NCBI RefSeq assembly: GCF_002866025.1
Contig: NZ_LNDE01000001.1
Location: forward strand, 310,001-374,000
Source of the DNA: Thermotoga sp. KOL6
Lineage (GTDB): Bacteria > Thermotogota > Thermotogae > Thermotogales > Thermotogaceae
DNA: 64,000 bases
Direction of reading: 5' to 3'
This document shows, in pieces, positions 1-64,000 of the stretch. A model generated the notes under the pieces. It had not been told where the DNA came from. It worked only from the letters and a program-made list of their open reading frames with translations, and ran no database searches. The position numbers and the translations under genes are program-made. Numbering within the stretch: the stretch's first letter is position 1; the number at the start of each line of letters is the position of its first letter.

Positions 1-2
1 CA

Positions 3-2012
3 CTCATTGGACTCTTCAGACTCAATTTTTCGGTAGACTTTTCAATATTCATGCCTCAAAACTCACATCAGAAGATGTTATACGAAAAGATGATGAAAAC
101 TTTCGGAAGCGGTGAACAAATAGTAGTTATGGTGAAAATGGATATAGATCCCCTCAGCAAAAACGGCATTTCAGAGATCTTCAAAATAAAAGAGTTGCTC
201 TCTTCCGTCGAAGAAGTAAAGGTGGTTATCCCGCCCCTTCCAGAGAAATTTCCAGTGGGCTTCAAGTTGGTTGAGACCAAGAATTTGAGTGATGATCAGT
301 ATCGAGAATTCCTAGATTATGTTCAAAATATGGGGGATCTTTCGAATATTAAGAAAACAAAGGAAGGTTTTTATGCTCTTTTTGTGGTTTTACCAAAAGA
401 AACCGTTTCAACGGAGAAGATCGAAAAAGTGTTGGGAGGATACGTTTTTTATCTTTCGGGTACCCAGTACTTGGAAGAAAGAATCTTTCGATACCTCCTC
501 TTCATGATTTTTTCTATCCCTCCCTTTGCAGTTCTCTTACTTTTAGGCGTTTTCAGACTTCAAATGGGGAGTTTTAAATTCGCTTTATTCGCTTTGATAC
601 CAGCAGGACTCGCTGCTTTATGGACCTTAGGAACTATCATGGGATGGCTTGGGCAGGATCTTTCTGTGATTACCGTTTTGGTTCCCATCTTTACTATTGT
701 AATGGGAAGTGCCGATGGTTTGCATTTTGTTTCCCACTTTCTAGAGAAGAAGAGAGAGGGAGAAACAACACTCGATGCGTTGGAAAAAACACTTGAAAGT
801 GTGGGACGTGCTATGATTCTGACCACCTTAACCACGATGGCAGGTTTCTTATCCTTCCTCACACTGAACTCTCAATCGATGAAACAGATGGGAGTTCTAG
901 CCGCAACAGGTGTGGGACTTGCCGGAATTTCTACTTGGATCGTGCTCCCTTTGATTCTAATGGGAATAGAAGAAGTGAAAATTTCTGAGAAGCAAAATTT
1001 CGTTTTTTCAATTTTTCAAAAATTATCAAAACATGCTTGGCTTGTGACGATTGGTGTGCTCTTACTCTTCATCCCCGGGCTGTTTTTACTGAGAGCTGAT
1101 TTGAACATCCTGAAACTCTACAAGAGTTACACGGAAGTCAGGAGAAATGTCGAAAAGATAGAAGAAGTCTTTGGAAGAGCGTTACCTGTTTACGTAATAT
1201 TCGAATCGCAAAACATCTTCGAACCATCCTTCGCGCAAAGGGTGTTAACACTCAGAGAAGAGCTTCGAGATCATGGTTACGCTATGTTCTCTGTTTACGA
1301 CATTATAGAAAAACTGAACGAACGTCTTTTCAAGGAGAAAGGATATCCGAGATTACTTGCAAGAGCTTTGATCATAAAGAGATTTCTTCCAGAAGAATAC
1401 CTCGAAAATTTCATCTCAGATAACAAAGGAAGAGCACTTATCTTTTTGAACGATTTGGATAAAGACACCCTTGAAGAAGTTTCAAATATCGTAAAAAAAC
1501 ACGGTCTTGAAGTAACCGGCATACCGTTTATAGTAAAAGAAATGAACGACACAATAGTTCCACAACAGGTTGAATCACTAATTTTGGCAATCGGTATGGT
1601 CTTTCTCTTACTCGTTTTGTTCCAGAAAAGCTTAATCCAATCTGCAAAAGCAATAGTTCCTGTAAGCATTTCTCTAGTTTCTTTATTCGGTTTCATGGGA
1701 CTCACTGGAATCCCTCTCAATCTCATCACAGCCAATATGGGGGGAATCGTAATAGGAGTGGGAATAGATTACGCAATCCATGTTGTTGAACTATACAGGT
1801 ATTACAAAAATATAGAGAAAACGGTGAGAATGGCCTCCATTCCTGTGCTCACAAACGCTTATGGTCTGGCTGTTGGTCTTTCCGCTCTTCTCCTGTCTCC
1901 TTTCACTTTTCATGCATATCTTGTTGCGATCATGTGGATAACGATGACTATAAGCTCCTTTACGAGTCTAGTGGTTTTACCAAAACTTCTTCAGAGGAGA
2001 TATCGAGAATAA
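3..2012 (+). CDS. RND superfamily (MMPL-type) transporter, 5'-truncated by window edge
   Basis: The reading frame is open from base 3, with no stop before the first ATG at 51. The residues before that ATG resemble the normal N-terminal periplasmic stretch of MMPL/SecDF-like RND proteins, so the true start is upstream of the window. The visible 669 residues contain a large extracytoplasmic region, a five- or six-helix bundle (about residues 155-325), a second extracytoplasmic loop and a second bundle (about 520-665); about 11 helices can be seen. Acidic and glycine residues inside helices (GSADGLH near the middle of bundle 1, GIGVGIDYAIH-like in bundle 2) are typical of proton-coupled RND pumps. 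Substrate unknown; lipid or drug export are guesses from the family. It is followed by a convergent tRNA terminator. Confidence 0.85.
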   Translation, partial: LIGLFRLNFSVDFSIFMPQNSHQKMLYEKMMKTFGSGEQIVVMVKMDIDPLSKNGISEIFKIKELLSSVEEVKVVIPPLPEKFPVGFKLVETKNLSDDQYREFLDYVQNMGDLSNIKKTKEGFYALFVVLPKETVSTEKIEKVLGGYVFYLSGTQYLEERIFRYLLFMIFSIPPFAVLLLLGVFRLQMGSFKFALFALIPAGLAALWTLGTIMGWLGQDLSVITVLVPIFTIVMGSADGLHFVSHFLEKKREGETTLDALEKTLESVGRAMILTTLTTMAGFLSFLTLNSQSMKQMGVLAATGVGLAGISTWIVLPLILMGIEEVKISEKQNFVFSIFQKLSKHAWLVTIGVLLLFIPGLFLLRADLNILKLYKSYTEVRRNVEKIEEVFGRALPVYVIFESQNIFEPSFAQRVLTLREELRDHGYAMFSVYDIIEKLNERLFKEKGYPRLLARALIIKRFLPEEYLENFISDNKGRALIFLNDLDKDTLEEVSNIVKKHGLEVTGIPFIVKEMNDTIVPQQVESLILAIGMVFLLLVLFQKSLIQSAKAIVPVSISLVSLFGFMGLTGIPLNLITANMGGIVIGVGIDYAIHVVELYRYYKNIEKTVRMASIPVLTNAYGLAVGLSALLLSPFTFHAYLVAIMWITMTISSFTSLVVLPKLLQRRYRE

Positions 2013-2102
2013 GCGTGATCAGCTTTGGCGTGAATTGTAGCAACCTCCCGAATTTGAGAGAAGGTGATGGATTTGATATTAGCGTGTGATACTTAAAACA
2101 AA

Positions 2103-2130
2103 AAAGCCTTCGGGGTACCCCGAAGGCTTT
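2103..2130 (-). terminator. Rho-independent terminator of initiator tRNA
   Basis: Perfect 13-bp stem (2103-2115 with 2118-2130) and 2-base loop. On the minus strand it is followed by a T-rich run (complement of 2090-2102). It lies directly 3' of the tRNA and could also stop plus-strand transcription from the RND gene. Confidence 0.9.
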
Positions 2131-2135
2131 CAAGC

Positions 2136-2212
<77 letters not shown>

Positions 2213-2232
2213 CCGTCTAATTCCGTTTTTAT

Positions 2233-2261
2233 AATATAGCATCCCCTCTGGGAATTGTCAA
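2233..2261 (-). promoter_or_regulatory. Sigma-70-type promoter of initiator tRNA
   Basis: Minus strand: consensus -35 TTGACA (complement of 2256-2261), 17-bp spacer and -10 TATATT (complement of 2233-2238), about 20 bases before the tRNA. The -35 overlaps the last codon of the upstream threonine aldolase gene, which ends at 2258. Confidence 0.85.
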
Positions 2262-3292
2262 GAACCGTACATTCTAAACACCTCTTCAAACGCGTTCAAG
2301 GATTCTTCGATGTCCCTTCGTGTTACATCTTTGTGTGTAACCAATCTCACTGTTGTGTCAGAGATCACACTCACAAGAATTTCGAAATCCTTCATAATTC
2401 TCTGAAATTCTCGAGCCGTGACCCTTATGTTATCAGTTCTCAGAAGAACTATGTTTGTTTCCACTTGATCTGGATCAACAATGTACCCAATCTTTCTTAG
2501 TTTTCCCGCTAAAAATTTTGCGTTCTCGTGATCCTCCTTGAGCCTGTCAACCATCTTTGTTAAGGCAACTATACCAGCTGCTGCTAGAACTCCCGCTTGT
2601 CTCATGCCACCTCCAACCATCTGCCTCATTTTTCTAGCTTTTTCAATGAAGTCTTTACTCCCTACCACCACAGAGCCCACTGGGGCACAGAGTCCTTTTG
2701 ACAAGCAGAACATAACAGAATCAGCATATTTGGCGTACTCCTTAACTGATATCCCAGAAGCCACAGAAGCATTAAAGATCCTCGCGCCGTCCAAATGAAC
2801 ATTGAGGACACGTTCTTTTGCTATTTCGTAGATCTCTTTCATATTTTCTAAAGGAATGACCCTTCCCCCAGCGAAATTGTGTGTATTCTCTATCGCTATC
2901 AAAGAAGTTCGCGGACGATGAATATCGTAAAACACAATAGACTTCTTCACCATATCAGGATCCAGCACACCGTTTATCCCTGAAAGAGGATAGGGCATCA
3001 CACCGCAGAGAGCAGAGATAGATCCCACTTCATACAAGAAAATGTGACTTTTGGCTTCAACAATCGCTGACTCTCCTCTTTGAGTAAGAGCCATGATACT
3101 CACCAAATTACCCATGGTGCCACTTGGAACGAAAAGAGCCGCCTCTTTGCCGAAAATTTCAGCAGCCAAAGTTTCGAGTTCGTTCACGGTTGGATCCTCA
3201 CCGTACCCATCGTCACCAACCTTCGCCTCCATCATCGCTTTTCTCATTTCCAGTGTAGGCTTTGTGACGGTATCCGAACGAAGATCCACCAT
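2258..3292 (-). CDS. ltaA: Low-specificity L-threonine aldolase
   Basis: A 344-residue fold-type I PLP enzyme that cleaves L-threonine/L-allo-threonine to glycine and acetaldehyde in the cytosol. The N-terminal [13 protein letters not shown] signature is diagnostic of the family. The PLP Schiff-base lysine is Lys199 in [12 protein letters not shown], the same number as in the structurally studied T. maritima enzyme as I recall it. HLDGAR (about 166-171) provides the PLP-binding Asp and Arg. The ATG start at 3292 follows a strong ribosome site (AAGGAGG, spacing about 7). Monocistronic between two tRNA genes. Full length, no anomalies. Confidence 0.96.
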
Positions 3293-3345
3293 GATATCCC
3301 CTCCTTATAATCTAATCTTAACAGCTCAACTGTGTGATGAATCCC

Positions 3346-3375
3346 TTGAATCAACGGTTCAACATATGATAAAAT
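3346..3375 (+). promoter_or_regulatory. Promoter of tRNA-Gly
   Basis: -35 TTGAAT (3346-3351), 18-bp spacer and -10 TAAAAT (3370-3375), ending 13 bases before the tRNA. Confidence 0.7.
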
Positions 3376-3388
3376 ACAAATTGAACAA

Positions 3389-3464
3389 GCGGGTGTAGCT
3401 CAGTTGGTAGAGCACCAGCTTCCCAAGCTGGGGGTCGCGGGTTCGAATCCCGTCGCCCGCTCCA
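3389..3464 (+). tRNA. tRNA-Gly (CCC)
   Basis: A 76-nt cloverleaf with acceptor GCGGGTG/CGCCCGC, anticodon loop TTCCCAA (anticodon CCC), T-arm GGTTCGAATCC and encoded CCA at 3462-3464. All stems pair. Confidence 0.95.
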
Positions 3465-3468
3465 CTTT

Positions 3469-3494
3469 CCCGGCATGCGCCGGGGTATATTTTT
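3469..3494 (+). terminator. Terminator of tRNA-Gly, overlapping rpsO promoter
   Basis: CCCGGC (3469-3474), loop ATGC, GCCGGG (3479-3484), then GTATATTTTT. The T run is interrupted, so efficiency is uncertain. The rpsO -10 element begins five bases after the T run. Confidence 0.6.
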
Positions 3495-3495
3495 G

Positions 3496-3504
3496 TGGTA
3501 TAAT
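3496..3504 (+). promoter_or_regulatory. Extended -10 promoter of rpsO-pnp
   Basis: TGGTATAAT: an extended -10 (TG-n) with perfect TATAAT at 3499-3504. The hexamer 17 bases upstream is a poor -35, so the extended -10 probably carries recognition. The inferred transcript has a leader of about 60 nt before rpsO. Confidence 0.6.
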
Positions 3505-3513
3505 CAACTTCGA

Positions 3514-3541
3514 CCCCAACCTGGGATAAGCCTGGGTTGGA
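3514..3541 (+). promoter_or_regulatory. Hairpin in the rpsO leader, possible S15 autoregulatory element
   Basis: CCAACC (3516-3521) pairs with GGTTGG (3535-3540), and an inner GG/CC pair is also possible. A CCTGGG direct repeat sits within. It lies between the promoter and the rpsO ribosome site. Leaders of rpsO bind S15 in many bacteria; that role here is inferred from position only. Confidence 0.35.
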
Positions 3542-3569
3542 GGAGACTAAAGGGTGGAGGTGTTTTACG

Positions 3570-3839
3570 GTGGCTCTTGATCCTGAAAGAAAGAGCGAGA
3601 TCATCAAAGAATTTCAGATTCATGAAAACGACACTGGATCTGTTGAGGTTCAAATCGCACTTCTCACAGCAAGAATTAAACATCTAACAGAACATTTGAA
3701 AGTTCATCCCAAGGATTTTCATTCCAGAAGAGGGCTCATGAAGATGATTGGAAGAAGAAGAAAACTTTTGAAATATCTCCGACGGACTAAACCAGAAGTT
3801 TATCGGGAACTGATCGCTAAGCTAGGAATTAGAAAATAA
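3570..3839 (+). CDS. rpsO: 30S ribosomal protein S15
   Basis: An 89-residue primary 16S rRNA-binding protein of the 30S platform. The GTG start at 3570 is chosen because GGAGGTG lies seven bases upstream and gives the canonical S15 length. A longer in-frame ATG at 3537 would add 11 unrelated residues. Conserved S15 motifs are visible: [29 protein letters not shown] and [10 protein letters not shown]. It is followed by a hairpin and then pnp, the classic rpsO-pnp arrangement. Confidence 0.96.
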
Positions 3840-3855
3840 AATTCTGAGAAGGGGG

Positions 3856-3876
3856 AAGCGGGCACCATGCCCGCTT
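3856..3876 (+). terminator. Hairpin between rpsO and pnp
   Basis: AAGCGGGC (3856-3863), loop ACCAT, GCCCGCTT (3869-3876), followed by only a weak T-rich stretch. By analogy with other rpsO-pnp operons it may be a leaky terminator or an RNA-processing site controlling pnp; this is inference. Confidence 0.6.
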
Positions 3877-3914
3877 TCTGATTTGAATTATTCGTAGAAC
3901 GAGGTGATGAAAGC

Positions 3915-6012
3915 ATGAAAGAATGGCGAAGAGAGATTTTGGGAAAAGAACTCGTGGTGCAATATGGGAAAGTAGCAAAACAATCCAGTGGTTCTGCTCT
4001 TGTCAGATTCGGAGACACGGTTGTTTTAGCAACTGCCAATATTTCTGACAAAGTGATCGAAGGTATAGATTTCGTCCCACTGACCGTTGAATTTCAAGAA
4101 AGATTTTATGCAGCTGGAAAGATCCCCGGAGGTTTTATAAAAAGAGAAGGGAAACCTAGCGAATCTGCAATACTTTCTGCCCGATTGATCGACAGGCCGA
4201 TCCGACCTTTGTTTCCCAAGAAACTCAGAAATGAAGTGCAAGTGGTTGTAACCGTCCTGTCAGCAGATCCAAACGTTCCGCCCGATGTGGTTGGGATATT
4301 TGCTGCTTCGCTCGCTTTGAATTTTTCCAAAGTTCCTTTCGAAGGAATCGTCGCCGGAATAAGAATAGGATACAAAGATGGTCAATTCATAGCATTGCCA
4401 AGTGAGGAAGAAGTCGAACAGGGATCAATGGATATCACGGTTGCCGGCACAAAAGATGCAGTTACTATGGTTGAAGGAGAAACCAAAGAAATTTCTGAAG
4501 AAGATATGGTCAAAGCATTGCGATTTGCACATTCAGTCATAAAAGAACTTGTCGCCTTTCAAGAAGAGATACTCGCAGGGTTCAACGTCGAAAAACTAGT
4601 TGTTGAAGAACCTGAACCTCCGGAAGGGCTTGTTGAAGTGTTCAACAGTCTTCTGAGTAAAGAAGAGATCGAAAAAAGGATTCTTGTGAAAGCAAAAAAA
4701 GAAAGGGAAAAAGCATTGAAAGAGTACGAAGAGACTCTCCTAAATCAAATTGCGGAGACATTGTCAGTAACAGATCCAGAGGAAATAAAACCATTCGTCT
4801 CGGATCTCTATGAGGAAGCGGTTAAGAAGACAATGAGAAGGATGATTGTGGAAAAAGGAATTAGAGCTGACGGAAGAAAGCCAACGGAAATCAGACCGAT
4901 AACTTGTGAGGTGGGTCTCTTCCCGAGGACTCATGGTTCAGCTTTGTTCACAAGGGGAGAAACGCAGAGTCTGGGAATTGTAACCCTTGGCGCTCCAATG
5001 GATGTACAGATAATCGATACACTCCTCGAAGAGGGTGTGAAAAGGTTTATGCTCCACTACAACTTTCCACCATTTTGTACAGGTGAAGTCAAACCATTGA
5101 GGGGACCGAGTAGAAGGGAAATCGGCCACGGTCATTTGGCGGAAAGAGCACTGAAAAACGTGCTTCCCCCAGAGGAAGAGTTTCCCTACACCATAAGAGT
5201 TGTGTCCGAAATTCTCGAATCAAACGGATCCTCCTCGATGGCAACGGTATGCTCCGGTTCCCTTGCACTCATGGACGCGGGGGTTCCGATTAAAAAACAT
5301 GTAGCAGGAATAGCAATGGGACTCATTCTCGAAGAAGATGCAGAAGTCATCCTCACAGATATCATTGGTATGGAAGATCATTACGGTGACATGGATTTCA
5401 AAGTGGCAGGAACAAGAGACGGAATCACCGCTTTCCAGATGGATTGCAAAGTCTCAGGTGTTTCCGATGAACTTTTGATGAAAGCACTCATGCAAGCTCG
5501 TGAAGCAAGAATGTACATACTCGATAAGATGTACGAAACGATATCTTCTCCAAGGCCTCACCTTTCTAAGTACGCACCGATAATAAAAGTTACTAAGATA
5601 GATCCAGAAAAAGTGGCAGACGTCATAGGACCTGGCGGCCGAGTTATAAAGAAGATCATAAAAGATTACGATGTGAAAGTGGAAATCGACGATGAGACCG
5701 GTTTGGTAAAAGTTGTTGGAAGTTCAGAAGAAAACGTTGATAAAGCCATATCCCTCATAAGGGAAATAGCGAAAGAAATCGAAGTAGGTGAGATTTTAGA
5801 AGGGAAGATCACGAGAATAGAACCTTATGGGTTGTTTATAGAGGTACGACCTGGTAAAATTGGACTGCTTCATCAAAGTAAAGTTGGAGAAGATATGAAG
5901 CAATTCTTGAAAAAAGTCAAAGTGGGTGATACGATAAAAGTACAAGTTATCAATATAGACGATCTCGGTAGATTGCAGTTCAAACGCGTTAGAGAGGAGG
6001 AAAAAACACTCC

Positions 6013-6041
<29 letters not shown>
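3915..6041 (+). CDS. pnp: Polyribonucleotide nucleotidyltransferase (PNPase)
   Basis: A 708-residue phosphorolytic 3'-5' exoribonuclease of the cytosolic degradosome. Domains in order: first RNase PH core (about 10-145), all-helical linker (about 230-310), second RNase PH core (about 320-550, with [14 protein letters not shown] and [15 protein letters not shown]-like stretches), KH domain (about 555-615, [10 protein letters not shown]) and S1 domain (about 620-690, [16 protein letters not shown]). Length is normal. The ATG is preceded by GAGGTGATG. The 3' end overlaps the next gene by 29 bases. Confidence 0.97.
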
Positions 6042-9766
<3,725 letters not shown>

Positions 9767-9771
9767 AAAAA

Positions 9772-10788
9772 TCACCCCGTCTCCAAAAGGGGTTCAAGAA
9801 ATTTCCTCCAAAAAACTTTGAAAAATAGTGCCAAAGGAACTCCTACAAAGGATCCAAACATACCAAAAAGTTTCCCAAAGAACAAGATAGAAAGGATTAT
9901 GTAAACAGGATTCAATTTCTCCAGTCCTTTCATCATTTGAATGAAAACGACAAACGCGACTGCATGAATGATGATGGCAAAAAGCACTATCAAAAGGAAA
10001 CCTTTCAAACCAAGTGTGAGTGAAAAAAGCAGAACGGGAACGTATTCGAGAACTACTCCAACAATTGGTATGAAATTCGTCACAAACGCCCAAAGACTGA
10101 TAATGGCACTGTATTTCAAATCAAAAATCTCAAACACTATCCAATAGGAAACTCCGATGATGAGGGCGTTTATAAATATAACTCTTATGTATCTTCCCAT
10201 GCTACTGTAGACACTTAACAAGAAATTTTTCGCTTCCGTCCTGGCGCTTTTTGGGTAAATCATAATGAAAAAATCCGCGATTTCTCGCGTGTAAAACAGA
10301 GCGTACCCCAATCCAAAAAGTGTGAAAACGATCACGGTGGTAACGGAAAGAAAATTAGTGGTCGCAAGTGAGAAGACGTAGTTTAAAAGATCGTTGAGTT
10401 TTGGTTCTAAAAATGACATTATTTTGTCGAAAACAGGTATCAACGCAGGGGATTTTATGTAATCCTTCCAAACTTTATTTTCGAAGACTCCCGTTATGAA
10501 TTCAATGAAGTTCCCGAATTCGTTGAAAACAGGCGGAATTATAACGTACAAAGAGTAGATCATGACGAAAAAGAACAGAAGAAGAGCTATTACTCGAGAG
10601 AAATGCCTCCCAAACTTTATTCTCTCTAGGAAACGAACCACTGGATCTAACAATAGAGTAAAGAACATCATCATGGTAGTGACCATGAACACGTCTGGAA
10701 ACAACTTGAATATTACGAAAGCTATCAAAATATAAAGCGTGGTGAAGAAAAATGCTTTATCTTCGAGTATCTTTTTGAAAGCTATCAA
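9772..10788 (-). CDS. AI-2E family transporter (YdiK/PerM-like permease)
   Basis: A protein of 338 residues with about eight hydrophobic segments in the arrangement of the AI-2E transporter family: two N-terminal helices, a loop, then helices near 150-215 and 220-330 including a long glycine-poor FVGVPLALFFKVF tail. The TTG at 10788 is selected because GGGAGG, contained in the last codons of the upstream hydrolase gene, is six bases before it. An ATG at 10812 has no ribosome site. Members export small molecules or Na+/H+; the substrate here is unknown. It overlaps the downstream gene's alternative GTG start. Confidence 0.85.
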   Translation of the reverse strand: MIAFKKILEDKAFFFTTLYILIAFVIFKLFPDVFMVTTMMMFFTLLLDPVVRFLERIKFGRHFSRVIALLLFFFVMIYSLYVIIPPVFNEFGNFIEFITGVFENKVWKDYIKSPALIPVFDKIMSFLEPKLNDLLNYVFSLATTNFLSVTTVIVFTLFGLGYALFYTREIADFFIMIYPKSARTEAKNFLLSVYSSMGRYIRVIFINALIIGVSYWIVFEIFDLKYSAIISLWAFVTNFIPIVGVVLEYVPVLLFSLTLGLKGFLLIVLFAIIIHAVAFVVFIQMMKGLEKLNPVYIILSILFFGKLFGMFGSFVGVPLALFFKVFWRKFLEPLLETG

Positions 10789-10789
10789 A

Positions 10790-11563
10790 TTATTCCCTCC
10801 CGAGTTTTTCAAGACTCCATTCTACGATCTTTCGATAGAACTCTTTGTGATGCTCTGGATCTTCAAACAATTCGTGATAACCTCCTGGAAATGCCACTAG
10901 ATCTTTTTCAGTCTTTAAAGCTTCGTAAAACCTTTTACTCCCTTCGAAAGATACCACTCTGTCGTCCGTTCCGTGAAGTATAAGCACAGGAACTTTTATC
11001 TTTTCTGCATCGCGGTACACCTTCTTCATATGGGTTAACATATCCGACGCCAGCTTGAAAGAAATTCTATCGTGTACAAGAGGATCCTTTATGTAAGCCT
11101 CCACTGCTTCTTTGTTCCGAGAAAGATCGTTCGGATCTATGTTGTTGCTCATCGTGAGAAATGGGACAAAAAGAGAGAAAAACCTGACAAACATCACAAG
11201 AAAAGGTGAGGGGTGGTCTGGAAGAGAGAGTGCGGGGGCAGACAGGATTAACCCCTTCAAATTACCAGGCTGAAAAGTCTGAACATACCTCGCACTCAAT
11301 AACCCCCCAAGACTGTGCCCAAAAAGAACGTACTTTTCGAGATTGCGGGTTATATCTTGGAGCACCTTGAAAACCTCTTCGAAAGGAGTATGACCTCGTT
11401 TTCCAGGTGCTTTTCCATGCCCCGGAAGATCGAACGTTATCACCTGAACTCCCTCTGATACGAACTCCCTTACAAGTCTTTTATATCTCCCTGAGTGTTC
11501 CCCGAGACCGTGAACTATCACAACGGTTCCTTTCCAATTTTCACCGTGCTTTTGCACGTTCAT
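10790..11563 (-). CDS. Alpha/beta hydrolase, monoacylglycerol lipase-like
   Basis: A 257-residue serine hydrolase with an oxyanion segment VHGLGEHSGRY, nucleophile elbow GHSLGG (Ser about 98), Asp in HGTDDRVV (about 205) and His in GGYHELFED (about 230). These match the bacterial monoglyceride lipase/lysophospholipase family. No signal peptide. The ATG at 11563 is preferred over 11569 because GGGGGG stands six bases upstream; the longer start overlaps the gltX stop as ATGA. Likely substrate monoacylglycerols or short esters. Confidence 0.88.
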   Translation of the reverse strand: MNVQKHGENWKGTVVIVHGLGEHSGRYKRLVREFVSEGVQVITFDLPGHGKAPGKRGHTPFEEVFKVLQDITRNLEKYVLFGHSLGGLLSARYVQTFQPGNLKGLILSAPALSLPDHPSPFLVMFVRFFSLFVPFLTMSNNIDPNDLSRNKEAVEAYIKDPLVHDRISFKLASDMLTHMKKVYRDAEKIKVPVLILHGTDDRVVSFEGSKRFYEALKTEKDLVAFPGGYHELFEDPEHHKEFYRKIVEWSLEKLGRE

Positions 11564-11565
11564 TT

Positions 11566-12975
11566 TCATCCCCCCAACGCCTTTTCTAGCCTTCTCATAA
11601 AAACATTTTTGCCGAGCAACGGAATCACATTAACGAGTTCGGGTCCCTCGTCCTTTCCTGTTAGGATCCTCCTCAATGTCATATAAAACTCTTTGGGTTT
11701 CACATCACTTTGCTTCATAACTTTTTTAAAAACTTTTACGATCTCGTTCATGTTCCATTCAACGTTTTTAATTTCTTCTTTGAGAGAAGCGAAGACGGGT
11801 TTGAGCCTTTCAGGAACGGACATGACTTCAGGATCTCTGAAGAAAAAGATCGCTTCTTCAGGTAAATCCGCTAGTGTTTCGGCCCTTTCCCTTGTGATCT
11901 CGATCACTCTTTTTAAAAACTCTTCATCTTCTACAATTATCCCTTTCCTCTCGAAAAAGGGTTTTGCGAGTGACACCACCTTTTCTATCGGCAGATTTCT
12001 CAAATAATATCCGTTCATCCACTTCAATTTCTGTGGATCGAAAATAGCCGGATTGGGGCTGAGCCTATCAAGAGAAAAGGCGGAAATCAGATCTTCCAAG
12101 CTCAGAATTTCCTTTCCTTCTGGATGTGACCATCCTAAGAGTGCAAGATAGTTCACCATCGCCTCAGAGAGGTACCCCATCTCTCTGAAAGCTTCTACCG
12201 AGGTGGCGCCGTGTCTTTTACTCAATTTTTTCCCGTCGGGTCCGAGTATGGTGGAAACGTGAGCAAAAATAGGAGGTTGTACACCGAAAGCCTCATAAAT
12301 CGCCAGTTGTCGCAACGTATTGGAAAGGTGGTCGTCTCCTCTGATAACGTGTGTGATTTCCATAAGCATATCATCCACCACACACGCGAAATTATAGGTG
12401 GGAAGCCCGTTACTTCTCATTATCACAAAATCTCCAATAGATCCCCTTTTAAAGATGATCTCTCCTTTTACGACATCGTTTAATTTGTAATCTTTCTGAG
12501 GCATCTTGAAAAAGATTGCGGGTGATAACCCTTTTTCACTGTATTCCCTTCTTCTGTCGGGAGTGTTGTACTCTCCAAACATGTCTTGGGAGTAGTGAGG
12601 TGGCTTTCCCTCTGAAAGAAGCTTTTCCCTAATTTTCTCTATTTCCTCAGGATAGGCGTAAACGAAATATGCCTTTCCCTCGTCAACCAATTTATTTGCG
12701 TACTTCCTATAAATTTCGGCTCTTTCACTCTGACGATAAGGGCCGTAATCACCTCCCACATCGGGCCCCTCGTCCCAATTCAGTCCGAGCCATCTGAGGG
12801 AATCCATAAGATTTTCTTCGTATTCTCTTTCCGATCTTTCAACATCGGTATCTTCTATTCTCAAAATGAACTTTCCCTTCTCTTTTCTCGCAAGAAGAAA
12901 GTTGAACAAAGCAGTTCTTGCCCCTCCAACGTGAAGAAATCCTGTGGGACTCGGTGCAAATCTAACTCTTACCAA
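11566..12975 (-). CDS. gltX: Glutamyl-tRNA synthetase
   Basis: A 469-residue class I synthetase charging tRNA-Glu with glutamate. The HIGH-type motif is [11 protein letters not shown] at the N-terminus and the KMSKS-type motif is KLSKRHG (about 240). A TTG start at 12975 follows AGGAGGTGG. Thermotoga carries two GluRS paralogs, at least one serving tRNA-Gln mischarging; which role this copy has cannot be told from sequence alone. It overlaps the PHP gene by seven bases and leads directly into the hydrolase gene. Confidence 0.95.
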
Positions 12976-13667
12976 TCCAAGCCACCTCCTAACGTGTAAT
13001 CGCCCAAAAGAATTCCTTTTATAACATCTTCCGGGGAATTAGGATGATCATAGAGATCTATGTATCTTTTTCCTATATCCGACGGAAAGTGTGCATCCGA
13101 TGTGACGATCACTCTATACCTTTTCTCCTCAGCTTTCTTTTTCCCCTCCTTGCTCACGACCTCTGCCACCGTAACCTCAAGGTCTGGAAAGAACCCGAGT
13201 TGGTACAAAACACCGAACCTCTTCTCAACATGTGCGTAAACCGGAAGTCCTTTAAAAGACAGAATTAGATCTACAGCTCGGGAAATTGTGAAATCTGTTG
13301 GAAATCCTAAAGGAACATCCTCATAACCTATGTAATTGCCCTTTTCATCAACAAGAAGTTGGTATCCCAATTTTTCATGATCATGTTTAATTCGGGGAAG
13401 ATGCTCATAAACTATCTCTGTAACCATGAGGGCATCCTCTACTCTTGAAAAAAGCGCTAACAAATGTACATCCTCAACGGTTTGAATCTCGATGCCAGGA
13501 ACCACGATCTTTTTCATCTTCATGAAAGATGGTGAGTTTCTTGCACTGTTGTGATCAACCACACCCAATATCTCAACCTTAGACGAAGCTTTCTCCACCA
13601 CCGGAGGTATCATTAAAAGGTCAGCACATGGTGACAAACATGTGTGAATATGCAAATCTGCCCTCAT
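12969..13667 (-). CDS. PHP-domain phosphoesterase
   Basis: A 232-residue PHP protein related to the N-terminal domain of DNA polymerase III and to TrpH/RNase AM-type phosphoesterases. Metal motifs: [11 protein letters not shown] (7-17), VDHNSARN (about 37-44), an internal His in YAHVEKRFG, and [11 protein letters not shown] near the C-terminus. Stand-alone, cytosolic. It is embedded in an overlapping run with two DRTGG proteins and a CBS-HATPase; the same gene association occurs near [FeFe]-hydrogenase genes in anaerobic Firmicutes, as I recall. Confidence 0.88.
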
Positions 13668-13993
13668 CTCAACCCCAACTCGTACACCCTTCCAGATACC
13701 ACAAAAGAGTTCTCTTCAGTCCTCAAAAGAACAATCCCATTTTCTTTGGCCTTTTCCACCGTCTCTTTTTCATACTCGTGTCCATCACAAAGAACGATCC
13801 CTTTTATTCCCACAACTGTTGCAACGGCAACGATGTTAACATGAGATTGGACTGTGATCCACAAAGTGGAAGGTTGCGCTTTACCCAGAACTTCGCTCAA
13901 AAGATCGCAGGTGAAACCGTGTTCCACTTCGGTGCTCAGGTCTCCACACACGTGTTCAAGGTTCAATTTCTCCACTATCTCCCCTATTTTCAC
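13664..13993 (-). CDS. DRTGG-domain protein (copy 1)
   Basis: A small 109-residue protein of one DRTGG-like domain (VGIKGIVLCDG.EYEKETVEKAKENGIVLL core). GTG at 13993 has AGGAGGG six bases upstream, so the longer reading from 14023 is not used. The first 38 bases lie within the CBS-HATPase gene, and its stop overlaps the PHP start as ATGA, indicating translational coupling. DRTGG domains accompany CBS and kinase modules in signalling proteins; the ligand is unknown. Confidence 0.8.
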   Translation of the reverse strand: MKIGEIVEKLNLEHVCGDLSTEVEHGFTCDLLSEVLGKAQPSTLWITVQSHVNIVAVATVVGIKGIVLCDGHEYEKETVEKAKENGIVLLRTEENSFVVSGRVYELGLR

Positions 13994-14921
13994 ATCTATC
14001 CCTCCTGAAAAAAACCATCTCAACTATTACACCCTTCCCTACTTCGGAAATGATGACCATCTTGTCAGAGTATCTCCTCATATTTGGAAGCCCCATTCCC
14101 GCCCCAAAACCAAGCTCCCTTATGTGATCTGGTGCCGTCGAATACCCTTCTTTCATGGCAAGCTCGAGGTTTTCTATACCCTTTCCTCTATCTTCGACTC
14201 TCACCGTTATCTTTTCATCATCTATGAAACAGTATATATACCCATCCGATTCACTGTGAATAACCACGTTTGCCTCCGCTTCATAGGTGGCAATGGCTAC
14301 TTTTCTTGCTAGCTCTTCTTCTACCCCCTGGCTCAACAGGAATTTTTTCAACTTCGAAGCTCCCACTCCCACCATGTTCACATCGAAATAGTCTATATGA
14401 AAAACAAAATCCGCCTTTCCCTTCTCCAAAACTTCACCAGTTACAAGAGAAGTTCCTTTTTCGAGAACCTCTTCCATCCTCTTGTCGTGAAGATACATGA
14501 TGCCAAGCTTTGCAAGCAAAAAGTAAATTATATCGTGCTTGGTGACGATTCCCACCAACTTTCCTTCTTCGTTCACCACCGGAAACCTGCCGTATCCATA
14601 CCGCTCGAAAGTTTTCACAGCGTTCTGAAGCGTGTCTTCCTCTTTCAAACACACCACGCTTTTCGTCATACGGTTCCCTACTTTATCCTTTATATAACTT
14701 CCCTCCAAAGCTTTTATTATGTCTTCTAAACTGACAATTCCTATAACCCTCTTCTCATCGTCTACAACTGGAACTCCCGATATTCTTTTAATACGCATTA
14801 TTTCCTTTACATGGAGTAGCGTTTTATCTGGATTCACATATATCACGTCGGGATTCATAAATTCCGAAACTTTGACATCCTGAAAAATCGTTTGAAGCTT
14901 ATCTATGATGGAAACGCTCAT
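13956..14921 (-). CDS. CBS-pair protein with anti-sigma-type HATPase domain
   Basis: A 321-residue cytosolic protein. Two CBS motifs (about 15-65 and 75-130) form a Bateman ligand-sensing module. A variable linker follows, then an HATPase_c domain of the SpoIIAB/RsbW class: N box EAEANVVIH (about 222-230), G1 box DRGKGI (about 250) and G2 box GAGMGLPNM (about 278). No phospho-acceptor His domain, so it is a serine-kinase/partner-switch type protein rather than a two-component kinase. CBS domains suggest control by adenine nucleotides. SpoIIE-type phosphatases are the usual antagonists; one is encoded at 58220. Confidence 0.88.
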   Translation of the reverse strand: MSVSIIDKLQTIFQDVKVSEFMNPDVIYVNPDKTLLHVKEIMRIKRISGVPVVDDEKRVIGIVSLEDIIKALEGSYIKDKVGNRMTKSVVCLKEEDTLQNAVKTFERYGYGRFPVVNEEGKLVGIVTKHDIIYFLLAKLGIMYLHDKRMEEVLEKGTSLVTGEVLEKGKADFVFHIDYFDVNMVGVGASKLKKFLLSQGVEEELARKVAIATYEAEANVVIHSESDGYIYCFIDDEKITVRVEDRGKGIENLELAMKEGYSTAPDHIRELGFGAGMGLPNMRRYSDKMVIISEVGKGVIVEMVFFRRDRCENRGDSGEIEP

Positions 14922-14922
14922 C

Positions 14923-15267
14923 TTATCCTCTCCTGACAGGTTTTAAACCTCTCATAAAAAGTCTCCCACAGGTTTCGAACATGGAAAGATCGGTTGACAA
15001 GAGAGTAATGTTGTTATCTTTTGCGATTTCAACGATGTTCTCGGGGATATCCTTTTTACGAACAAAGAGAACAGCTGGGATGCCTACTACTATAGCCGTT
15101 CTCACCACTTGAGGTGAATGAAGACCTGTTATCAAAAGCACACCTGGCTCGGCGAAGGCAAGTACGTCACTCATGAGATCAGTTGCTACAACTCTCTCTA
15201 CGTTCATGTTCCTATCTCCTGTGAGAATTTCTCCATTCACCACTGAAGCTATCTCCTCTATCGTCAC
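14923..15267 (-). CDS. DRTGG-domain protein (copy 2)
   Basis: A 114-residue paralog of the protein at 13664, with the same core (VVRTAIVVGIPAVLFVR...IVEIAKDNNITLLST). GTG at 15267 follows AGGAGGTG by five bases; an ATG at 15396 would add 43 residues encoded within the preceding RseC-like gene and is rejected. The stop lies one base before the CBS-HATPase start. The pair of DRTGG proteins flanking one HATPase suggests they are its regulators or substrates (inference). Confidence 0.8.
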   Translation of the reverse strand: MTIEEIASVVNGEILTGDRNMNVERVVATDLMSDVLAFAEPGVLLITGLHSPQVVRTAIVVGIPAVLFVRKKDIPENIVEIAKDNNITLLSTDLSMFETCGRLFMRGLKPVRRG

Positions 15268-15278
15268 AAGAACACCTC

Positions 15279-15674
15279 CTAAGTTATTTTGCTCACTATC
15301 TTTGGGGATTTCTTGGATTTGCTCCTGAAACGCAAGAGGTAGTAATATACAAACACTCCTCCCAGAGCGCTCAAAAATGTCACCCAATCTTTCCAATTCA
15401 GTGTGTATCCGAGTATCACGATACCTGCAAAAATCACGAGGGGAAGAAAGTACACTATCGTTGATATTTTCATAGGATCGTACTCTGGAATGTCCACCAT
15501 CACGACATCGCCTGGTCTCAATTCTTCACTATTGTTCCACTCTATCTCTAACTTTATCTCTTCCCCGGAAAGACAGATGCTTTTCGCTGGACAGCTTCCA
15601 CATGCACTCGTTCTGTTTTTGGAAACAACAACTTTACCGTCTTTTATTTCCTTCACAATCATCCTTTCGATCAT
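15279..15674 (-). CDS. RseC/MucC-like positive regulator of envelope/redox function
   Basis: A 131-residue protein with an N-terminal cytosolic cysteine cluster (CGSCPAKSIC, about 25-34), a beta-rich stretch and two adjacent membrane helices (about 72-110). This is the architecture of the RseC/MucC family, which in other bacteria is linked to SoxR-reducing or Rnf/flavin systems. Located between rtcB and the DRTGG/CBS-HATPase genes, 11 bases from the next start. A redox role for the cysteines is inference. Confidence 0.8.
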   Translation of the reverse strand: MIERMIVKEIKDGKVVVSKNRTSACGSCPAKSICLSGEEIKLEIEWNNSEELRPGDVVMVDIPEYDPMKISTIVYFLPLVIFAGIVILGYTLNWKDWVTFLSALGGVFVYYYLLRFRSKSKKSPKIVSKIT

Positions 15675-15678
15675 AATT

Positions 15679-17103
15679 TCACCCTTTCACCACACCGACC
15701 GGCACCATTCGAGCAACCTTTCTCGATATTCCAAGCTCATGAACTATGTGAACCACTCTATCAACATCTTTATAGGCTTCCGGCGCCTCTTCGACAAGCG
15801 TTTTCTTGCTTTTGCTCATTACAACAATGTTCTTTCCTTCAAGCGCGCTCAAGACTTCCCTGTAACTCCATCTCTTCAAGGCAGCAGATCTCCCAAGCAT
15901 TCTTCCCGCTCCATGAGCGGTGGAGCCGAACGTCTTCTCTTCGGCTTTTCTGGTTCCGACCAAAAGATAAGACGCGGTTCCCATATCACCCGGAATGATC
16001 ACTGGTTGTCCAATCTCTCTGTAAGCTTCAGGAATTTTTTCGTTTCCCGGACCCAAAGAACGGGTAGCACCTTTCCTGTGAACGACCAGTTTCATTCTTT
16101 TCCCATCAATCTCGTATTCCTCTAGTTTAGCTATGTTGTGGGCAACATCATAAATGAGAGAGAGATTCGTTTCCCTGCCGAACACCTTCCAAAATGCTTT
16201 TCTCACAAGATGTCCGATAATTTCCCTGTTCGCGAAGGCGTAATTTGCAGCACAGTTCATAGCCGAATAGTAAGCCTGACCCAACGGATGCTCAAAAGGG
16301 GCGTTTATCAACTGTTTATCTGGAAGATCTTTGTTGTGTTCTTTCAACTTATCTCTCATGAGTCTTATGTAGTCCGTCGCCACTTGATGACCGAATCCTC
16401 TACTTCCAGAGTGAATCATTACAGTTACACTTCCAACTTCCAACCCGAAAGATCGTGCTAGCTCTTCGTCATAAACCTCTTCAACCATCTGAACTTCTAT
16501 GAAATGGTTACCGGCACCGAGGGTTCCAAGTTCATCGCCACCTCTTTCAAAGGCTTCTTCGGACACGTAATTCGGGTCAGCTGGCTGTATCCTGCCATAA
16601 TCCTCTATCTTTTCCAGATCTTCATCGAGTCCGTACCCTGCCTTTACAGCCCACACAGCTCCTTCCACCAATACTTTCCTGAGACTTTTTTTCCCGAGAA
16701 CTATGTCTCCCGTTGATCCTACACCGGCAGGTACAAACTCGTAGATAGTCTCAACGAGTTTTCGCATTTTATCTCTTACATCTTCATATCTGAGATCCGT
16801 TATCATTAAACGAACTCCACAGTTTATATCGAAACCAACCCCACCTGGTGATATGATGCCTTCTTTAACATCGAAAGCAGCAACACCGCCTATGGGAAAT
16901 CCGTAACCCCAATGTATATCGGGCATGGCAAGAGCGTATTTCACTATCCCCGGCAAGGTAGCAACATTCACAAGTTGTTTCATGGCTTCTCTAAATTGAG
17001 GATCGTTCACGCTCTCAGAATCAGTAAAGACAAAGGCATCTACCTTCATTTTCCCTTCTTTTGGAATTTTCCATACATATTTGTCCACTCTTACCACATT
17101 CAT
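15679..17103 (-). CDS. rtcB: RNA-splicing ligase RtcB
   Basis: A 474-residue Mn2+/GTP-dependent 3'-phosphate/5'-OH RNA ligase. Metal and guanylylation residues lie in GGVGFDINCGVRLM (Cys95), GAGNHFIEVQ, HSGSRGFGHQV and VHRKGATRSLGPG (guanylylated His in the related region). No intein. ATG is preceded by AGGAGGGGAATTT. First gene of the minus-strand run that includes RseC-like, DRTGG, CBS-HATPase and gltX genes. No rtcA cyclase is adjacent. Confidence 0.96.
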   Translation of the reverse strand: MNVVRVDKYVWKIPKEGKMKVDAFVFTDSESVNDPQFREAMKQLVNVATLPGIVKYALAMPDIHWGYGFPIGGVAAFDVKEGIISPGGVGFDINCGVRLMITDLRYEDVRDKMRKLVETIYEFVPAGVGSTGDIVLGKKSLRKVLVEGAVWAVKAGYGLDEDLEKIEDYGRIQPADPNYVSEEAFERGGDELGTLGAGNHFIEVQMVEEVYDEELARSFGLEVGSVTVMIHSGSRGFGHQVATDYIRLMRDKLKEHNKDLPDKQLINAPFEHPLGQAYYSAMNCAANYAFANREIIGHLVRKAFWKVFGRETNLSLIYDVAHNIAKLEEYEIDGKRMKLVVHRKGATRSLGPGNEKIPEAYREIGQPVIIPGDMGTASYLLVGTRKAEEKTFGSTAHGAGRMLGRSAALKRWSYREVLSALEGKNIVVMSKSKKTLVEEAPEAYKDVDRVVHIVHELGISRKVARMVPVGVVKG

Positions 17104-17130
17104 AAATTCCCCTCCTTCTAGTTTTTAGTT

Positions 17131-17144
17131 TATCATTAATGATA
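17131..17144. promoter_or_regulatory. Perfect 14-bp palindrome in divergent intergenic region
   Basis: TATCATTAATGATA lies between the divergent rtcB and Mut7-C genes, only 27 and 22 bases from the two starts. Each arm contains TATCAT, which could serve as a -10 for each direction, so the site may be a shared core promoter or an operator. No good -35 is visible on either side. Confidence 0.35.
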
Positions 17145-17166
17145 GAATTAAATGAGGGAAAAGAAA

Positions 17167-17658
17167 ATGAGAAAATTACGATTTGTCGTCGATGGAAATC
17201 TAATACCACTTGCAAGAAAAATGAGAGTAATCGGAGTAGACGTAGCAGTCTTCTCGACAAATTCCCCACACGAAATGCTTCTGTTTTGCAGAAAGGAGCA
17301 GAGGATACTTCTCACGAAAAGTAGAACTTTTGCGAAGTTCTTCAAAAAGTACGATCAAAGCTTTTTTCTCATCGAAAAAGAAGAAGGGATCTTGGGGAAA
17401 GTAATAGAATACTTTGGCATAAAACCCTCTCACCCAAGGTGTCCTTTCTGTAACGTGGAACTCTCTCCTGTTTGTCATGAAGAGATTAAAGGCAGGGTTC
17501 CAATTTATGTGCTTCTGAGTGCAGAAAAATTTGCCCTCTGTAGAAAATGTGGAAGGGTATTTTGGAAAGGTTCTCATTTAAAATGGCTTGAGGAAGTGGT
17601 GAAAGATGAAGTTGGAAGAATTGAGGAAAATAGAAGGAATAGAAATTGTGAAAAATGA
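17167..17658 (+). CDS. Mut7-C RNase-type (PIN-like) domain protein with zinc ribbon
   Basis: A 163-residue protein of the Mut7-C family: N-terminal PIN-like RNase fold (FVVDGNLIPLARKMRVIGVD, with conserved Asp residues, about 5-85), then a zinc ribbon with CPFC (about 92-95) and CRKC (about 131-134). Predicted RNA nuclease, cytosolic. ATG at 17167 has GAGGG upstream; ATG at 17152 lacks a ribosome site. Its last 53 bases overlap the histidine kinase gene, so the two are probably translationally coupled. Confidence 0.82.
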   Translation: MRKLRFVVDGNLIPLARKMRVIGVDVAVFSTNSPHEMLLFCRKEQRILLTKSRTFAKFFKKYDQSFFLIEKEEGILGKVIEYFGIKPSHPRCPFCNVELSPVCHEEIKGRVPIYVLLSAEKFALCRKCGRVFWKGSHLKWLEEVVKDEVGRIEENRRNRNCEK

Positions 17659-19882
17659 AAAAGCTGTCCCCAACGGAACAACTTCTGTAAGAGTCGCAAA
17701 GACCCTACTACTAGCCCATAATCATGTTGCTGAGAGAGTCGCAAAACTGTATAAAAGAACAGTAGTGTACGAAACGTTACTCTCTCTCTTCAAAACTTCC
17801 TGTACTCTTTCGAAAGAAGACTTTCTCAAACGTGCTCTTTCAAGGATAAAACTACTTCTCAACGCTGAAGAGGTATATCTTTTCGACTCCGGAAAATCAT
17901 ACTCCGCTTCAGGTAAAAAGCTTTCCCTTGATGAAGTGAAAAAAGAACATCAGAGTTGTTCTGTGAGAGAGCTGAAAAACAAACTGCATCTCGTTGTAGT
18001 AAGAAGAGAGAAATTGGATGAGGAAGATGATCTTCTTTGTAGAAAATTCTTGGAATTAGTCGCAATTTTGAGTGAAAGATTTTGGAATCTCAAAGAAGAT
18101 GTCCAAAGGCTGAGAAAAAGGCAAGACGATCTAACACGATTGGTAGAAATCCAGAAAGAACATATAAAAAGGATGAGGATAATCTATTACGTCAGTCAAG
18201 CTATGAGATCAGTTTACGATTTGAAGAACCTATATCGCGTAATTCTACTGAGCCTTGTCTCTGAAAGAGGTTTCAATTTCGATCGCGCCATTCTTTTGAA
18301 AAAGGAGGATAGTACAAATTCTCTTGTAGTCGTCTCGGCGATAGGGGGAGACTCCTTACAAGAACACGAAGAGCTAAAACAGTATCTTAGAAGGAGAAAC
18401 CTTCGATACACGGATCTCGTTCAATTTTTGAGGGAGGAATCTCTCACTTTTTCCTTTGAAACAAACTTCAACGAGAAAGTAAATGGGAAAAGATTTTACT
18501 TTCAAGAACATCCCATTTTTGAAAGGGTTGTCATGAGGAAAGCGATTGTCAGGATATCTAAAGAAGTTCTCAAAAGAATAAGACACGAGGTAAGCGACGT
18601 ACTCGATATCTTGGAAAACAACGAGTTCGTCGTATTTCCACTTGTAGGGCGTTGGGATACGTTGGGAGCTGTTATAGTGGACAATAAATTCACTCAAAAA
18701 ACCATAACTGATCTGGATCTCGACGTTCTGAAACTCTTTTCTGAAAGTGCAGGTCTTGCTCTGGAAAACGCTATAAGCTACGGGAATTTAAAAGAAAAAA
18801 CACTTGCTCTTCAGCGACAAAACGAACTTGTAGAGAAACTGAGGAATTTTAGTGAAAGCATTTTAGAGAACCTAGAAACGGCTGTCATTACTGTGGATAA
18901 AGAAGGTCGCATAACGGAGTGGAATAGAAAAGCAACTTTGCTCTTTGGATTTGGAAAGGAAAGTGTCATTGGTAAAAAACTGAAAGATCTGCCTGGTTTC
19001 GAAGAAATCGGTGCCATTGCCGAAAGCGTTCTGGAAGAAAATGAACCCCTGTTTCTCAACTTTTACAAATTTGAAGACAAATTTTTCAATATGAGATTTT
19101 CCCCTTTAAAGGATACAAAAACACATTTACTTGACGGTGTTATCATTTCGATAGACGATGTAACGGAATTGTACAAATTTGAAGAAGAACGAAAGAGAAA
19201 AGAAAGACTCTCCATACTTGGAGAAATGGCTGCCCGCGTTGCACATGAGATAAGGAATCCCATAACCATAATAGGTGGATTCATAAAGCGAATGAGAAAA
19301 CATATCGATGATCCCGACACCTTAAAGAAGTACATAGACATCGTTACGAACGAATTGGTTAGACTTGAGGGAATCGTGAAAGAGGTTTTAGAGTACAGTA
19401 AAGAAGAACAGATCTTAGAATTCACTGAATTCAATCTGAACGAATTAGTAAAAGAGGTATACATATTGTTTGAGGAAAAACTTAAAGAGATGAACATCGA
19501 CTTTTGTTTCGAAACTGATAACGAAAATTTGATAGTCCAAGCTGATAGATCCAGAATAAAGCAGGTATTGATAAATCTTGTTCAGAACGCAATGGAAGCA
19601 ACTGGGGAAAATGGTAAGATAAGAATAAAGTCGGAGGACATGTACGAGAAAGTCAGAGTGCAGGTATGGAACTCGGGACCTTCTATACCGGAGGAACTGA
19701 AAGAGAAGATCTTTTCACCATTCTTCACAACAAAGACCCAAGGAACGGGATTGGGGCTCCCTATATGCAGAAAGATTATTGAAGATGAACACGGGGGAAA
19801 GATATGGGTGGAAAATGTAGAAAATGGTGTTCTTTTTATCTTTGAAGTACCAAAAAGGCCCAGAAAAGGGGTGAAAGAATGA
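17606..19882 (+). CDS. Soluble GAF-PAS sensor histidine kinase
   Basis: A 758-residue protein without membrane segments. Order: a short GAF-like N-terminal region (about 60-155), coiled coil (about 155-190), GAF domain (about 200-395), second coiled coil, PAS (about 412-520), HisKA with phosphorylated His547 in AARVAHEIRNPITIIGGF, and HATPase_c (about 640-755; N box NLVQNAMEA, G2 GTGLGLPI). The signal is presumably a cytosolic ligand. The start follows GGAAGTGGTGAAAG and overlaps the Mut7-C gene. The cognate regulator follows with an ATGA overlap. Confidence 0.92.
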   Translation: MKLEELRKIEGIEIVKNEKAVPNGTTSVRVAKTLLLAHNHVAERVAKLYKRTVVYETLLSLFKTSCTLSKEDFLKRALSRIKLLLNAEEVYLFDSGKSYSASGKKLSLDEVKKEHQSCSVRELKNKLHLVVVRREKLDEEDDLLCRKFLELVAILSERFWNLKEDVQRLRKRQDDLTRLVEIQKEHIKRMRIIYYVSQAMRSVYDLKNLYRVILLSLVSERGFNFDRAILLKKEDSTNSLVVVSAIGGDSLQEHEELKQYLRRRNLRYTDLVQFLREESLTFSFETNFNEKVNGKRFYFQEHPIFERVVMRKAIVRISKEVLKRIRHEVSDVLDILENNEFVVFPLVGRWDTLGAVIVDNKFTQKTITDLDLDVLKLFSESAGLALENAISYGNLKEKTLALQRQNELVEKLRNFSESILENLETAVITVDKEGRITEWNRKATLLFGFGKESVIGKKLKDLPGFEEIGAIAESVLEENEPLFLNFYKFEDKFFNMRFSPLKDTKTHLLDGVIISIDDVTELYKFEEERKRKERLSILGEMAARVAHEIRNPITIIGGFIKRMRKHIDDPDTLKKYIDIVTNELVRLEGIVKEVLEYSKEEQILEFTEFNLNELVKEVYILFEEKLKEMNIDFCFETDNENLIVQADRSRIKQVLINLVQNAMEATGENGKIRIKSEDMYEKVRVQVWNSGPSIPEELKEKIFSPFFTTKTQGTGLGLPICRKIIEDEHGGKIWVENVENGVLFIFEVPKRPRKGVKE

Positions 19883-20229
19883 AGAAGATATTGATAGTGG
19901 ACGATGAACCCAACATGAGAGAACTTCTGAAGGAAGAACTTACCGAGGAAGGATACACTGTGGAAACTGCTGAAGATGGAAAAGAAGCTTTGGAAAAGTT
20001 CCTCTCCGGTGATTACGACTTGGTGATTCTCGACATAGAAATGCCTGGAATGAACGGCTTGGAGGTGGCAGGAGAAATCAGAAGGAGGAAAAAAGATGCC
20101 AAGATAATCATACTTACTGCTTATTCGCACTACAAGTCGGACCTTTCTTCCTGGGCCGCTGATGAATACGTCGTGAAATCGTTCAATTTCGATGAGCTGA
20201 AAGAGAAAGTGAAAAAATTACTATCATGA
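19879..20229 (+). CDS. Stand-alone response regulator receiver (CheY/Spo0F-like)
   Basis: A 116-residue receiver domain only. Acidic pocket DDE (about 8-10), phospho-acceptor Asp52 in [10 protein letters not shown], Thr in ILTAYS and Lys in VVKSFNF. No output domain, so it must act through protein contacts or a phosphorelay. Overlaps the kinase stop by four bases, which makes that kinase the likely partner. Confidence 0.93.
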
Positions 20230-20248
20230 AATGGGAGGTGTCGAAGAA

Positions 20249-23005
20249 TTGGATTACAAGAACACGTTGAACCTACCGAAAACCAGTTTTCCAATGAGGG
20301 CGAATTTGGTAAGCAAAGAAGAAACGTTCTTGAAAAAATGGGAAGAGATGGACATTTACAACTACGTTCTCAAACAGAGAGAGGGAAAGCCTCTCTTTGT
20401 TCTCCATGATGGACCTCCTTACGCAAATGGTCATATCCACATTGGAACCGCTCTAAATAAAATTCTAAAAGACATAGTAGTCAAATACAAGACGATGAGA
20501 GGCTATAGGGCACCATACATCCCTGGGTGGGATACTCATGGTTTGCCCATAGAACACAGGGTCTCCCAGGAACTCGGCGAGAAAGCAAAAGAAATGACCC
20601 CTGCAGAGATAAGAAAAAAATGCGAAGAATTTGCTTTAAAATTTGTTGACATACAACGAGAAGAATTCAAGAGACTCGGTGTGCGTGGTGAATGGGATAA
20701 CCCATACATAACTTTGAAACCAGATTACGAAGTGAAGATACTCGATGTTTTTAAGTCTCTTGTGGAACAGGGGAACGTGTATAGATCTCTCAAGCCTATC
20801 TATTGGTGTCCAAGATGCAGAACCGCTCTTGCAGAGGCGGAGATCGAATATCACGACCACAAATCTCCTTCTATATACGTAAAATTCAGGTCAAAAGAAG
20901 ATCCTAACTTTTATATAGTGATATGGACTACCACTCCATGGACACTGCCGGCAAATGTTGGTGTAGCTCTCCATCCGGATTACGAGTACTCAGTGGTGAA
21001 AGTGGGAAACGAAAAGTGGGTGATCGCAACTGAACTCCTTGAATCTTTTTCAAAGGAAACAGGGATCGATTGTTCTGAAGTCGTTCAAAGAATAAAGGGT
21101 AAAGATTTAGAGGGAAAAGAATTTCAGCATCCCATCTTTGAAGAAAAAACATCACGGGTCATACTGGCGGATTATGTGTCATTGGAAACCGGAACAGGAT
21201 GTGTCCATATCGCTCCAGGCCACGGTGAAGAAGACTACGTGTATGGTCATAAGAAGTATGGATTACCCGTTGTGTCTCCAGTGGACGAAGAAGGGCGTTT
21301 TACCGAGGAAGCAGGAAAGTACAAAGGTATGTTCATAGAAGATGCCAACGAGGTCATCATAAGAGATTTGAAAGAGAAAGGTATTCTTGTTCATGCTTCA
21401 TCGATTACTCATTCATATCCACACTGTTGGAGATGCAAAGGTCCAGTTATTTTCCGAGCGACTGAGCAATGGTTCATTTCTGTGGATCACAACAATCTTC
21501 GTCAAAGAGTACTCGAAGAGATAGATAAAGTCAAGTGGGTTCCAGAGTGGGGTCGAAATAGGATCAGATCCATGGTAGAAGAAAGGCCGGATTGGTGTAT
21601 TTCAAGGCAACGCGTTTGGGGTACACCCATTCCAGCTGTGCGCTGTAAAAGTTGCGGAGAAGTGATCCTTGATCCGAAAGTGATAGAACACTTCATGAGA
21701 ATTGTCGAAAAAGAAGGCACCAATGCATGGTTTGAGAAAAACGTAGAAGAGTTGATTCCACAGGGTTTCAAATGCCCAAAATGTGGAAACAAATCCTTCG
21801 AGAAAATGCTCGATACGTTGGATGTATGGATCGATTCGGGAGCTTCTTTTGAATATATCACCACGAGAGAGGATCATCCATTTCCGCTTGACATGTATCT
21901 TGAAGGAAGCGATCAACATCGCGGATGGTTTCATTCTTCCATATTCCTCGCTGTTGCAAAGAGAGGAGCAGCACCGTATAAAGAAGTTTTGACACACGGT
22001 TTCATAAAAGACGAACTGGGAAGAAAGATGAGCAAATCTCTCGGGAACGTTGTCGATCCCATGGAAGTAGTGAAAAAATACGGTGCCGAGATTTTGAGAC
22101 TTTGGCTTGCAAGCAGTGATTATTTCAACGATATAAAGATATCCATGAGAATCGTTGAACAACAAACGGAGGTTTACAAAAAGATAAGGAACACATTCCG
22201 ATTTCTTCTTGGGAACTTGGAAGATTTCGATCCAGAAAGGGACAAAGTGTCTTTTGAAAAACTACTAGTTATTGACAAATGGGCTCTTGGGAGACTTCAG
22301 GATGTCATAAAACGTGCTACCGAATATTACGATGCTTACGAATTTTCAAAGGTCTACAATCTTGTGGTGAAGTACTGTACAACCGAGCTCAGTTCGCTTT
22401 ATCTCGACATTGTGAAAGATAGACTCTACGTAGAAGCAAGAGATTCCATTTACAGAAGATCAGCCCAAACAGTGATGCACGAGATACTGATCGCTCTGAT
22501 GAAGATTCTCACACCTATCATGACTTTTACTATGGAAGAAGTGTATTCTCACCTCCATGAAAAAGACAGAAAATACGAAACCGTACAGGCGGAATATTGG
22601 CCCGAATACAGAGAAGAACTTATAGACCAGAAGATATTAAGGGATTTCGAAAAGCTCTTTTCCATAAGAGAAGACGTTTTGAAAGCTCTAGAGGAAAAGA
22701 GACAAGAGGATATAATAGGTCATTCCCTCGACGCTGAAGTTTTTCTCACTCCGAAAAATGAATCCGTGAGATCGCTTCTTGAGGAATACAAAGATATTCT
22801 TGAAGAGTTTTTCATCGTCTCAAAAGTAACTCTGGTGGAAACACCTGGAGAGATGAAAGGAGATCTGGTAGAGGTTACGGTAAAACATGCAGAAGGGGAA
22901 AAATGTCAGAGATGCTGGAAATACACAACAGACATTTCTCAATCAGAAGAATTTCCCGGAGTGTGTCCACGGTGCCTTGCGGTTTTAAAAGGCGAAAGGA
23001 AGTGA
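20249..23005 (+). CDS. ileS: Isoleucyl-tRNA synthetase
   Basis: A 918-residue class Ia synthetase. HIGH motif in [13 protein letters not shown] (about 58), CP1 editing domain with [11 protein letters not shown] and [21 protein letters not shown] motif KMSKSLGN (about 600) and a C-terminal zinc finger (CQRCWKYT .. CPRC, about 885-910). The TTG at 20249 is preferred: GGAGGTG lies eight bases upstream and the start [16 protein letters not shown] matches family N-termini. Follows the response regulator by 19 bases. Confidence 0.96.
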
Positions 23006-23009
23006 TAAG

Positions 23010-24092
23010 GTGGATGGAATGAGCGTTTCGCTCTTGAAGATCATTACTGAAGCTTATGGAATGAGGGCAACCGACGTGCACATCTCGGTTGGTTGTCCAC
23101 CTTATTACCGTATAGATGGTAAACTAGTTCCGCAGGAGAAATACAACAGATTCATGAAAGAAGATATTATGAACGGTCTTAAGGAATTGTTCTCAAAGAT
23201 AGGACATCCACTCCCTCAGAATCAAAAAGAAATAGATTTCTCCTTCTCAGTTGGAGAAGCCATAAGAGTCAGGGGAAATCTCTATTATGAAAGAAAAAAT
23301 CCTGCTCTCGCCTTCAGGTTGATCCCGAAGAAGATCAGAACTTTTCAGGAATTGGGTCTTCCTGAGATTTTGAAAACTTTCGTTGAAAGAAAGTACGGTC
23401 TCATATTGGTCGCTGGGCCTACAGGTAGTGGTAAATCCACAACCCTCGCTGCTATGATAGATCACATCAACGAGAACTTCCCTCACCACATAATAACCAT
23501 AGAAGATCCAATAGAATACGTCTTCACGAACAAAAAATCTGTGATACACCAAAGAGAACTTGGTTCTGACACAGATTCCTTTTACAACGGTTTGAAGTAT
23601 GCTCTCAGGCAAGATCCAGACGTGATCCTTGTGGGTGAAATGAGAGATCTTGAAACGATGGCCTTGGCTTTGACAGCGGCTGAAACGGGACATTTAGTTC
23701 TCGCAACCGTCCACACAAACTCAGCAGCTTCCGCACCAGAAAGAATCATAGATGTCTTCCCTGCTCACCAACAACGGCAGGTAGCTCTGCAGCTTGCGAA
23801 CACTCTGATAGCCGTTATATATCAAAGACTCGTACCGAAGGCGAACGGAATAGGATTCACACCTATCCTGGAGATAATGGTAGGGACACCAGCTGTTAGG
23901 AACTTGATAAGGGAAAACAAAATACATCAGTTGGAATCCGTGATTCAATCGGGAGCAAAACACGGTATGATTCTGTTCGATGATGCTCTTGTGAAAGCTG
24001 CATTGAAAGGAGATATTTCAAAAGAGGACGCGATTCAGTTTGCAAGAAATCAAGAGGAGGTGGCCAGGAGATTAGGAGTGAGAGTCTCATAA
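23010..24092 (+). CDS. pilT: PilT-type twitching-motility ATPase
   Basis: A 360-residue hexameric secretion ATPase. N-terminal PAS-like domain ([20 protein letters not shown]), Walker [11 protein letters not shown] (about 136), Asp box, Walker [13 protein letters not shown] (about 208) and His box with [15 protein letters not shown]. PilT retracts type IV pili in other bacteria. Here no pilus genes are adjacent, so its partner is unclear. GTG at 23010 is used; ATG at 23019, with a nearby GGTGG, is an alternative start. Confidence 0.92.
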
Positions 24093-25135
24093 AAAAGATA
24101 GCCTCGGTCTTGAAAGAGAAAAAGAAAAGATTAGAAGAATTGCTCTCAAAGCCGGACTTAAATCCCGAAGAGATGAAAAAGTATGGTATAGAGTACGCAA
24201 GGATAGAAGAGATAGAAAATTTGGTGAAAAAGATAGAAGAGCATCAAGAATTCATAGAATTATTGAAGGAAGAAGGAAACGAATTGGAAATAGAGAAATA
24301 TGAAAGTGAGTTAGATAAACTGTTTCAAGAACTCTTTTTACTCTTATCTCCACAAACTGGAGATAAGGCAATCGTGGAGATAAGACCGGGAACGGGTGGA
24401 GAAGAAGCGGCGTTGTTCGCAAGAGATTTGTTTAGGATGTACATTAGGTACGCTGAAAGAAAAGGATGGAGCGTAGAGATCGCTGAATCTCACGAAACCG
24501 ATCTTGGTGGTTTCAAAGAGATAATCTTCTTCGTGAAAGGAAAGAACGCCTACAGTACCTTGAGGTACGAAAGCGGTGTTCATAGAGTTCAAAGGGTGCC
24601 AGTAACTGAATCGGGTGGTAGGATTCATACTTCAACCGCTACAGTGGCTGTTCTTCCTGAAATAGAAGAAAGAGAGATCGAAATAAAACCTGAAGAATTG
24701 AAAATAGAAACTTTCAGGGCATCTGGGCACGGCGGGCAGTACGTGAACAAAACAGAATCTGCTGTGAGAATCACACACATTCCTACGGGAATAGTAGTTT
24801 CTTGTCAGAATGAACGGTCACAGTATCAGAACAAACAAACTGCGTTGAGAATTCTGAGAGCTCGGCTTTATCAACTTCAAAAAGAAAAGATGGAAAGAGA
24901 GTTATCCCGGAAGAGGAAATCTCAGATAGGTACTGGAGAAAGAAGCGAAAAAATCAGAACCTACAACTTTCCCCAAAACAGAGTCACAGATCATAGGATA
25001 AACTACACCTCTTATAGATTACAAGAGATCCTCGATGGTGATCTGGACGAGATCGTATCTAAACTGATAGAACACGACATAGAGAACAATCTCGATGAAA
25101 TATTAGGAACAAAAACGGTCGACGAAGAAAAGTAA
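24089..25135 (+). CDS. prfA: Peptide chain release factor 1, proposed ATA start
   Basis: RF1 recognises UAA/UAG. GGQ motif in [19 protein letters not shown] and the anticodon-mimic tripeptide PVT in [16 protein letters not shown] (RF1-type PxT, not RF2-type SPF). A TTG at 24110 gives 341 residues but lacks a ribosome site. Reading the frame upstream continues homology to RF1 N-termini, and ATA at 24089 has AGGAGTG (24074-24080) at ideal spacing and overlaps the pilT stop (ATAA); this gives 348 residues. The start is inferred and unusual; the gene identity is certain. Confidence 0.93.
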
Positions 25136-25151
25136 TAGTGGGGGTGTGAAG

Positions 25152-25535
25152 ATGTTCAACTCGAACTTTTACACTTTGAAACAAGCAATGGATGTTTCTT
25201 TACTTCGCCAGAAAGTGTACTCCCTCAACATAGCAAACGTGAGTACACCGGGTTACAAGAGAAAATATGTGGCTTTTGAAGAGTATTTGAAAGAATCTGA
25301 AATGAAACTGAGACTTTCAACTACGAACGAAAAACACATAGACTCTTCCAAAAGAGATATCACACCTCGTATTCTGACTCAGAACAATACAACCATGAGA
25401 AACGATGGAAACAACGTGGACATCGATTACGAGATAGTTCAACTTGTAAAGAACGGTTTGAGATATCAAGTTTTAACGAGACTCATGTCTCTGAATATAG
25501 ACAGGTACAACGCTGTGTTGAGAGGTGTTAGATGA
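25152..25535 (+). CDS. flgB: Flagellar basal-body rod protein FlgB
   Basis: A 127-residue proximal-rod protein. It has the N-terminal heptad-rich helix with the flagellar rod motif (SLNIANVSTPGYKRK; ANxxTPGYK) and the C-terminal helix (YQVLTRLMSLNIDRYNAVL). ATG at 25152 sits after GGGGGTGTGAAG; GTG at 25146 is an alternative. Its stop overlaps the flgC start. Exported by the flagellar type III apparatus. Confidence 0.93.
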   Translation: MFNSNFYTLKQAMDVSLLRQKVYSLNIANVSTPGYKRKYVAFEEYLKESEMKLRLSTTNEKHIDSSKRDITPRILTQNNTTMRNDGNNVDIDYEIVQLVKNGLRYQVLTRLMSLNIDRYNAVLRGVR

Positions 25536-25954
25536 TGAATGAATTCGATATAATGAACATCAGCGCGACTGGTATGTCTGCCCAGAGACTTAGAGTGGAG
25601 ATTGTCTCTACCAACATAGCTAATGCAGAAACTACTCGAACTGAAACAGGAGAACCGTATAGAAGGAAGGTCCCCGTTTTTGCCGAATATTTGAGAAGAG
25701 CGAAAAACGGTAGAATAGAGAACGTTGGTGTCAGAGTTGTTCAAATAAAGGAAGATCCCTCACCGTTCAAACTCGTTTACGACCCAACCCATCCTGATGC
25801 TGACGAAAATGGATACGTAAGAATGCCAAATGTAAACATAGTCAGAGAAATGGTAGATCTTATCAACGCTCAGAGAGCTTACGACGCGAACGTAGCTGCT
25901 TTTAATGTGACCAAAAACATGGTGAGTAGTGCCCTACAGATTGGGAGGGGGTAG
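25532..25954 (+). CDS. flgC: Flagellar basal-body rod protein FlgC
   Basis: A 140-residue rod protein with the N-terminal signature ISATGMSAQRLRVEIVSTNIANAETT split here over residues 8-33, and the C-terminal motif VNIVREMVDLINAQRAYDANV typical of FlgC. Overlaps flgB by four bases and precedes fliE by six. Confidence 0.95.
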   Translation: MMNEFDIMNISATGMSAQRLRVEIVSTNIANAETTRTETGEPYRRKVPVFAEYLRRAKNGRIENVGVRVVQIKEDPSPFKLVYDPTHPDADENGYVRMPNVNIVREMVDLINAQRAYDANVAAFNVTKNMVSSALQIGRG

Positions 25955-25960
25955 TGAAAC

Positions 25961-26245
25961 GTGATTGAGAGAATAGAAGGACTCGGTCCCGTAGAGAAAG
26001 GCGGAAAAATTCAAAAAGGAAGTGGAGCTGATTTTTCAAAAGCTCTCAAAGAAGCCCTCGAGAAAGTGAACGATTTACAGAAAAGAGCAGAAAAATTGTC
26101 GGATGATTTCGCTCAAGGCAAAATAAGCAACATTCACGAAGTTATAATAGAAGCCGAGAAGGCTTCGATTGCTCTGAGATTGACTGTGGAAGTTAGAAAC
26201 AGAATAGTCGAAGCTTACAGAGATATCATGCGGATGCAAATTTAA
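25961..26245 (+). CDS. fliE: Flagellar hook-basal body protein FliE
   Basis: A 94-residue adaptor between the MS ring and rod. Conserved C-terminal stretch [35 protein letters not shown] matches FliE when read across residues 58-93. GTG start after GGGAGGGGG. Last gene of the flgB-flgC-fliE cluster; fliF and later genes are not here. Its 3' end overlaps the convergent cyclophilin-like gene by 20 bases. Confidence 0.93.
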
Positions 26246-26600
26246 CGGTGATTTTGTCACCGTCCTTTATTTTTTTCAAATTCTCCATACCTTGAACGAT
26301 TCTTCCTATCACGTTTACCGTGCTTGCCGGTCTTATCTTATCATCACTTATCGGGGTTTTCCCAAAGAAGAAGCATAAAGCTTTCCCCGGAGGCCAATAA
26401 CCAACATCCCCAACTTCTACTGTTTCTCTAGGATTTTCCATCGTTGTAACATCAATAGAGATTGAAAAATAAATCTCCTCTCCCCAGGTGTTTGCCCTAC
26501 TCTCAAATGGAATTTTCTCTGTAAGCTTTTTCACCACTTCGAAAGATTCCTCTAGTTCAAAAACACAAGTTCCTCCTTCAAATACAAGCTCCAGCTTCAA
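26226..26600 (-). CDS. Cyclophilin-like fold protein
   Basis: A 124-residue all-beta protein. TTG at 26600 has GGGAGGG eight bases upstream; the longer frame from 26651 would start inside the tRNA-Leu terminator and is rejected. Its length equals that of the T. maritima homolog whose structure, as I recall, shows a cyclophilin-like barrel. Visible motifs: [29 protein letters not shown] and a proline-rich turn. Peptidyl-prolyl isomerase activity is not established for this family. Confidence 0.85.
26245..26276 (+). terminator. Terminator of flgB-flgC-fliE
   Basis: ACGGTGA (26245-26251), loop TTTTG, TCACCGT (26257-26263), then CCTTTATTTTTTT. It overlaps the 3' coding end of the convergent cyclophilin-like gene. 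Confidence 0.8.
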
Positions 26601-26625
26601 GGCTTTTCCCTCCCAACAAAAGTTG

Positions 26626-26649
26626 GAGGCACCTCTGAAGAGGTGCCTC
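26626..26649 (-). terminator. Terminator of tRNA-Leu (TAA)
   Basis: Ten-bp stem (26626-26635 with 26640-26649), loop TGAA. On the minus strand it is followed by CCAACTTTTGTT. It lies directly between the tRNA and the ribosome site of the cyclophilin-like gene, so it may be read through to express that gene. Confidence 0.75.
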
Positions 26650-26655
26650 ATCCTA

Positions 26656-26745
26656 TGGTGCCGGGGATCGGACTCGAACCGACACGGGGTTGTAAACCCC
26701 AGCGGATTTTAAGTCCGCTGCGTCTGCCAATTCCGCCACCCCGGC
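26656..26745 (-). tRNA. tRNA-Leu (TAA)
   Basis: A 90-nt class II tRNA with acceptor GCCGGGG/CCCCGGC, anticodon loop CTTAAAA (anticodon TAA), a long variable arm (GGGGTTTACAACCCC) and encoded CCA (complement of 26656-26658). Confidence 0.95.
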
Positions 26746-26754
26746 TCGCTTTTT

Positions 26755-26763
26755 ATTATACCA
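26755..26763 (-). promoter_or_regulatory. Extended -10 promoter of tRNA-Leu (TAA)
   Basis: Minus strand TGGTATAAT (TATAAT is the complement of 26755-26760), nine bases before the tRNA. No clear -35. Confidence 0.65.
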
Positions 26764-26824
26764 CAATCGCTTTTATTATTTCTTCCTTACAAAATCCATA
26801 CAATACAGCCATTTATTGGTCTTA

Positions 26825-26833
26825 TGATATAAT
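26825..26833 (+). promoter_or_regulatory. Extended -10 promoter of suf operon
   Basis: TGATATAAT with TATAAT at 26828-26833, about 29 bases before sufC. The -35 is weak. No recognisable IscR- or SufR-type operator was found beside it. Confidence 0.6.
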
Positions 26834-26861
26834 TAATTAGGAAAACGTAAGAGGAGGGAGT

Positions 26862-27605
26862 ATGATGTTAAAAATCACGGATCTTCACGCGAAGTTGAGA
26901 GATGAGGAGAAAGAGATATTGAAAGGAGTCAATTTAGAAATAGAGAAAGGAGAAGTACACATTCTCATGGGCCCGAATGGAAGTGGAAAATCAACACTTG
27001 CAAACGTCATAATGGGAAACCCGAAATACGTTGTTACAAAAGGTGATATTCTTTTCGAAAGTCGTTCTATAAAGGATCTTCCTCCAAACGAGAGAGCAAA
27101 ACTTGGAATCATGATGACCTTTCAAAATCCCTACGAAATCGAAGGAGTCAAGCTCTCCCAATTCCTCATCACCGCTCACAGAAGAATCCATGGCGAAGAG
27201 AAAAATTACTTGGAACTGAGAAAGGATCTCGAAGAAATATTGATGAAACTTGGATTCAAAGAAGATTTCCTTGAAAGATATTTGAACGTCGGTTTCTCCG
27301 GTGGTGAGAAAAAGAGATCCGAAATTCTTCAAAGTCTTTTCTTGAAACCAAAATTTCTTATTCTCGATGAAATAGATTCAGGTCTCGATGTGGATGCGTT
27401 GAAACTCATAGCGAGTACGATAGCGAAACTCAACGACGAAGGAGTGACCCTTCTCATCATCACGCATTACAAAAGACTCTTGAACTATCTGAAAAAGATA
27501 GACAAAGTCCACATATATGTGGATGGCCGCATCGTAAGAAGTGGAGGGGCGGAACTGGCAGACGAGGTTGAAGAAAAAGGATACACACTGGAAGGAGTGA
27601 GATGA
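26862..27605 (+). CDS. sufC: Fe-S assembly ATPase SufC
   Basis: A 247-residue ABC ATPase that drives the SufBCD scaffold. Walker A GPNGSGKST (about 37-45), Q-loop in FQNPYEIEG, signature NVGFSGGEKKRSEIL (about 146), Walker B FLILDEIDSGLD and switch His in IITHYKR. GAGGAGGG lies just upstream; a second ATG at 26865 has slightly better spacing. First gene of sufCBDSU; its stop overlaps the sufB start. Confidence 0.96.
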   Translation: MMLKITDLHAKLRDEEKEILKGVNLEIEKGEVHILMGPNGSGKSTLANVIMGNPKYVVTKGDILFESRSIKDLPPNERAKLGIMMTFQNPYEIEGVKLSQFLITAHRRIHGEEKNYLELRKDLEEILMKLGFKEDFLERYLNVGFSGGEKKRSEILQSLFLKPKFLILDEIDSGLDVDALKLIASTIAKLNDEGVTLLIITHYKRLLNYLKKIDKVHIYVDGRIVRSGGAELADEVEEKGYTLEGVR

Positions 27606-28996
27606 TGGAAAGACTTATCATCGACGATTCAAAGTTCAATTTCGTTCCAAAAGTGAAAACAGCCTATAAAGCTCCTCCAGGACTCGATGAAAGGTTGATC
27701 GAAGAAATATCGATGGCGAAATCAGAACCAAAGTGGATGCTTGAACATAGATTGGAATCCCTCAAGATTTTCAAAGAATGGCATGATCCAAGATTCGGAG
27801 TCGACATTTCCAAACTAAATTTAGGAAAAATCGTTTCTTACATAAAACCCGATGCGAAGAAGGGAACTTCATGGGAAGAAGTACCGAAAGAAGTGAAAGA
27901 AGCTTTTGACAAACTGGGAATCCCCGAAGCTGAAAGGAAGTACCTTGCAGGTGTTGGAGCACAACTCGACTCTGAGGTAGTTTATCAAAACATCAGAAAA
28001 GAACTTGAAAAATTGGGTGTTATTTTCTTGGACATGGAAAGTGCCGTGAGGGAATATCCTGATCTTGTGAGAGAGTACTTCATGAAACTCGTTCCCAAAA
28101 CAGATCACAAATTCGCTGCACTTCACGGAGCCATATGGAGCGGAGGAACTTTTCTTTATGTGCCAGCAGGTGTAAAGGTCCCCATGCCTCTCCAAGCGTA
28201 CTTTCTCATGAGCAATCCAGGTATGGGACAGTTTGAACACACTATCATAGTTGCCGAAGAAGGTAGTGAGGTTACTTTCATCGAAGGCTGCTCTGCTCCG
28301 AGATACAATGTCATAAATCTCCATGCGGGAATGGTGGAGATATATGTTAAAAGAGGGGCAAAGGTCAAATACCTGACAATACAAAATTGGAGTAAAAACA
28401 CCTACAACCTCAACACAAAGAGATCCATAGTGGATGAAGAAGGCTCAATGACATGGGTTTCGGGTTCTCTTGGCAGTCACAAGACGATGTTGTACCCGAT
28501 GACCATTTTGAAAGGAAAAGGTGCAAGGGCGGAGAGTATGTCAATAACGTACGCAGGCCCAGGACAACATATGGACACAGGATCGAAAGTTGTACATTTA
28601 GCACCTTATACAAGTTCTTTAGTCAGTGCTAAGAGTATCTCGCTCGGGGGTGGTTGGGCATTCTACAGAGGACTTTTGAAGATCTCCAAAGATGCAAAAA
28701 AGAGCAAGGCCTCCGTGGAATGTGCTGCTCTGATGCTCGATAATAGATCGAAGAGTGATACCGTTCCAATCATAGAAGTAGAAACGGATAGCGCCGATGT
28801 AGGACACGAAGCGAGAATCGGTAGAATAGGTGAAGAACAAATATTTTACCTTATGAGTAGGGGACTTTCCGAACAAGAAGCAAAATCCCTGATTGTAAAA
28901 GGTTTCGTTGAACCTGTTGTGAAGGAGCTCCCCTTCGAGTACGCTGTTGAGTTAAACAAACTCCTTGAGTTGGAAATAGAGAAGAGCATAGGGTGA
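27602..28996 (+). CDS. sufB: Fe-S assembly scaffold SufB
   Basis: A 464-residue beta-helix scaffold protein of the SUF complex. Typical blocks: GAIWSGGTFLYVPAGVKVPMPLQAYF, EGCSAPRYN (with the conserved Cys of SufB), KTMLYPMTILKGKGA and the C-terminal SRGLSEQEAKSLIVKGF. Family-length, cytosolic. Overlaps sufC by four bases and ends ten bases before sufD. Confidence 0.96.
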   Translation: MMERLIIDDSKFNFVPKVKTAYKAPPGLDERLIEEISMAKSEPKWMLEHRLESLKIFKEWHDPRFGVDISKLNLGKIVSYIKPDAKKGTSWEEVPKEVKEAFDKLGIPEAERKYLAGVGAQLDSEVVYQNIRKELEKLGVIFLDMESAVREYPDLVREYFMKLVPKTDHKFAALHGAIWSGGTFLYVPAGVKVPMPLQAYFLMSNPGMGQFEHTIIVAEEGSEVTFIEGCSAPRYNVINLHAGMVEIYVKRGAKVKYLTIQNWSKNTYNLNTKRSIVDEEGSMTWVSGSLGSHKTMLYPMTILKGKGARAESMSITYAGPGQHMDTGSKVVHLAPYTSSLVSAKSISLGGGWAFYRGLLKISKDAKKSKASVECAALMLDNRSKSDTVPIIEVETDSADVGHEARIGRIGEEQIFYLMSRGLSEQEAKSLIVKGFVEPVVKELPFEYAVELNKLLELEIEKSIG

Positions 28997-29006
28997 GGTG
29001 TTAATC

Positions 29007-30113
29007 ATGGAAAAAACGTTAGTGATAGAGCATAATGGAGAAAAAGCTGTTGTTTGGGAACCACCTCAGATATTTTCCAAAAGCGATTACGATCTAAACG
29101 TTTTGGAAAAGGCGTTAGAAAAAACCGAAGGTCCTCTGAAGGAATGGAGAAAGAGGAAATTCCAAGAATACAAAGAATGGGGTTTTCCAAAGTGGAAAAG
29201 ATGTACTCTCGACGGACTGAAACTTCCAGAGCTTTCCTTTGAGTATGTGAACGAGAATGTCAGGTTATCTCTTCTTGAGAACCTCGACTTTGAGGGTTCA
29301 CACAGAAAATTTGTTCTGCTCGCCGACACATTCTTCACAAGCTTTAAAGTCTTCGGTGATGGTACTCACACAATCAGGTCCGAAAAAGACGGAATAGAAA
29401 ACTATCTCATCACTGTGGAAAAAAATGCGAAGATTTTCAAGATATCTAAAACTAACAGATTCAAAGATTCCGTGATGAGGATCTTGGTGAAGAGAGGGGC
29501 AACTTTAAAATTCGTGAACGTAGATCTTTTCGGCGATTTTTCCTTCGATAACATCCTCATATTCCTAGAAGAAGGATCAACGTTGATATTCAGAGATTTC
29601 AAAGCTTTTGGGAACAGGAAAATAGGTCATGTCTTGGTGAAAATGGAAAAAAGAAGCACGGCAGATATGAAGTCATTTTTCTATCAAAACGGGAAAGGTA
29701 TAACAGACGTTCTGTATCTCATGAGGTTCATAGGAGAAGAAGCGGAGGGAAAACTCAAAGGAAACGGTATTGTGGACGATTCGGGGAAAGTCGTTTTCAG
29801 GGGAATCCTTGATGTAAAGAGGGGGGCAAAAAACGCAGTGGCTGAAGAAGTTGAGCACACATTACTTCTGTCCCCGAACGCAAAAATGGACGCAATTCCT
29901 AGCCTGTGGGTAGATGAAAACGAAGTCACCGCTTCCCATTCAGCAAGTTCCTCTTCGCTGGACGAAAATGAGTTGTTCTACTTGATGTCAAGAGGCTTAG
30001 AAGAATTAGAGGCCAAAAAACTTATTGTAAGAGGTATCTTTTGCGAAATTCTCGATGAAATTGACGAACCTATGAGAGGAGAGGTGGAGGATGTTATCAA
30101 CAGAATTGTCTGA
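29007..30113 (+). CDS. sufD: Fe-S assembly protein SufD
   Basis: A 368-residue SufD. Diverged beta-helix core, but the C-terminus carries the SufB/SufD signature ([37 protein letters not shown], split over residues 305-345) including the conserved His. ATG at 29007 follows GAGGTG by six bases; GTG at 28998 is the alternative. The 3' end overlaps sufS by 23 bases. Confidence 0.93.
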
Positions 30114-31332
30114 AGAGTTTCCTTCCCTAAAATTAAAAATAAATGGGAAAAGACTTGTTTATCTCGACAACGCAGCCTCAACACTAAAACCAAAACGTGT
30201 AGTGGAGAAACTGAAAGATTTTTACTACAACAGTTACTCTAATGTTCACAGAGCAGTCCATACACTCGCTTCACGTGCAACAGTTGCGCTCGAGGAATCC
30301 AGGCAAAAATTTGCGGACTTTTTGGAGGCAAAACCGGAGGAGATTGTTTTCATTTCCGGTACCACAATGGCAATAAATCTTGTGGTCGTTTCTCTTGTGC
30401 GAAGTGGACTGTTGAAAGAAGATGATCTTGTCCTATTGTCGCTTGTGGAGCATCATGCAAATTTTGTTCCATGGTTGAGATTATCAAAATTTCATCGCTA
30501 CAGAGTGGCGTACATAAAACCTTCTGGAAGATTCGGGACACTCGAATTGAATGATCTGATGAAATGGAAAGGAGAAAATCCAAAGATTATCGCGATAACA
30601 GGGCTTTCAAATGTGACCGGCCAAAGATTACCTATCGAGGATCTTAGAAACATTTTCCCGAAATCTATAATCGTTCTGGATGGAGCACAGTTGCTGCCAC
30701 ATGAGAACGTGAAACCAAAAGAGTTAGATGTGGACTTCCTTGCTTTCTCACTCCACAAGATGCTGGGACCTACAGGAGTCGGAGTGTTGTATGGAAGACG
30801 AGAACTCCTTGAACAGATGGAACCATTCTTGTATGGTGGTGAGATGATAGACAAAGTTACACTAGAGGACGTTACTTTCAATGAACTCCCTTACAAATTT
30901 GAAGCCGGAACTCCGAACGTGTCGGATATTGTGGCTTCCAAAGAGGCAATAGAATTCCTTCAAGAGATAGGTTTTGAGAACATACAGAAAAAGATAAAGA
31001 ACTTGACAAAGCTCACGATCAACGGGTTGAAAGAAATAGACGGAGTGGAAATTTATGGACCGCTCGATGAAAGACAACATGGCATCGTTTCTTTCAACTT
31101 AAAAGGCATCCATCCTCACGATGTCGCTCACATCCTTGATCAAGAGTTCGGTGTGGCCTTGAGAAGTGGCCATCACTGTGCCCAACCGTTGATGAATTTG
31201 CTGAAGGAACAATCCCAGATGAACTTTCCAAACTCCACGTGTAGAGTCAGCTTCTATTTGTATAATACAGAAGAAGACGTCGAGATATTCTTAGAGGGCA
31301 TAAAAAAGATAAAGGGGTGGTTCGGGAGATGA
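30091..31332 (+). CDS. sufS: Cysteine desulfurase SufS
   Basis: A 413-residue group II PLP-dependent cysteine desulfurase supplying sulfur for Fe-S clusters. PLP lysine in [21 protein letters not shown] (His-Lys, about 226), [10 protein letters not shown] for PLP-ring contact, and active Cys in [11 protein letters not shown] (about 360). Ribosome site GGAGAGGTGGAGG lies within the sufD end. Partner SufU follows. Confidence 0.96.
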
Positions 31333-31745
31333 TATATTCTGAAGCTATTCTGGATTATGCTAACTCAAAAAAGTACAAAGGAAAATTAGAAAACGCCACC
31401 GTCGTGGAGGAAGGAAAAAACATATCTTGTGGTGACGAAATAGTTCTTTACTTGAAAATCGAAAATGGTGAGATAAAAGATGCAAAGTTTGAAGGAATAG
31501 GCTGTGCGATCAGCCAGGCATCCGCATCCCTCATGATAGAAAGAATTCTAGGAAGGAAGGTAGAAGATGTAGAAAGCATACTGAAAGAAGCTGAAAAAAT
31601 GGCAACGGGAAGCTCCTTTGATGAAAAGAAGCTTGGTAATGTTGCCATCATGTCAGACATCAAAAATTATCCCGCGAGAGTGAAGTGTTTTCTCCTCTCT
31701 TGGAAAACTCTGGAACAAGCCCTTAAAAGGTTCTCACAGCCTTAA
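31329..31745 (+). CDS. sufU: SufU/IscU-like Fe-S scaffold or sulfur-transfer protein
   Basis: A 138-residue protein with the three IscU/SufU cysteines: ISCGDEI (about 36), [10 protein letters not shown] (about 62) and [13 protein letters not shown] (about 121). The extra insertion before the third Cys is typical of SufU, which in Gram-positives uses zinc to accept sulfur from SufS. ATG at 31329 is eight bases after GGGGTGG; a GTG at 31317 would add four residues. Converges with the next gene with a 23-base overlap. Confidence 0.93.
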
Positions 31746-32709
31746 GAAAATCAATAAGATAACCTTTCAAGTAAGATGCTGTTTTCCCTATGAGTTCCAA
31801 GGTATAACGTTTCAGGTTCGAAAGGTCACCTCTTTCATCTGCTTCTTTGAATTCCTCAACTGAAATCACAGTGAAACTTTCCAATTTTCCTTTTCTTTCT
31901 TTCAATTTTTCGCCGAATACTTTCTTTATCTCTCTATGAACTTTTGGGAAGTAAGACAAAGCAAGCTTCCTAATTTCCTGTACGAGATGCCATTCCGATT
32001 TCAGGAAAACGGGTTTAGCATTTTCGATAGTCTTAATCGTTTCTTCATCTCCCGAGTATATGAGATACGCAAGATAATCGTCGTAAACATAATGAGCGTT
32101 CATTAGCATTCTCGTTATGGAGTGGTCGAAGAGAGCTCGAAAGATCTCACCCAACTCTCCCGGTGTGTTGTGGTAAGGCTGAGAAAGATCTTCTATGTAG
32201 TGAAGCGCCCTTGCCAAAAATCTGTATCCCCAGTACCTATCACCTTTCCGAAAAGCTTCTTTAGAAAGATCGTGGAAATAGTAAAAACTCTTATCCGCCT
32301 CGAAAAACTCAAGACCCAAAATGCGGTATTTCATGTGTCTTACCCCTTGACTGTTCCCGATTAAGAATTGGTACGGAGAGAGATCCAGTCCCTGATCCAT
32401 CCCCCAATCCGGTTCAGATGAATACACTGTAAGAATTTGCCAGGCAGGAACCTTCCCGTTCACTGGAGCCGGGTTCGGTGGTATAATGGCACCATCCCAA
32501 GCTTTTATTGTGTCCTTCCCACAAACATCCTCGAGGACAAGTTTTGAAAGATTGTAAACTCTTTTTTCCTGATAATTGTAAGGTGTGATTTTTACCAGTT
32601 CATCTGGTACAATATCTTTCACGATGTAGTAAGTTAGGCCCTCATGTCCACTCCACGAAAACAAAGAAATAACCATCAATACCAAAAAAACCAACGTAAG
32701 TGATTTCAT
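31723..32709 (-). CDS. Secreted zinc-dependent phospholipase C/S1-P1 nuclease family protein
   Basis: A 328-residue exported protein. Start ATG at 32709 follows GAGGTG and begins a signal peptide (MKSLTLVFLVLMVISLFS) with cleavage predicted just before Trp in WSGHEGL. In this superfamily the mature N-terminal Trp binds zinc through its backbone, and a nearby His follows, as here. Further ligands: YFHDLS, FLARALHYIEDLSQPYHN (His..Asp...His) and LFDHSI. Substrate, phospholipid or nucleic acid, cannot be decided. The longer frame from 32862 is rejected because it lacks a signal peptide at its start. Confidence 0.82.
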   Translation of the reverse strand: MKSLTLVFLVLMVISLFSWSGHEGLTYYIVKDIVPDELVKITPYNYQEKRVYNLSKLVLEDVCGKDTIKAWDGAIIPPNPAPVNGKVPAWQILTVYSSEPDWGMDQGLDLSPYQFLIGNSQGVRHMKYRILGLEFFEADKSFYYFHDLSKEAFRKGDRYWGYRFLARALHYIEDLSQPYHNTPGELGEIFRALFDHSITRMLMNAHYVYDDYLAYLIYSGDEETIKTIENAKPVFLKSEWHLVQEIRKLALSYFPKVHREIKKVFGEKLKERKGKLESFTVISVEEFKEADERGDLSNLKRYTLELIGKTASYLKGYLIDFLKAVRTF

Positions 32710-32756
32710 TTCGTTCACCTCCATACAAAGTCTAACACAAAGAGGTGCATTCAGGT

Positions 32757-33362
32757 ATGAAACTCTATTTAGTAAGACATGGAGAGACTTCGTGGAATGA
32801 AAAAGGTCTTTGGCAAGGTATAGCAGATGTTCCCTTGAATGAGAGAGGAAGAAATCAAGCAAAAAAATTGGCGGAAAGATTGAAAAAAGCAGACGCTGTG
32901 TACTCCAGCCCCCTCATGAGAAGTTTCGAAACCGCAAAAGAGATTGCTGAAAAATTCGAAAAAAAGGTCAAAATCGAAGAAGGATTGAAAGAATGCGAAA
33001 TATCCCTGTGGAATGGTCTCACCGTTGAGGAAGCTATGAGAGAATACCCTTACGAATTCAAAAAATGGTCCACAGACCCAAACTTTGAGGTAGAGGGGCT
33101 TGAATCTATGAAAAATGTGCAGAAACGAGTGGTAAAATCCATGATAAAGATCGTGGCTCGAGAAAGGTTGAATGGATCAAATGATGTTGTAGTTGTGTCT
33201 CATTCGCTATCTCTGAGATCTTTTATTTGCTGGGTGTTAGGACTTCCTCTCCATCTTCATCGAAATTTCAAACTCGACAACGCTTCCCTGAGCATAGTAG
33301 AAATCGAAAGCAAGCCTAGACTTATTCTTCTGAACGACACGTGTCATTTGGAAAGCTCTTGA
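32757..33362 (+). CDS. Histidine phosphatase family protein (phosphoglycerate-mutase-like)
   Basis: A 201-residue branch-1 histidine phosphatase. The phospho-His motif is VRHGETSWNEKGLWQG (His10), catalytic Arg in SSPLMRSFETA, Glu in EISLWNGLT, and second His in VVSHSLSLR. ATG at 32757 follows AGAGGTG. Could be a cofactor-dependent phosphoglycerate mutase or, like many of this size, an alpha-ribazole/other phosphatase; the context does not resolve it. Divergent from the phospholipase-like gene. Confidence 0.88.
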   Translation: MKLYLVRHGETSWNEKGLWQGIADVPLNERGRNQAKKLAERLKKADAVYSSPLMRSFETAKEIAEKFEKKVKIEEGLKECEISLWNGLTVEEAMREYPYEFKKWSTDPNFEVEGLESMKNVQKRVVKSMIKIVARERLNGSNDVVVVSHSLSLRSFICWVLGLPLHLHRNFKLDNASLSIVEIESKPRLILLNDTCHLESS

Positions 33363-33386
33363 ACACTTTCGAGTATGTGGTATCAT
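33359..33386 (+). promoter_or_regulatory. Promoter of tRNA-Cys
   Basis: -35 TTGAAC (33359-33364, overlapping the stop of the previous gene), 16-bp spacer and -10 TATCAT (33381-33386) within an extended TGGTATCAT. Confidence 0.75.
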
Positions 33387-33399
33387 ATTTTATGTGGGT

Positions 33400-33476
33400 G
33401 GCGGCGTAGCCAAGCGGTCTAAGGCGGGGGTCTGCAAAATCCCTATTCGTGGGTTCGAATCCCACCGCCGCCTCCA
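33400..33476 (+). tRNA. tRNA-Cys (GCA)
   Basis: A 77-nt cloverleaf, acceptor GGCGGCG/CGCCGCC, anticodon loop CTGCAAA (anticodon GCA), discriminator T and encoded CCA at 33474-33476. Confidence 0.95.
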
Positions 33477-33479
33477 GTG

Positions 33480-33507
33480 AGCCAGGCATCAAGGCCTGGC
33501 TTTTTAT
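33480..33507 (+). terminator. Terminator of tRNA-Cys
   Basis: GCCAGGC (33481-33487), loop ATCAAG, GCCTGGC (33494-33500), then TTTTTAT. It lies 24 bases before the potD gene, so potD expression needs readthrough or a promoter in the short gap. Confidence 0.85.
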
Positions 33508-33530
33508 ATTGAAGAAAGGAGGTAGTAGAA

Positions 33531-34538
33531 ATGAAAAAATTCCTTCTCGCCTTGATTGTTGTAACGGCAACTATTCTCTTGGGAAAGGCAACACTTTACA
33601 TTTACAACTGGGCGGATTACATTCCCGAAGATGTCATCAAAGCTTTCGAAGAAAAGTACAACTGTCGTGTTGTCTACGACACGTACGCATCCAACGAAGA
33701 AATGTATGCAAAATTCAAAGCCGGTGGTGGTAGAGGATACGATCTTATCTTTCCCTCCGGAGATTATGTCTCGATAATGTCAAAAGAAGGAATGCTACAA
33801 AAAATCGACCTCTCGAAGATACCTAATTTCAAATACCTCGATAAGGATATCCTTTCGAAAACCACGTACGACCCGAATCATGAATACAGTGTTCCATACA
33901 TGATGGGATCAACGGTTGTGATAGTGAACAAGAAATACGTCAAAGAGTACGAAAAGTCGTGGTCTATATTCGAAAGAGAGGATCTCAGGGGAAGGATGAC
34001 TCTTCTCGATGACATGAGAGAAGTACTGGGAGCCGCTCTGAAGTACCTTGGATATTCGGTGAATACGAAGAATCCAAAAGAACTTGAAGAGGCGAAACAG
34101 GTTGTTCTCAAATGGAAAAAGAACATCGCGAAATTCGATGCCACCTCTTATGCTGACGGAATTGTAGCCGGAGAATATTGGGTAGTACACGGATACGCCG
34201 AGGATGTTTATCAAAGAATACCTGAAGGAGAAGAACAATACTTCGATTTCTTCATACCAAAAGAAGGGGGAACACTCTGGATAGACAACATGGTGATACC
34301 TAAGGGAGCCAAAAATGTGGAACTTGCATACAAATTTATCAATTTCATTCTCGACCCTGTAAACGCTGCAAAGATCGCTGATTACCTTGGCCTTCCTTCT
34401 CCCAACGTCGAAGCAAGAAAATATATGAAAACAGAACCGATTTATACTATAGAAGAACTCAAGAACTGTGAATTTATCGAAGATGTCGGAGAAGCCCTTG
34501 AACTCTACAATAAAATTTGGCTTGAAATCATCATGTGA
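33531..34538 (+). CDS. potD: Spermidine/putrescine ABC transporter, substrate-binding protein
   Basis: A 335-residue exported binding protein. Signal peptide MKKFLLALIVVTATILLGKA, then the PotD/PotF start LYIYNWADYIPEDVIKAFEEKY. Polyamine-site residues are suggested by YDLIFPSGDYVSIM, YMMGSTVV, DDMREVLGAAL and EGGTLWIDNMVIPKGAKN (PotD-like Trp/Asp). No lipobox Cys, so either soluble periplasmic or anchored by an uncleaved peptide. First gene of potDABC. Confidence 0.93.
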   Translation: MKKFLLALIVVTATILLGKATLYIYNWADYIPEDVIKAFEEKYNCRVVYDTYASNEEMYAKFKAGGGRGYDLIFPSGDYVSIMSKEGMLQKIDLSKIPNFKYLDKDILSKTTYDPNHEYSVPYMMGSTVVIVNKKYVKEYEKSWSIFEREDLRGRMTLLDDMREVLGAALKYLGYSVNTKNPKELEEAKQVVLKWKKNIAKFDATSYADGIVAGEYWVVHGYAEDVYQRIPEGEEQYFDFFIPKEGGTLWIDNMVIPKGAKNVELAYKFINFILDPVNAAKIADYLGLPSPNVEARKYMKTEPIYTIEELKNCEFIEDVGEALELYNKIWLEIIM

Positions 34539-34552
34539 TGGAGTGAAACGAA

Positions 34553-35659
34553 TTGGTTGGCGGGGAAGTTTCTATAAAAAACGTTGATAAGTTCTTCGAC
34601 GATTTCCATGTGTTGAAACACATTTCTCTTGACATAAAGAAAGGAGAATTTTACTCCATTCTTGGACCCTCAGGATGCGGGAAAACCACTTTGCTTCGTG
34701 TCATAGCAGGTTTTGAAGATGTGAAGAACGGAGATGTGCTACTGGATGGAAATTCAATCCTAGGCCTTCCTCCCAACAAGAGGCCCGTGAATATTATATT
34801 CCAAAATTACGCACTTTTTCCGCATCTTACAGTTTTCGAGAACATCGCTTTTCCTTTGAGACTGAAAAAGTTTTCCGAAAAAGAGATAAAGGAAAAAGTT
34901 GAAGAACTACTCTCGTTAATAAGAATGGAGGAACACGCTCAGAAGAGACCTTCTCAACTTTCAGGAGGTCAAAGACAAAGGGTAGCCATAGCGAGGGCCC
35001 TCGCAAACGAGCCGAGGGTCCTCCTTCTCGATGAACCGCTGAGTGCCCTGGATGCAAAATTGAGACAAGAGCTTCTTGTCGAGCTCGACAATCTTCATGA
35101 TAAAGTTGGTATAACCTTCATTTATGTGACCCACGATCAAACAGAAGCGATCAGTGTATCAGACAGGGTAGCACTTATGAACGAGGGTGAGATTGTTCAA
35201 GTGGGAACACCTTATGAAATCTACGAAAGCCCTGCCAACGTCTTTGCAGCAACGTTCATTGGTGAAACCAACCTCATGAAGGTCGAAGTGATCGGCTCTG
35301 AGGAAGAATATTACATAGTGAAAAGCCACGGTGTAGGGGAGTTTAAGTGTTACAGAGACAAAGAAGCCAACAAAGGTGATAAGATGATCATCACTCTCAG
35401 GCCGGAAAAGATCAGAATTTCGAAGAAGAGACCACAATATGGTGATACCCTCAACATCTTCCATGGAGTCGTCGAAGAGGAGATTTACATGGGTTATCAA
35501 ACCAAATACTTTGTTCGCCTAGATGAAGGTTATATTTTAAAAGTGTACAAACAGCATGCCAGATATATATTGGATGAACCCATCATAAAGTGGGAAGACG
35601 AGGTGTTCGTTAGTTGGGACCCAGATGATAGCTTTATCGTAGAGGTGCTGGAAGAATGA
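34553..35659 (+). CDS. potA: Spermidine/putrescine ABC transporter ATPase
   Basis: A 368-residue ABC ATPase with a C-terminal TOBE regulatory domain. Walker A GPSGCGKTT, Q-loop FQNYALFPHLTV, signature QLSGGQRQRVAIARAL, Walker B VLLLDEPLSALD, switch VTHDQTEA. TOBE region from about 250. TTG start with GGAGTG eight bases upstream. Overlaps potB by four bases. Confidence 0.95.
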   Translation: MVGGEVSIKNVDKFFDDFHVLKHISLDIKKGEFYSILGPSGCGKTTLLRVIAGFEDVKNGDVLLDGNSILGLPPNKRPVNIIFQNYALFPHLTVFENIAFPLRLKKFSEKEIKEKVEELLSLIRMEEHAQKRPSQLSGGQRQRVAIARALANEPRVLLLDEPLSALDAKLRQELLVELDNLHDKVGITFIYVTHDQTEAISVSDRVALMNEGEIVQVGTPYEIYESPANVFAATFIGETNLMKVEVIGSEEEYYIVKSHGVGEFKCYRDKEANKGDKMIITLRPEKIRISKKRPQYGDTLNIFHGVVEEEIYMGYQTKYFVRLDEGYILKVYKQHARYILDEPIIKWEDEVFVSWDPDDSFIVEVLEE

Positions 35660-36444
35660 AATATGCATACATTCTTTGGTTGATGATTTTGTTCATAATA
35701 CCCATTTCTATTATTTTCATTTTCAGCTTTTTGGAACCTCAGGTGTACGGCGGCGTTCGTTGGAGTTTTACTCTGGACGCTTACCGATATCTTCCACGGT
35801 ACTTGAACCTCATCTGGAGATCCATCTGGATTTCCGGGATTGCCACTCTCATCACACTCGTTGTGGCTGTTCCCGTCTCCTTTTACATAGCGAAGAGCCG
35901 TTTGAAAAACTTCCTTCTCCTCTTGACCGTTATTCCTTTCTGGACGAATTCCTTGATAAGAATATACGCTTGGAAAATCGTTCTTGGAAACAATGGAATA
36001 GTAAATCAACTTCTCGGTGCTCTCGGGGTGGGTCCCATTCAATTTCTCTACAATCCGTTTGCTGTCATTCTAGTGATTGTTTATACATACCTTCCATTTG
36101 CCATCTTACCACTCTACGCTTCCATGGAGAAGATCGATGATAGTATATTGGAAGCTTCATTGGACCTAGGTGCTAGTAAATCTATTACTTTCATGAAGGT
36201 TCTTCTACCGAACGTACGGACGGGACTCTTAACCGCTTTCATTTTCGTTTTCGTTCCCGCACTGGGATCCTACGCAATACCAGATCTCGTTGGTGGCGTG
36301 AACTCAAAAATGATAGGGAATGAAATCGTCAGGCAACTCATGAGTGTAAGGAATTGGCCAGTGGCTTCTGCGATGTCGAATCTGTTAACTCTGATAGCGT
36401 TGATGAGTATCGTCATCGTTATGAAAAGGAGAGAGAAAAGTTGA
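35656..36444 (+). CDS. potB: Spermidine/putrescine ABC transporter permease PotB
   Basis: A 262-residue inner-membrane permease with six helices and the EAA coupling loop EASLDLGASKSITFMKVLLPNV (read across residues 169-190) that contacts PotA. Overlaps potA by four bases. The potC start codon overlaps its stop (TTGA). Confidence 0.94.
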   Translation: MKYAYILWLMILFIIPISIIFIFSFLEPQVYGGVRWSFTLDAYRYLPRYLNLIWRSIWISGIATLITLVVAVPVSFYIAKSRLKNFLLLLTVIPFWTNSLIRIYAWKIVLGNNGIVNQLLGALGVGPIQFLYNPFAVILVIVYTYLPFAILPLYASMEKIDDSILEASLDLGASKSITFMKVLLPNVRTGLLTAFIFVFVPALGSYAIPDLVGGVNSKMIGNEIVRQLMSVRNWPVASAMSNLLTLIALMSIVIVMKRREKS

Positions 36445-37211
36445 GGCCAGGTAATTTCATTAAAACCGTTGTTATACTGACGATGATATTCTTTTATCTT
36501 CCACTTTTCATCGTGGTTCTAATGTCTTTCAACTCCGCCAAATCACCTGTGTGGAGCGGGTTCACTTTGACATGGTACATAAAGCTTTTCACACGAGAGT
36601 ACTCGGTGTGGAATGCTTTCAAGAATTCTTTGATCGTCGCCATCATTTCGAGCACAATAGCAACCATCATCGGTTCCGTCACAGCCGTTGAACTTTATTG
36701 GAAAAAGACAAAACTCGAGAGTGCTCTCTGGTTCCTCACTTACTTACCCTTCGTGGTTCCTGATGTGATAATAGGAATTTCCCTTCTTTTGTTGTTTTCG
36801 ACTATGAAAATTCAACTTGGACTCTTCACAATCATTCTTGCACACATAACTTTCTCCATTCCTTACACGATGATGGTTGTTTACTCAAGACTTCAAGATT
36901 TCGATAGAAACATTATAGAAGCAGCTTACGATCTCGGAAGTACAGACCTCCAAGTTTTCTACAAAGTGATAATTCCCAATCTTTTACCAGGCATATTCGC
37001 TGCCTTTCTGCTCGCCTTCACGCTATCCATTGATGATTTTGTTATCACCTTTTTCGTGGCGGGACCGGGTTCGACCACGCTCCCGATACAGATATACTCC
37101 ATGATAAGGTTTGGCATTTCTCCCACAGTTAACGCCATATCGACCTTCATGATTCTCGGGACGATCTTTCTGGGGCTAGTTCTCAGAAGGTTCATAAGAT
37201 ATGTCTTCTGA
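36441..37211 (+). CDS. potC: Spermidine/putrescine ABC transporter permease PotC
   Basis: A 256-residue permease with six helices and the EAA loop EAAYDLGSTDLQVFYKVIIP (about 170-190). TTG at 36441 is chosen: AAGGAGAG lies about eight bases upstream and the protein then begins just before helix 1. An upstream ATG at 36354 would add 29 residues read from potB sequence. Last gene of potDABC. Confidence 0.93.
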   Translation: MRPGNFIKTVVILTMIFFYLPLFIVVLMSFNSAKSPVWSGFTLTWYIKLFTREYSVWNAFKNSLIVAIISSTIATIIGSVTAVELYWKKTKLESALWFLTYLPFVVPDVIIGISLLLLFSTMKIQLGLFTIILAHITFSIPYTMMVVYSRLQDFDRNIIEAAYDLGSTDLQVFYKVIIPNLLPGIFAAFLLAFTLSIDDFVITFFVAGPGSTTLPIQIYSMIRFGISPTVNAISTFMILGTIFLGLVLRRFIRYVF

Positions 37212-37214
37212 TAG

Positions 37215-38516
<1,302 letters not shown>

Positions 38517-39185
38517 ATGCCTCATCTTTTCTATGGAGTCGTCGAAGGAAATCGGATGTTGTTCGATGAAAGAGAAGCACATCACATGAGGGTCGTTCGT
38601 CTCAAGGAAGGTGACACGATCGAGACAACAGACGGGGAAGGATTTTCATACCTGTGTGTCATTGAAAGACTGAAAAAAGATGGAGCAATTGGCACAATAT
38701 TGAAATCAGAAAAAAAGGAAGAAGAATCTCTCGAAAAGTTAAAAGTGATGGTTCCTATTGGACGATGGGAGAGAACACGACTTCTAATAGAAAAATGTGT
38801 GGAATTAGGTGTAGATAGTATTCTACTTCACAAATTTCAGAGATCACAACATGATCCCAATATAGAAAAAGCGAAAATCGTAGTCAGGGAAGCTGCCAAG
38901 CAATGCAGGAGGTATCTTTTCCCAGAGATAGAAATTATGAAGGAACTGAGCTTTTCAGGGAAAACCATAACACTCGACTTGTACGCCCAGAAAAGTTTAC
39001 TCGAGGTAGATCCAGAGGGAGATTTAACGATAGTAGTAGGACCGGAAGGTGGTTTCTCTGAAGAAGAAAGAAAGATCTTGATGTCGAAGACGACAATGAT
39101 AAATCTCGGGAGAAAGATACTCAGATTTGAAACAGCTGCCATTTTAACGGTAGGGTATATTGCTCTAAAAAAACACAAAATCTGA
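38517..39185 (+). CDS. rsmE: 16S rRNA m3U1498 methyltransferase RsmE
   Basis: A 222-residue SPOUT methyltransferase. N-terminal PUA-like domain (HHMRVVRLKEGD), C-terminal trefoil knot with VGPEGGFSEEE and LGRKILRFETAAILTVGYIAL. Dimeric in family members; methylates U1498 in the decoding region of 16S rRNA. ATG directly abuts the serS stop. Confidence 0.95.
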   Translation: MPHLFYGVVEGNRMLFDEREAHHMRVVRLKEGDTIETTDGEGFSYLCVIERLKKDGAIGTILKSEKKEEESLEKLKVMVPIGRWERTRLLIEKCVELGVDSILLHKFQRSQHDPNIEKAKIVVREAAKQCRRYLFPEIEIMKELSFSGKTITLDLYAQKSLLEVDPEGDLTIVVGPEGGFSEEERKILMSKTTMINLGRKILRFETAAILTVGYIALKKHKI

Positions 39186-39200
39186 ACGGAGGTGTTCAAC

Positions 39201-39590
39201 ATGAAAAAAGGAGAAAAGATGTTCTCGTTTGTGAAATATGAAAAGGAATTGATCGAAGATTACAGAAAGAAACTCCACGATGTGAAGAGAAGTGACGAAG
39301 TTGGAGATGTCTTCATCGAGTTCACCCTGAGATTTCTGGAAAAAGTTCTAGAAGATTTCAAAATAGAAGATTACACTGAGGACATCACCTTTGATCCAGA
39401 GAATAATAGATACATTCTGAGTGAAAGACTCAAAGAAAGAATAGGAAGAGAACTCCTTGAAAAGAGTGACCTTCCAGCTATAATACAACGCTTCTGTGAA
39501 ACAGCAACACACAGATGGAGACAGTTGAAAGCAGATGAAGAAAAAACTGATTTCTTCAAAAGACCTGGCCACGAGGTGGGAAGAGAGTAA
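39201..39590 (+). CDS. Conserved hypothetical acidic helical protein
   Basis: A 129-residue soluble, charged protein with no recognised domain. ATG at 39201 is six bases after GGAGGTG. Visible: FSFVKYEKELIEDYRKKLHDVKRSDEVGDVFIEFTLRFL-like amphipathic helices, then a C-terminal LLEKSDLPAIIQRF segment. It sits between rsmE and a Nudix gene (start one base after its stop). Position suggests co-expression with housekeeping genes; no function is proposed. Confidence 0.75.
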   Translation: MKKGEKMFSFVKYEKELIEDYRKKLHDVKRSDEVGDVFIEFTLRFLEKVLEDFKIEDYTEDITFDPENNRYILSERLKERIGRELLEKSDLPAIIQRFCETATHRWRQLKADEEKTDFFKRPGHEVGRE

Positions 39591-40190
39591 ATGAAGGACG
39601 AAAAAATATTGGTTGTTAAAACAGAGGATGTGTTCAGAGAGTTTGGTAAGTTTGAAGGATTTTTAAAGGTCGATTTGGAGGAATTTCTGCGTTTTGTGAA
39701 ACACTTTGGATTCTTCAGAAACAGATCTGAAGCAGAATATGACGAGACAACAAAACAGATCATACCTTACGTAGTCATATTGGATGGTGATAGAGTTCTT
39801 CTCACCAAAAGAACAACGAGACAGACAGAAAGAAGACTACATAATCTGTATTCGCTTGGAATAGGAGGACACATTCGCAAGGAAGATGGGGAAAACCCAG
39901 AAGAAGCTTTTCTAAAAGGTTTAGAAAGAGAGATAAACGAAGAAGTCGATGTGAGACTAAAAACTTTGGTTTTCCTTGGTTTGATCAACTCATCCGCCAG
40001 TGAAGTGAGCAGGGTACACCTTGGAGCTCTTTTCATAGGAGAAGGAAGGTTCCTCACAATAAGAGAAAAGGATCTGTTCGAATGGGAGCTTGTGAAACTC
40101 AGCGACTTGGAAAAGTATTTGGGAGTGATGGAAGGTTGGTCAAAGATAGCAGCGAGAGTTTTGTTGAACTTATCTCCTACGCAAAAATAA
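39591..40190 (+). CDS. Nudix hydrolase family protein
   Basis: A 199-residue protein with a Nudix fold in residues about 60-190. The Nudix box is recognisable: [16 protein letters not shown]...[11 protein letters not shown] (catalytic REINEE). The N-terminal 55 residues form an extra domain ([18 protein letters not shown]). Substrate not predictable, a nucleoside diphosphate derivative in the family. Its last 55 bases overlap ispE. Confidence 0.88.
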
Positions 40191-40951
40191 ATCTTTATCT
40201 CGATGTTTTAAGCAAGCGTTCAGACGGTTATCATGATATACTTGGACTCTTTCAAACCATATCTCTTCACGACACACTTATGGTAAAGATCTGTGAAGAG
40301 GGTTTTGTTCTAAAAAGCAACGTGGAACTTCCAGAAGACAACACACTCAGAAAATCTTACGAAATTTTCAAAGAACAAACAAACAAAAATTTTGGTCTTG
40401 AAATCCTGCTTGAAAAGAGAATCCCAATGGGATCGGGACTTGGAGGTGGCAGTTCCAATGCAGCCGTCCTTCTGAAATATCTCGGCAAGATCTTCAATGT
40501 ATCGTCCGAAAATCTCCGCGAAATAGCCATAAAAGTTGGAAGCGATGTACCTTTTTTTCTTTACGGTGGTACAGCAATTGTGCGAGGAAAAGGAGAAATT
40601 GTTGAAAAAGTTGAAGATATTTCCGGATATTCCGTAGATCTCCTCTTCCCAAATGTACATTCTTCCACAAAGGAAATGTACGATTCTCTCACCATCGAGA
40701 TGTACAAAAAAGGTCCGAACAATCTGACAGAGCTTCACAAGGCTTACCTTGAAAGGGATTACGAAACGATAAGAAAGCTTTCTTATAACGTTTTTGAAGA
40801 AGTATTCTTAAAAAAACATCCCTACATAAAAGAGAGGGTTGAAACTTTTGGGAGAGATGCCATTCTAAAAATGATGACAGGAAGTGGGAGTACTTTCTTC
40901 GCCTTGTATCCGTCCGATCGAGGAGATTATTCTTTCGTAGGAGGTGTTTAA
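40136..40951 (+). CDS. ispE: 4-diphosphocytidyl-2-C-methyl-D-erythritol kinase
   Basis: A 271-residue GHMP kinase of the MEP isoprenoid pathway. Motifs: [12 protein letters not shown] near the start, [14 protein letters not shown] for ATP binding, and [17 protein letters not shown] at 40136 has GGAGTGATGGAAGG upstream and gives the T. maritima length; the ATG at 40082 would add 18 residues from the Nudix gene. The ispD gene of the same pathway begins at 63489. Confidence 0.94.
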
Positions 40952-40952
40952 A

Positions 40953-41465
40953 TTGGACCTGAAACAATTCATCAGAGATATCCCTGATTTTCCCCAGAAA
41001 GGTATTATATTCCGAGATATCACACCGCTTTTAAAAAACAACGAAGCTTTCAAAGAAGCGATCGACAGACTGTGCGATCTTGTCTCAGAAGAGGAATTCG
41101 AGCTGGTAGTTGCTCCAGAAGCGAGAGGATTCATAATCGGATCCGCCATGGCTTACAAATTGGGAAAAGGTTTCGTCCCTGTGAGAAAACCTGGGAAACT
41201 TCCATACAAAACGGTATACGAGGAATATCAACTCGAATATGGTACCGAGCAATTACACATACACGAAGATGCTATAGAAAGAGGACAAAGAATACTGATA
41301 GTTGACGATGTCCTTGCCACCGGAGGAACAGCAGAAGCGCTCATAAGACTTGTTAAGAAGTTAGGAGGAGAAGTTGCCGCTCTCACATTTTTGGTGGAAC
41401 TTTCTTATCTGGAACCTAGAAAAAGACTGGAAGGTTACAATCTCAAAACATTAATCGTTTACTGA
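40953..41465 (+). CDS. apt: Adenine phosphoribosyltransferase
   Basis: A 170-residue purine salvage enzyme converting adenine and PRPP to AMP. PRPP loop [17 protein letters not shown] (about 112-128), hood residues FRDITPLL, and substrate loop [16 protein letters not shown] at 40953 is six bases after AGGAGGTG and begins the canonical [18 protein letters not shown]; one base separates it from the ispE stop. Confidence 0.96.
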
Positions 41466-41476
41466 GGGGTGGAACA

Positions 41477-42819
41477 ATGGCATTGAAGTTTGATTTTTCC
41501 AACCTTTTTGAACCTAACGTTTCTGATGGACTGACGGAGAAGGATATAAACGACGTCGAGGAAAAAGTATTGGAAGCTGTTGAAAATTTCTCCGAGAACA
41601 CACCAGATTTTGCAAAATTAGAAAGGAGATGGATTGATTCTGTAAAAGAATTGGAAGACTGGATTGTAAACTTTGATACAGTAGTTGTTCTGGGCATAGG
41701 TGGTTCTGGTCTCGGGAATCTGGCCTTGCATTACTCGTTGAGGCCTTTGAACTGGAATGAAATGACAAAAGAAGAGAGGAATGGCTACGCAAGAGTTTTC
41801 GTGGTGGACAACGTCGATCCAGATTTTGTGTCATCCATACTAGAAAGAATAGATTTGAAAATGACCCTGTTCAACGTAATCTCAAAATCTGGCTCCACCG
41901 CAGAAGTCATGGCGAACTACTCCATAGCGAGAGGTATTTTGGAAGCGTACGGACTCGATCCCAGAGAACACATACTGGTCACAACCGATCCGGAGAAAGG
42001 TTTCCTTAGAAAGATCGTGAAGGAAGAAGGCTTCAGAAGTCTGGAGATTCCACCAGGAGTCGGAGGAAGGTTCAGCGTTTTAACACCCGTGGGCTTGCTT
42101 TCAGCTATGGCAGAAGGTATCGACATTGAAGAGCTACATGAAGGTGCTGGGGATGCTTTTGAGAAAAGCATGGAAAAGGATGTGTTCAAAAATCCCAGTG
42201 CTATGATCGCTCTCACACATTACCTTTATCTGAAGAAAGGTAAAAACATTTCCGTCATGATGGCTTACTCCAACAGGCTCACCTATCTTGTCGACTGGTA
42301 CAGACAGCTATGGGCCGAGAGCCTGGGAAAGAGATGCAATCTGAAAGGCGAAGAGATTTTTACAGGACAAACTCCCGTGAAAGCGATAGGCGCAACTGAT
42401 CAACATTCACAAATTCAGCTTTACAACGAAGGCCCAAACGATAAAGTGATAACCTTTTTGAGAGTTGAGAAATTTGATAGAGAGATAACCATACCTGAAA
42501 CTGGAAGAGAAGAAATTTCTTACCTTTCAAGAAAACGACTCTCCGATCTTCTCCTAGCGGAGCAGACGGGAACGGAGGAATCGTTGAGAGAGAACGGAAG
42601 GCCCAACATGAAAGTCGTTTTTGACAAACTCACGCCCTACAACGTTGGACAATTCTTCGCTTATTACGAAGCAGCTACTGCTTTCATGGGGTACCTCCTC
42701 AATATCAATCCGTTTGATCAGCCTGGAGTTGAACTCGGAAAGAAAATCACATTCGCTCTCATGGGAAGGGAAGGTTATGAATATAAAGTTAAGGAAAAGT
42801 CCAAGAAGGTGATCATAGA

Positions 42820-42823
<4 letters not shown>
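41477..42823 (+). CDS. pgi: Glucose-6-phosphate isomerase
   Basis: A 448-residue glycolytic/gluconeogenic isomerase. SIS-type sugar-phosphate site [14 protein letters not shown] (about 72) and [13 protein letters not shown], and catalytic Glu/His in [18 protein letters not shown]. The shorter length is normal for the bacterial (Bacillus-type) PGI. Ribosome site GAGGGGTGG. Overlaps the next gene by four bases. Confidence 0.96.
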
Positions 42824-44091
<1,268 letters not shown>

Positions 44092-44101
<10 letters not shown>

Positions 44102-44871
44102 GAGCCTGGGAGTATTACGATAGAGTAGCAGAAAAATACGACTCCATGTACGACAATCCAAGATGGCATCTCTACCATGAGCTCCTTCAATGTTTTTTAA
44201 AAGAACATTTGAAGGAACCGTGTAAAATTCTCGATCTTGGAGGTGGTACCGGCAGATGGAGCCTGTTTTTCCAAAACAGAAGATTTGACGTGGTAATGGT
44301 CGATCCATCGGAAAAGATGTTGAAAGTTGCCAAAGAAAAAGGAGTCAAAAATGTTATCAAAGCACGTGCTGAGTCGTTACCTTTTCCCTCTGAATCTTTC
44401 GATGGCGTGCTTGCTTTGGGTGACGTCCTCAGTTACGTTGAAAACAGAGACAAAGCATTCTCAGAAGTGAGAAGAGTTCTCAAACCAAAAGGTGTACTAG
44501 TGGCAATGGTCGATAACTTTTACACCTTTCTTCAACAAATTGTGGAAACAAATGGCTGGAATTGGATTCACCGCTTTGTAAGCACTCAAACGATCGAGAT
44601 AGGAGATGTTGCGTTTTCTTTCAGATCTTATGCCTTCAAGCCGGAAGATTTTGAAGCTTTGGAAGGATTCGACATGGTGGATATTCGAGGAATCGGGGTG
44701 TTTAACTACACAGAAACACAAATTGAGAAGAATCGAGACATTATCATAGAACTGGAGAAAAAATTCTCAAAGGATGAACACATTTTATGGAAGGCTGAGC
44801 ACATTTTCTTCGTACTAAGAAAGAAAGAGGAGCCGTTAGGCCCCTCAACTGGTGGGTGCGGCAGGGATTGA
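44092..44871 (+). CDS. SAM-dependent class I methyltransferase
   Basis: A 259-residue methyltransferase of the UbiE/Methyltransf_11 type: ILDLGGGTGRWSLFF (motif I), VVMVDPSEKML, ARAESLPFPSESFDGVLALGDVLSYV (split) and VRRVLKPKGVLV. Substrate unknown. RsmD ends within its first codons. The last residues (EPLGPSTGGCGRD) are read through the hairpin and the last 22 bases of the convergent tRNA-Val gene, so the functional protein probably ends near FVLRKKE. Confidence 0.87.
44830..44849 (-). terminator. Terminator of tRNA-Val, inside a convergent CDS
   Basis: Imperfect 8-bp stem GAGGGGCC/GGCTCCTC read on the minus strand with loop TAAC, followed by TTTCTTTCTT. It overlaps the coding end of the methyltransferase gene. 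Confidence 0.6.
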
Positions 44872-44924
44872 ACCTGCGACCTCTTCCTCGTCAAGGAAGC
44901 GCTCTCCCACTGAGCTACGCACCC
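44850..44924 (-). tRNA. tRNA-Val (GAC)
   Basis: A 75-nt cloverleaf with acceptor GGGTGCG/CGCACCC, anticodon loop TTGACGA (anticodon GAC), T-arm GGTTCAATCC and encoded CCA (complement of 44850-44852). It marks one edge of the accessory block. Confidence 0.95.
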
Positions 44925-44938
44925 ATCACCGTTCAATA

Positions 44939-44967
44939 ATGATACCACAGTCGAACGATGACGTCAA
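44939..44967 (-). promoter_or_regulatory. Promoter of tRNA-Val
   Basis: Minus strand -35 TTGACG (complement of 44962-44967), 17-bp spacer, and -10 TATCAT (complement of 44939-44944) in an extended TGGTATCAT; ends 14 bases before the tRNA. Confidence 0.8.
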
Positions 44968-45081
44968 GACGCAAAAGTGTTTTGAAAACAGAGATAAATT
45001 AGCAGCGAGTGACATAAAAGTGAGAACAATCTCATAGAGAAAAACCCTTGTGTTATCAAAAAAATCTCAAGACCTTAAAAC

Positions 45082-46956
45082 TCACCGCCCAAAAATTAGA
45101 GATTTTATGTCTTCAAAACATATCGAATAATTCGGTATTATCACATCTGCTTTCGCTCTTAAAAGTCTTTCAACCTTTTTCATATCCCATGTATTTCTCT
45201 TGTATTCATCACAAGCAACACCTAATGTTAAAGCCTTGTACTTCCATCCAATCATAATTTCAACAGGGCCATCTCCGACTACAAGGAGTTCTCCCTCATT
45301 AAGATTAAATTCGTTTACTATCCTTTCTATAATTTCCCTTTTAGAGATTTCTTTCCTCTCATTCACCTTTTCCTCTAAAGAATCGAAATAATCATAAACT
45401 TCTAGGAATTTCGCTTCTTCTACAACATCCGATTTATCTGTTCCAGAAGCAAGAAACAACTTAATGCCTTTGTTCTTTAACAATCTTAGAAAATCTATGA
45501 TGCCTTCTACTAAATAGTCTTGTTTTTTCTTCTTTCCATTAGTGATTTCCCGCATCCTTTTTTTCACAATTTCTTTCAATCTTTTCGTGTAGATTTTCTT
45601 GTACTCGGGAAAAGGCAATATTTCCTTTTCTGGAACCAAACCATATCCTCGAACAAGCTTTTCCAGGACTTTCATTTGAATAGAGGTTCTAACACCAGTG
45701 CTTCTATTTATTAAATTGTCCACTCTATCTGATATATCTCGATAAAGAGCATCAGGTATTTTCCTATTACCCATAATTGATTCCACCATAACTTCTTTCA
45801 TAACGCTTTCCCATCCTCGTCTCAATAAAGAAATTGTTCCATCAAAATCGAAAAGAGCTACTTTTACATTTTTCTTCTTCAGTCTTTCAAAATTCAGCAC
45901 AACTGTGTTTTCATTTTTGAGGGAAACAAACGGAACTTTCTCATAATTGTCCAGCAAGATATTCCATGTGATTTTCCCCGTCCTCGGCTGTTGAACGCAA
46001 ATACTTCCACAATTGATTCCCAAATCCAATGCTTTTTGAAAATCACGACTTTGCAGAAAGTTTAAAACGAAACAACTGGTAAAAGCGTCTCCTGCTCCGC
46101 AAACATCGATAACATTTACCTTTTTGGAAGGCATTCTGAAAAGACAACCCTTTTCATTGATACCAACTGCTCCTTCATTTGACAAGGTGATCACGATAGG
46201 GTTTTTGAATTTTTCAAACAGTTTTTTACCATACACTTGGGAACAGAGTACTGGAGCCACTTTACACGTTTCTTCAACAGTTTCATCAAAAATTTCTTTG
46301 GCTATGTTGGATAATTCCTTAATGTTACATTTGATCATACAAAAATCCAAAAAATCTGTTGCCTTCTTTCTTGAATCGGCTATGAAAAGCTTTTTTGGAT
46401 ATTTTCTTTTAAGATCACGCAGATGGTTTATGACCCTAACACTGAATGTTCTAAATTTACCAGTCTCATATTGATCTATCAACAATACCGAATCTACTTC
46501 ATCCATCAAAAAATTTAATCTTTCTATCAACATATCTTCTTCATCTTTTGTGATAGGAAAGAAATCATACCTGTCAATCCTTGGCTTATCTTCTTTCATG
46601 GTTTCGGAATTGAAGAATTTTGTGTAAAATCTAGTCACTCTTTGGGGTGATACGATCATATGAGAAGTTTCGATATTCAGATTTTTCAAGCAGTCGAGCA
46701 AGACTCTCCCTTCTTCATCATCACCAATTATCCCCAGCACATAAACTTTTGCCCCTAGCATGGCCATATTTTTTGCAACGTTTCCTGCAGCTCCTGGAGA
46801 TGGTTCATATTCCGTAACCACGATTGGAGTTATACCGGTTTCCAAGCTTGGTTCCCCAAGTTTTGGATCGTAAATATAATACTTGTCCAGAAAGAAATCT
46901 CCCACAACGAGTATTTTCAGGTTTTCAAATCCTTTCAAGATTTCGTTTGTTTCCAT
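45082..46956 (-). CDS. HldE-type PfkB sugar kinase fused to HAD phosphatase
   Basis: A 624-residue fusion. Residues 1-345 are a PfkB/ribokinase-fold kinase closest in pattern to the kinase half of HldE/RfaE (VVGDFFLDKYY, PSPGAAGNVAKNMAMLGA, catalytic GAGD at 287-290). Residues about 362-624 are a HAD hydrolase with a helical cap: motif I FDFDGT (369-374), motif II ASGT, motif IV GDGPVEI. In heptose-nucleotide synthesis a heptose-7-phosphate kinase and a bisphosphate phosphatase (GmhB) act in succession, so the fusion could join these steps; but the HAD half is not GmhB-like (no DRDGV). Last gene of the operon; RBS GAGGTG. Confidence 0.82.
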   Translation of the reverse strand: METNEILKGFENLKILVVGDFFLDKYYIYDPKLGEPSLETGITPIVVTEYEPSPGAAGNVAKNMAMLGAKVYVLGIIGDDEEGRVLLDCLKNLNIETSHMIVSPQRVTRFYTKFFNSETMKEDKPRIDRYDFFPITKDEEDMLIERLNFLMDEVDSVLLIDQYETGKFRTFSVRVINHLRDLKRKYPKKLFIADSRKKATDFLDFCMIKCNIKELSNIAKEIFDETVEETCKVAPVLCSQVYGKKLFEKFKNPIVITLSNEGAVGINEKGCLFRMPSKKVNVIDVCGAGDAFTSCFVLNFLQSRDFQKALDLGINCGSICVQQPRTGKITWNILLDNYEKVPFVSLKNENTVVLNFERLKKKNVKVALFDFDGTISLLRRGWESVMKEVMVESIMGNRKIPDALYRDISDRVDNLINRSTGVRTSIQMKVLEKLVRGYGLVPEKEILPFPEYKKIYTKRLKEIVKKRMREITNGKKKKQDYLVEGIIDFLRLLKNKGIKLFLASGTDKSDVVEEAKFLEVYDYFDSLEEKVNERKEISKREIIERIVNEFNLNEGELLVVGDGPVEIMIGWKYKALTLGVACDEYKRNTWDMKKVERLLRAKADVIIPNYSICFEDIKSLIFGR

Positions 46957-46967
46957 ACACTTTCACC

Positions 46968-47981
46968 TCAACCAATACTCCTATGAAGATATTCCCAAAG
47001 TGCAATCAAAGTTTCTCGATGATCTCCTTGGACGTAGACTCCCTCCCCCTCGAAAGCTTTCGGAATTCTAACTACGACACTCTTTATGTCTCTAAAGTAA
47101 TACACGGGATTTCTTTCGTCACCAATTTCCACAGGCCTTACGGACTCAACTGGCTTCATATCGAAAACCGCTGTAAAAAGTTTGGAAGGAGGAGAACCCA
47201 CATTCGCAGCCATCGATACTGCCTTCAGAAAATTCTCAACACCTATAACTTGGGAACCTATTAGAATACATACTCCTTCCTTTAAATGTGAAACTGTCTC
47301 TGCTAGTATGAGAAAATCACGAGCAGAACATCCTCCCGCTGCTTCACCTGAGAAAGAAGGATGCATATGAACAATGTCCGCGCCTATAGCAATATGAACA
47401 GTCAGAGGTACGTTATTTTTGTAAGAATTGTAAACAACCGAGATTTCTTTATGAGGAAATTCCAATTTACCAAATGATGGAAGCGTCAATTCATCAGAAA
47501 GCAACATTCCTATAGTTTCACCGTACCCAAGTTTCCGTTTGTTTCCTTCATTGATTGCTTCGTTTATAATATCTGCGGTTTCCTTTGCAAAGCCAAACTT
47601 CCCTTCTCCCAAAGCATTAGGGATGCTTTCAGATGTTTTCCCCACAAGAGCCAATTCAAGGTCATGGATTATGAACGCACCATTTACCGCTATATGATCA
47701 ACCAAACCATTTTTTATGAGCCATATCAAAAATGTTCCAAGGCCATTTTTTATTATGTGTGCTCCTGAAATTATCAGAATTTTTTTGTTTTTTTCTTTTG
47801 CTTCCAAAATTTTTTCGGCAACTTTTTTGATCGTATTATCGAGTTTTTCACTTAAATTTGGTACCTTCACTTTTTCCAAATCAACAAGATCCTTCAGGCT
47901 AACTTTCGAAGGTCTTTCAAAGAGAGAATATCTTTTCAATCTTGAAGTATCAAAGATGCGCCAGCGCCCTTTGTATTCCAT
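46968..47981 (-). CDS. Unknown protein, weakly deoxyhypusine-synthase-like
   Basis: A 337-residue soluble protein. No firm family call. Visible blocks: ILIISGAHIIKNGLG (about 68-82), VNGAFIIHDLELALVGKTSE (about 99-118), GETIGMLL, HIAIGADIVHMHPSFSGEAAGG (split, about 197-218) and CILIGSQVIGVENFLKAVSMAANVG. The Rossmann-like glycine spacing and HD in a strand-loop recall deoxyhypusine synthase, and similar proteins are sometimes so named, but deoxyhypusine chemistry is not expected in bacteria. Its place between GmhA-like and HldE-like genes suggests an enzyme acting on a sugar phosphate. RBS GGGAGG is rather far from the ATG. Confidence 0.7.
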   Translation of the reverse strand: MEYKGRWRIFDTSRLKRYSLFERPSKVSLKDLVDLEKVKVPNLSEKLDNTIKKVAEKILEAKEKNKKILIISGAHIIKNGLGTFLIWLIKNGLVDHIAVNGAFIIHDLELALVGKTSESIPNALGEGKFGFAKETADIINEAINEGNKRKLGYGETIGMLLSDELTLPSFGKLEFPHKEISVVYNSYKNNVPLTVHIAIGADIVHMHPSFSGEAAGGCSARDFLILAETVSHLKEGVCILIGSQVIGVENFLKAVSMAANVGSPPSKLFTAVFDMKPVESVRPVEIGDERNPVYYFRDIKSVVVRIPKAFEGEGVYVQGDHRETLIALWEYLHRSIG

Positions 47982-47990
47982 GATTTACGA

Positions 47991-48563
47991 TCAACCTCCC
48001 ATGAGTTCTTCCACAATTTGAGCCAAAACGTGTCCTAAAGTTATATGGGTTTCTTGAATCCGTGGGGTATCAGAACTTGGAACTACGAAGAGATAATCAC
48101 AGTATTTCTTCATGGATTTTCCTATTTCCCCCGTGAAACCGATTGTCAAAGCCCCTATTTCCTTTGCCCTTTCAAGAGCTCTGATAACGTTCTGGGATTT
48201 CCCACTTGTACTTATTCCCACAACAACGTCTTTTTCGGTTGCGAAAGCTTCTATTTGTCTCACAAATGTGTTTTCAAAACCAAAATCGTTTCCAATCTCT
48301 GTAAGCAAAGCCCCGTTAGCATTTAAACAAATAGCAGGTATTGGATTTCTTACTTTGTAAAATTTCCCAACCAGTTCTAACGCTATATGTTGAGCATCAC
48401 ATGCGCTTCCACCGTTACCCATGAGGATAACTTTTCCTCCAGATTTCACTTTTTCAACAATTCTCCGGGCAACTTCCAGTATCATACCGGCAAATTCCTC
48501 GGCAAATTTTCTTTTGATCTCAGAACTTTCAAGAAATATCTCTCTGATCCTCTTCTCATCCAT
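47991..48563 (-). CDS. gmhA: Phosphoheptose isomerase-like SIS protein (GmhA family)
   Basis: A 190-residue SIS-domain protein. GmhA family features: MGNGGSACDAQHIALELVGKF (split), VGISTSGKSQNVIRALERAK, and C-terminal RIQETHITLGHVLAQIVEE with the conserved Gln-Glu/His pair. Family reaction: sedoheptulose 7-phosphate to D-glycero-D-manno-heptose 7-phosphate. ATG at 48563 follows GAGGTG by six bases. Isomerisation of another ketose phosphate is possible given the sugar-importer context. Confidence 0.88.
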   Translation of the reverse strand: MDEKRIREIFLESSEIKRKFAEEFAGMILEVARRIVEKVKSGGKVILMGNGGSACDAQHIALELVGKFYKVRNPIPAICLNANGALLTEIGNDFGFENTFVRQIEAFATEKDVVVGISTSGKSQNVIRALERAKEIGALTIGFTGEIGKSMKKYCDYLFVVPSSDTPRIQETHITLGHVLAQIVEELMGG

Positions 48564-48573
48564 AGAGATCACC

Positions 48574-49488
48574 TCAATATTCGATGTTCTTCCAAGCAAA
48601 TTGCGCAATTAAGAGAGCTGCTATGTCCCCCAATCTATCCTTCAGTTCGCTACGAACGATCCTGCAAACTTTCCTTGAATTTGACAAAGCTTCTTTCTCT
48701 ACAACTTCAAAAGCCTTTTCTAACCAAATTTGTGGAAGTCTCCAACTCAGATTTCCAAGAACTATGGCATCAGGATTAAAAATATCTATAAGAATGGCAA
48801 TACCGATACCAAGGTATTTTCCACTTTCTTTTAAAACTTCTATTGCATACTTATTTCCCTTGAAAGCTTGATCTGCTATCTCTTTGGTGGTCACATTCTC
48901 TTCGAAAATTTCTGGAAACATGAAATGAGCAAGCTTCGCTATACCTTTTCCGCTGCAGAAGGATTCCCAGGATCCCTCTTTTCCATAAACAATGGGGCCT
49001 TTCTCTGCTACACGAATGTGTCCAACCTCACCTGCAAAGCCTGTTGCTCCTCTGTAAAGTTTCCCGTCTATGATCAATCCTGCTCCAAGTCCCGTTCCAA
49101 GGGTAAGAAATATCATGTTTTTACAACCTCGTCCGGCTCCATATTTCCACTCTGCAAGAGCACAGGCTTTGGCATCATGTTCCACTTTTACAGGGCACTT
49201 AAAGATCTTCTCCAAAACTCCTTTTAAATTAACCTCCCCCCACGGAAGATGTGGAGGATTAAAGATAACCCCCTTTTCAGCGTCAAGAGGTCCCCCTATA
49301 GAAACACCTATGGCGTCTATTCCGTATCCTTTTACTATATCTTTAGCTTTACGTAATAACCGTTCAAGGAAATTTTTAAAACCTTTCTCTGGGTTGGTTT
49401 GAAAGGTTACTTTCTCAAGTATCTCGAGTTTTTCATTACCAACGATCACGGATGTCTTCGTTCCGCCTATATCAAAACCAATAAACAC
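48574..49488 (-). CDS. ROK family sugar kinase
   Basis: A 304-residue kinase with ATP site DIGGTKT near the N-terminus, catalytic Asp in VEHDAKACALAEWKYG, and GTGLGAGLIIDGKLYRG / GFAGEVGHI. The usual ROK CxCGxxGC zinc motif is replaced (KEGSWESFCSGKG), which occurs in some sugar kinases. GTG at 49488 is six bases after GAGGTG. Probably phosphorylates the sugar brought in by the adjacent ABC importer; identity unknown. Confidence 0.88.
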   Translation of the reverse strand: MFIGFDIGGTKTSVIVGNEKLEILEKVTFQTNPEKGFKNFLERLLRKAKDIVKGYGIDAIGVSIGGPLDAEKGVIFNPPHLPWGEVNLKGVLEKIFKCPVKVEHDAKACALAEWKYGAGRGCKNMIFLTLGTGLGAGLIIDGKLYRGATGFAGEVGHIRVAEKGPIVYGKEGSWESFCSGKGIAKLAHFMFPEIFEENVTTKEIADQAFKGNKYAIEVLKESGKYLGIGIAILIDIFNPDAIVLGNLSWRLPQIWLEKAFEVVEKEALSNSRKVCRIVRSELKDRLGDIAALLIAQFAWKNIEY

Positions 49489-49501
49489 AATTTTCACCTC
49501 G

Positions 49502-50320
49502 TTACTCTTTCATAGCACCTGCTATAAGACCTTTTATAAAGAATTTTCCAAAGAAAAGAAGAACTAGTATACCTGGAATCGAAACGATGGCTGCACCTGC
49601 CATCAACATATTCCACTGTGCAACGTACGATCCTTTCAACCCTGCCACTACTGGTATAGCCAAACGAGTTGTAGGATCTCTACTCAAGGACAGAGCTATT
49701 ATGAATTCGTTCCATATGTTAACGAAACTTAATACAGCAGCAGACATTAAACCAGATACAGAAATTGGTATAAGAATTTTGAAGTAAAAAATAACAGGCC
49801 CACATCCATCTAAAAAAGCAGCTTCCTGCAGTTCTTTAGGAATGGTTCTGAAAAACAGGGAAGTTATTAAAGTGGCCATAGGAGTGTTTAGAATAACGTA
49901 TGAAAGAATCATCCCTGATAATGTGTTAAAAAGGCCAAGAGAAACTATCAATCTAGTTAAAGGAATTAGGAATATTTGATAGGGCAGAAATGTAACGATT
50001 GCAATCATAAAGAACAAACCATTTCTTCCTTTAAATTTGAATCTGGCTAAAGCATAACCACTCCAAGAGCCGATAAACACCGTTATAAAAGTGGCGCATA
50101 GGCTTACAATAAAGCTGTTTTTTAAGGGAAGTTTAAGAATATTAAAAGCTTGCTTCCAATTTTCAAATTGGAACCTTGTAGGAAAAGAAAGATAGTGACC
50201 GGTACTTACTTCAGCTAATGTTTTGAACGATGTAGTAAACATAACATAAACTGGTAGAATCCATGCGATTGCAAGGAAAACAATTATCACAATGATAACA
50301 GCATTTTTTAAAATATTCAT
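49502..50320 (-). CDS. Sugar ABC transporter permease, MalG type
   Basis: A 272-residue permease with six helices and EAA loop EAAFLDGCGPVIFYFKILIP (about 187-206). N-terminal AIAWILPVYVMFTTSFKT is typical of carbohydrate uptake family 1 MalG-like subunits. ATG at 50320 follows GAGGA; the upstream gene overlaps by four bases. Confidence 0.93.
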   Translation of the reverse strand: MNILKNAVIIVIIVFLAIAWILPVYVMFTTSFKTLAEVSTGHYLSFPTRFQFENWKQAFNILKLPLKNSFIVSLCATFITVFIGSWSGYALARFKFKGRNGLFFMIAIVTFLPYQIFLIPLTRLIVSLGLFNTLSGMILSYVILNTPMATLITSLFFRTIPKELQEAAFLDGCGPVIFYFKILIPISVSGLMSAAVLSFVNIWNEFIIALSLSRDPTTRLAIPVVAGLKGSYVAQWNMLMAGAAIVSIPGILVLLFFGKFFIKGLIAGAMKE

Positions 50321-51189
50321 TCCTCTATCCACCTCGCCATCATCCACTTTGATAAAGGAATTAAAATAACTATAGACAACATCAAAATAACAACTGCAAC
50401 GGCGGCTCCCATTCCAACAAGAAGCTGTCTGAAAGTTATCCTATACATTAAATAAGGCAGAACCTCCGTTGCATACCCTGGCCCACCTCTCGTCATTATC
50501 CAAACCAAATCAAAGACTTTAAGAGTATAAAGAACTAATAGAGAAAATATTATCAATGTAGCGTGCCCTATTTCAGGGACCACGATATGAAAAAATATCT
50601 GACGCATATTGGCACCATCAACTTTTGCAGCTTCTATATGCTCCCTAGGGATTTCTCTTATGGCAGCCGTGTAAAGAACTAAAGCAAATCCCAAATTTTG
50701 CCATATACCTGCAACTATCATGCAATATACAGCAAGCTTTGGATCTGCTATCCATCCTGCTTTGAAATTGCTTAGATTAACAAGATCGAGTATTGAATTT
50801 AAAACACCCGATTGAGGATCGAAAAACCACGCCCATAGTGTCCCAGCAACAATTGGAGCCACCACTAGAGGGTAAAGATATATAGGCCGTACTATTCTGG
50901 AAATGCTAGGGAAGAGCTCCAAAAGATAAGCCAATATCATCCCAAACACACCAGTTGGTACCACAAAAACCACTAGCCAGATTATATTGTTTTTCATATT
51001 TACCCAGAATCTTGGCATACTAAAAAGTAATTTGTAATTCTTAAATCCAGCAAATTTCCATGTTGGATTCATACCAACCCAATCTGTCATTGAAACTACA
51101 ACAGTCCAAAGTAACATGTAATAAAGAACTCCAATTATTACAAAAGCGGGCAATAAGAAGAAGAAAATAGTTCTTCTGCTGACTCTTAT
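50317..51189 (-). CDS. Sugar ABC transporter permease, MalF/UgpA type, proposed ATA start
   Basis: A permease of about 290 residues: six helices and EAA loop EAAKVDGANMRQIFFHIVVP (about 207-226). The only conventional starts (TTG at 51246 and 51222) lie in the intergenic hairpin. AAGGAGGG stands six bases before an ATA at 51189, which places the start just before RVSRRTIFFFLLPAF, the usual N-terminus for this family. The start is therefore proposed as ATA; identity as MalF-type permease is firm. Confidence 0.88.
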   Translation of the reverse strand: MRVSRRTIFFFLLPAFVIIGVLYYMLLWTVVVSMTDWVGMNPTWKFAGFKNYKLLFSMPRFWVNMKNNIIWLVVFVVPTGVFGMILAYLLELFPSISRIVRPIYLYPLVVAPIVAGTLWAWFFDPQSGVLNSILDLVNLSNFKAGWIADPKLAVYCMIVAGIWQNLGFALVLYTAAIREIPREHIEAAKVDGANMRQIFFHIVVPEIGHATLIIFSLLVLYTLKVFDLVWIMTRGGPGYATEVLPYLMYRITFRQLLVGMGAAVAVVILMLSIVILIPLSKWMMARWIEE

Positions 51190-51222
51190 AAATCTCCCTC
51201 CTTTCTCACCTAACCTTAACAA

Positions 51223-51246
51223 TTGAGGGGGAGAAATCCCCCTCAA
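51223..51246 (-). terminator. Intercistronic hairpin after the binding-protein gene
   Basis: Perfect 9-bp stem (51223-51231 with 51238-51246), 6-base loop, between the binding-protein stop and the permease ribosome site. No U tract follows on the minus strand, so an mRNA-stabilising stem or weak attenuator is more likely than a terminator. Confidence 0.7.
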
Positions 51247-51271
51247 ATATGAAGATTTTGTGATTGCTATA

Positions 51272-52537
51272 TCACTTTGTTTGCCAATACCACATGCTGT
51301 TTTCCTTTACTTTGTAAAATTTCATAGCGTTATCTATTTGGTTTAATACCCTATCAATATCTGGACTATAGAGGAAATTCACAAGAATGTCCTGATATTC
51401 ACTCAAGAAAGATTCCGGTGCGAGAACACCATGTATAGAACTTGGAACTATCCGAGCATTTCTGAAATCTCTTATGTCTATCCTCCTTACTTCATCAGGA
51501 TATGCTTCCACTGGTACCAGTTTGTGTGGTGCTATAGATCCCTTTATTATTGTAAATTCCTTCTCAGGTTCGGGTTCAGCTATAAACTTTAACCATTTTC
51601 TGGCTGCATCAACATTTTTGGCCTTCTTTGGGAGAGTAAATGTATCCACGATCATTAAGAAAACGTTTGGCTCTGCTGGAAATGGGACAGCCCCCCAATC
51701 AACGCCATATTTTTTACCCGTGGCTATCATATACCCAACCGCAAAATCCCCTATTACCATCATCACCCAATCCTTTCTTCCAAGAGCCTGATCCCAGGTT
51801 TGAGCACTGTGATATGGATAGATATACGGTACAAGTTCTGCAAAATATTCAAAGGCTTTTCTGAGAAGAGGTTCACTTTTGACATCAAGTTGACCTGTAT
51901 AGAACTTTTCATAAATGTCAGGACCACCTACAGATAGCAATATAGTATCAAACAGAAATACAACAGTAAACTTGTCTCTTGTTCCGAGCGTTATAGGCCA
52001 CAAATCCGGTCGTTTTTGTTTTATTGTTTTTGCTACTTCCAAGAGCTCTTCAACGTTCTTAGGTGGTTGTATATTTAATTCGTCGAATATCTTTTTGTTA
52101 TACAACAACCAATTAGCTCGATGGATGCTCATTGGTATCGCGTAGACATGGCCATTAAATGTCACCATCTTTTTCATGAGAGGCGGGAAGTTTTCATCAA
52201 GATTTTGTTCTTTCCAAATATCATCAACAGGTGCTAGGTAGCCACCATCTACATAGTTTTTTAAGTCTGCACCACTAAGCGACTGGAAAGTATCAGGTGG
52301 CATACCAGCTGCGAGAAGCCCCATGAGGACGGTTCTTAATGTGGTGCCCCCTCCTCCAACAATTGGATTTTCAACAATTTCAATGTCTGGATAAGCTTTC
52401 TTGAACAATTCAAATAGTTTGTCTATAGCTTGCCTCTCACCACCAGCCGTCCACCAGTGATAGATTACCAATTTTTCGGAAGCTGAAACCACAAGCATTG
52501 CTGCTATCAAAATGAGTAGAGTTACAAACTTTCTCAT
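51272..52537 (-). CDS. Sugar ABC transporter substrate-binding protein (family 1)
   Basis: A 421-residue exported protein. Signal peptide MRKFVTLLILIAAMLVVSA, then VIYHWWTAGGERQAIDKLFELF and YPDIEIVENPI, typical of CUT1 sugar-binding proteins. No lipobox Cys. Aromatic residues (Trp in YHWWTAGG, WIVLY-like, WGAVPFPAEPNVF) fit a carbohydrate site. Second gene of the operon, 15 bases after the ROK regulator. Confidence 0.92.
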   Translation of the reverse strand: MRKFVTLLILIAAMLVVSASEKLVIYHWWTAGGERQAIDKLFELFKKAYPDIEIVENPIVGGGGTTLRTVLMGLLAAGMPPDTFQSLSGADLKNYVDGGYLAPVDDIWKEQNLDENFPPLMKKMVTFNGHVYAIPMSIHRANWLLYNKKIFDELNIQPPKNVEELLEVAKTIKQKRPDLWPITLGTRDKFTVVFLFDTILLSVGGPDIYEKFYTGQLDVKSEPLLRKAFEYFAELVPYIYPYHSAQTWDQALGRKDWVMMVIGDFAVGYMIATGKKYGVDWGAVPFPAEPNVFLMIVDTFTLPKKAKNVDAARKWLKFIAEPEPEKEFTIIKGSIAPHKLVPVEAYPDEVRRIDIRDFRNARIVPSSIHGVLAPESFLSEYQDILVNFLYSPDIDRVLNQIDNAMKFYKVKENSMWYWQTK

Positions 52538-52552
52538 GAAATATCCCCCCTT

Positions 52553-53749
52553 TTAGTATAGAATGGAGAAAATTCTTTTTGGGCTCGTTTTGTACTCTTT
52601 CATAATAATAAGTTTCTTCAGATACATAACAACAGCATGTGAGGCAGCTCCTAAAGGTATAGCCATATCTCCCAAATGTGAATATTGAATCTTGATCTTC
52701 GTTCCAAAAATTCCGTATTTTTTCACAATTTCTCTTATTTCCTCGATAAAAATATCCCCTAGAAGTTGATATTTTCCTCCTATGAATACATCGGGTATTC
52801 CTAGTGTGTGGACCAATGAAAGAATTAAAAGGCCAAAATCCTTAGCTATCTCTTTTATGAGTTCCTCCGCTTTTTTGTCTCCTTTTTTGACTCTTTCCGT
52901 TATATCCTGTAACTTCGAAATATTGCCATTTATCTCAGATTTTGCTTTCTCAATAACCACATCCATACCGTATGCATCTTCGAAATACACGAAGTTTCCA
53001 TTCCTTTCAAGCAGAATGTGCCCTACCTCTCCTGCATAACCAATCTTTCCACGGTACAGGTGGTTGTCCACAATGATTCCAGCACCTACCCCTTCGCTTA
53101 TATGAATGTATATAAGGTTGTTTATGGTTCTTCCTCCACCGTAACGTTTCTCTCCAAGTGCTGCCATATCTGCGTCATTTTCTATCCAAACGTCTATTCC
53201 GTATTTGTCGTAGAGCAATTGAACAAGGGGAATATTTTCGAAGTTAGAAAACTTAGGAGGCTTCAAAACCATACCTTTTATAGGATCCAAGGGGCCTGGT
53301 ATACCAAGTCCTATTGTCTTCACTTTGAGAGACTCTTTATTTGCTTTTTCTAACAAATTATCGATAACATGCGTGATATTTTTGATGACTTCTTCAGCAT
53401 TTTTCTTTTCAAACACAGGACTCATCTCATATAATAGAAGCTTCCCTTTAGCATCTATGAGGCATCCTATGGCTTGATGTCGAAGCACACCAACACCAAT
53501 TGCATAGAGAGAAGAGGGAATGATCTCTAGGGGTATAGGCTTTCTTCCTGCACCTGGTACGTTTTTCCTCTTTCCCCTTTTCTCTTCTACAAAACCAAGA
53601 TCTATAAATGTTTTCACAACATTTCCAACCGTTGTTCTGGTAAGGCCTGTTATTTCGGATATCTCTGATCTTGATACACTGTGATTCAACAACAACTCTA
53701 AAATTTCAAAAGCATTTCTATATTTTGTTGCTTTTCTCACAGAAAACAT
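52553..53749 (-). CDS. ROK family transcriptional regulator (NagC/XylR type)
   Basis: A 398-residue protein with an N-terminal winged HTH (about 10-65: SRSEISEITGLTRTTVGNVVKTFIDLGFV, split) and a ROK sugar-binding domain (WIENDADMAALGEKRYGGG, GVGAGIIVDNHLYRG, GYAGEVGHILL). The zinc Cys motif is absent. First gene of the sugar operon and presumably autoregulatory: sugar binding would release the operator. RBS GGGAGTG before the ATG. Confidence 0.92.
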   Translation of the reverse strand: MFSVRKATKYRNAFEILELLLNHSVSRSEISEITGLTRTTVGNVVKTFIDLGFVEEKRGKRKNVPGAGRKPIPLEIIPSSLYAIGVGVLRHQAIGCLIDAKGKLLLYEMSPVFEKKNAEEVIKNITHVIDNLLEKANKESLKVKTIGLGIPGPLDPIKGMVLKPPKFSNFENIPLVQLLYDKYGIDVWIENDADMAALGEKRYGGGRTINNLIYIHISEGVGAGIIVDNHLYRGKIGYAGEVGHILLERNGNFVYFEDAYGMDVVIEKAKSEINGNISKLQDITERVKKGDKKAEELIKEIAKDFGLLILSLVHTLGIPDVFIGGKYQLLGDIFIEEIREIVKKYGIFGTKIKIQYSHLGDMAIPLGAASHAVVMYLKKLIIMKEYKTSPKRIFSILY

Positions 53750-53792
53750 AATGTTACACTCCCATTTAATATATAAATTTCATTTACTATTG

Positions 53793-53800
53793 TCTTAAGA
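53793..53800. promoter_or_regulatory. TCTTAAGA palindrome, candidate ROK operator
   Basis: An 8-bp perfect palindrome lying immediately downstream of the -10 on the minus strand, at the likely transcription start. Position fits a repressor operator; no second copy was found, so it is tentative. Confidence 0.3.
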
Positions 53801-53829
53801 AGTGTACCATATATTTAAAATTCTGTCAA
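53801..53829 (-). promoter_or_regulatory. Promoter of the sugar operon
   Basis: Minus strand: perfect -35 TTGACA (complement of 53824-53829), 17-bp spacer, extended -10 TGGTACACT with hexamer TACACT (complement of 53801-53806). It reads into the ROK regulator at 53749. Confidence 0.8.
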
Positions 53830-54327
53830 CTATTTTACAAAGCAAAATGAATCGAACCACTCATTAGAGCAATCGGGCCAAATACAGGTTTTCATTCGAA
53901 AAGATATTGGGAACGAATCGTAATTGATCTTAAAGAAGCACAATGGAGTAATGAGCCAACAAGCTAATCCCACGTGTTTAAAAAGATAGTGTGACTAGCA
54001 TTTTTAATGTATAAGCATTAACATAAGGATACAACATAATTGTTTAGGCAAATCAGATAGAAGATGACAGAGAGAAATGTTCTCGGAGAAAAGTAAAATG
54101 CCAAAACATCCTGAATCAAAAAATAAAGTATTGATGAGGTGCTAAGTGAAAACAAACTGCCCCTTCTTAGTTATAAAATTTCATAACGGTGCAGAAGATT
54201 ACATGCGAAAATGTTCACAAATTTTTTTCTCGTTCTCTACAGATTTTTAACTAATGATCGAAAGATAAATTCTAAGATAATACACGATGAGAACTTTTAA
54301 TATGGGATGCCGAAAGGGGTGAACTGT
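53830..54327. other. Long AT-rich intergenic region between divergent operons
   Basis: No credible gene here: frames are short and lack ribosome sites, and no repeat array or RNA fold of a known type is seen. It contains the Rex-like site at 54203-54220. Possible but weak -10 hexamers for the plus-strand operon are GATAAT (54276-54281) and TTAATAT near 54297. The length is unusual for this compact genome and suggests a junction or decayed sequence. Confidence 0.5.
54203..54220. promoter_or_regulatory. Rex-like operator upstream of the hydrogenase-like operon
   Basis: ATGCGAAaatgTTCACAA matches the Rex consensus TTGTGAAnnnnTTCACAA at 12 of 14 defined positions, with a perfect right half-site. 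It lies about 108 bases before the first gene. Rex is an NADH-responsive repressor of fermentative and hydrogen metabolism in many anaerobes. By-eye match only. Confidence 0.45.
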
Positions 54328-54588
54328 GTGAGTAAAGTAAAGGTGGAGATATGCGTTGGAACAACTTGTCATATAATGGGTTCTTATGCCTTGGTAGATA
54401 CTCTGGAAAGTCTTCCAAGTTGGATAAAGGAAAAAATAGACTACAAATTATCCCCCTGTTTCGACGTTTGTCATGGACACATGAAACCACCTATTGTGAA
54501 AGTGGAAGGACAGTATTACGAGAATATGACTCCAGACGATCTGAAAAGAGTGATCATGGAAATACTAGAAAGGGGAGATAAAATTTGA
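54328..54588 (+). CDS. Thioredoxin-like [2Fe-2S] ferredoxin (NuoE/HydC-type), first copy
   Basis: An 86-residue protein with the four cysteines of thioredoxin-fold [2Fe-2S] proteins: CVGTTC near the N-terminus and PCFDVC in the middle. GTG at 54328 follows AAAGGGGTG. Electron carrier for the H-cluster proteins encoded after it (inference). Its stop overlaps the next start region by four bases. A second, similar protein is encoded at 56039. Confidence 0.85.
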   Translation: MSKVKVEICVGTTCHIMGSYALVDTLESLPSWIKEKIDYKLSPCFDVCHGHMKPPIVKVEGQYYENMTPDDLKRVIMEILERGDKI

Positions 54589-56042
54589 GAAGACTTGTTC
54601 TTAATAACATAATAAAAACAAGACGAAGATTGTATATAGAACTGGCCAAAAGCTATTTAGAAGGAAAGTTGAAAAAAGTCCTTCCCAAGCTTCCAAGTAT
54701 TTTGATACCGGAGAACTCATCTGACAAGGTAAGAATCTTTTATGAAAGGGAGATCCTCAAGGAGAAGGTGAAATTTGCTCTTGGCCTTGACTACTCTAAA
54801 GTGAGGGATTTAGAGTTATATGAAATAACAGATTTTCTTGATGAAATCGTTTCCGGAGAATCCGAACTCTTGGAGAAAGAAAATTTTGTGAACGTGATAG
54901 ATAAAATATGCAGCGAATGTCCTGGTGGTAGATATTACGTAACAGATCTCTGCAGAAACTGCATAGCCCACTCTTGCGAGAACGTGTGTCCTAGGCGTGC
55001 AATTTCTATTGTGGATAACAGAGCTCAGATAGATTACAGCAAATGTGTGAACTGTGGTTTGTGTGCTTCTGCGTGCCCTTATCAAGCGATAATAAAACTC
55101 GAAAGGCCTTGTGAAAAAATGTGTTATGTCAATGCTATTCATCCATCAGAAGAAGGAAGTATGGAAATCGATCATAAAAAATGTTCTGCTTGTGGAGCTT
55201 GCTACATTGCTTGTCCTTTCGGTGCTATAGAGACACCTTCACAGCTTCTTCAGGTACTTCACGAACTTACATCGAACAAAAAGATCATAGGAATATATGC
55301 CCCATCTGCTGTTGCACAATTTGGTAGCAAGGTTTCTATAGCTCAATTCAGAGAAGCTTTGAAAAAAGCAGGATTTTCCGATATTTTTGAAGTAGCAATA
55401 GGAGCGGACATGGTAGCAGAAGCTGAGGCTGAGCACCTTCTGAAAAATAATGAATTGATGCTAACTTCCTGTTGCCCAGCATTCGTTCATTTTGTCAAGA
55501 ACAACTTCCCAGATCTTGCAAATAACATATCACCAGTTCCATCACCTATGATCATGCTTTCCAGAAAGCTTAGAGAAGAATTCCCAGATCATAAAACAGT
55601 TTTCATAGGACCTTGTATAGCTAAAAAAATGGAAGCCAAAAACGCTGGAATACCAGATTACGTCATAACTTTCGAAGAAATAGGGGCGATATTCACAGCG
55701 TTCGGAATCGAACCTATGTCCCTTAAAGGAGAGAAACCAAGACCCGCTACTCCGTATGGATGGAATTTCGCCTACACCGGAGGAGTTGGAGAAGCAGTGC
55801 GTTACTATGTCAGGAAACTTGCTGATGATAAAGTTGCAGACTCTTTGATCCATGTGTTTGCAAACGGAATATCAGAATGCGCTCAACTCTTGAAAGACGT
55901 AAAAGATGGTAAACTGAAAGTAAATATATTTGAAGGCATGGGATGTGATGGAGGATGTGTGGCAGGCCCTGGCATCCTGATTGATCCCGCTGTTGCCAAA
56001 GCAAATCTTAAAAAGATGTTAACGCAGAAGGTGATAATGTGA
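54585..56042 (+). CDS. [FeFe]-hydrogenase-like protein with complete H-cluster motifs
   Basis: A 485-residue cytosolic protein. An N-terminal helical region of about 100 residues, then a cysteine-rich stretch (Cys109-135), two 4Fe-4S ferredoxin motifs (Cys154-164, Cys200-210) and an H domain. H-cluster motifs: L1 TSCCPAF with Cys296/297, L2 GPCIAKKME with Cys344, L3 EGMGCDGGCVAGPG with Cys454 and Cys458. All four cluster cysteines and the proton-relay Cys296 are present; Phe replaces the usual Trp after L1. This fits group B or D enzymes rather than the bifurcating HydA. Begins in the overlap with the ferredoxin gene. Confidence 0.87.
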   Translation: MRRLVLNNIIKTRRRLYIELAKSYLEGKLKKVLPKLPSILIPENSSDKVRIFYEREILKEKVKFALGLDYSKVRDLELYEITDFLDEIVSGESELLEKENFVNVIDKICSECPGGRYYVTDLCRNCIAHSCENVCPRRAISIVDNRAQIDYSKCVNCGLCASACPYQAIIKLERPCEKMCYVNAIHPSEEGSMEIDHKKCSACGACYIACPFGAIETPSQLLQVLHELTSNKKIIGIYAPSAVAQFGSKVSIAQFREALKKAGFSDIFEVAIGADMVAEAEAEHLLKNNELMLTSCCPAFVHFVKNNFPDLANNISPVPSPMIMLSRKLREEFPDHKTVFIGPCIAKKMEAKNAGIPDYVITFEEIGAIFTAFGIEPMSLKGEKPRPATPYGWNFAYTGGVGEAVRYYVRKLADDKVADSLIHVFANGISECAQLLKDVKDGKLKVNIFEGMGCDGGCVAGPGILIDPAVAKANLKKMLTQKVIM

Positions 56043-56290
56043 AAAAGCTTTACGTATGCCTTGGAAGTGCTTGTCATCTCAAAGGAGCGGAAAAGATAGC
56101 TAAGATATTCGAGGAGATGATTGAGACACATGGTTTGAAAGACAAAATCATTTTAAAAGGTTCGTTCTGTTTGGGACCCTGTTTAGAAGCAGTTGTTATA
56201 AAGTTCGAAGATCGGATTATAAAAAATGTTACGCCAGAAAATGCCAAAGAAGTTTTTGAAAAAGAGATACTACCTCTATTGGAGGATTGA
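56039..56290 (+). CDS. Thioredoxin-like [2Fe-2S] ferredoxin, second copy
   Basis: An 83-residue paralog of the protein at 54328: CLGSAC near the N-terminus and FCLGPC in the middle, then VTPENAKEVFEKEI. GTG start overlaps the hydrogenase stop. Likely electron carrier between the two H-cluster proteins or to the PAS partner. Confidence 0.85.
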   Translation: MKKLYVCLGSACHLKGAEKIAKIFEEMIETHGLKDKIILKGSFCLGPCLEAVVIKFEDRIIKNVTPENAKEVFEKEILPLLED

Positions 56291-56292
56291 AA

Positions 56293-56796
56293 ATGGAAAA
56301 GAGTATTTTGGAGCTGTTCTGGAAGTATGATCCCAACGGTCTTGTCATAGTGGACAAAGATATGAAGATAGTGGAATCAAATCCTTCATTTGAACACATG
56401 TTTCAGATAAAACACGAAAATGCCCGTGGTTTCTATATTGAAAGACTTTTAGGAAGAGCAGGTATAGATATTTTCAAAAAAGTCTTCGAATCTGGAGAAT
56501 CAGTTACAAAAGATAAAATAGTCTTCCCATCGTACGGAGTCACAGTTAGATTCATAGCCTTCAAGATACCCGGTAAAGACCTCGCTGCGGGAATACTGGT
56601 CGATATAACTTCCGAAGAAAAAAAGAAAAAAGAACTCGCCGAAATAAAGTTAGGAACTATAAATAAGATAAACGATGTGATCTTGAAGCAAATGGAAGTT
56701 GCGCAGGAGATAGCGAGTCTTCTTGGAGAGACTGTTGCAGAAACAAAAGCGTCCCTTTTGAATCTTTTGAAGATAATCCAAGGAGGAAAAGAATAG
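56293..56796 (+). CDS. PAS-domain protein with shared C-terminal module
   Basis: A 167-residue cytosolic protein: PAS domain (about 10-108, PNGLVIVDKDMKIVESNPSF at the start), a charged helix, and a C-terminal segment (131-162; QMEVAQEIASLLGETVAE then TKASLL) that is almost identical to the C-terminus of the sensor hydrogenase at 56796. ATG at 56293 has GGAGG upstream. No kinase domain. Probably a signalling adaptor; the PAS cofactor is unknown. Confidence 0.82.
   Translation: MEKSILELFWKYDPNGLVIVDKDMKIVESNPSFEHMFQIKHENARGFYIERLLGRAGIDIFKKVFESGESVTKDKIVFPSYGVTVRFIAFKIPGKDLAAGILVDITSEEKKKKELAEIKLGTINKINDVILKQMEVAQEIASLLGETVAETKASLLNLLKIIQGGKE
56719..56762 (+). repeat. 44-bp exact direct repeat, copy 1
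   Basis: Identical base for base to 58140-58183. Both copies encode LLGETVAETKASLL in the same frame in two different proteins. Confidence 0.95.
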
Positions 56797-58223
56797 TGAT
56801 CAACATAATTCTCACGAATCCAGATAAATGCGTAAGATGTATGAGCTGTGTGAGAGCGTGTGAAGTTAATTCTAACATCGTGGAAGAAAGTCACGTGGAT
56901 ATAGTTCCGCAAATGTGCATTGTCTGTGGCGCATGCATCGAAGTTTGTCCAGAAGGTGCACGATCCTATTTAAAACAGATCGATATCTTCAGAAAGTGGT
57001 TGACAGAAGAAAAGGTCGTAGCAATTGTTGCACCATCCTACGTTGCTCATTATGATGAGCCGTACAAGTTCATAACCGCTCTCAAAAAGGTGGGAGCTAT
57101 CGCAGTGCATGAGGTTGCTACAGGTGCTGAGCTCTCATCTATGGTGATTGCTGAAGAGATAAAATCAGGAAAGAAAGTCATAGCTTCGCCATGTCCAACT
57201 GTTGTCAATTACATAAAAAAATGGATTCCAGAACTCATTGATAGATTATCCACAGCAGTGAGTCCTATGATAGCTATAGCAAGGTATGCAAGAAAACAAC
57301 ATCCTGAAGCAAAGATTGTCTTCATAGGACCATGTATCTCCAAAAAATCGGAAATTGTCCAAGATGAAGTTAAAGGTGATGTCGATCTTGCACTGACTTT
57401 CGAAGAAGTAGATGAATTTTTTGAAAGTAGCAAGTTGAATTTGAAAATGTTGGAAGAATCTTTCCCAGATGAGTTCAATTCACTCTACGGTCTTTCATAT
57501 CCTGTTGTGGGCGGACTTGCAAAAACCGTGGGCTATTACCTTCAAGAAGATTTTGATATGGTTCTAGATAAAGATGTTGTTGTTATTGAAGGAAAATGGA
57601 ACATGGTTAAGTTTCTCAGAAAATACTTTAAGAACATTCAAAAAGGGCAAGATGATGAAAATCCTGTCCTAGCAGAAGTTCTTTACTGCGATGGTGGATG
57701 CATCGGAGGACCTGGTATAAGAAATGATCTTGAAATTTTTGAAAAAAGAAAAAGGGTGGTTGAGCATACTTTGAGGAAACTAAATAACAGGCGAGTGGAG
57801 TTGAAAAGATTGTATCAAGATCTCAATTTGACGAGGTGTTATAAACCAGAGAAAGTCGATTATAAGATCCCAAAAGAAGAGGAAATAAACGAGATATTGA
57901 AAAAAATAGGAATGTTAGAGAAACCCTTAAACTGTGGAGCTTGTGGTTACCATACTTGCAAGGACAGAGCCATTGCTGTTATAAATGGTTTGATACCATG
58001 GGATCTCTGCATCCAATATCAGTTCAGAAAAATTGAAGAAGAACACGAAAGGGAGCTTCTAAGAATAAGAGAGGAAACAATAGAAAAAGCGAAGAAAGTC
58101 ATCAATAAACAAATGGAAATAGCACAAGAAATAGCAGGACTTCTTGGAGAGACTGTTGCAGAAACAAAAGCGTCCCTTTTGAAAGTACTCGATCTGATAA
58201 CCAAAGAGGAGGAAACTGGATGA
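56796..58223 (+). CDS. Sensory [FeFe]-hydrogenase-like protein (HydS type)
   Basis: A 475-residue cytosolic protein. Ferredoxin-like motifs at the N-terminus (Cys12-22 and Cys41-51), an H domain with altered L1 ASPCP (Cys133; the first Cys of TSCCP replaced by Pro), L2 GPCISKKSE (Cys180) and L3 YCDGGCIGGPG (Cys298, Cys302), then an FeS domain (NCGACGYHTC, Cys380-388, and Cys405), a coiled coil, and the shared 33-residue tail (436-468). The altered L1 removes the proton-relay Cys, as in sensory HydS proteins. GTG start at 56796 overlaps the PAS gene by one base. Confidence 0.87.
   Translation: MINIILTNPDKCVRCMSCVRACEVNSNIVEESHVDIVPQMCIVCGACIEVCPEGARSYLKQIDIFRKWLTEEKVVAIVAPSYVAHYDEPYKFITALKKVGAIAVHEVATGAELSSMVIAEEIKSGKKVIASPCPTVVNYIKKWIPELIDRLSTAVSPMIAIARYARKQHPEAKIVFIGPCISKKSEIVQDEVKGDVDLALTFEEVDEFFESSKLNLKMLEESFPDEFNSLYGLSYPVVGGLAKTVGYYLQEDFDMVLDKDVVVIEGKWNMVKFLRKYFKNIQKGQDDENPVLAEVLYCDGGCIGGPGIRNDLEIFEKRKRVVEHTLRKLNNRRVELKRLYQDLNLTRCYKPEKVDYKIPKEEEINEILKKIGMLEKPLNCGACGYHTCKDRAIAVINGLIPWDLCIQYQFRKIEEEHERELLRIREETIEKAKKVINKQMEIAQEIAGLLGETVAETKASLLKVLDLITKEEETG
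58140..58183 (+). repeat. 44-bp exact direct repeat, copy 2
   Basis: Second copy of the repeat at 56719-56762, 1421 bases away, in the sensor hydrogenase gene. Confidence 0.95.
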
Positions 58224-59377
58224 CGGAAGTGAAGTACGAATGCTATTTCAAAAGTTTGAACAAATATAATGAAGAGTTGTGTGGAGATGTAGTAAAGACT
58301 CTCAACTCTCCAAACTCCTTTATAGCGGTTCTGTCAGATGGTCTTGGAAGCGGTGTAAAAGCCAATATTCTGGCAACTTTAACTTCCGAGATAATATCCA
58401 CCATGCTAAAGGAAGGAGTGGATCTGACCGAAACTGTGGATACAGTAACAAAAACCCTTCCTATATGTAAAGAAAGAGGGATCGCTTACTCTACTTTTAC
58501 GATCGTTCAAGGTCTTCCAAATGGAAATGTTAAGATAACGAATTTCGATAATCCCGATCCTATGATCATCGTTGATGGCGCTATCATCCTGGAAAAGCCG
58601 AAACAAAAAGTTTTCGCGGGGAAGATTGTTAAGATTTGGGAACTCAAGTTGGAACCCGGTGATTTCATAGGCTTGATAAGTGACGGTGTTATGTACGCTG
58701 GACTTGGTGAATTTTTAAATTTTGGATGGGGCTGGGAGAATGTTGCAGAATACATCCAAAAACTATTGAGAAAATACGGAAATCCAAGGCTTGTTGTTGA
58801 AAATGTTATTGATGTTGTCAACAATTACTACAATGGAAAGTGTGGAGATGATGCAACAGTAGTGGGAATTCTTGTTAAAGAAAAAGAAAATCTCATCGTA
58901 TTCACAGGTCCCCCACTGAATAAAGAAGATGATGAGAAGATCGTTAAAAAATTCCTATCTCTCCCGGGGAAAAAGGTAGTTTGTGGTGGTACAACAGTCA
59001 ATATAGTTTCAAGGATTCTTGGAAAAGAACCGGAGATGGATATATCCACAGCAAGGCCTGAAATTCCCCCAATGGGAAAGCTTGAGGGAATTGATCTCGT
59101 AACAGAAGGAGTTCTTACCATGACAAAAACCTTGGAATACTTGAAAACATCGGATTTCGACGAACTCAAACTTCCATCCGATAGAAATGCAGCTCTTGAA
59201 CTTGCAAAACTTTTGATAAACGCAGATACCGTTCATATCATCATGGGGCAAAGTATAAATCCCTTTTATCAAAATCCAGATCTCCCTGCGAGTATTTCGA
59301 TAAGAAAAAACATAGTCGAGGAGCTCGCAAGGATCCTTAGAGAACATGGAAAAGAGGTAACGATAGAATATTGTTGA
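58220..59377 (+). CDS. SpoIIE/RsbU-type PP2C phosphatase
   Basis: A 385-residue protein with a PP2C-like SpoIIE domain in the first 225 residues: VLSDGLGSGVKAN (metal Asp), LISDGVMYAGLG and CGDDATVVGI. A C-terminal extension of about 160 residues (from LIVFTGPPLNKEDDE) has no clear family. Phosphatases of this type reverse serine phosphorylation by SpoIIAB/RsbW kinases; the CBS-HATPase at 13956 is a candidate antagonist. Overlaps the sensor-hydrogenase gene by four bases; last gene of the operon. Confidence 0.88.
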   Translation: MTEVKYECYFKSLNKYNEELCGDVVKTLNSPNSFIAVLSDGLGSGVKANILATLTSEIISTMLKEGVDLTETVDTVTKTLPICKERGIAYSTFTIVQGLPNGNVKITNFDNPDPMIIVDGAIILEKPKQKVFAGKIVKIWELKLEPGDFIGLISDGVMYAGLGEFLNFGWGWENVAEYIQKLLRKYGNPRLVVENVIDVVNNYYNGKCGDDATVVGILVKEKENLIVFTGPPLNKEDDEKIVKKFLSLPGKKVVCGGTTVNIVSRILGKEPEMDISTARPEIPPMGKLEGIDLVTEGVLTMTKTLEYLKTSDFDELKLPSDRNAALELAKLLINADTVHIIMGQSINPFYQNPDLPASISIRKNIVEELARILREHGKEVTIEYC

Positions 59378-59587
59378 ACTCAATATTTTGTTTAAACCTG
59401 TTGAAAAAGAGTTATCTATTATAGTAGACATTTTTGCATACCAATGCTGATCATCTTTGATTCGTGCGAGAGCAGTACAGTAGAGCTATGAAAGTGCTGT
59501 AAGAATAACATCCGCTCAAAATTAAAACGCTGAACACACTTGACAATTTTTCATGGAATAGCCGATCATTTCTCCAAACATGAGGAC
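59378..59587. other. Gap between hydrogenase-like operon and tRNA-Leu promoter
   Basis: AT-rich. No credible gene. TTGACA at about 59540 has no partner -10. No terminator for the plus-strand operon was recognised. Confidence 0.4.
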
Positions 59588-59616
59588 TTGAAAAGAACAG
59601 GAAGATGTGTTAATAT
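59588..59616 (+). promoter_or_regulatory. Promoter of tRNA-Leu (GAG)
   Basis: -35 TTGAAA (59588-59593), 17-bp spacer, -10 TAATAT (59611-59616), 13 bases before the tRNA. Confidence 0.75.
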
Positions 59617-59629
59617 ATATTCCGGAGTT

Positions 59630-59716
59630 GCCGAGGTGGTGGAACTGGCAGACACGCATGGTTGAGGGCCATGTGGGCTTCGGCCCGTGCGGGTTCAAGT
59701 CCCGCCCTCGGCACCA
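59630..59716 (+). tRNA. tRNA-Leu (GAG)
   Basis: An 87-nt class II tRNA: acceptor GCCGAGG/CCTCGGC, anticodon loop TTGAGGG (anticodon GAG), long variable arm with GGGCTTCGGCCC and encoded CCA at 59714-59716. It marks the other edge of the accessory block. Confidence 0.95.
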
Positions 59717-59723
59717 AAATAGA

Positions 59724-60731
59724 TCAACCGGAGGCTTCTTCCTCCGGTTTTTTTGTTAGTCTGTTGATTCCGAGAAATATTCCGATCACTATGAACAAAT
59801 AGTAATTGAAGAACCTCCAAACTAGCAAGGATATCATTGCTTCTGCTTTGGAAACGATGTTGGAATAAACTACATAATAAGCTATTTCAACCGCCCCACT
59901 GGCTCCCGGAGTGGGAACAAAATATACAACCAAACTCAAGGCAAGTTGAACACTGATAATTTGAAACAAGGACACCTCAACCTGTCCATTCACAGCCTTC
60001 AGAGAAAGATAAGTACTCGCGTGAATCAACACTATCATCAAAGCGGAAAGTAAAACGATGAAGAAAAATTTTATTCTTGAATCTTTCCAAAATGCTTTCA
60101 CGGTGGAGACGTACCCGATGATTCTCTCTCTCACGAAACTTCTCACCTCTTCTTGAGCCTTTCTAGAGAAGAATCTTATGATTTTTAGAACAACTTTGGA
60201 AAGAAAGAATCTTTCTAGAAATCTCTGACTGAAAGAAAGAAAGATTATGAAAATGTAAAAGAAAAACGCGAGAACAATACCCACGAAGAAAAAATCCCCG
60301 ATTATTCCCAAAGATCTGAAAATATCGAGATATAGAAGGAAAAAGACAAAACCAGAAACGATCGTGAAAGAAAATGAAGAGAAAAATCTCATAGCTATGG
60401 TAGAAGCGGCCTTTTCAAAGGGCACACCGGACTTCACAAGATGATATATTTGGAAAGGCTGACCCCCTGCCGCGAAAGGTGTTACCGCTCCAGCGTAAAA
60501 GCCCCACAGAGAATTCAAAACACACGTTTTGAAAGAAACATCCTTGAGAAGAATTTTCGTCCTGAGAGCATCGATAGAAACAATGGTAAAAAGGTTGAGA
60601 GAAAGCCAAAAGAGATAATCTAAGTTTAGATCTTGAAAGTCTTTCCAAACCTCTCTACTACCCGCAAGTGACATTATGAGGACTATCGCTCCAACGCCGA
60701 TGACCAGCGAGAGTAGAATATTTTTTTTCAT
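59724..60731 (-). CDS. Lysylphosphatidylglycerol synthetase-like flippase membrane protein (UPF0104)
   Basis: A 335-residue integral membrane protein with about eight helices. Family motifs are AGAVTPFAAGGQPFQIY and VYFVPTPGASGAVEIAYY (TPG-GxxE). This is the membrane domain of the MprF/UPF0104 family without the synthetase domain. Role in lipid flipping is only inferred. Its last seven codons are read through the terminator of the convergent tRNA-Leu. Confidence 0.85.
   Translation of the reverse strand: MKKNILLSLVIGVGAIVLIMSLAGSREVWKDFQDLNLDYLFWLSLNLFTIVSIDALRTKILLKDVSFKTCVLNSLWGFYAGAVTPFAAGGQPFQIYHLVKSGVPFEKAASTIAMRFFSSFSFTIVSGFVFFLLYLDIFRSLGIIGDFFFVGIVLAFFFYIFIIFLSFSQRFLERFFLSKVVLKIIRFFSRKAQEEVRSFVRERIIGYVSTVKAFWKDSRIKFFFIVLLSALMIVLIHASTYLSLKAVNGQVEVSLFQIISVQLALSLVVYFVPTPGASGAVEIAYYVVYSNIVSKAEAMISLLVWRFFNYYLFIVIGIFLGINRLTKKPEEEASG
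59726..59754 (+). terminator. Terminator of tRNA-Leu (GAG), within convergent CDS
   Basis: AACCGGAGG (59726-59734), loop CTTCTT, CCTCCGGTT (59741-59749), then TTTTT. It is symmetric enough to act in both directions and lies in the coding end of the flippase-like gene. Confidence 0.85.
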
Positions 60732-60788
60732 GATTCATCCCCTTTCTTTCAAGTTTCAGAACCCACTAAAGAAAAGATTAACACACCG

Positions 60789-60797
60789 TGGTAATAT
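60789..60797 (+). promoter_or_regulatory. Extended -10 promoter of clpC
   Basis: TGGTAATAT with TAATAT at 60792-60797, about 22 bases before the clpC ATG. No CIRCE or CtsR-like operator was recognised. Confidence 0.45.
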
Positions 60798-60819
60798 TTC
60801 TCTGGAGGAGGTGAACTAG

Positions 60820-63192
60820 ATGTTCAATCTAGAAGAGTACACAGAAAAGGCTCAAAAGGTGATGATGAGTATACAAGATATAATGATGCGATACAGACAA
60901 AACCAACTTTCTAGTGAACACATTCTGCTTGCGATATTGGAGGAAGGAAACAACGTTGGGATAGAAATCTTGAAAGAGATAAACGTAGATATAAGAAGAC
61001 TGAAAGACGAAGTTGAAACCTTTATAGGAAAATACGGTGTCAGACTCCCAGAAGGAACCACTGTTTCACAAATTTTCATAACACCCGACGCCAGACATGT
61101 CATAGAAAGGGCCAGAGAGGAAGCACGCAGGATGGGCGATACGAAAATAGGTACAGAACACCTCATACTTGGTATGGTCCTCTCTCCGGACTCCACAGCT
61201 TTCAGAATACTCTCGAGGTACGGTGTAACTCCAGAAAAGGTTTATGAGGCGATAAAACATGTAAGATCAACAGGAAAATCTGACGAAGCCGAAAATGTGG
61301 AAGCGTTGGCACGATTTACTGAGGATCTCACTCAGCTCGCTCGTGAAAGAAAGCTGATGCCTGTCGTAGACCGTGAAAGAGAAATCAGAAGGGTGATACA
61401 GATACTTTCTCGCCGAACAAAAAACAATCCCGTCCTCATAGGTGATCCAGGAGTAGGGAAAACAGCCGTTGTCGAAGGATTGGCCCAAAGAATTGTTGAA
61501 GGAAAAGTTCCACTCTTTCTGAGAAACGTTAGAATTCTGAAATTAGATATGGGAAGACTCATCGCTGGAACACGATTCAGAGGAGATTTTGAAGAAAGAC
61601 TCAAGCGGTTGCTTGATGAACTCAAGAGAAAAAAAGGAGAAGTCATTCTTTTCATAGACGAAGTTCATACCGTCGTAGGAGCGGGGGCGGCCGAAGGAGC
61701 TCTCGATGCTGCGAATATCATGAAACCAGAGTTGACAACGGGAGAGATACAAATAATAGGCGCTACTACGGTTGAAGAGTACAGAAAATACATAGAGAAA
61801 GACAGAGCGCTTGAGAGAAGATTCCAACCGGTTTTAGTGGAAGAACCCACTGTGGAGCAAACGATAGAGATACTGAAAGGGCTCAGAAAAACGTTTGAAG
61901 AACACCACGGGGTGAAAATAACAGATAACGCGTTGGAAGCAGCGGCAAGATTGTCAGCTAGATATATAACAAACAGATTTCTTCCGGATAAAGCAGTCGA
62001 TCTCATAGATGAAGCGGCAGCTTATGTGAGATTGGAGTCATCTTACCCCTCAGAAGAACTTCTGAAACTAGAAGAAGAGATGAGAACGCTAGAGGACAAA
62101 ATCAACGATGCTGTGGTGAAAGGAGAATACGAGGAAGCAGCAAGATTAAAAATAGAGTATCAAAAATTGAAAGAAAAGTACGAAGAGATGAGAAAAACTC
62201 AAGAAAAGATAGAACCAGTAGTCGACGAAAGTGTTGTTGCAAAAGTTGTGGAACAGTGGACTGGAATACCTGTATCCCGTATCATGGAATCTGAAAAAGA
62301 AAAACTTATGAAGTTGGAAGAATTGATCCATCAACGATTGGTAAATCAAGAAGAAGCGGTGAAAATTGTAGCACGGACCATCAGACGCGCCAGAGTAGGG
62401 ATAAAAAATCCGAAGAGACCGATAGGTGTCTTTCTCTTCCTCGGACCCACAGGAGTTGGAAAAACAGAGCTCGCAAAAACGCTCGCGGATGTACTTTTCG
62501 GTAGTGAAGATGCGATGATAAGATTGGATATGAGTGAATATATGGAGAAACATTCTGTTGCGAGACTCATCGGAGCCCCTCCTGGATACGTTGGTTACGA
62601 AGAGGGAGGCCAACTCACGGAGGCGGTAAGGAGAAGACCTTACAGCGTTGTTTTGCTCGACGAAATAGAAAAAGCTCACCCAGACGTATTCAATGTTCTC
62701 CTCCAGGTATTTGAAGATGGACGTTTAACTGATGGAAAAGGTAACACCGTTGATTTCAGAAACACGATAATAATAATGACAAGTAATATTGGTAGCGAAA
62801 AAATCGTTGAATTTTCAGAAAATGTTCGATTTGAAATAGAAAAAGAACTCCGAAAGACATTCAAACCGGAATTTCTGAACAGAATAGATGCTGTTGTCTT
62901 CTTCAAACCACTTAATGTTGATGAAGTTAAGAAAATTGTGGAAATAATGGTGAAACAACTGGAAGATCTTCTGAAAGAGAAGAAGATCACCCTTGAACTC
63001 ACCGAAAAAGCCAAGGAATACCTGGCAGAGGCGGGTTACGTCCCGTCTCTTGGTGCAAGACCACTAAGAAGAATCATAGAGTTGGAACTCGAATCTATGA
63101 TAGCAGATAAAATGTTGGAAGGAGAAATTCAAGAAGGTGATCATGTGATAGTGGACGCTGACGATTACGGCTTGAAATTGGAGAGGAGGTGA
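60820..63192 (+). CDS. clpC: ATP-dependent Clp protease ATPase ClpC
   Basis: A 790-residue HSP100 unfoldase. Clp_N repeats (1-140), AAA-1 Walker [11 protein letters not shown] with Walker [16 protein letters not shown] motif [20 protein letters not shown] (about 445-465), AAA-2 Walker [11 protein letters not shown], and sensor [14 protein letters not shown] (split). Middle region is short, as in ClpC rather than ClpB. ClpP is not encoded here. Strong RBS GGAGGAGGTG. Confidence 0.95.
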
Positions 63193-63198
63193 AGATCC

Positions 63199-64000
<802 letters not shown>

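Follow-up and report, generated by a model that had tools for sequence, protein, structure and literature searches.

A GSU2086-family protein, a GmhA-type isomerase and a kinase–HAD fusion belong to a conserved module in a putative sugar-utilisation operon of Thermotoga sp. KOL6

An eight-gene operon was analysed in a 64,000-nucleotide stretch of the Thermotoga sp. KOL6 genome (contig NZ_LNDE01000001.1, positions 310,001 to 374,000; hereafter the window). Four of its products, a ROK kinase, a GmhA-type isomerase, a GSU2086-family protein and a kinase–HAD fusion, form a module, and we hold with high confidence that they function jointly and in connection with sugar import. Since the four enzyme parts, including a GSU2086-family protein with the predicted fold of an NAD enzyme, travel together across phyla, a biochemically undescribed sugar pathway probably exists here. 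Our best reading, to which as a whole route we give an even chance, is that of a horizontally acquired, sugar-inducible utilisation operon with a phosphate-moving sugar-phosphate module. The operon is of the familiar ABC–ROK sugar operon type, in a variant built around this module.

Organization of the operon

The operon (positions 45082-53749) consists of eight minus-strand genes, all with open reading frames, and neighbouring genes overlap or lie at most 25 bp apart. In the order of transcription its features are:

53801..53829, minus strand: sigma-70-like promoter TTGACA-N17-TACACT, TG-extended; called by consensus match (10/12)
52553..53749, minus strand: ROK-family transcriptional regulator (HTH + ROK), 398 aa; PF00480 139.5 bits, HTH matches
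51272..52537, minus strand: CUT1 ABC solute-binding protein, 421 aa; SBP_bac_1 121 bits
50317..51246, minus strand: CUT1 permease 1 (UgpA/GlcT-like), 309 aa; family profiles
49502..50347, minus strand: CUT1 permease 2 (UgpE/GlcU-like), 281 aa; family profiles
48574..49497, minus strand: ROK sugar kinase, 307 aa; 50-60% identity to positional equivalents in relatives
47991..48608, minus strand: GmhA-type SIS isomerase, 205 aa; 173 bits vs cut-off 209
46968..47981, minus strand: GSU2086-family protein, 337 aa; NF052581 323 bits, deoxyhypusine-synthase-like NAD-type predicted fold
45082..46956, minus strand: PfkB (HldE-like subgroup)–HAD fusion; kinase at about aa 1-340, HAD phosphatase/mutase at about aa 363-624

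The initial annotation had described eight genes in a row behind one promoter, and this arrangement was borne out in coordinates, strand and seven of the gene families. The seventh protein in the row, which had been left unassigned, belongs to the GSU2086 family (323.2 bits with NF052581 over model positions 2-300 of 301, curated cut-off 250). The promoter (53829-53801) lies 52 bp upstream of the first ATG. Its call is based on position and on its rank among the best-scoring sites; promoter-like matches across the whole region numbered 23 vs 27.7 ± 5 in shuffled sequences, i.e. there is no excess. No convincing terminator was detected inside the operon, and no operator palindrome with arms of at least 7 bp was found upstream of the ROK regulator gene. 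The regulator is 51% and 45% identical to the ROK regulators encoded close to the GmhA/GSU2086 pair in loci L032 and L035, respectively. The solute-binding protein and both permeases of the CUT1 importer scored above family cut-offs; no ATPase gene for this importer and no aldolase gene are present within the operon.

Co-occurrence and gene order in Thermotogota

The initial annotation had suggested a genome search for co-occurrence of these genes. The search was run with 103 Thermotogota genomes (the KOL6 genome being 1.7 Mb), and the genes do co-occur elsewhere. GSU2086 was found in 14 genomes; the six other species compared from the window's genus all lack it. The kinase–HAD fusion was present in 13 genomes, in one as a fragment, and all 13 are inside the GSU2086 set. 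The GmhA subtype (about 140-190 bits) was also present in 14 genomes, of which 13 carry GSU2086. The hypergeometric p values for association with GSU2086 were about 1e-15 for the fusion and 2e-14 for the GmhA type when genomes were counted, and 2e-7 for the fusion when genera were counted.

The order ROK kinase–GmhA–GSU2086–kinase/HAD was complete in nine of the 13 other loci, which represent five genera, with five of the nine coming from a single genus. The ROK kinase is missing between permease and GmhA in L025, GSU2086 stands amid different neighbours in L027, and the L032 and L037 loci are interrupted by contig ends. Gene order is thus conserved far above chance.

CUT1 or other ABC importers were found near the module in L025, L026, L028-L030 and L032-L034, and, outside the phylum, CUT2 importers in L023, L081 and L084. 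The neighbours also include GH38 and GH1 glycosidases, Gfo/Idh/MocA and xylose-isomerase-like proteins, and ROK kinases or regulators. Because such varied importers, ROK proteins, glycosidases, Gfo/Idh/MocA and xylose-isomerase-like proteins adjoin the module, its setting points to sugar utilisation.

Several further genes were noted in these neighbourhoods. The gene for a Cys/Met-metabolism PLP enzyme is flanked by those for a sugar importer and a GH38 α-mannosidase in L026 (14970-16124), with similar frames in L030, L034 and L090. In L036 (12622-13904) and L090 (8934-10198), which are from related genomes, the module is followed by an ECF-type S component and, next to it, a short PfkB kinase. 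Proteins that by eye, from the starts of their sequences, resemble parts of corrinoid-dependent methyltransferases adjoin the module in L036 (2068-4526) and L032 (9958-11869).

Occurrence outside the phylum and alternative fusions

The GSU2086 family is present in at least four phyla. Eight of 398 Bacillota genomes encode a full-length GSU2086. An HldE-like kinase is again present at these loci, most of which also have a HAD, a GmhA-like SIS protein or both. In one of the wider loci, L081, a ROK regulator, GSU2086, kinase, HAD, ROK kinase and GmhA are followed by the ATPase, permease and binding protein of a CUT2 importer. GSU2086 and GmhA form a single 562-aa reading frame in L083, and GmhA and HAD a single 467-aa frame in L084. 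The module is also carried by plasmids: one from Chloroflexota (L023) and one from Solidesulfovibrio (L024), the latter with the kinase fused to a cytidylyltransferase-like (nucleotidyltransferase) domain and with sialic-acid genes adjacent.

In Geobacter sulfurreducens, hldE, GSU2086 and gmhA have consecutive locus tags, with electrode growth defects of -3.1, -3.2 and -3.7 (PMC5585712). The GSU2085-GSU2087 genes resemble the KOL6 module in that a GSU2086-family gene lies between those for an HldE kinase and GmhA, one phenotype being common to the three mutants. They differ in containing a full HldE and in being termed a sugar biosynthesis operon; an importer and a kinase–HAD fusion are not mentioned in the available part of that report (PMC5585712). 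The fusions in different pairings, together with the common mutant phenotype, are good evidence that the parts of the module belong to one pathway.

The isomerase and the kinase–HAD fusion

The isomerase scored 173.2 bits with TIGR00441, below the curated 209.45. The active site of E. coli GmhA is kept: HxxxE, RIQE and two invariant histidines align. In the SIS proteins of L023, L024, L084 and L048 the catalytic Glu and Gln are replaced by Asp and Glu. On the basis of these changed positions, the isomerases of the wider set fall into two subtypes, this second one being linked to GSU2086 as well.

The kinase domain of the fusion scored 138.9 bits vs the curated 345 for heptose-7-phosphate kinase, and the kinases of relatives scored 114-166 bits. 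The KOL6 kinase lacks the DYxKG motif, which is SDYAKG in E. coli HldE, and has DQYETGK instead; relatives have DQ at the DY position, except for EQ in L023 and ADFGHG in L024. An S-x-E-T motif occupies the position of HldE SPEAP. The kinase fold is nearest to that of the heptose kinase HldA (top Foldseek matches 4e8y/4e84, TM 0.83-0.87 on target), and residues D284, G287, G289 and D290 are invariant. The earlier designation of this domain as an HldE-type kinase therefore holds for the fold, but not for the score or the DYxKG motif.

The HAD domain is of PF00702/HAD_2 type, with weak similarity to PpaX and to the TM_1254 phosphatase. All catalytic residues are kept (D370, D372, S504, K539, D562 and E566 are invariant). 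Only PF00702, HAD_2 and weak generic HAD models matched this domain, and no match was obtained with GmhB or HAD-IIIA histidinol-phosphatase-type models, which does not agree with its earlier placement as the phosphatase step of a heptose route.

The GSU2086-family protein

A single scan of the genome's contigs with the GSU2086-family protein revealed one locus. The predicted structure of the protein is of moderate confidence (mean pLDDT 80.6). Its top Foldseek matches in the PDB include Pyrococcus horikoshii and human deoxyhypusine synthase (E from about 1e-9 to 1e-7, TM about 0.5); ArgZ structures were also matched, and the GSU2086 profile aligns with the Rossmann segment of ArgZ. The PF01916 score was 23 vs a cut-off of 27, and profile comparison with human deoxyhypusine synthase yielded a short N-terminal segment only. 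Lysine K329 of the human enzyme had no partner in the GSU2086 protein with three alignment settings and an approximate human query sequence; a by-eye match of K300 to this catalytic lysine was not reproduced with the same settings and was discarded. The protein is thus similar to deoxyhypusine synthase and the ArgZ C-terminal domain in predicted overall fold and in the Rossmann segment, and dissimilar in identity (only 12-18%), in its sugar-related genome context and in the catalytic lysine, which is unmatched in sequence alignments. The protein probably has the deoxyhypusine-synthase fold and depends on NAD as an enzyme, and we infer that it may bind NAD and act on a sugar phosphate.

Separability of the module and comparison with known heptose pathways

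The initial annotation had read GmhA, kinase and phosphatase as three successive steps from sedoheptulose 7-phosphate to heptose 1-phosphate. In the G008 operon the order is ROK regulator–CUT1–PLP enzyme–GH38–ROK kinase–GmhA, followed directly by an ECF component and a PfkB gene. The same ECF component and PfkB gene come after GSU2086–kinase/HAD–GH1 in L036; therefore, GSU2086–kinase/HAD–GH1 is an insertion or deletion in one relative to the other, and ROK kinase and GmhA can apparently work alone. L086 contains GSU2086, kinase and HAD and no GmhA within the 16 kb examined, and in G103 the sole short GmhA-like frame is on a different contig from the GSU2086 locus. Because GmhA and kinase/HAD are separable, a route from GmhA through the kinase to the phosphatase is possible and not forced; with an atypical kinase and HAD, the three-step scheme is unproven.

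The KOL6 operon shares with ADP-heptose biosynthesis (GmhA, HldE, GmhB, HldD) the GmhA active site, the HldA-like kinase fold and a HAD as candidate for the GmhB step. It differs in the low kinase score and missing DYxKG motif and in the non-GmhB HAD, and has the importer, the ROK kinase and the GSU2086 protein as extras. The KOL6 genome contains no match to TIGR02199 (HldE-type nucleotidyltransferase) or to PF01075 (GT9 heptosyltransferase), and synthesis of LPS heptose in this genome was therefore dismissed. For the HldE type, the reported lack of a nucleotidyltransferase extends to the whole genome. Of the two options raised initially, uptake and catabolism of a sugar or production of a sugar 1-phosphate, the importer-linked conserved unit together with the lack of TIGR02199 and GT9 makes an uptake/catabolic operon likelier than LPS heptose synthesis.

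A mannoheptulose pathway predicted for Rhodobacteriaceae bin08 is similar in having an ABC importer, a ROK kinase proposed to act on the heptose and a second kinase forming a 1,7-bisphosphate; it differs in that the second kinase is COG0529 and an aldolase is present, and GmhA, GSU2086 and HAD are not mentioned (PMC5507952). A literature search found no publication that connects phosphoheptose isomerase and heptose kinase with deoxyhypusine synthase and HAD, and none on Mesotoga with this isomerase.

Proposed function and alternatives

In the proposed utilisation route, in which every reaction, the use of NAD and the substrate are predictions, the ROK regulator would control the operon, and a sugar or short glycoside would be imported by the CUT1 system, the ATPase of which would be encoded elsewhere. 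The ROK kinase would phosphorylate the terminal carbon of the released aldose, and the GmhA-type isomerase would interconvert an aldose phosphate and a ketose phosphate of manno configuration (heptose 7-phosphate/sedoheptulose 7-phosphate or mannose 6-phosphate/fructose 6-phosphate). The GSU2086 protein would carry out an NAD-dependent internal oxidation–reduction on the sugar phosphate, most likely an epimerisation. The kinase–HAD fusion would place one phosphate onto C1 and take another off, so that phosphate is moved and carbon enters central metabolism. Confidence is moderate for this outline and low for the exact sugar.

Several considerations weigh against it. No aldolase is encoded in the operon. 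By analogy with HldE, which adds the C1 phosphate, and GmhB, which removes the terminal one, a kinase joined to a phosphatase in a single polypeptide would make most sense in biosynthetic phosphate transfer, and the GSU2086 family is found in surface-sugar loci of Solidesulfovibrio and Geobacter. ROK kinase and GmhA occur in G008 without the trio GSU2086–kinase–HAD, so that this trio may handle a second sugar. The structural model of the GSU2086 protein is of moderate confidence, with a TM of about 0.5 to deoxyhypusine synthase. Alternatively, the module might start from sedoheptulose 7-phosphate and yield an activated sugar or a sugar 1-phosphate (heptose 1-phosphate or a related compound), the kinase adding the C1 phosphate, the HAD removing the terminal one and the importer supplying carbon only. 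The HldA-like fold, the kept GmhA active site, the Geobacter triad with its similar mutant phenotypes (PMC5585712) and the Solidesulfovibrio nucleotidyltransferase–kinase fusion adjoining sialic-acid genes are consistent with such synthesis, but we consider it rather doubtful for KOL6, whose genome has neither TIGR02199 nor GT9 and whose module is steadily linked to importers, ROK proteins and glycosidases. A mannoside operon, in which the ROK kinase would be a mannokinase, the GmhA homologue a phosphomannose isomerase for GH38-released mannose and the trio GSU2086–kinase–HAD an independent addition serving another sugar from the same glycan, is suggested by the GH38 α-mannosidase gene immediately upstream of ROK kinase–GmhA in g27 genomes, L036, L090 and L091, with no trio alongside in L090 and L091. 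Mannose 6-phosphate and the heptose 7-phosphate handled by GmhA share one ring configuration, but known GmhA enzymes use C7 substrates and the KOL6 operon contains no GH38. Co-occurrence with GH38 was set aside as evidence for mannosides, since GH38 is near-universal in the phylum (96/103 genomes) and adjacency alone counts. We regard this mannoside scheme as unlikely.

A phosphomutase role for the HAD, with the fused kinase serving only to supply a priming bisphosphate, as glucose 1,6-bisphosphate primes β-phosphoglucomutase, would suit the HAD type, its weak PpaX and TM_1254 similarity and the covalent fusion in Thermotogota. The domain bears no β-phosphoglucomutase sequence mark and is separate or isomerase-fused in other lineages; we find this explanation highly improbable.

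A utilisation operon remains our preferred reading for KOL6. More broadly, we tentatively propose that GSU2086–kinase–HAD(–GmhA) could be an undescribed pathway with an NAD-using enzyme of the deoxyhypusine-synthase fold acting on sugar phosphates, for catabolism of an imported sugar (possibly seven-carbon and manno-configured) in some bacteria and for synthesis of an activated sugar in others. The GSU2086 family, whose function was so far undescribed, thereby gains fixed enzymatic partners and a testable reaction space. Heptose-type enzymes are found here beside sugar importers; if the substrate is C7, this would argue for GmhA-based catabolism of heptose in bacteria.

The operon is located in an insertion between two tRNA genes

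Comparison with same-genus genomes placed the operon in a 14.7-kb insertion (44925-59629) that separates two tRNA genes in the window. Its borders and second cargo are:

44850..44924, minus strand: tRNA-Val(gac), left border
59630..59716, plus strand: tRNA-Leu(gag), right border; adjoins tRNA-Val in three same-genus genomes
54307..59377, plus strand: second cargo, [FeFe]-hydrogenase-like cluster; two large-subunit-like, two thioredoxin-like [2Fe-2S], PAS and SpoIIE-type phosphatase proteins

In three same-genus genomes the insertion is absent and the tRNA genes are about 110-140 bp apart. These empty sites contain a methyltransferase gene, tRNA-Val(gac), tRNA-Leu(gag) and then the same membrane-protein and ClpB-like genes as the window. 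The G+C content of the insertion is about 38% vs 41% around it. No tRNA-derived direct repeat at its far end was found among the 20 largest repeat families listed. We conclude from these sequence comparisons that the operon-bearing insertion is probably a recent, lineage-specific gain, its loss in the relatives being less likely. The clean empty site shows that gain or loss involved the entire trait as a single unit. The closest homologues of the hydrogenase proteins in other members of the genus are about 35% identical, and the cluster at 54307-59377 is perhaps a hydrogen-sensing one.
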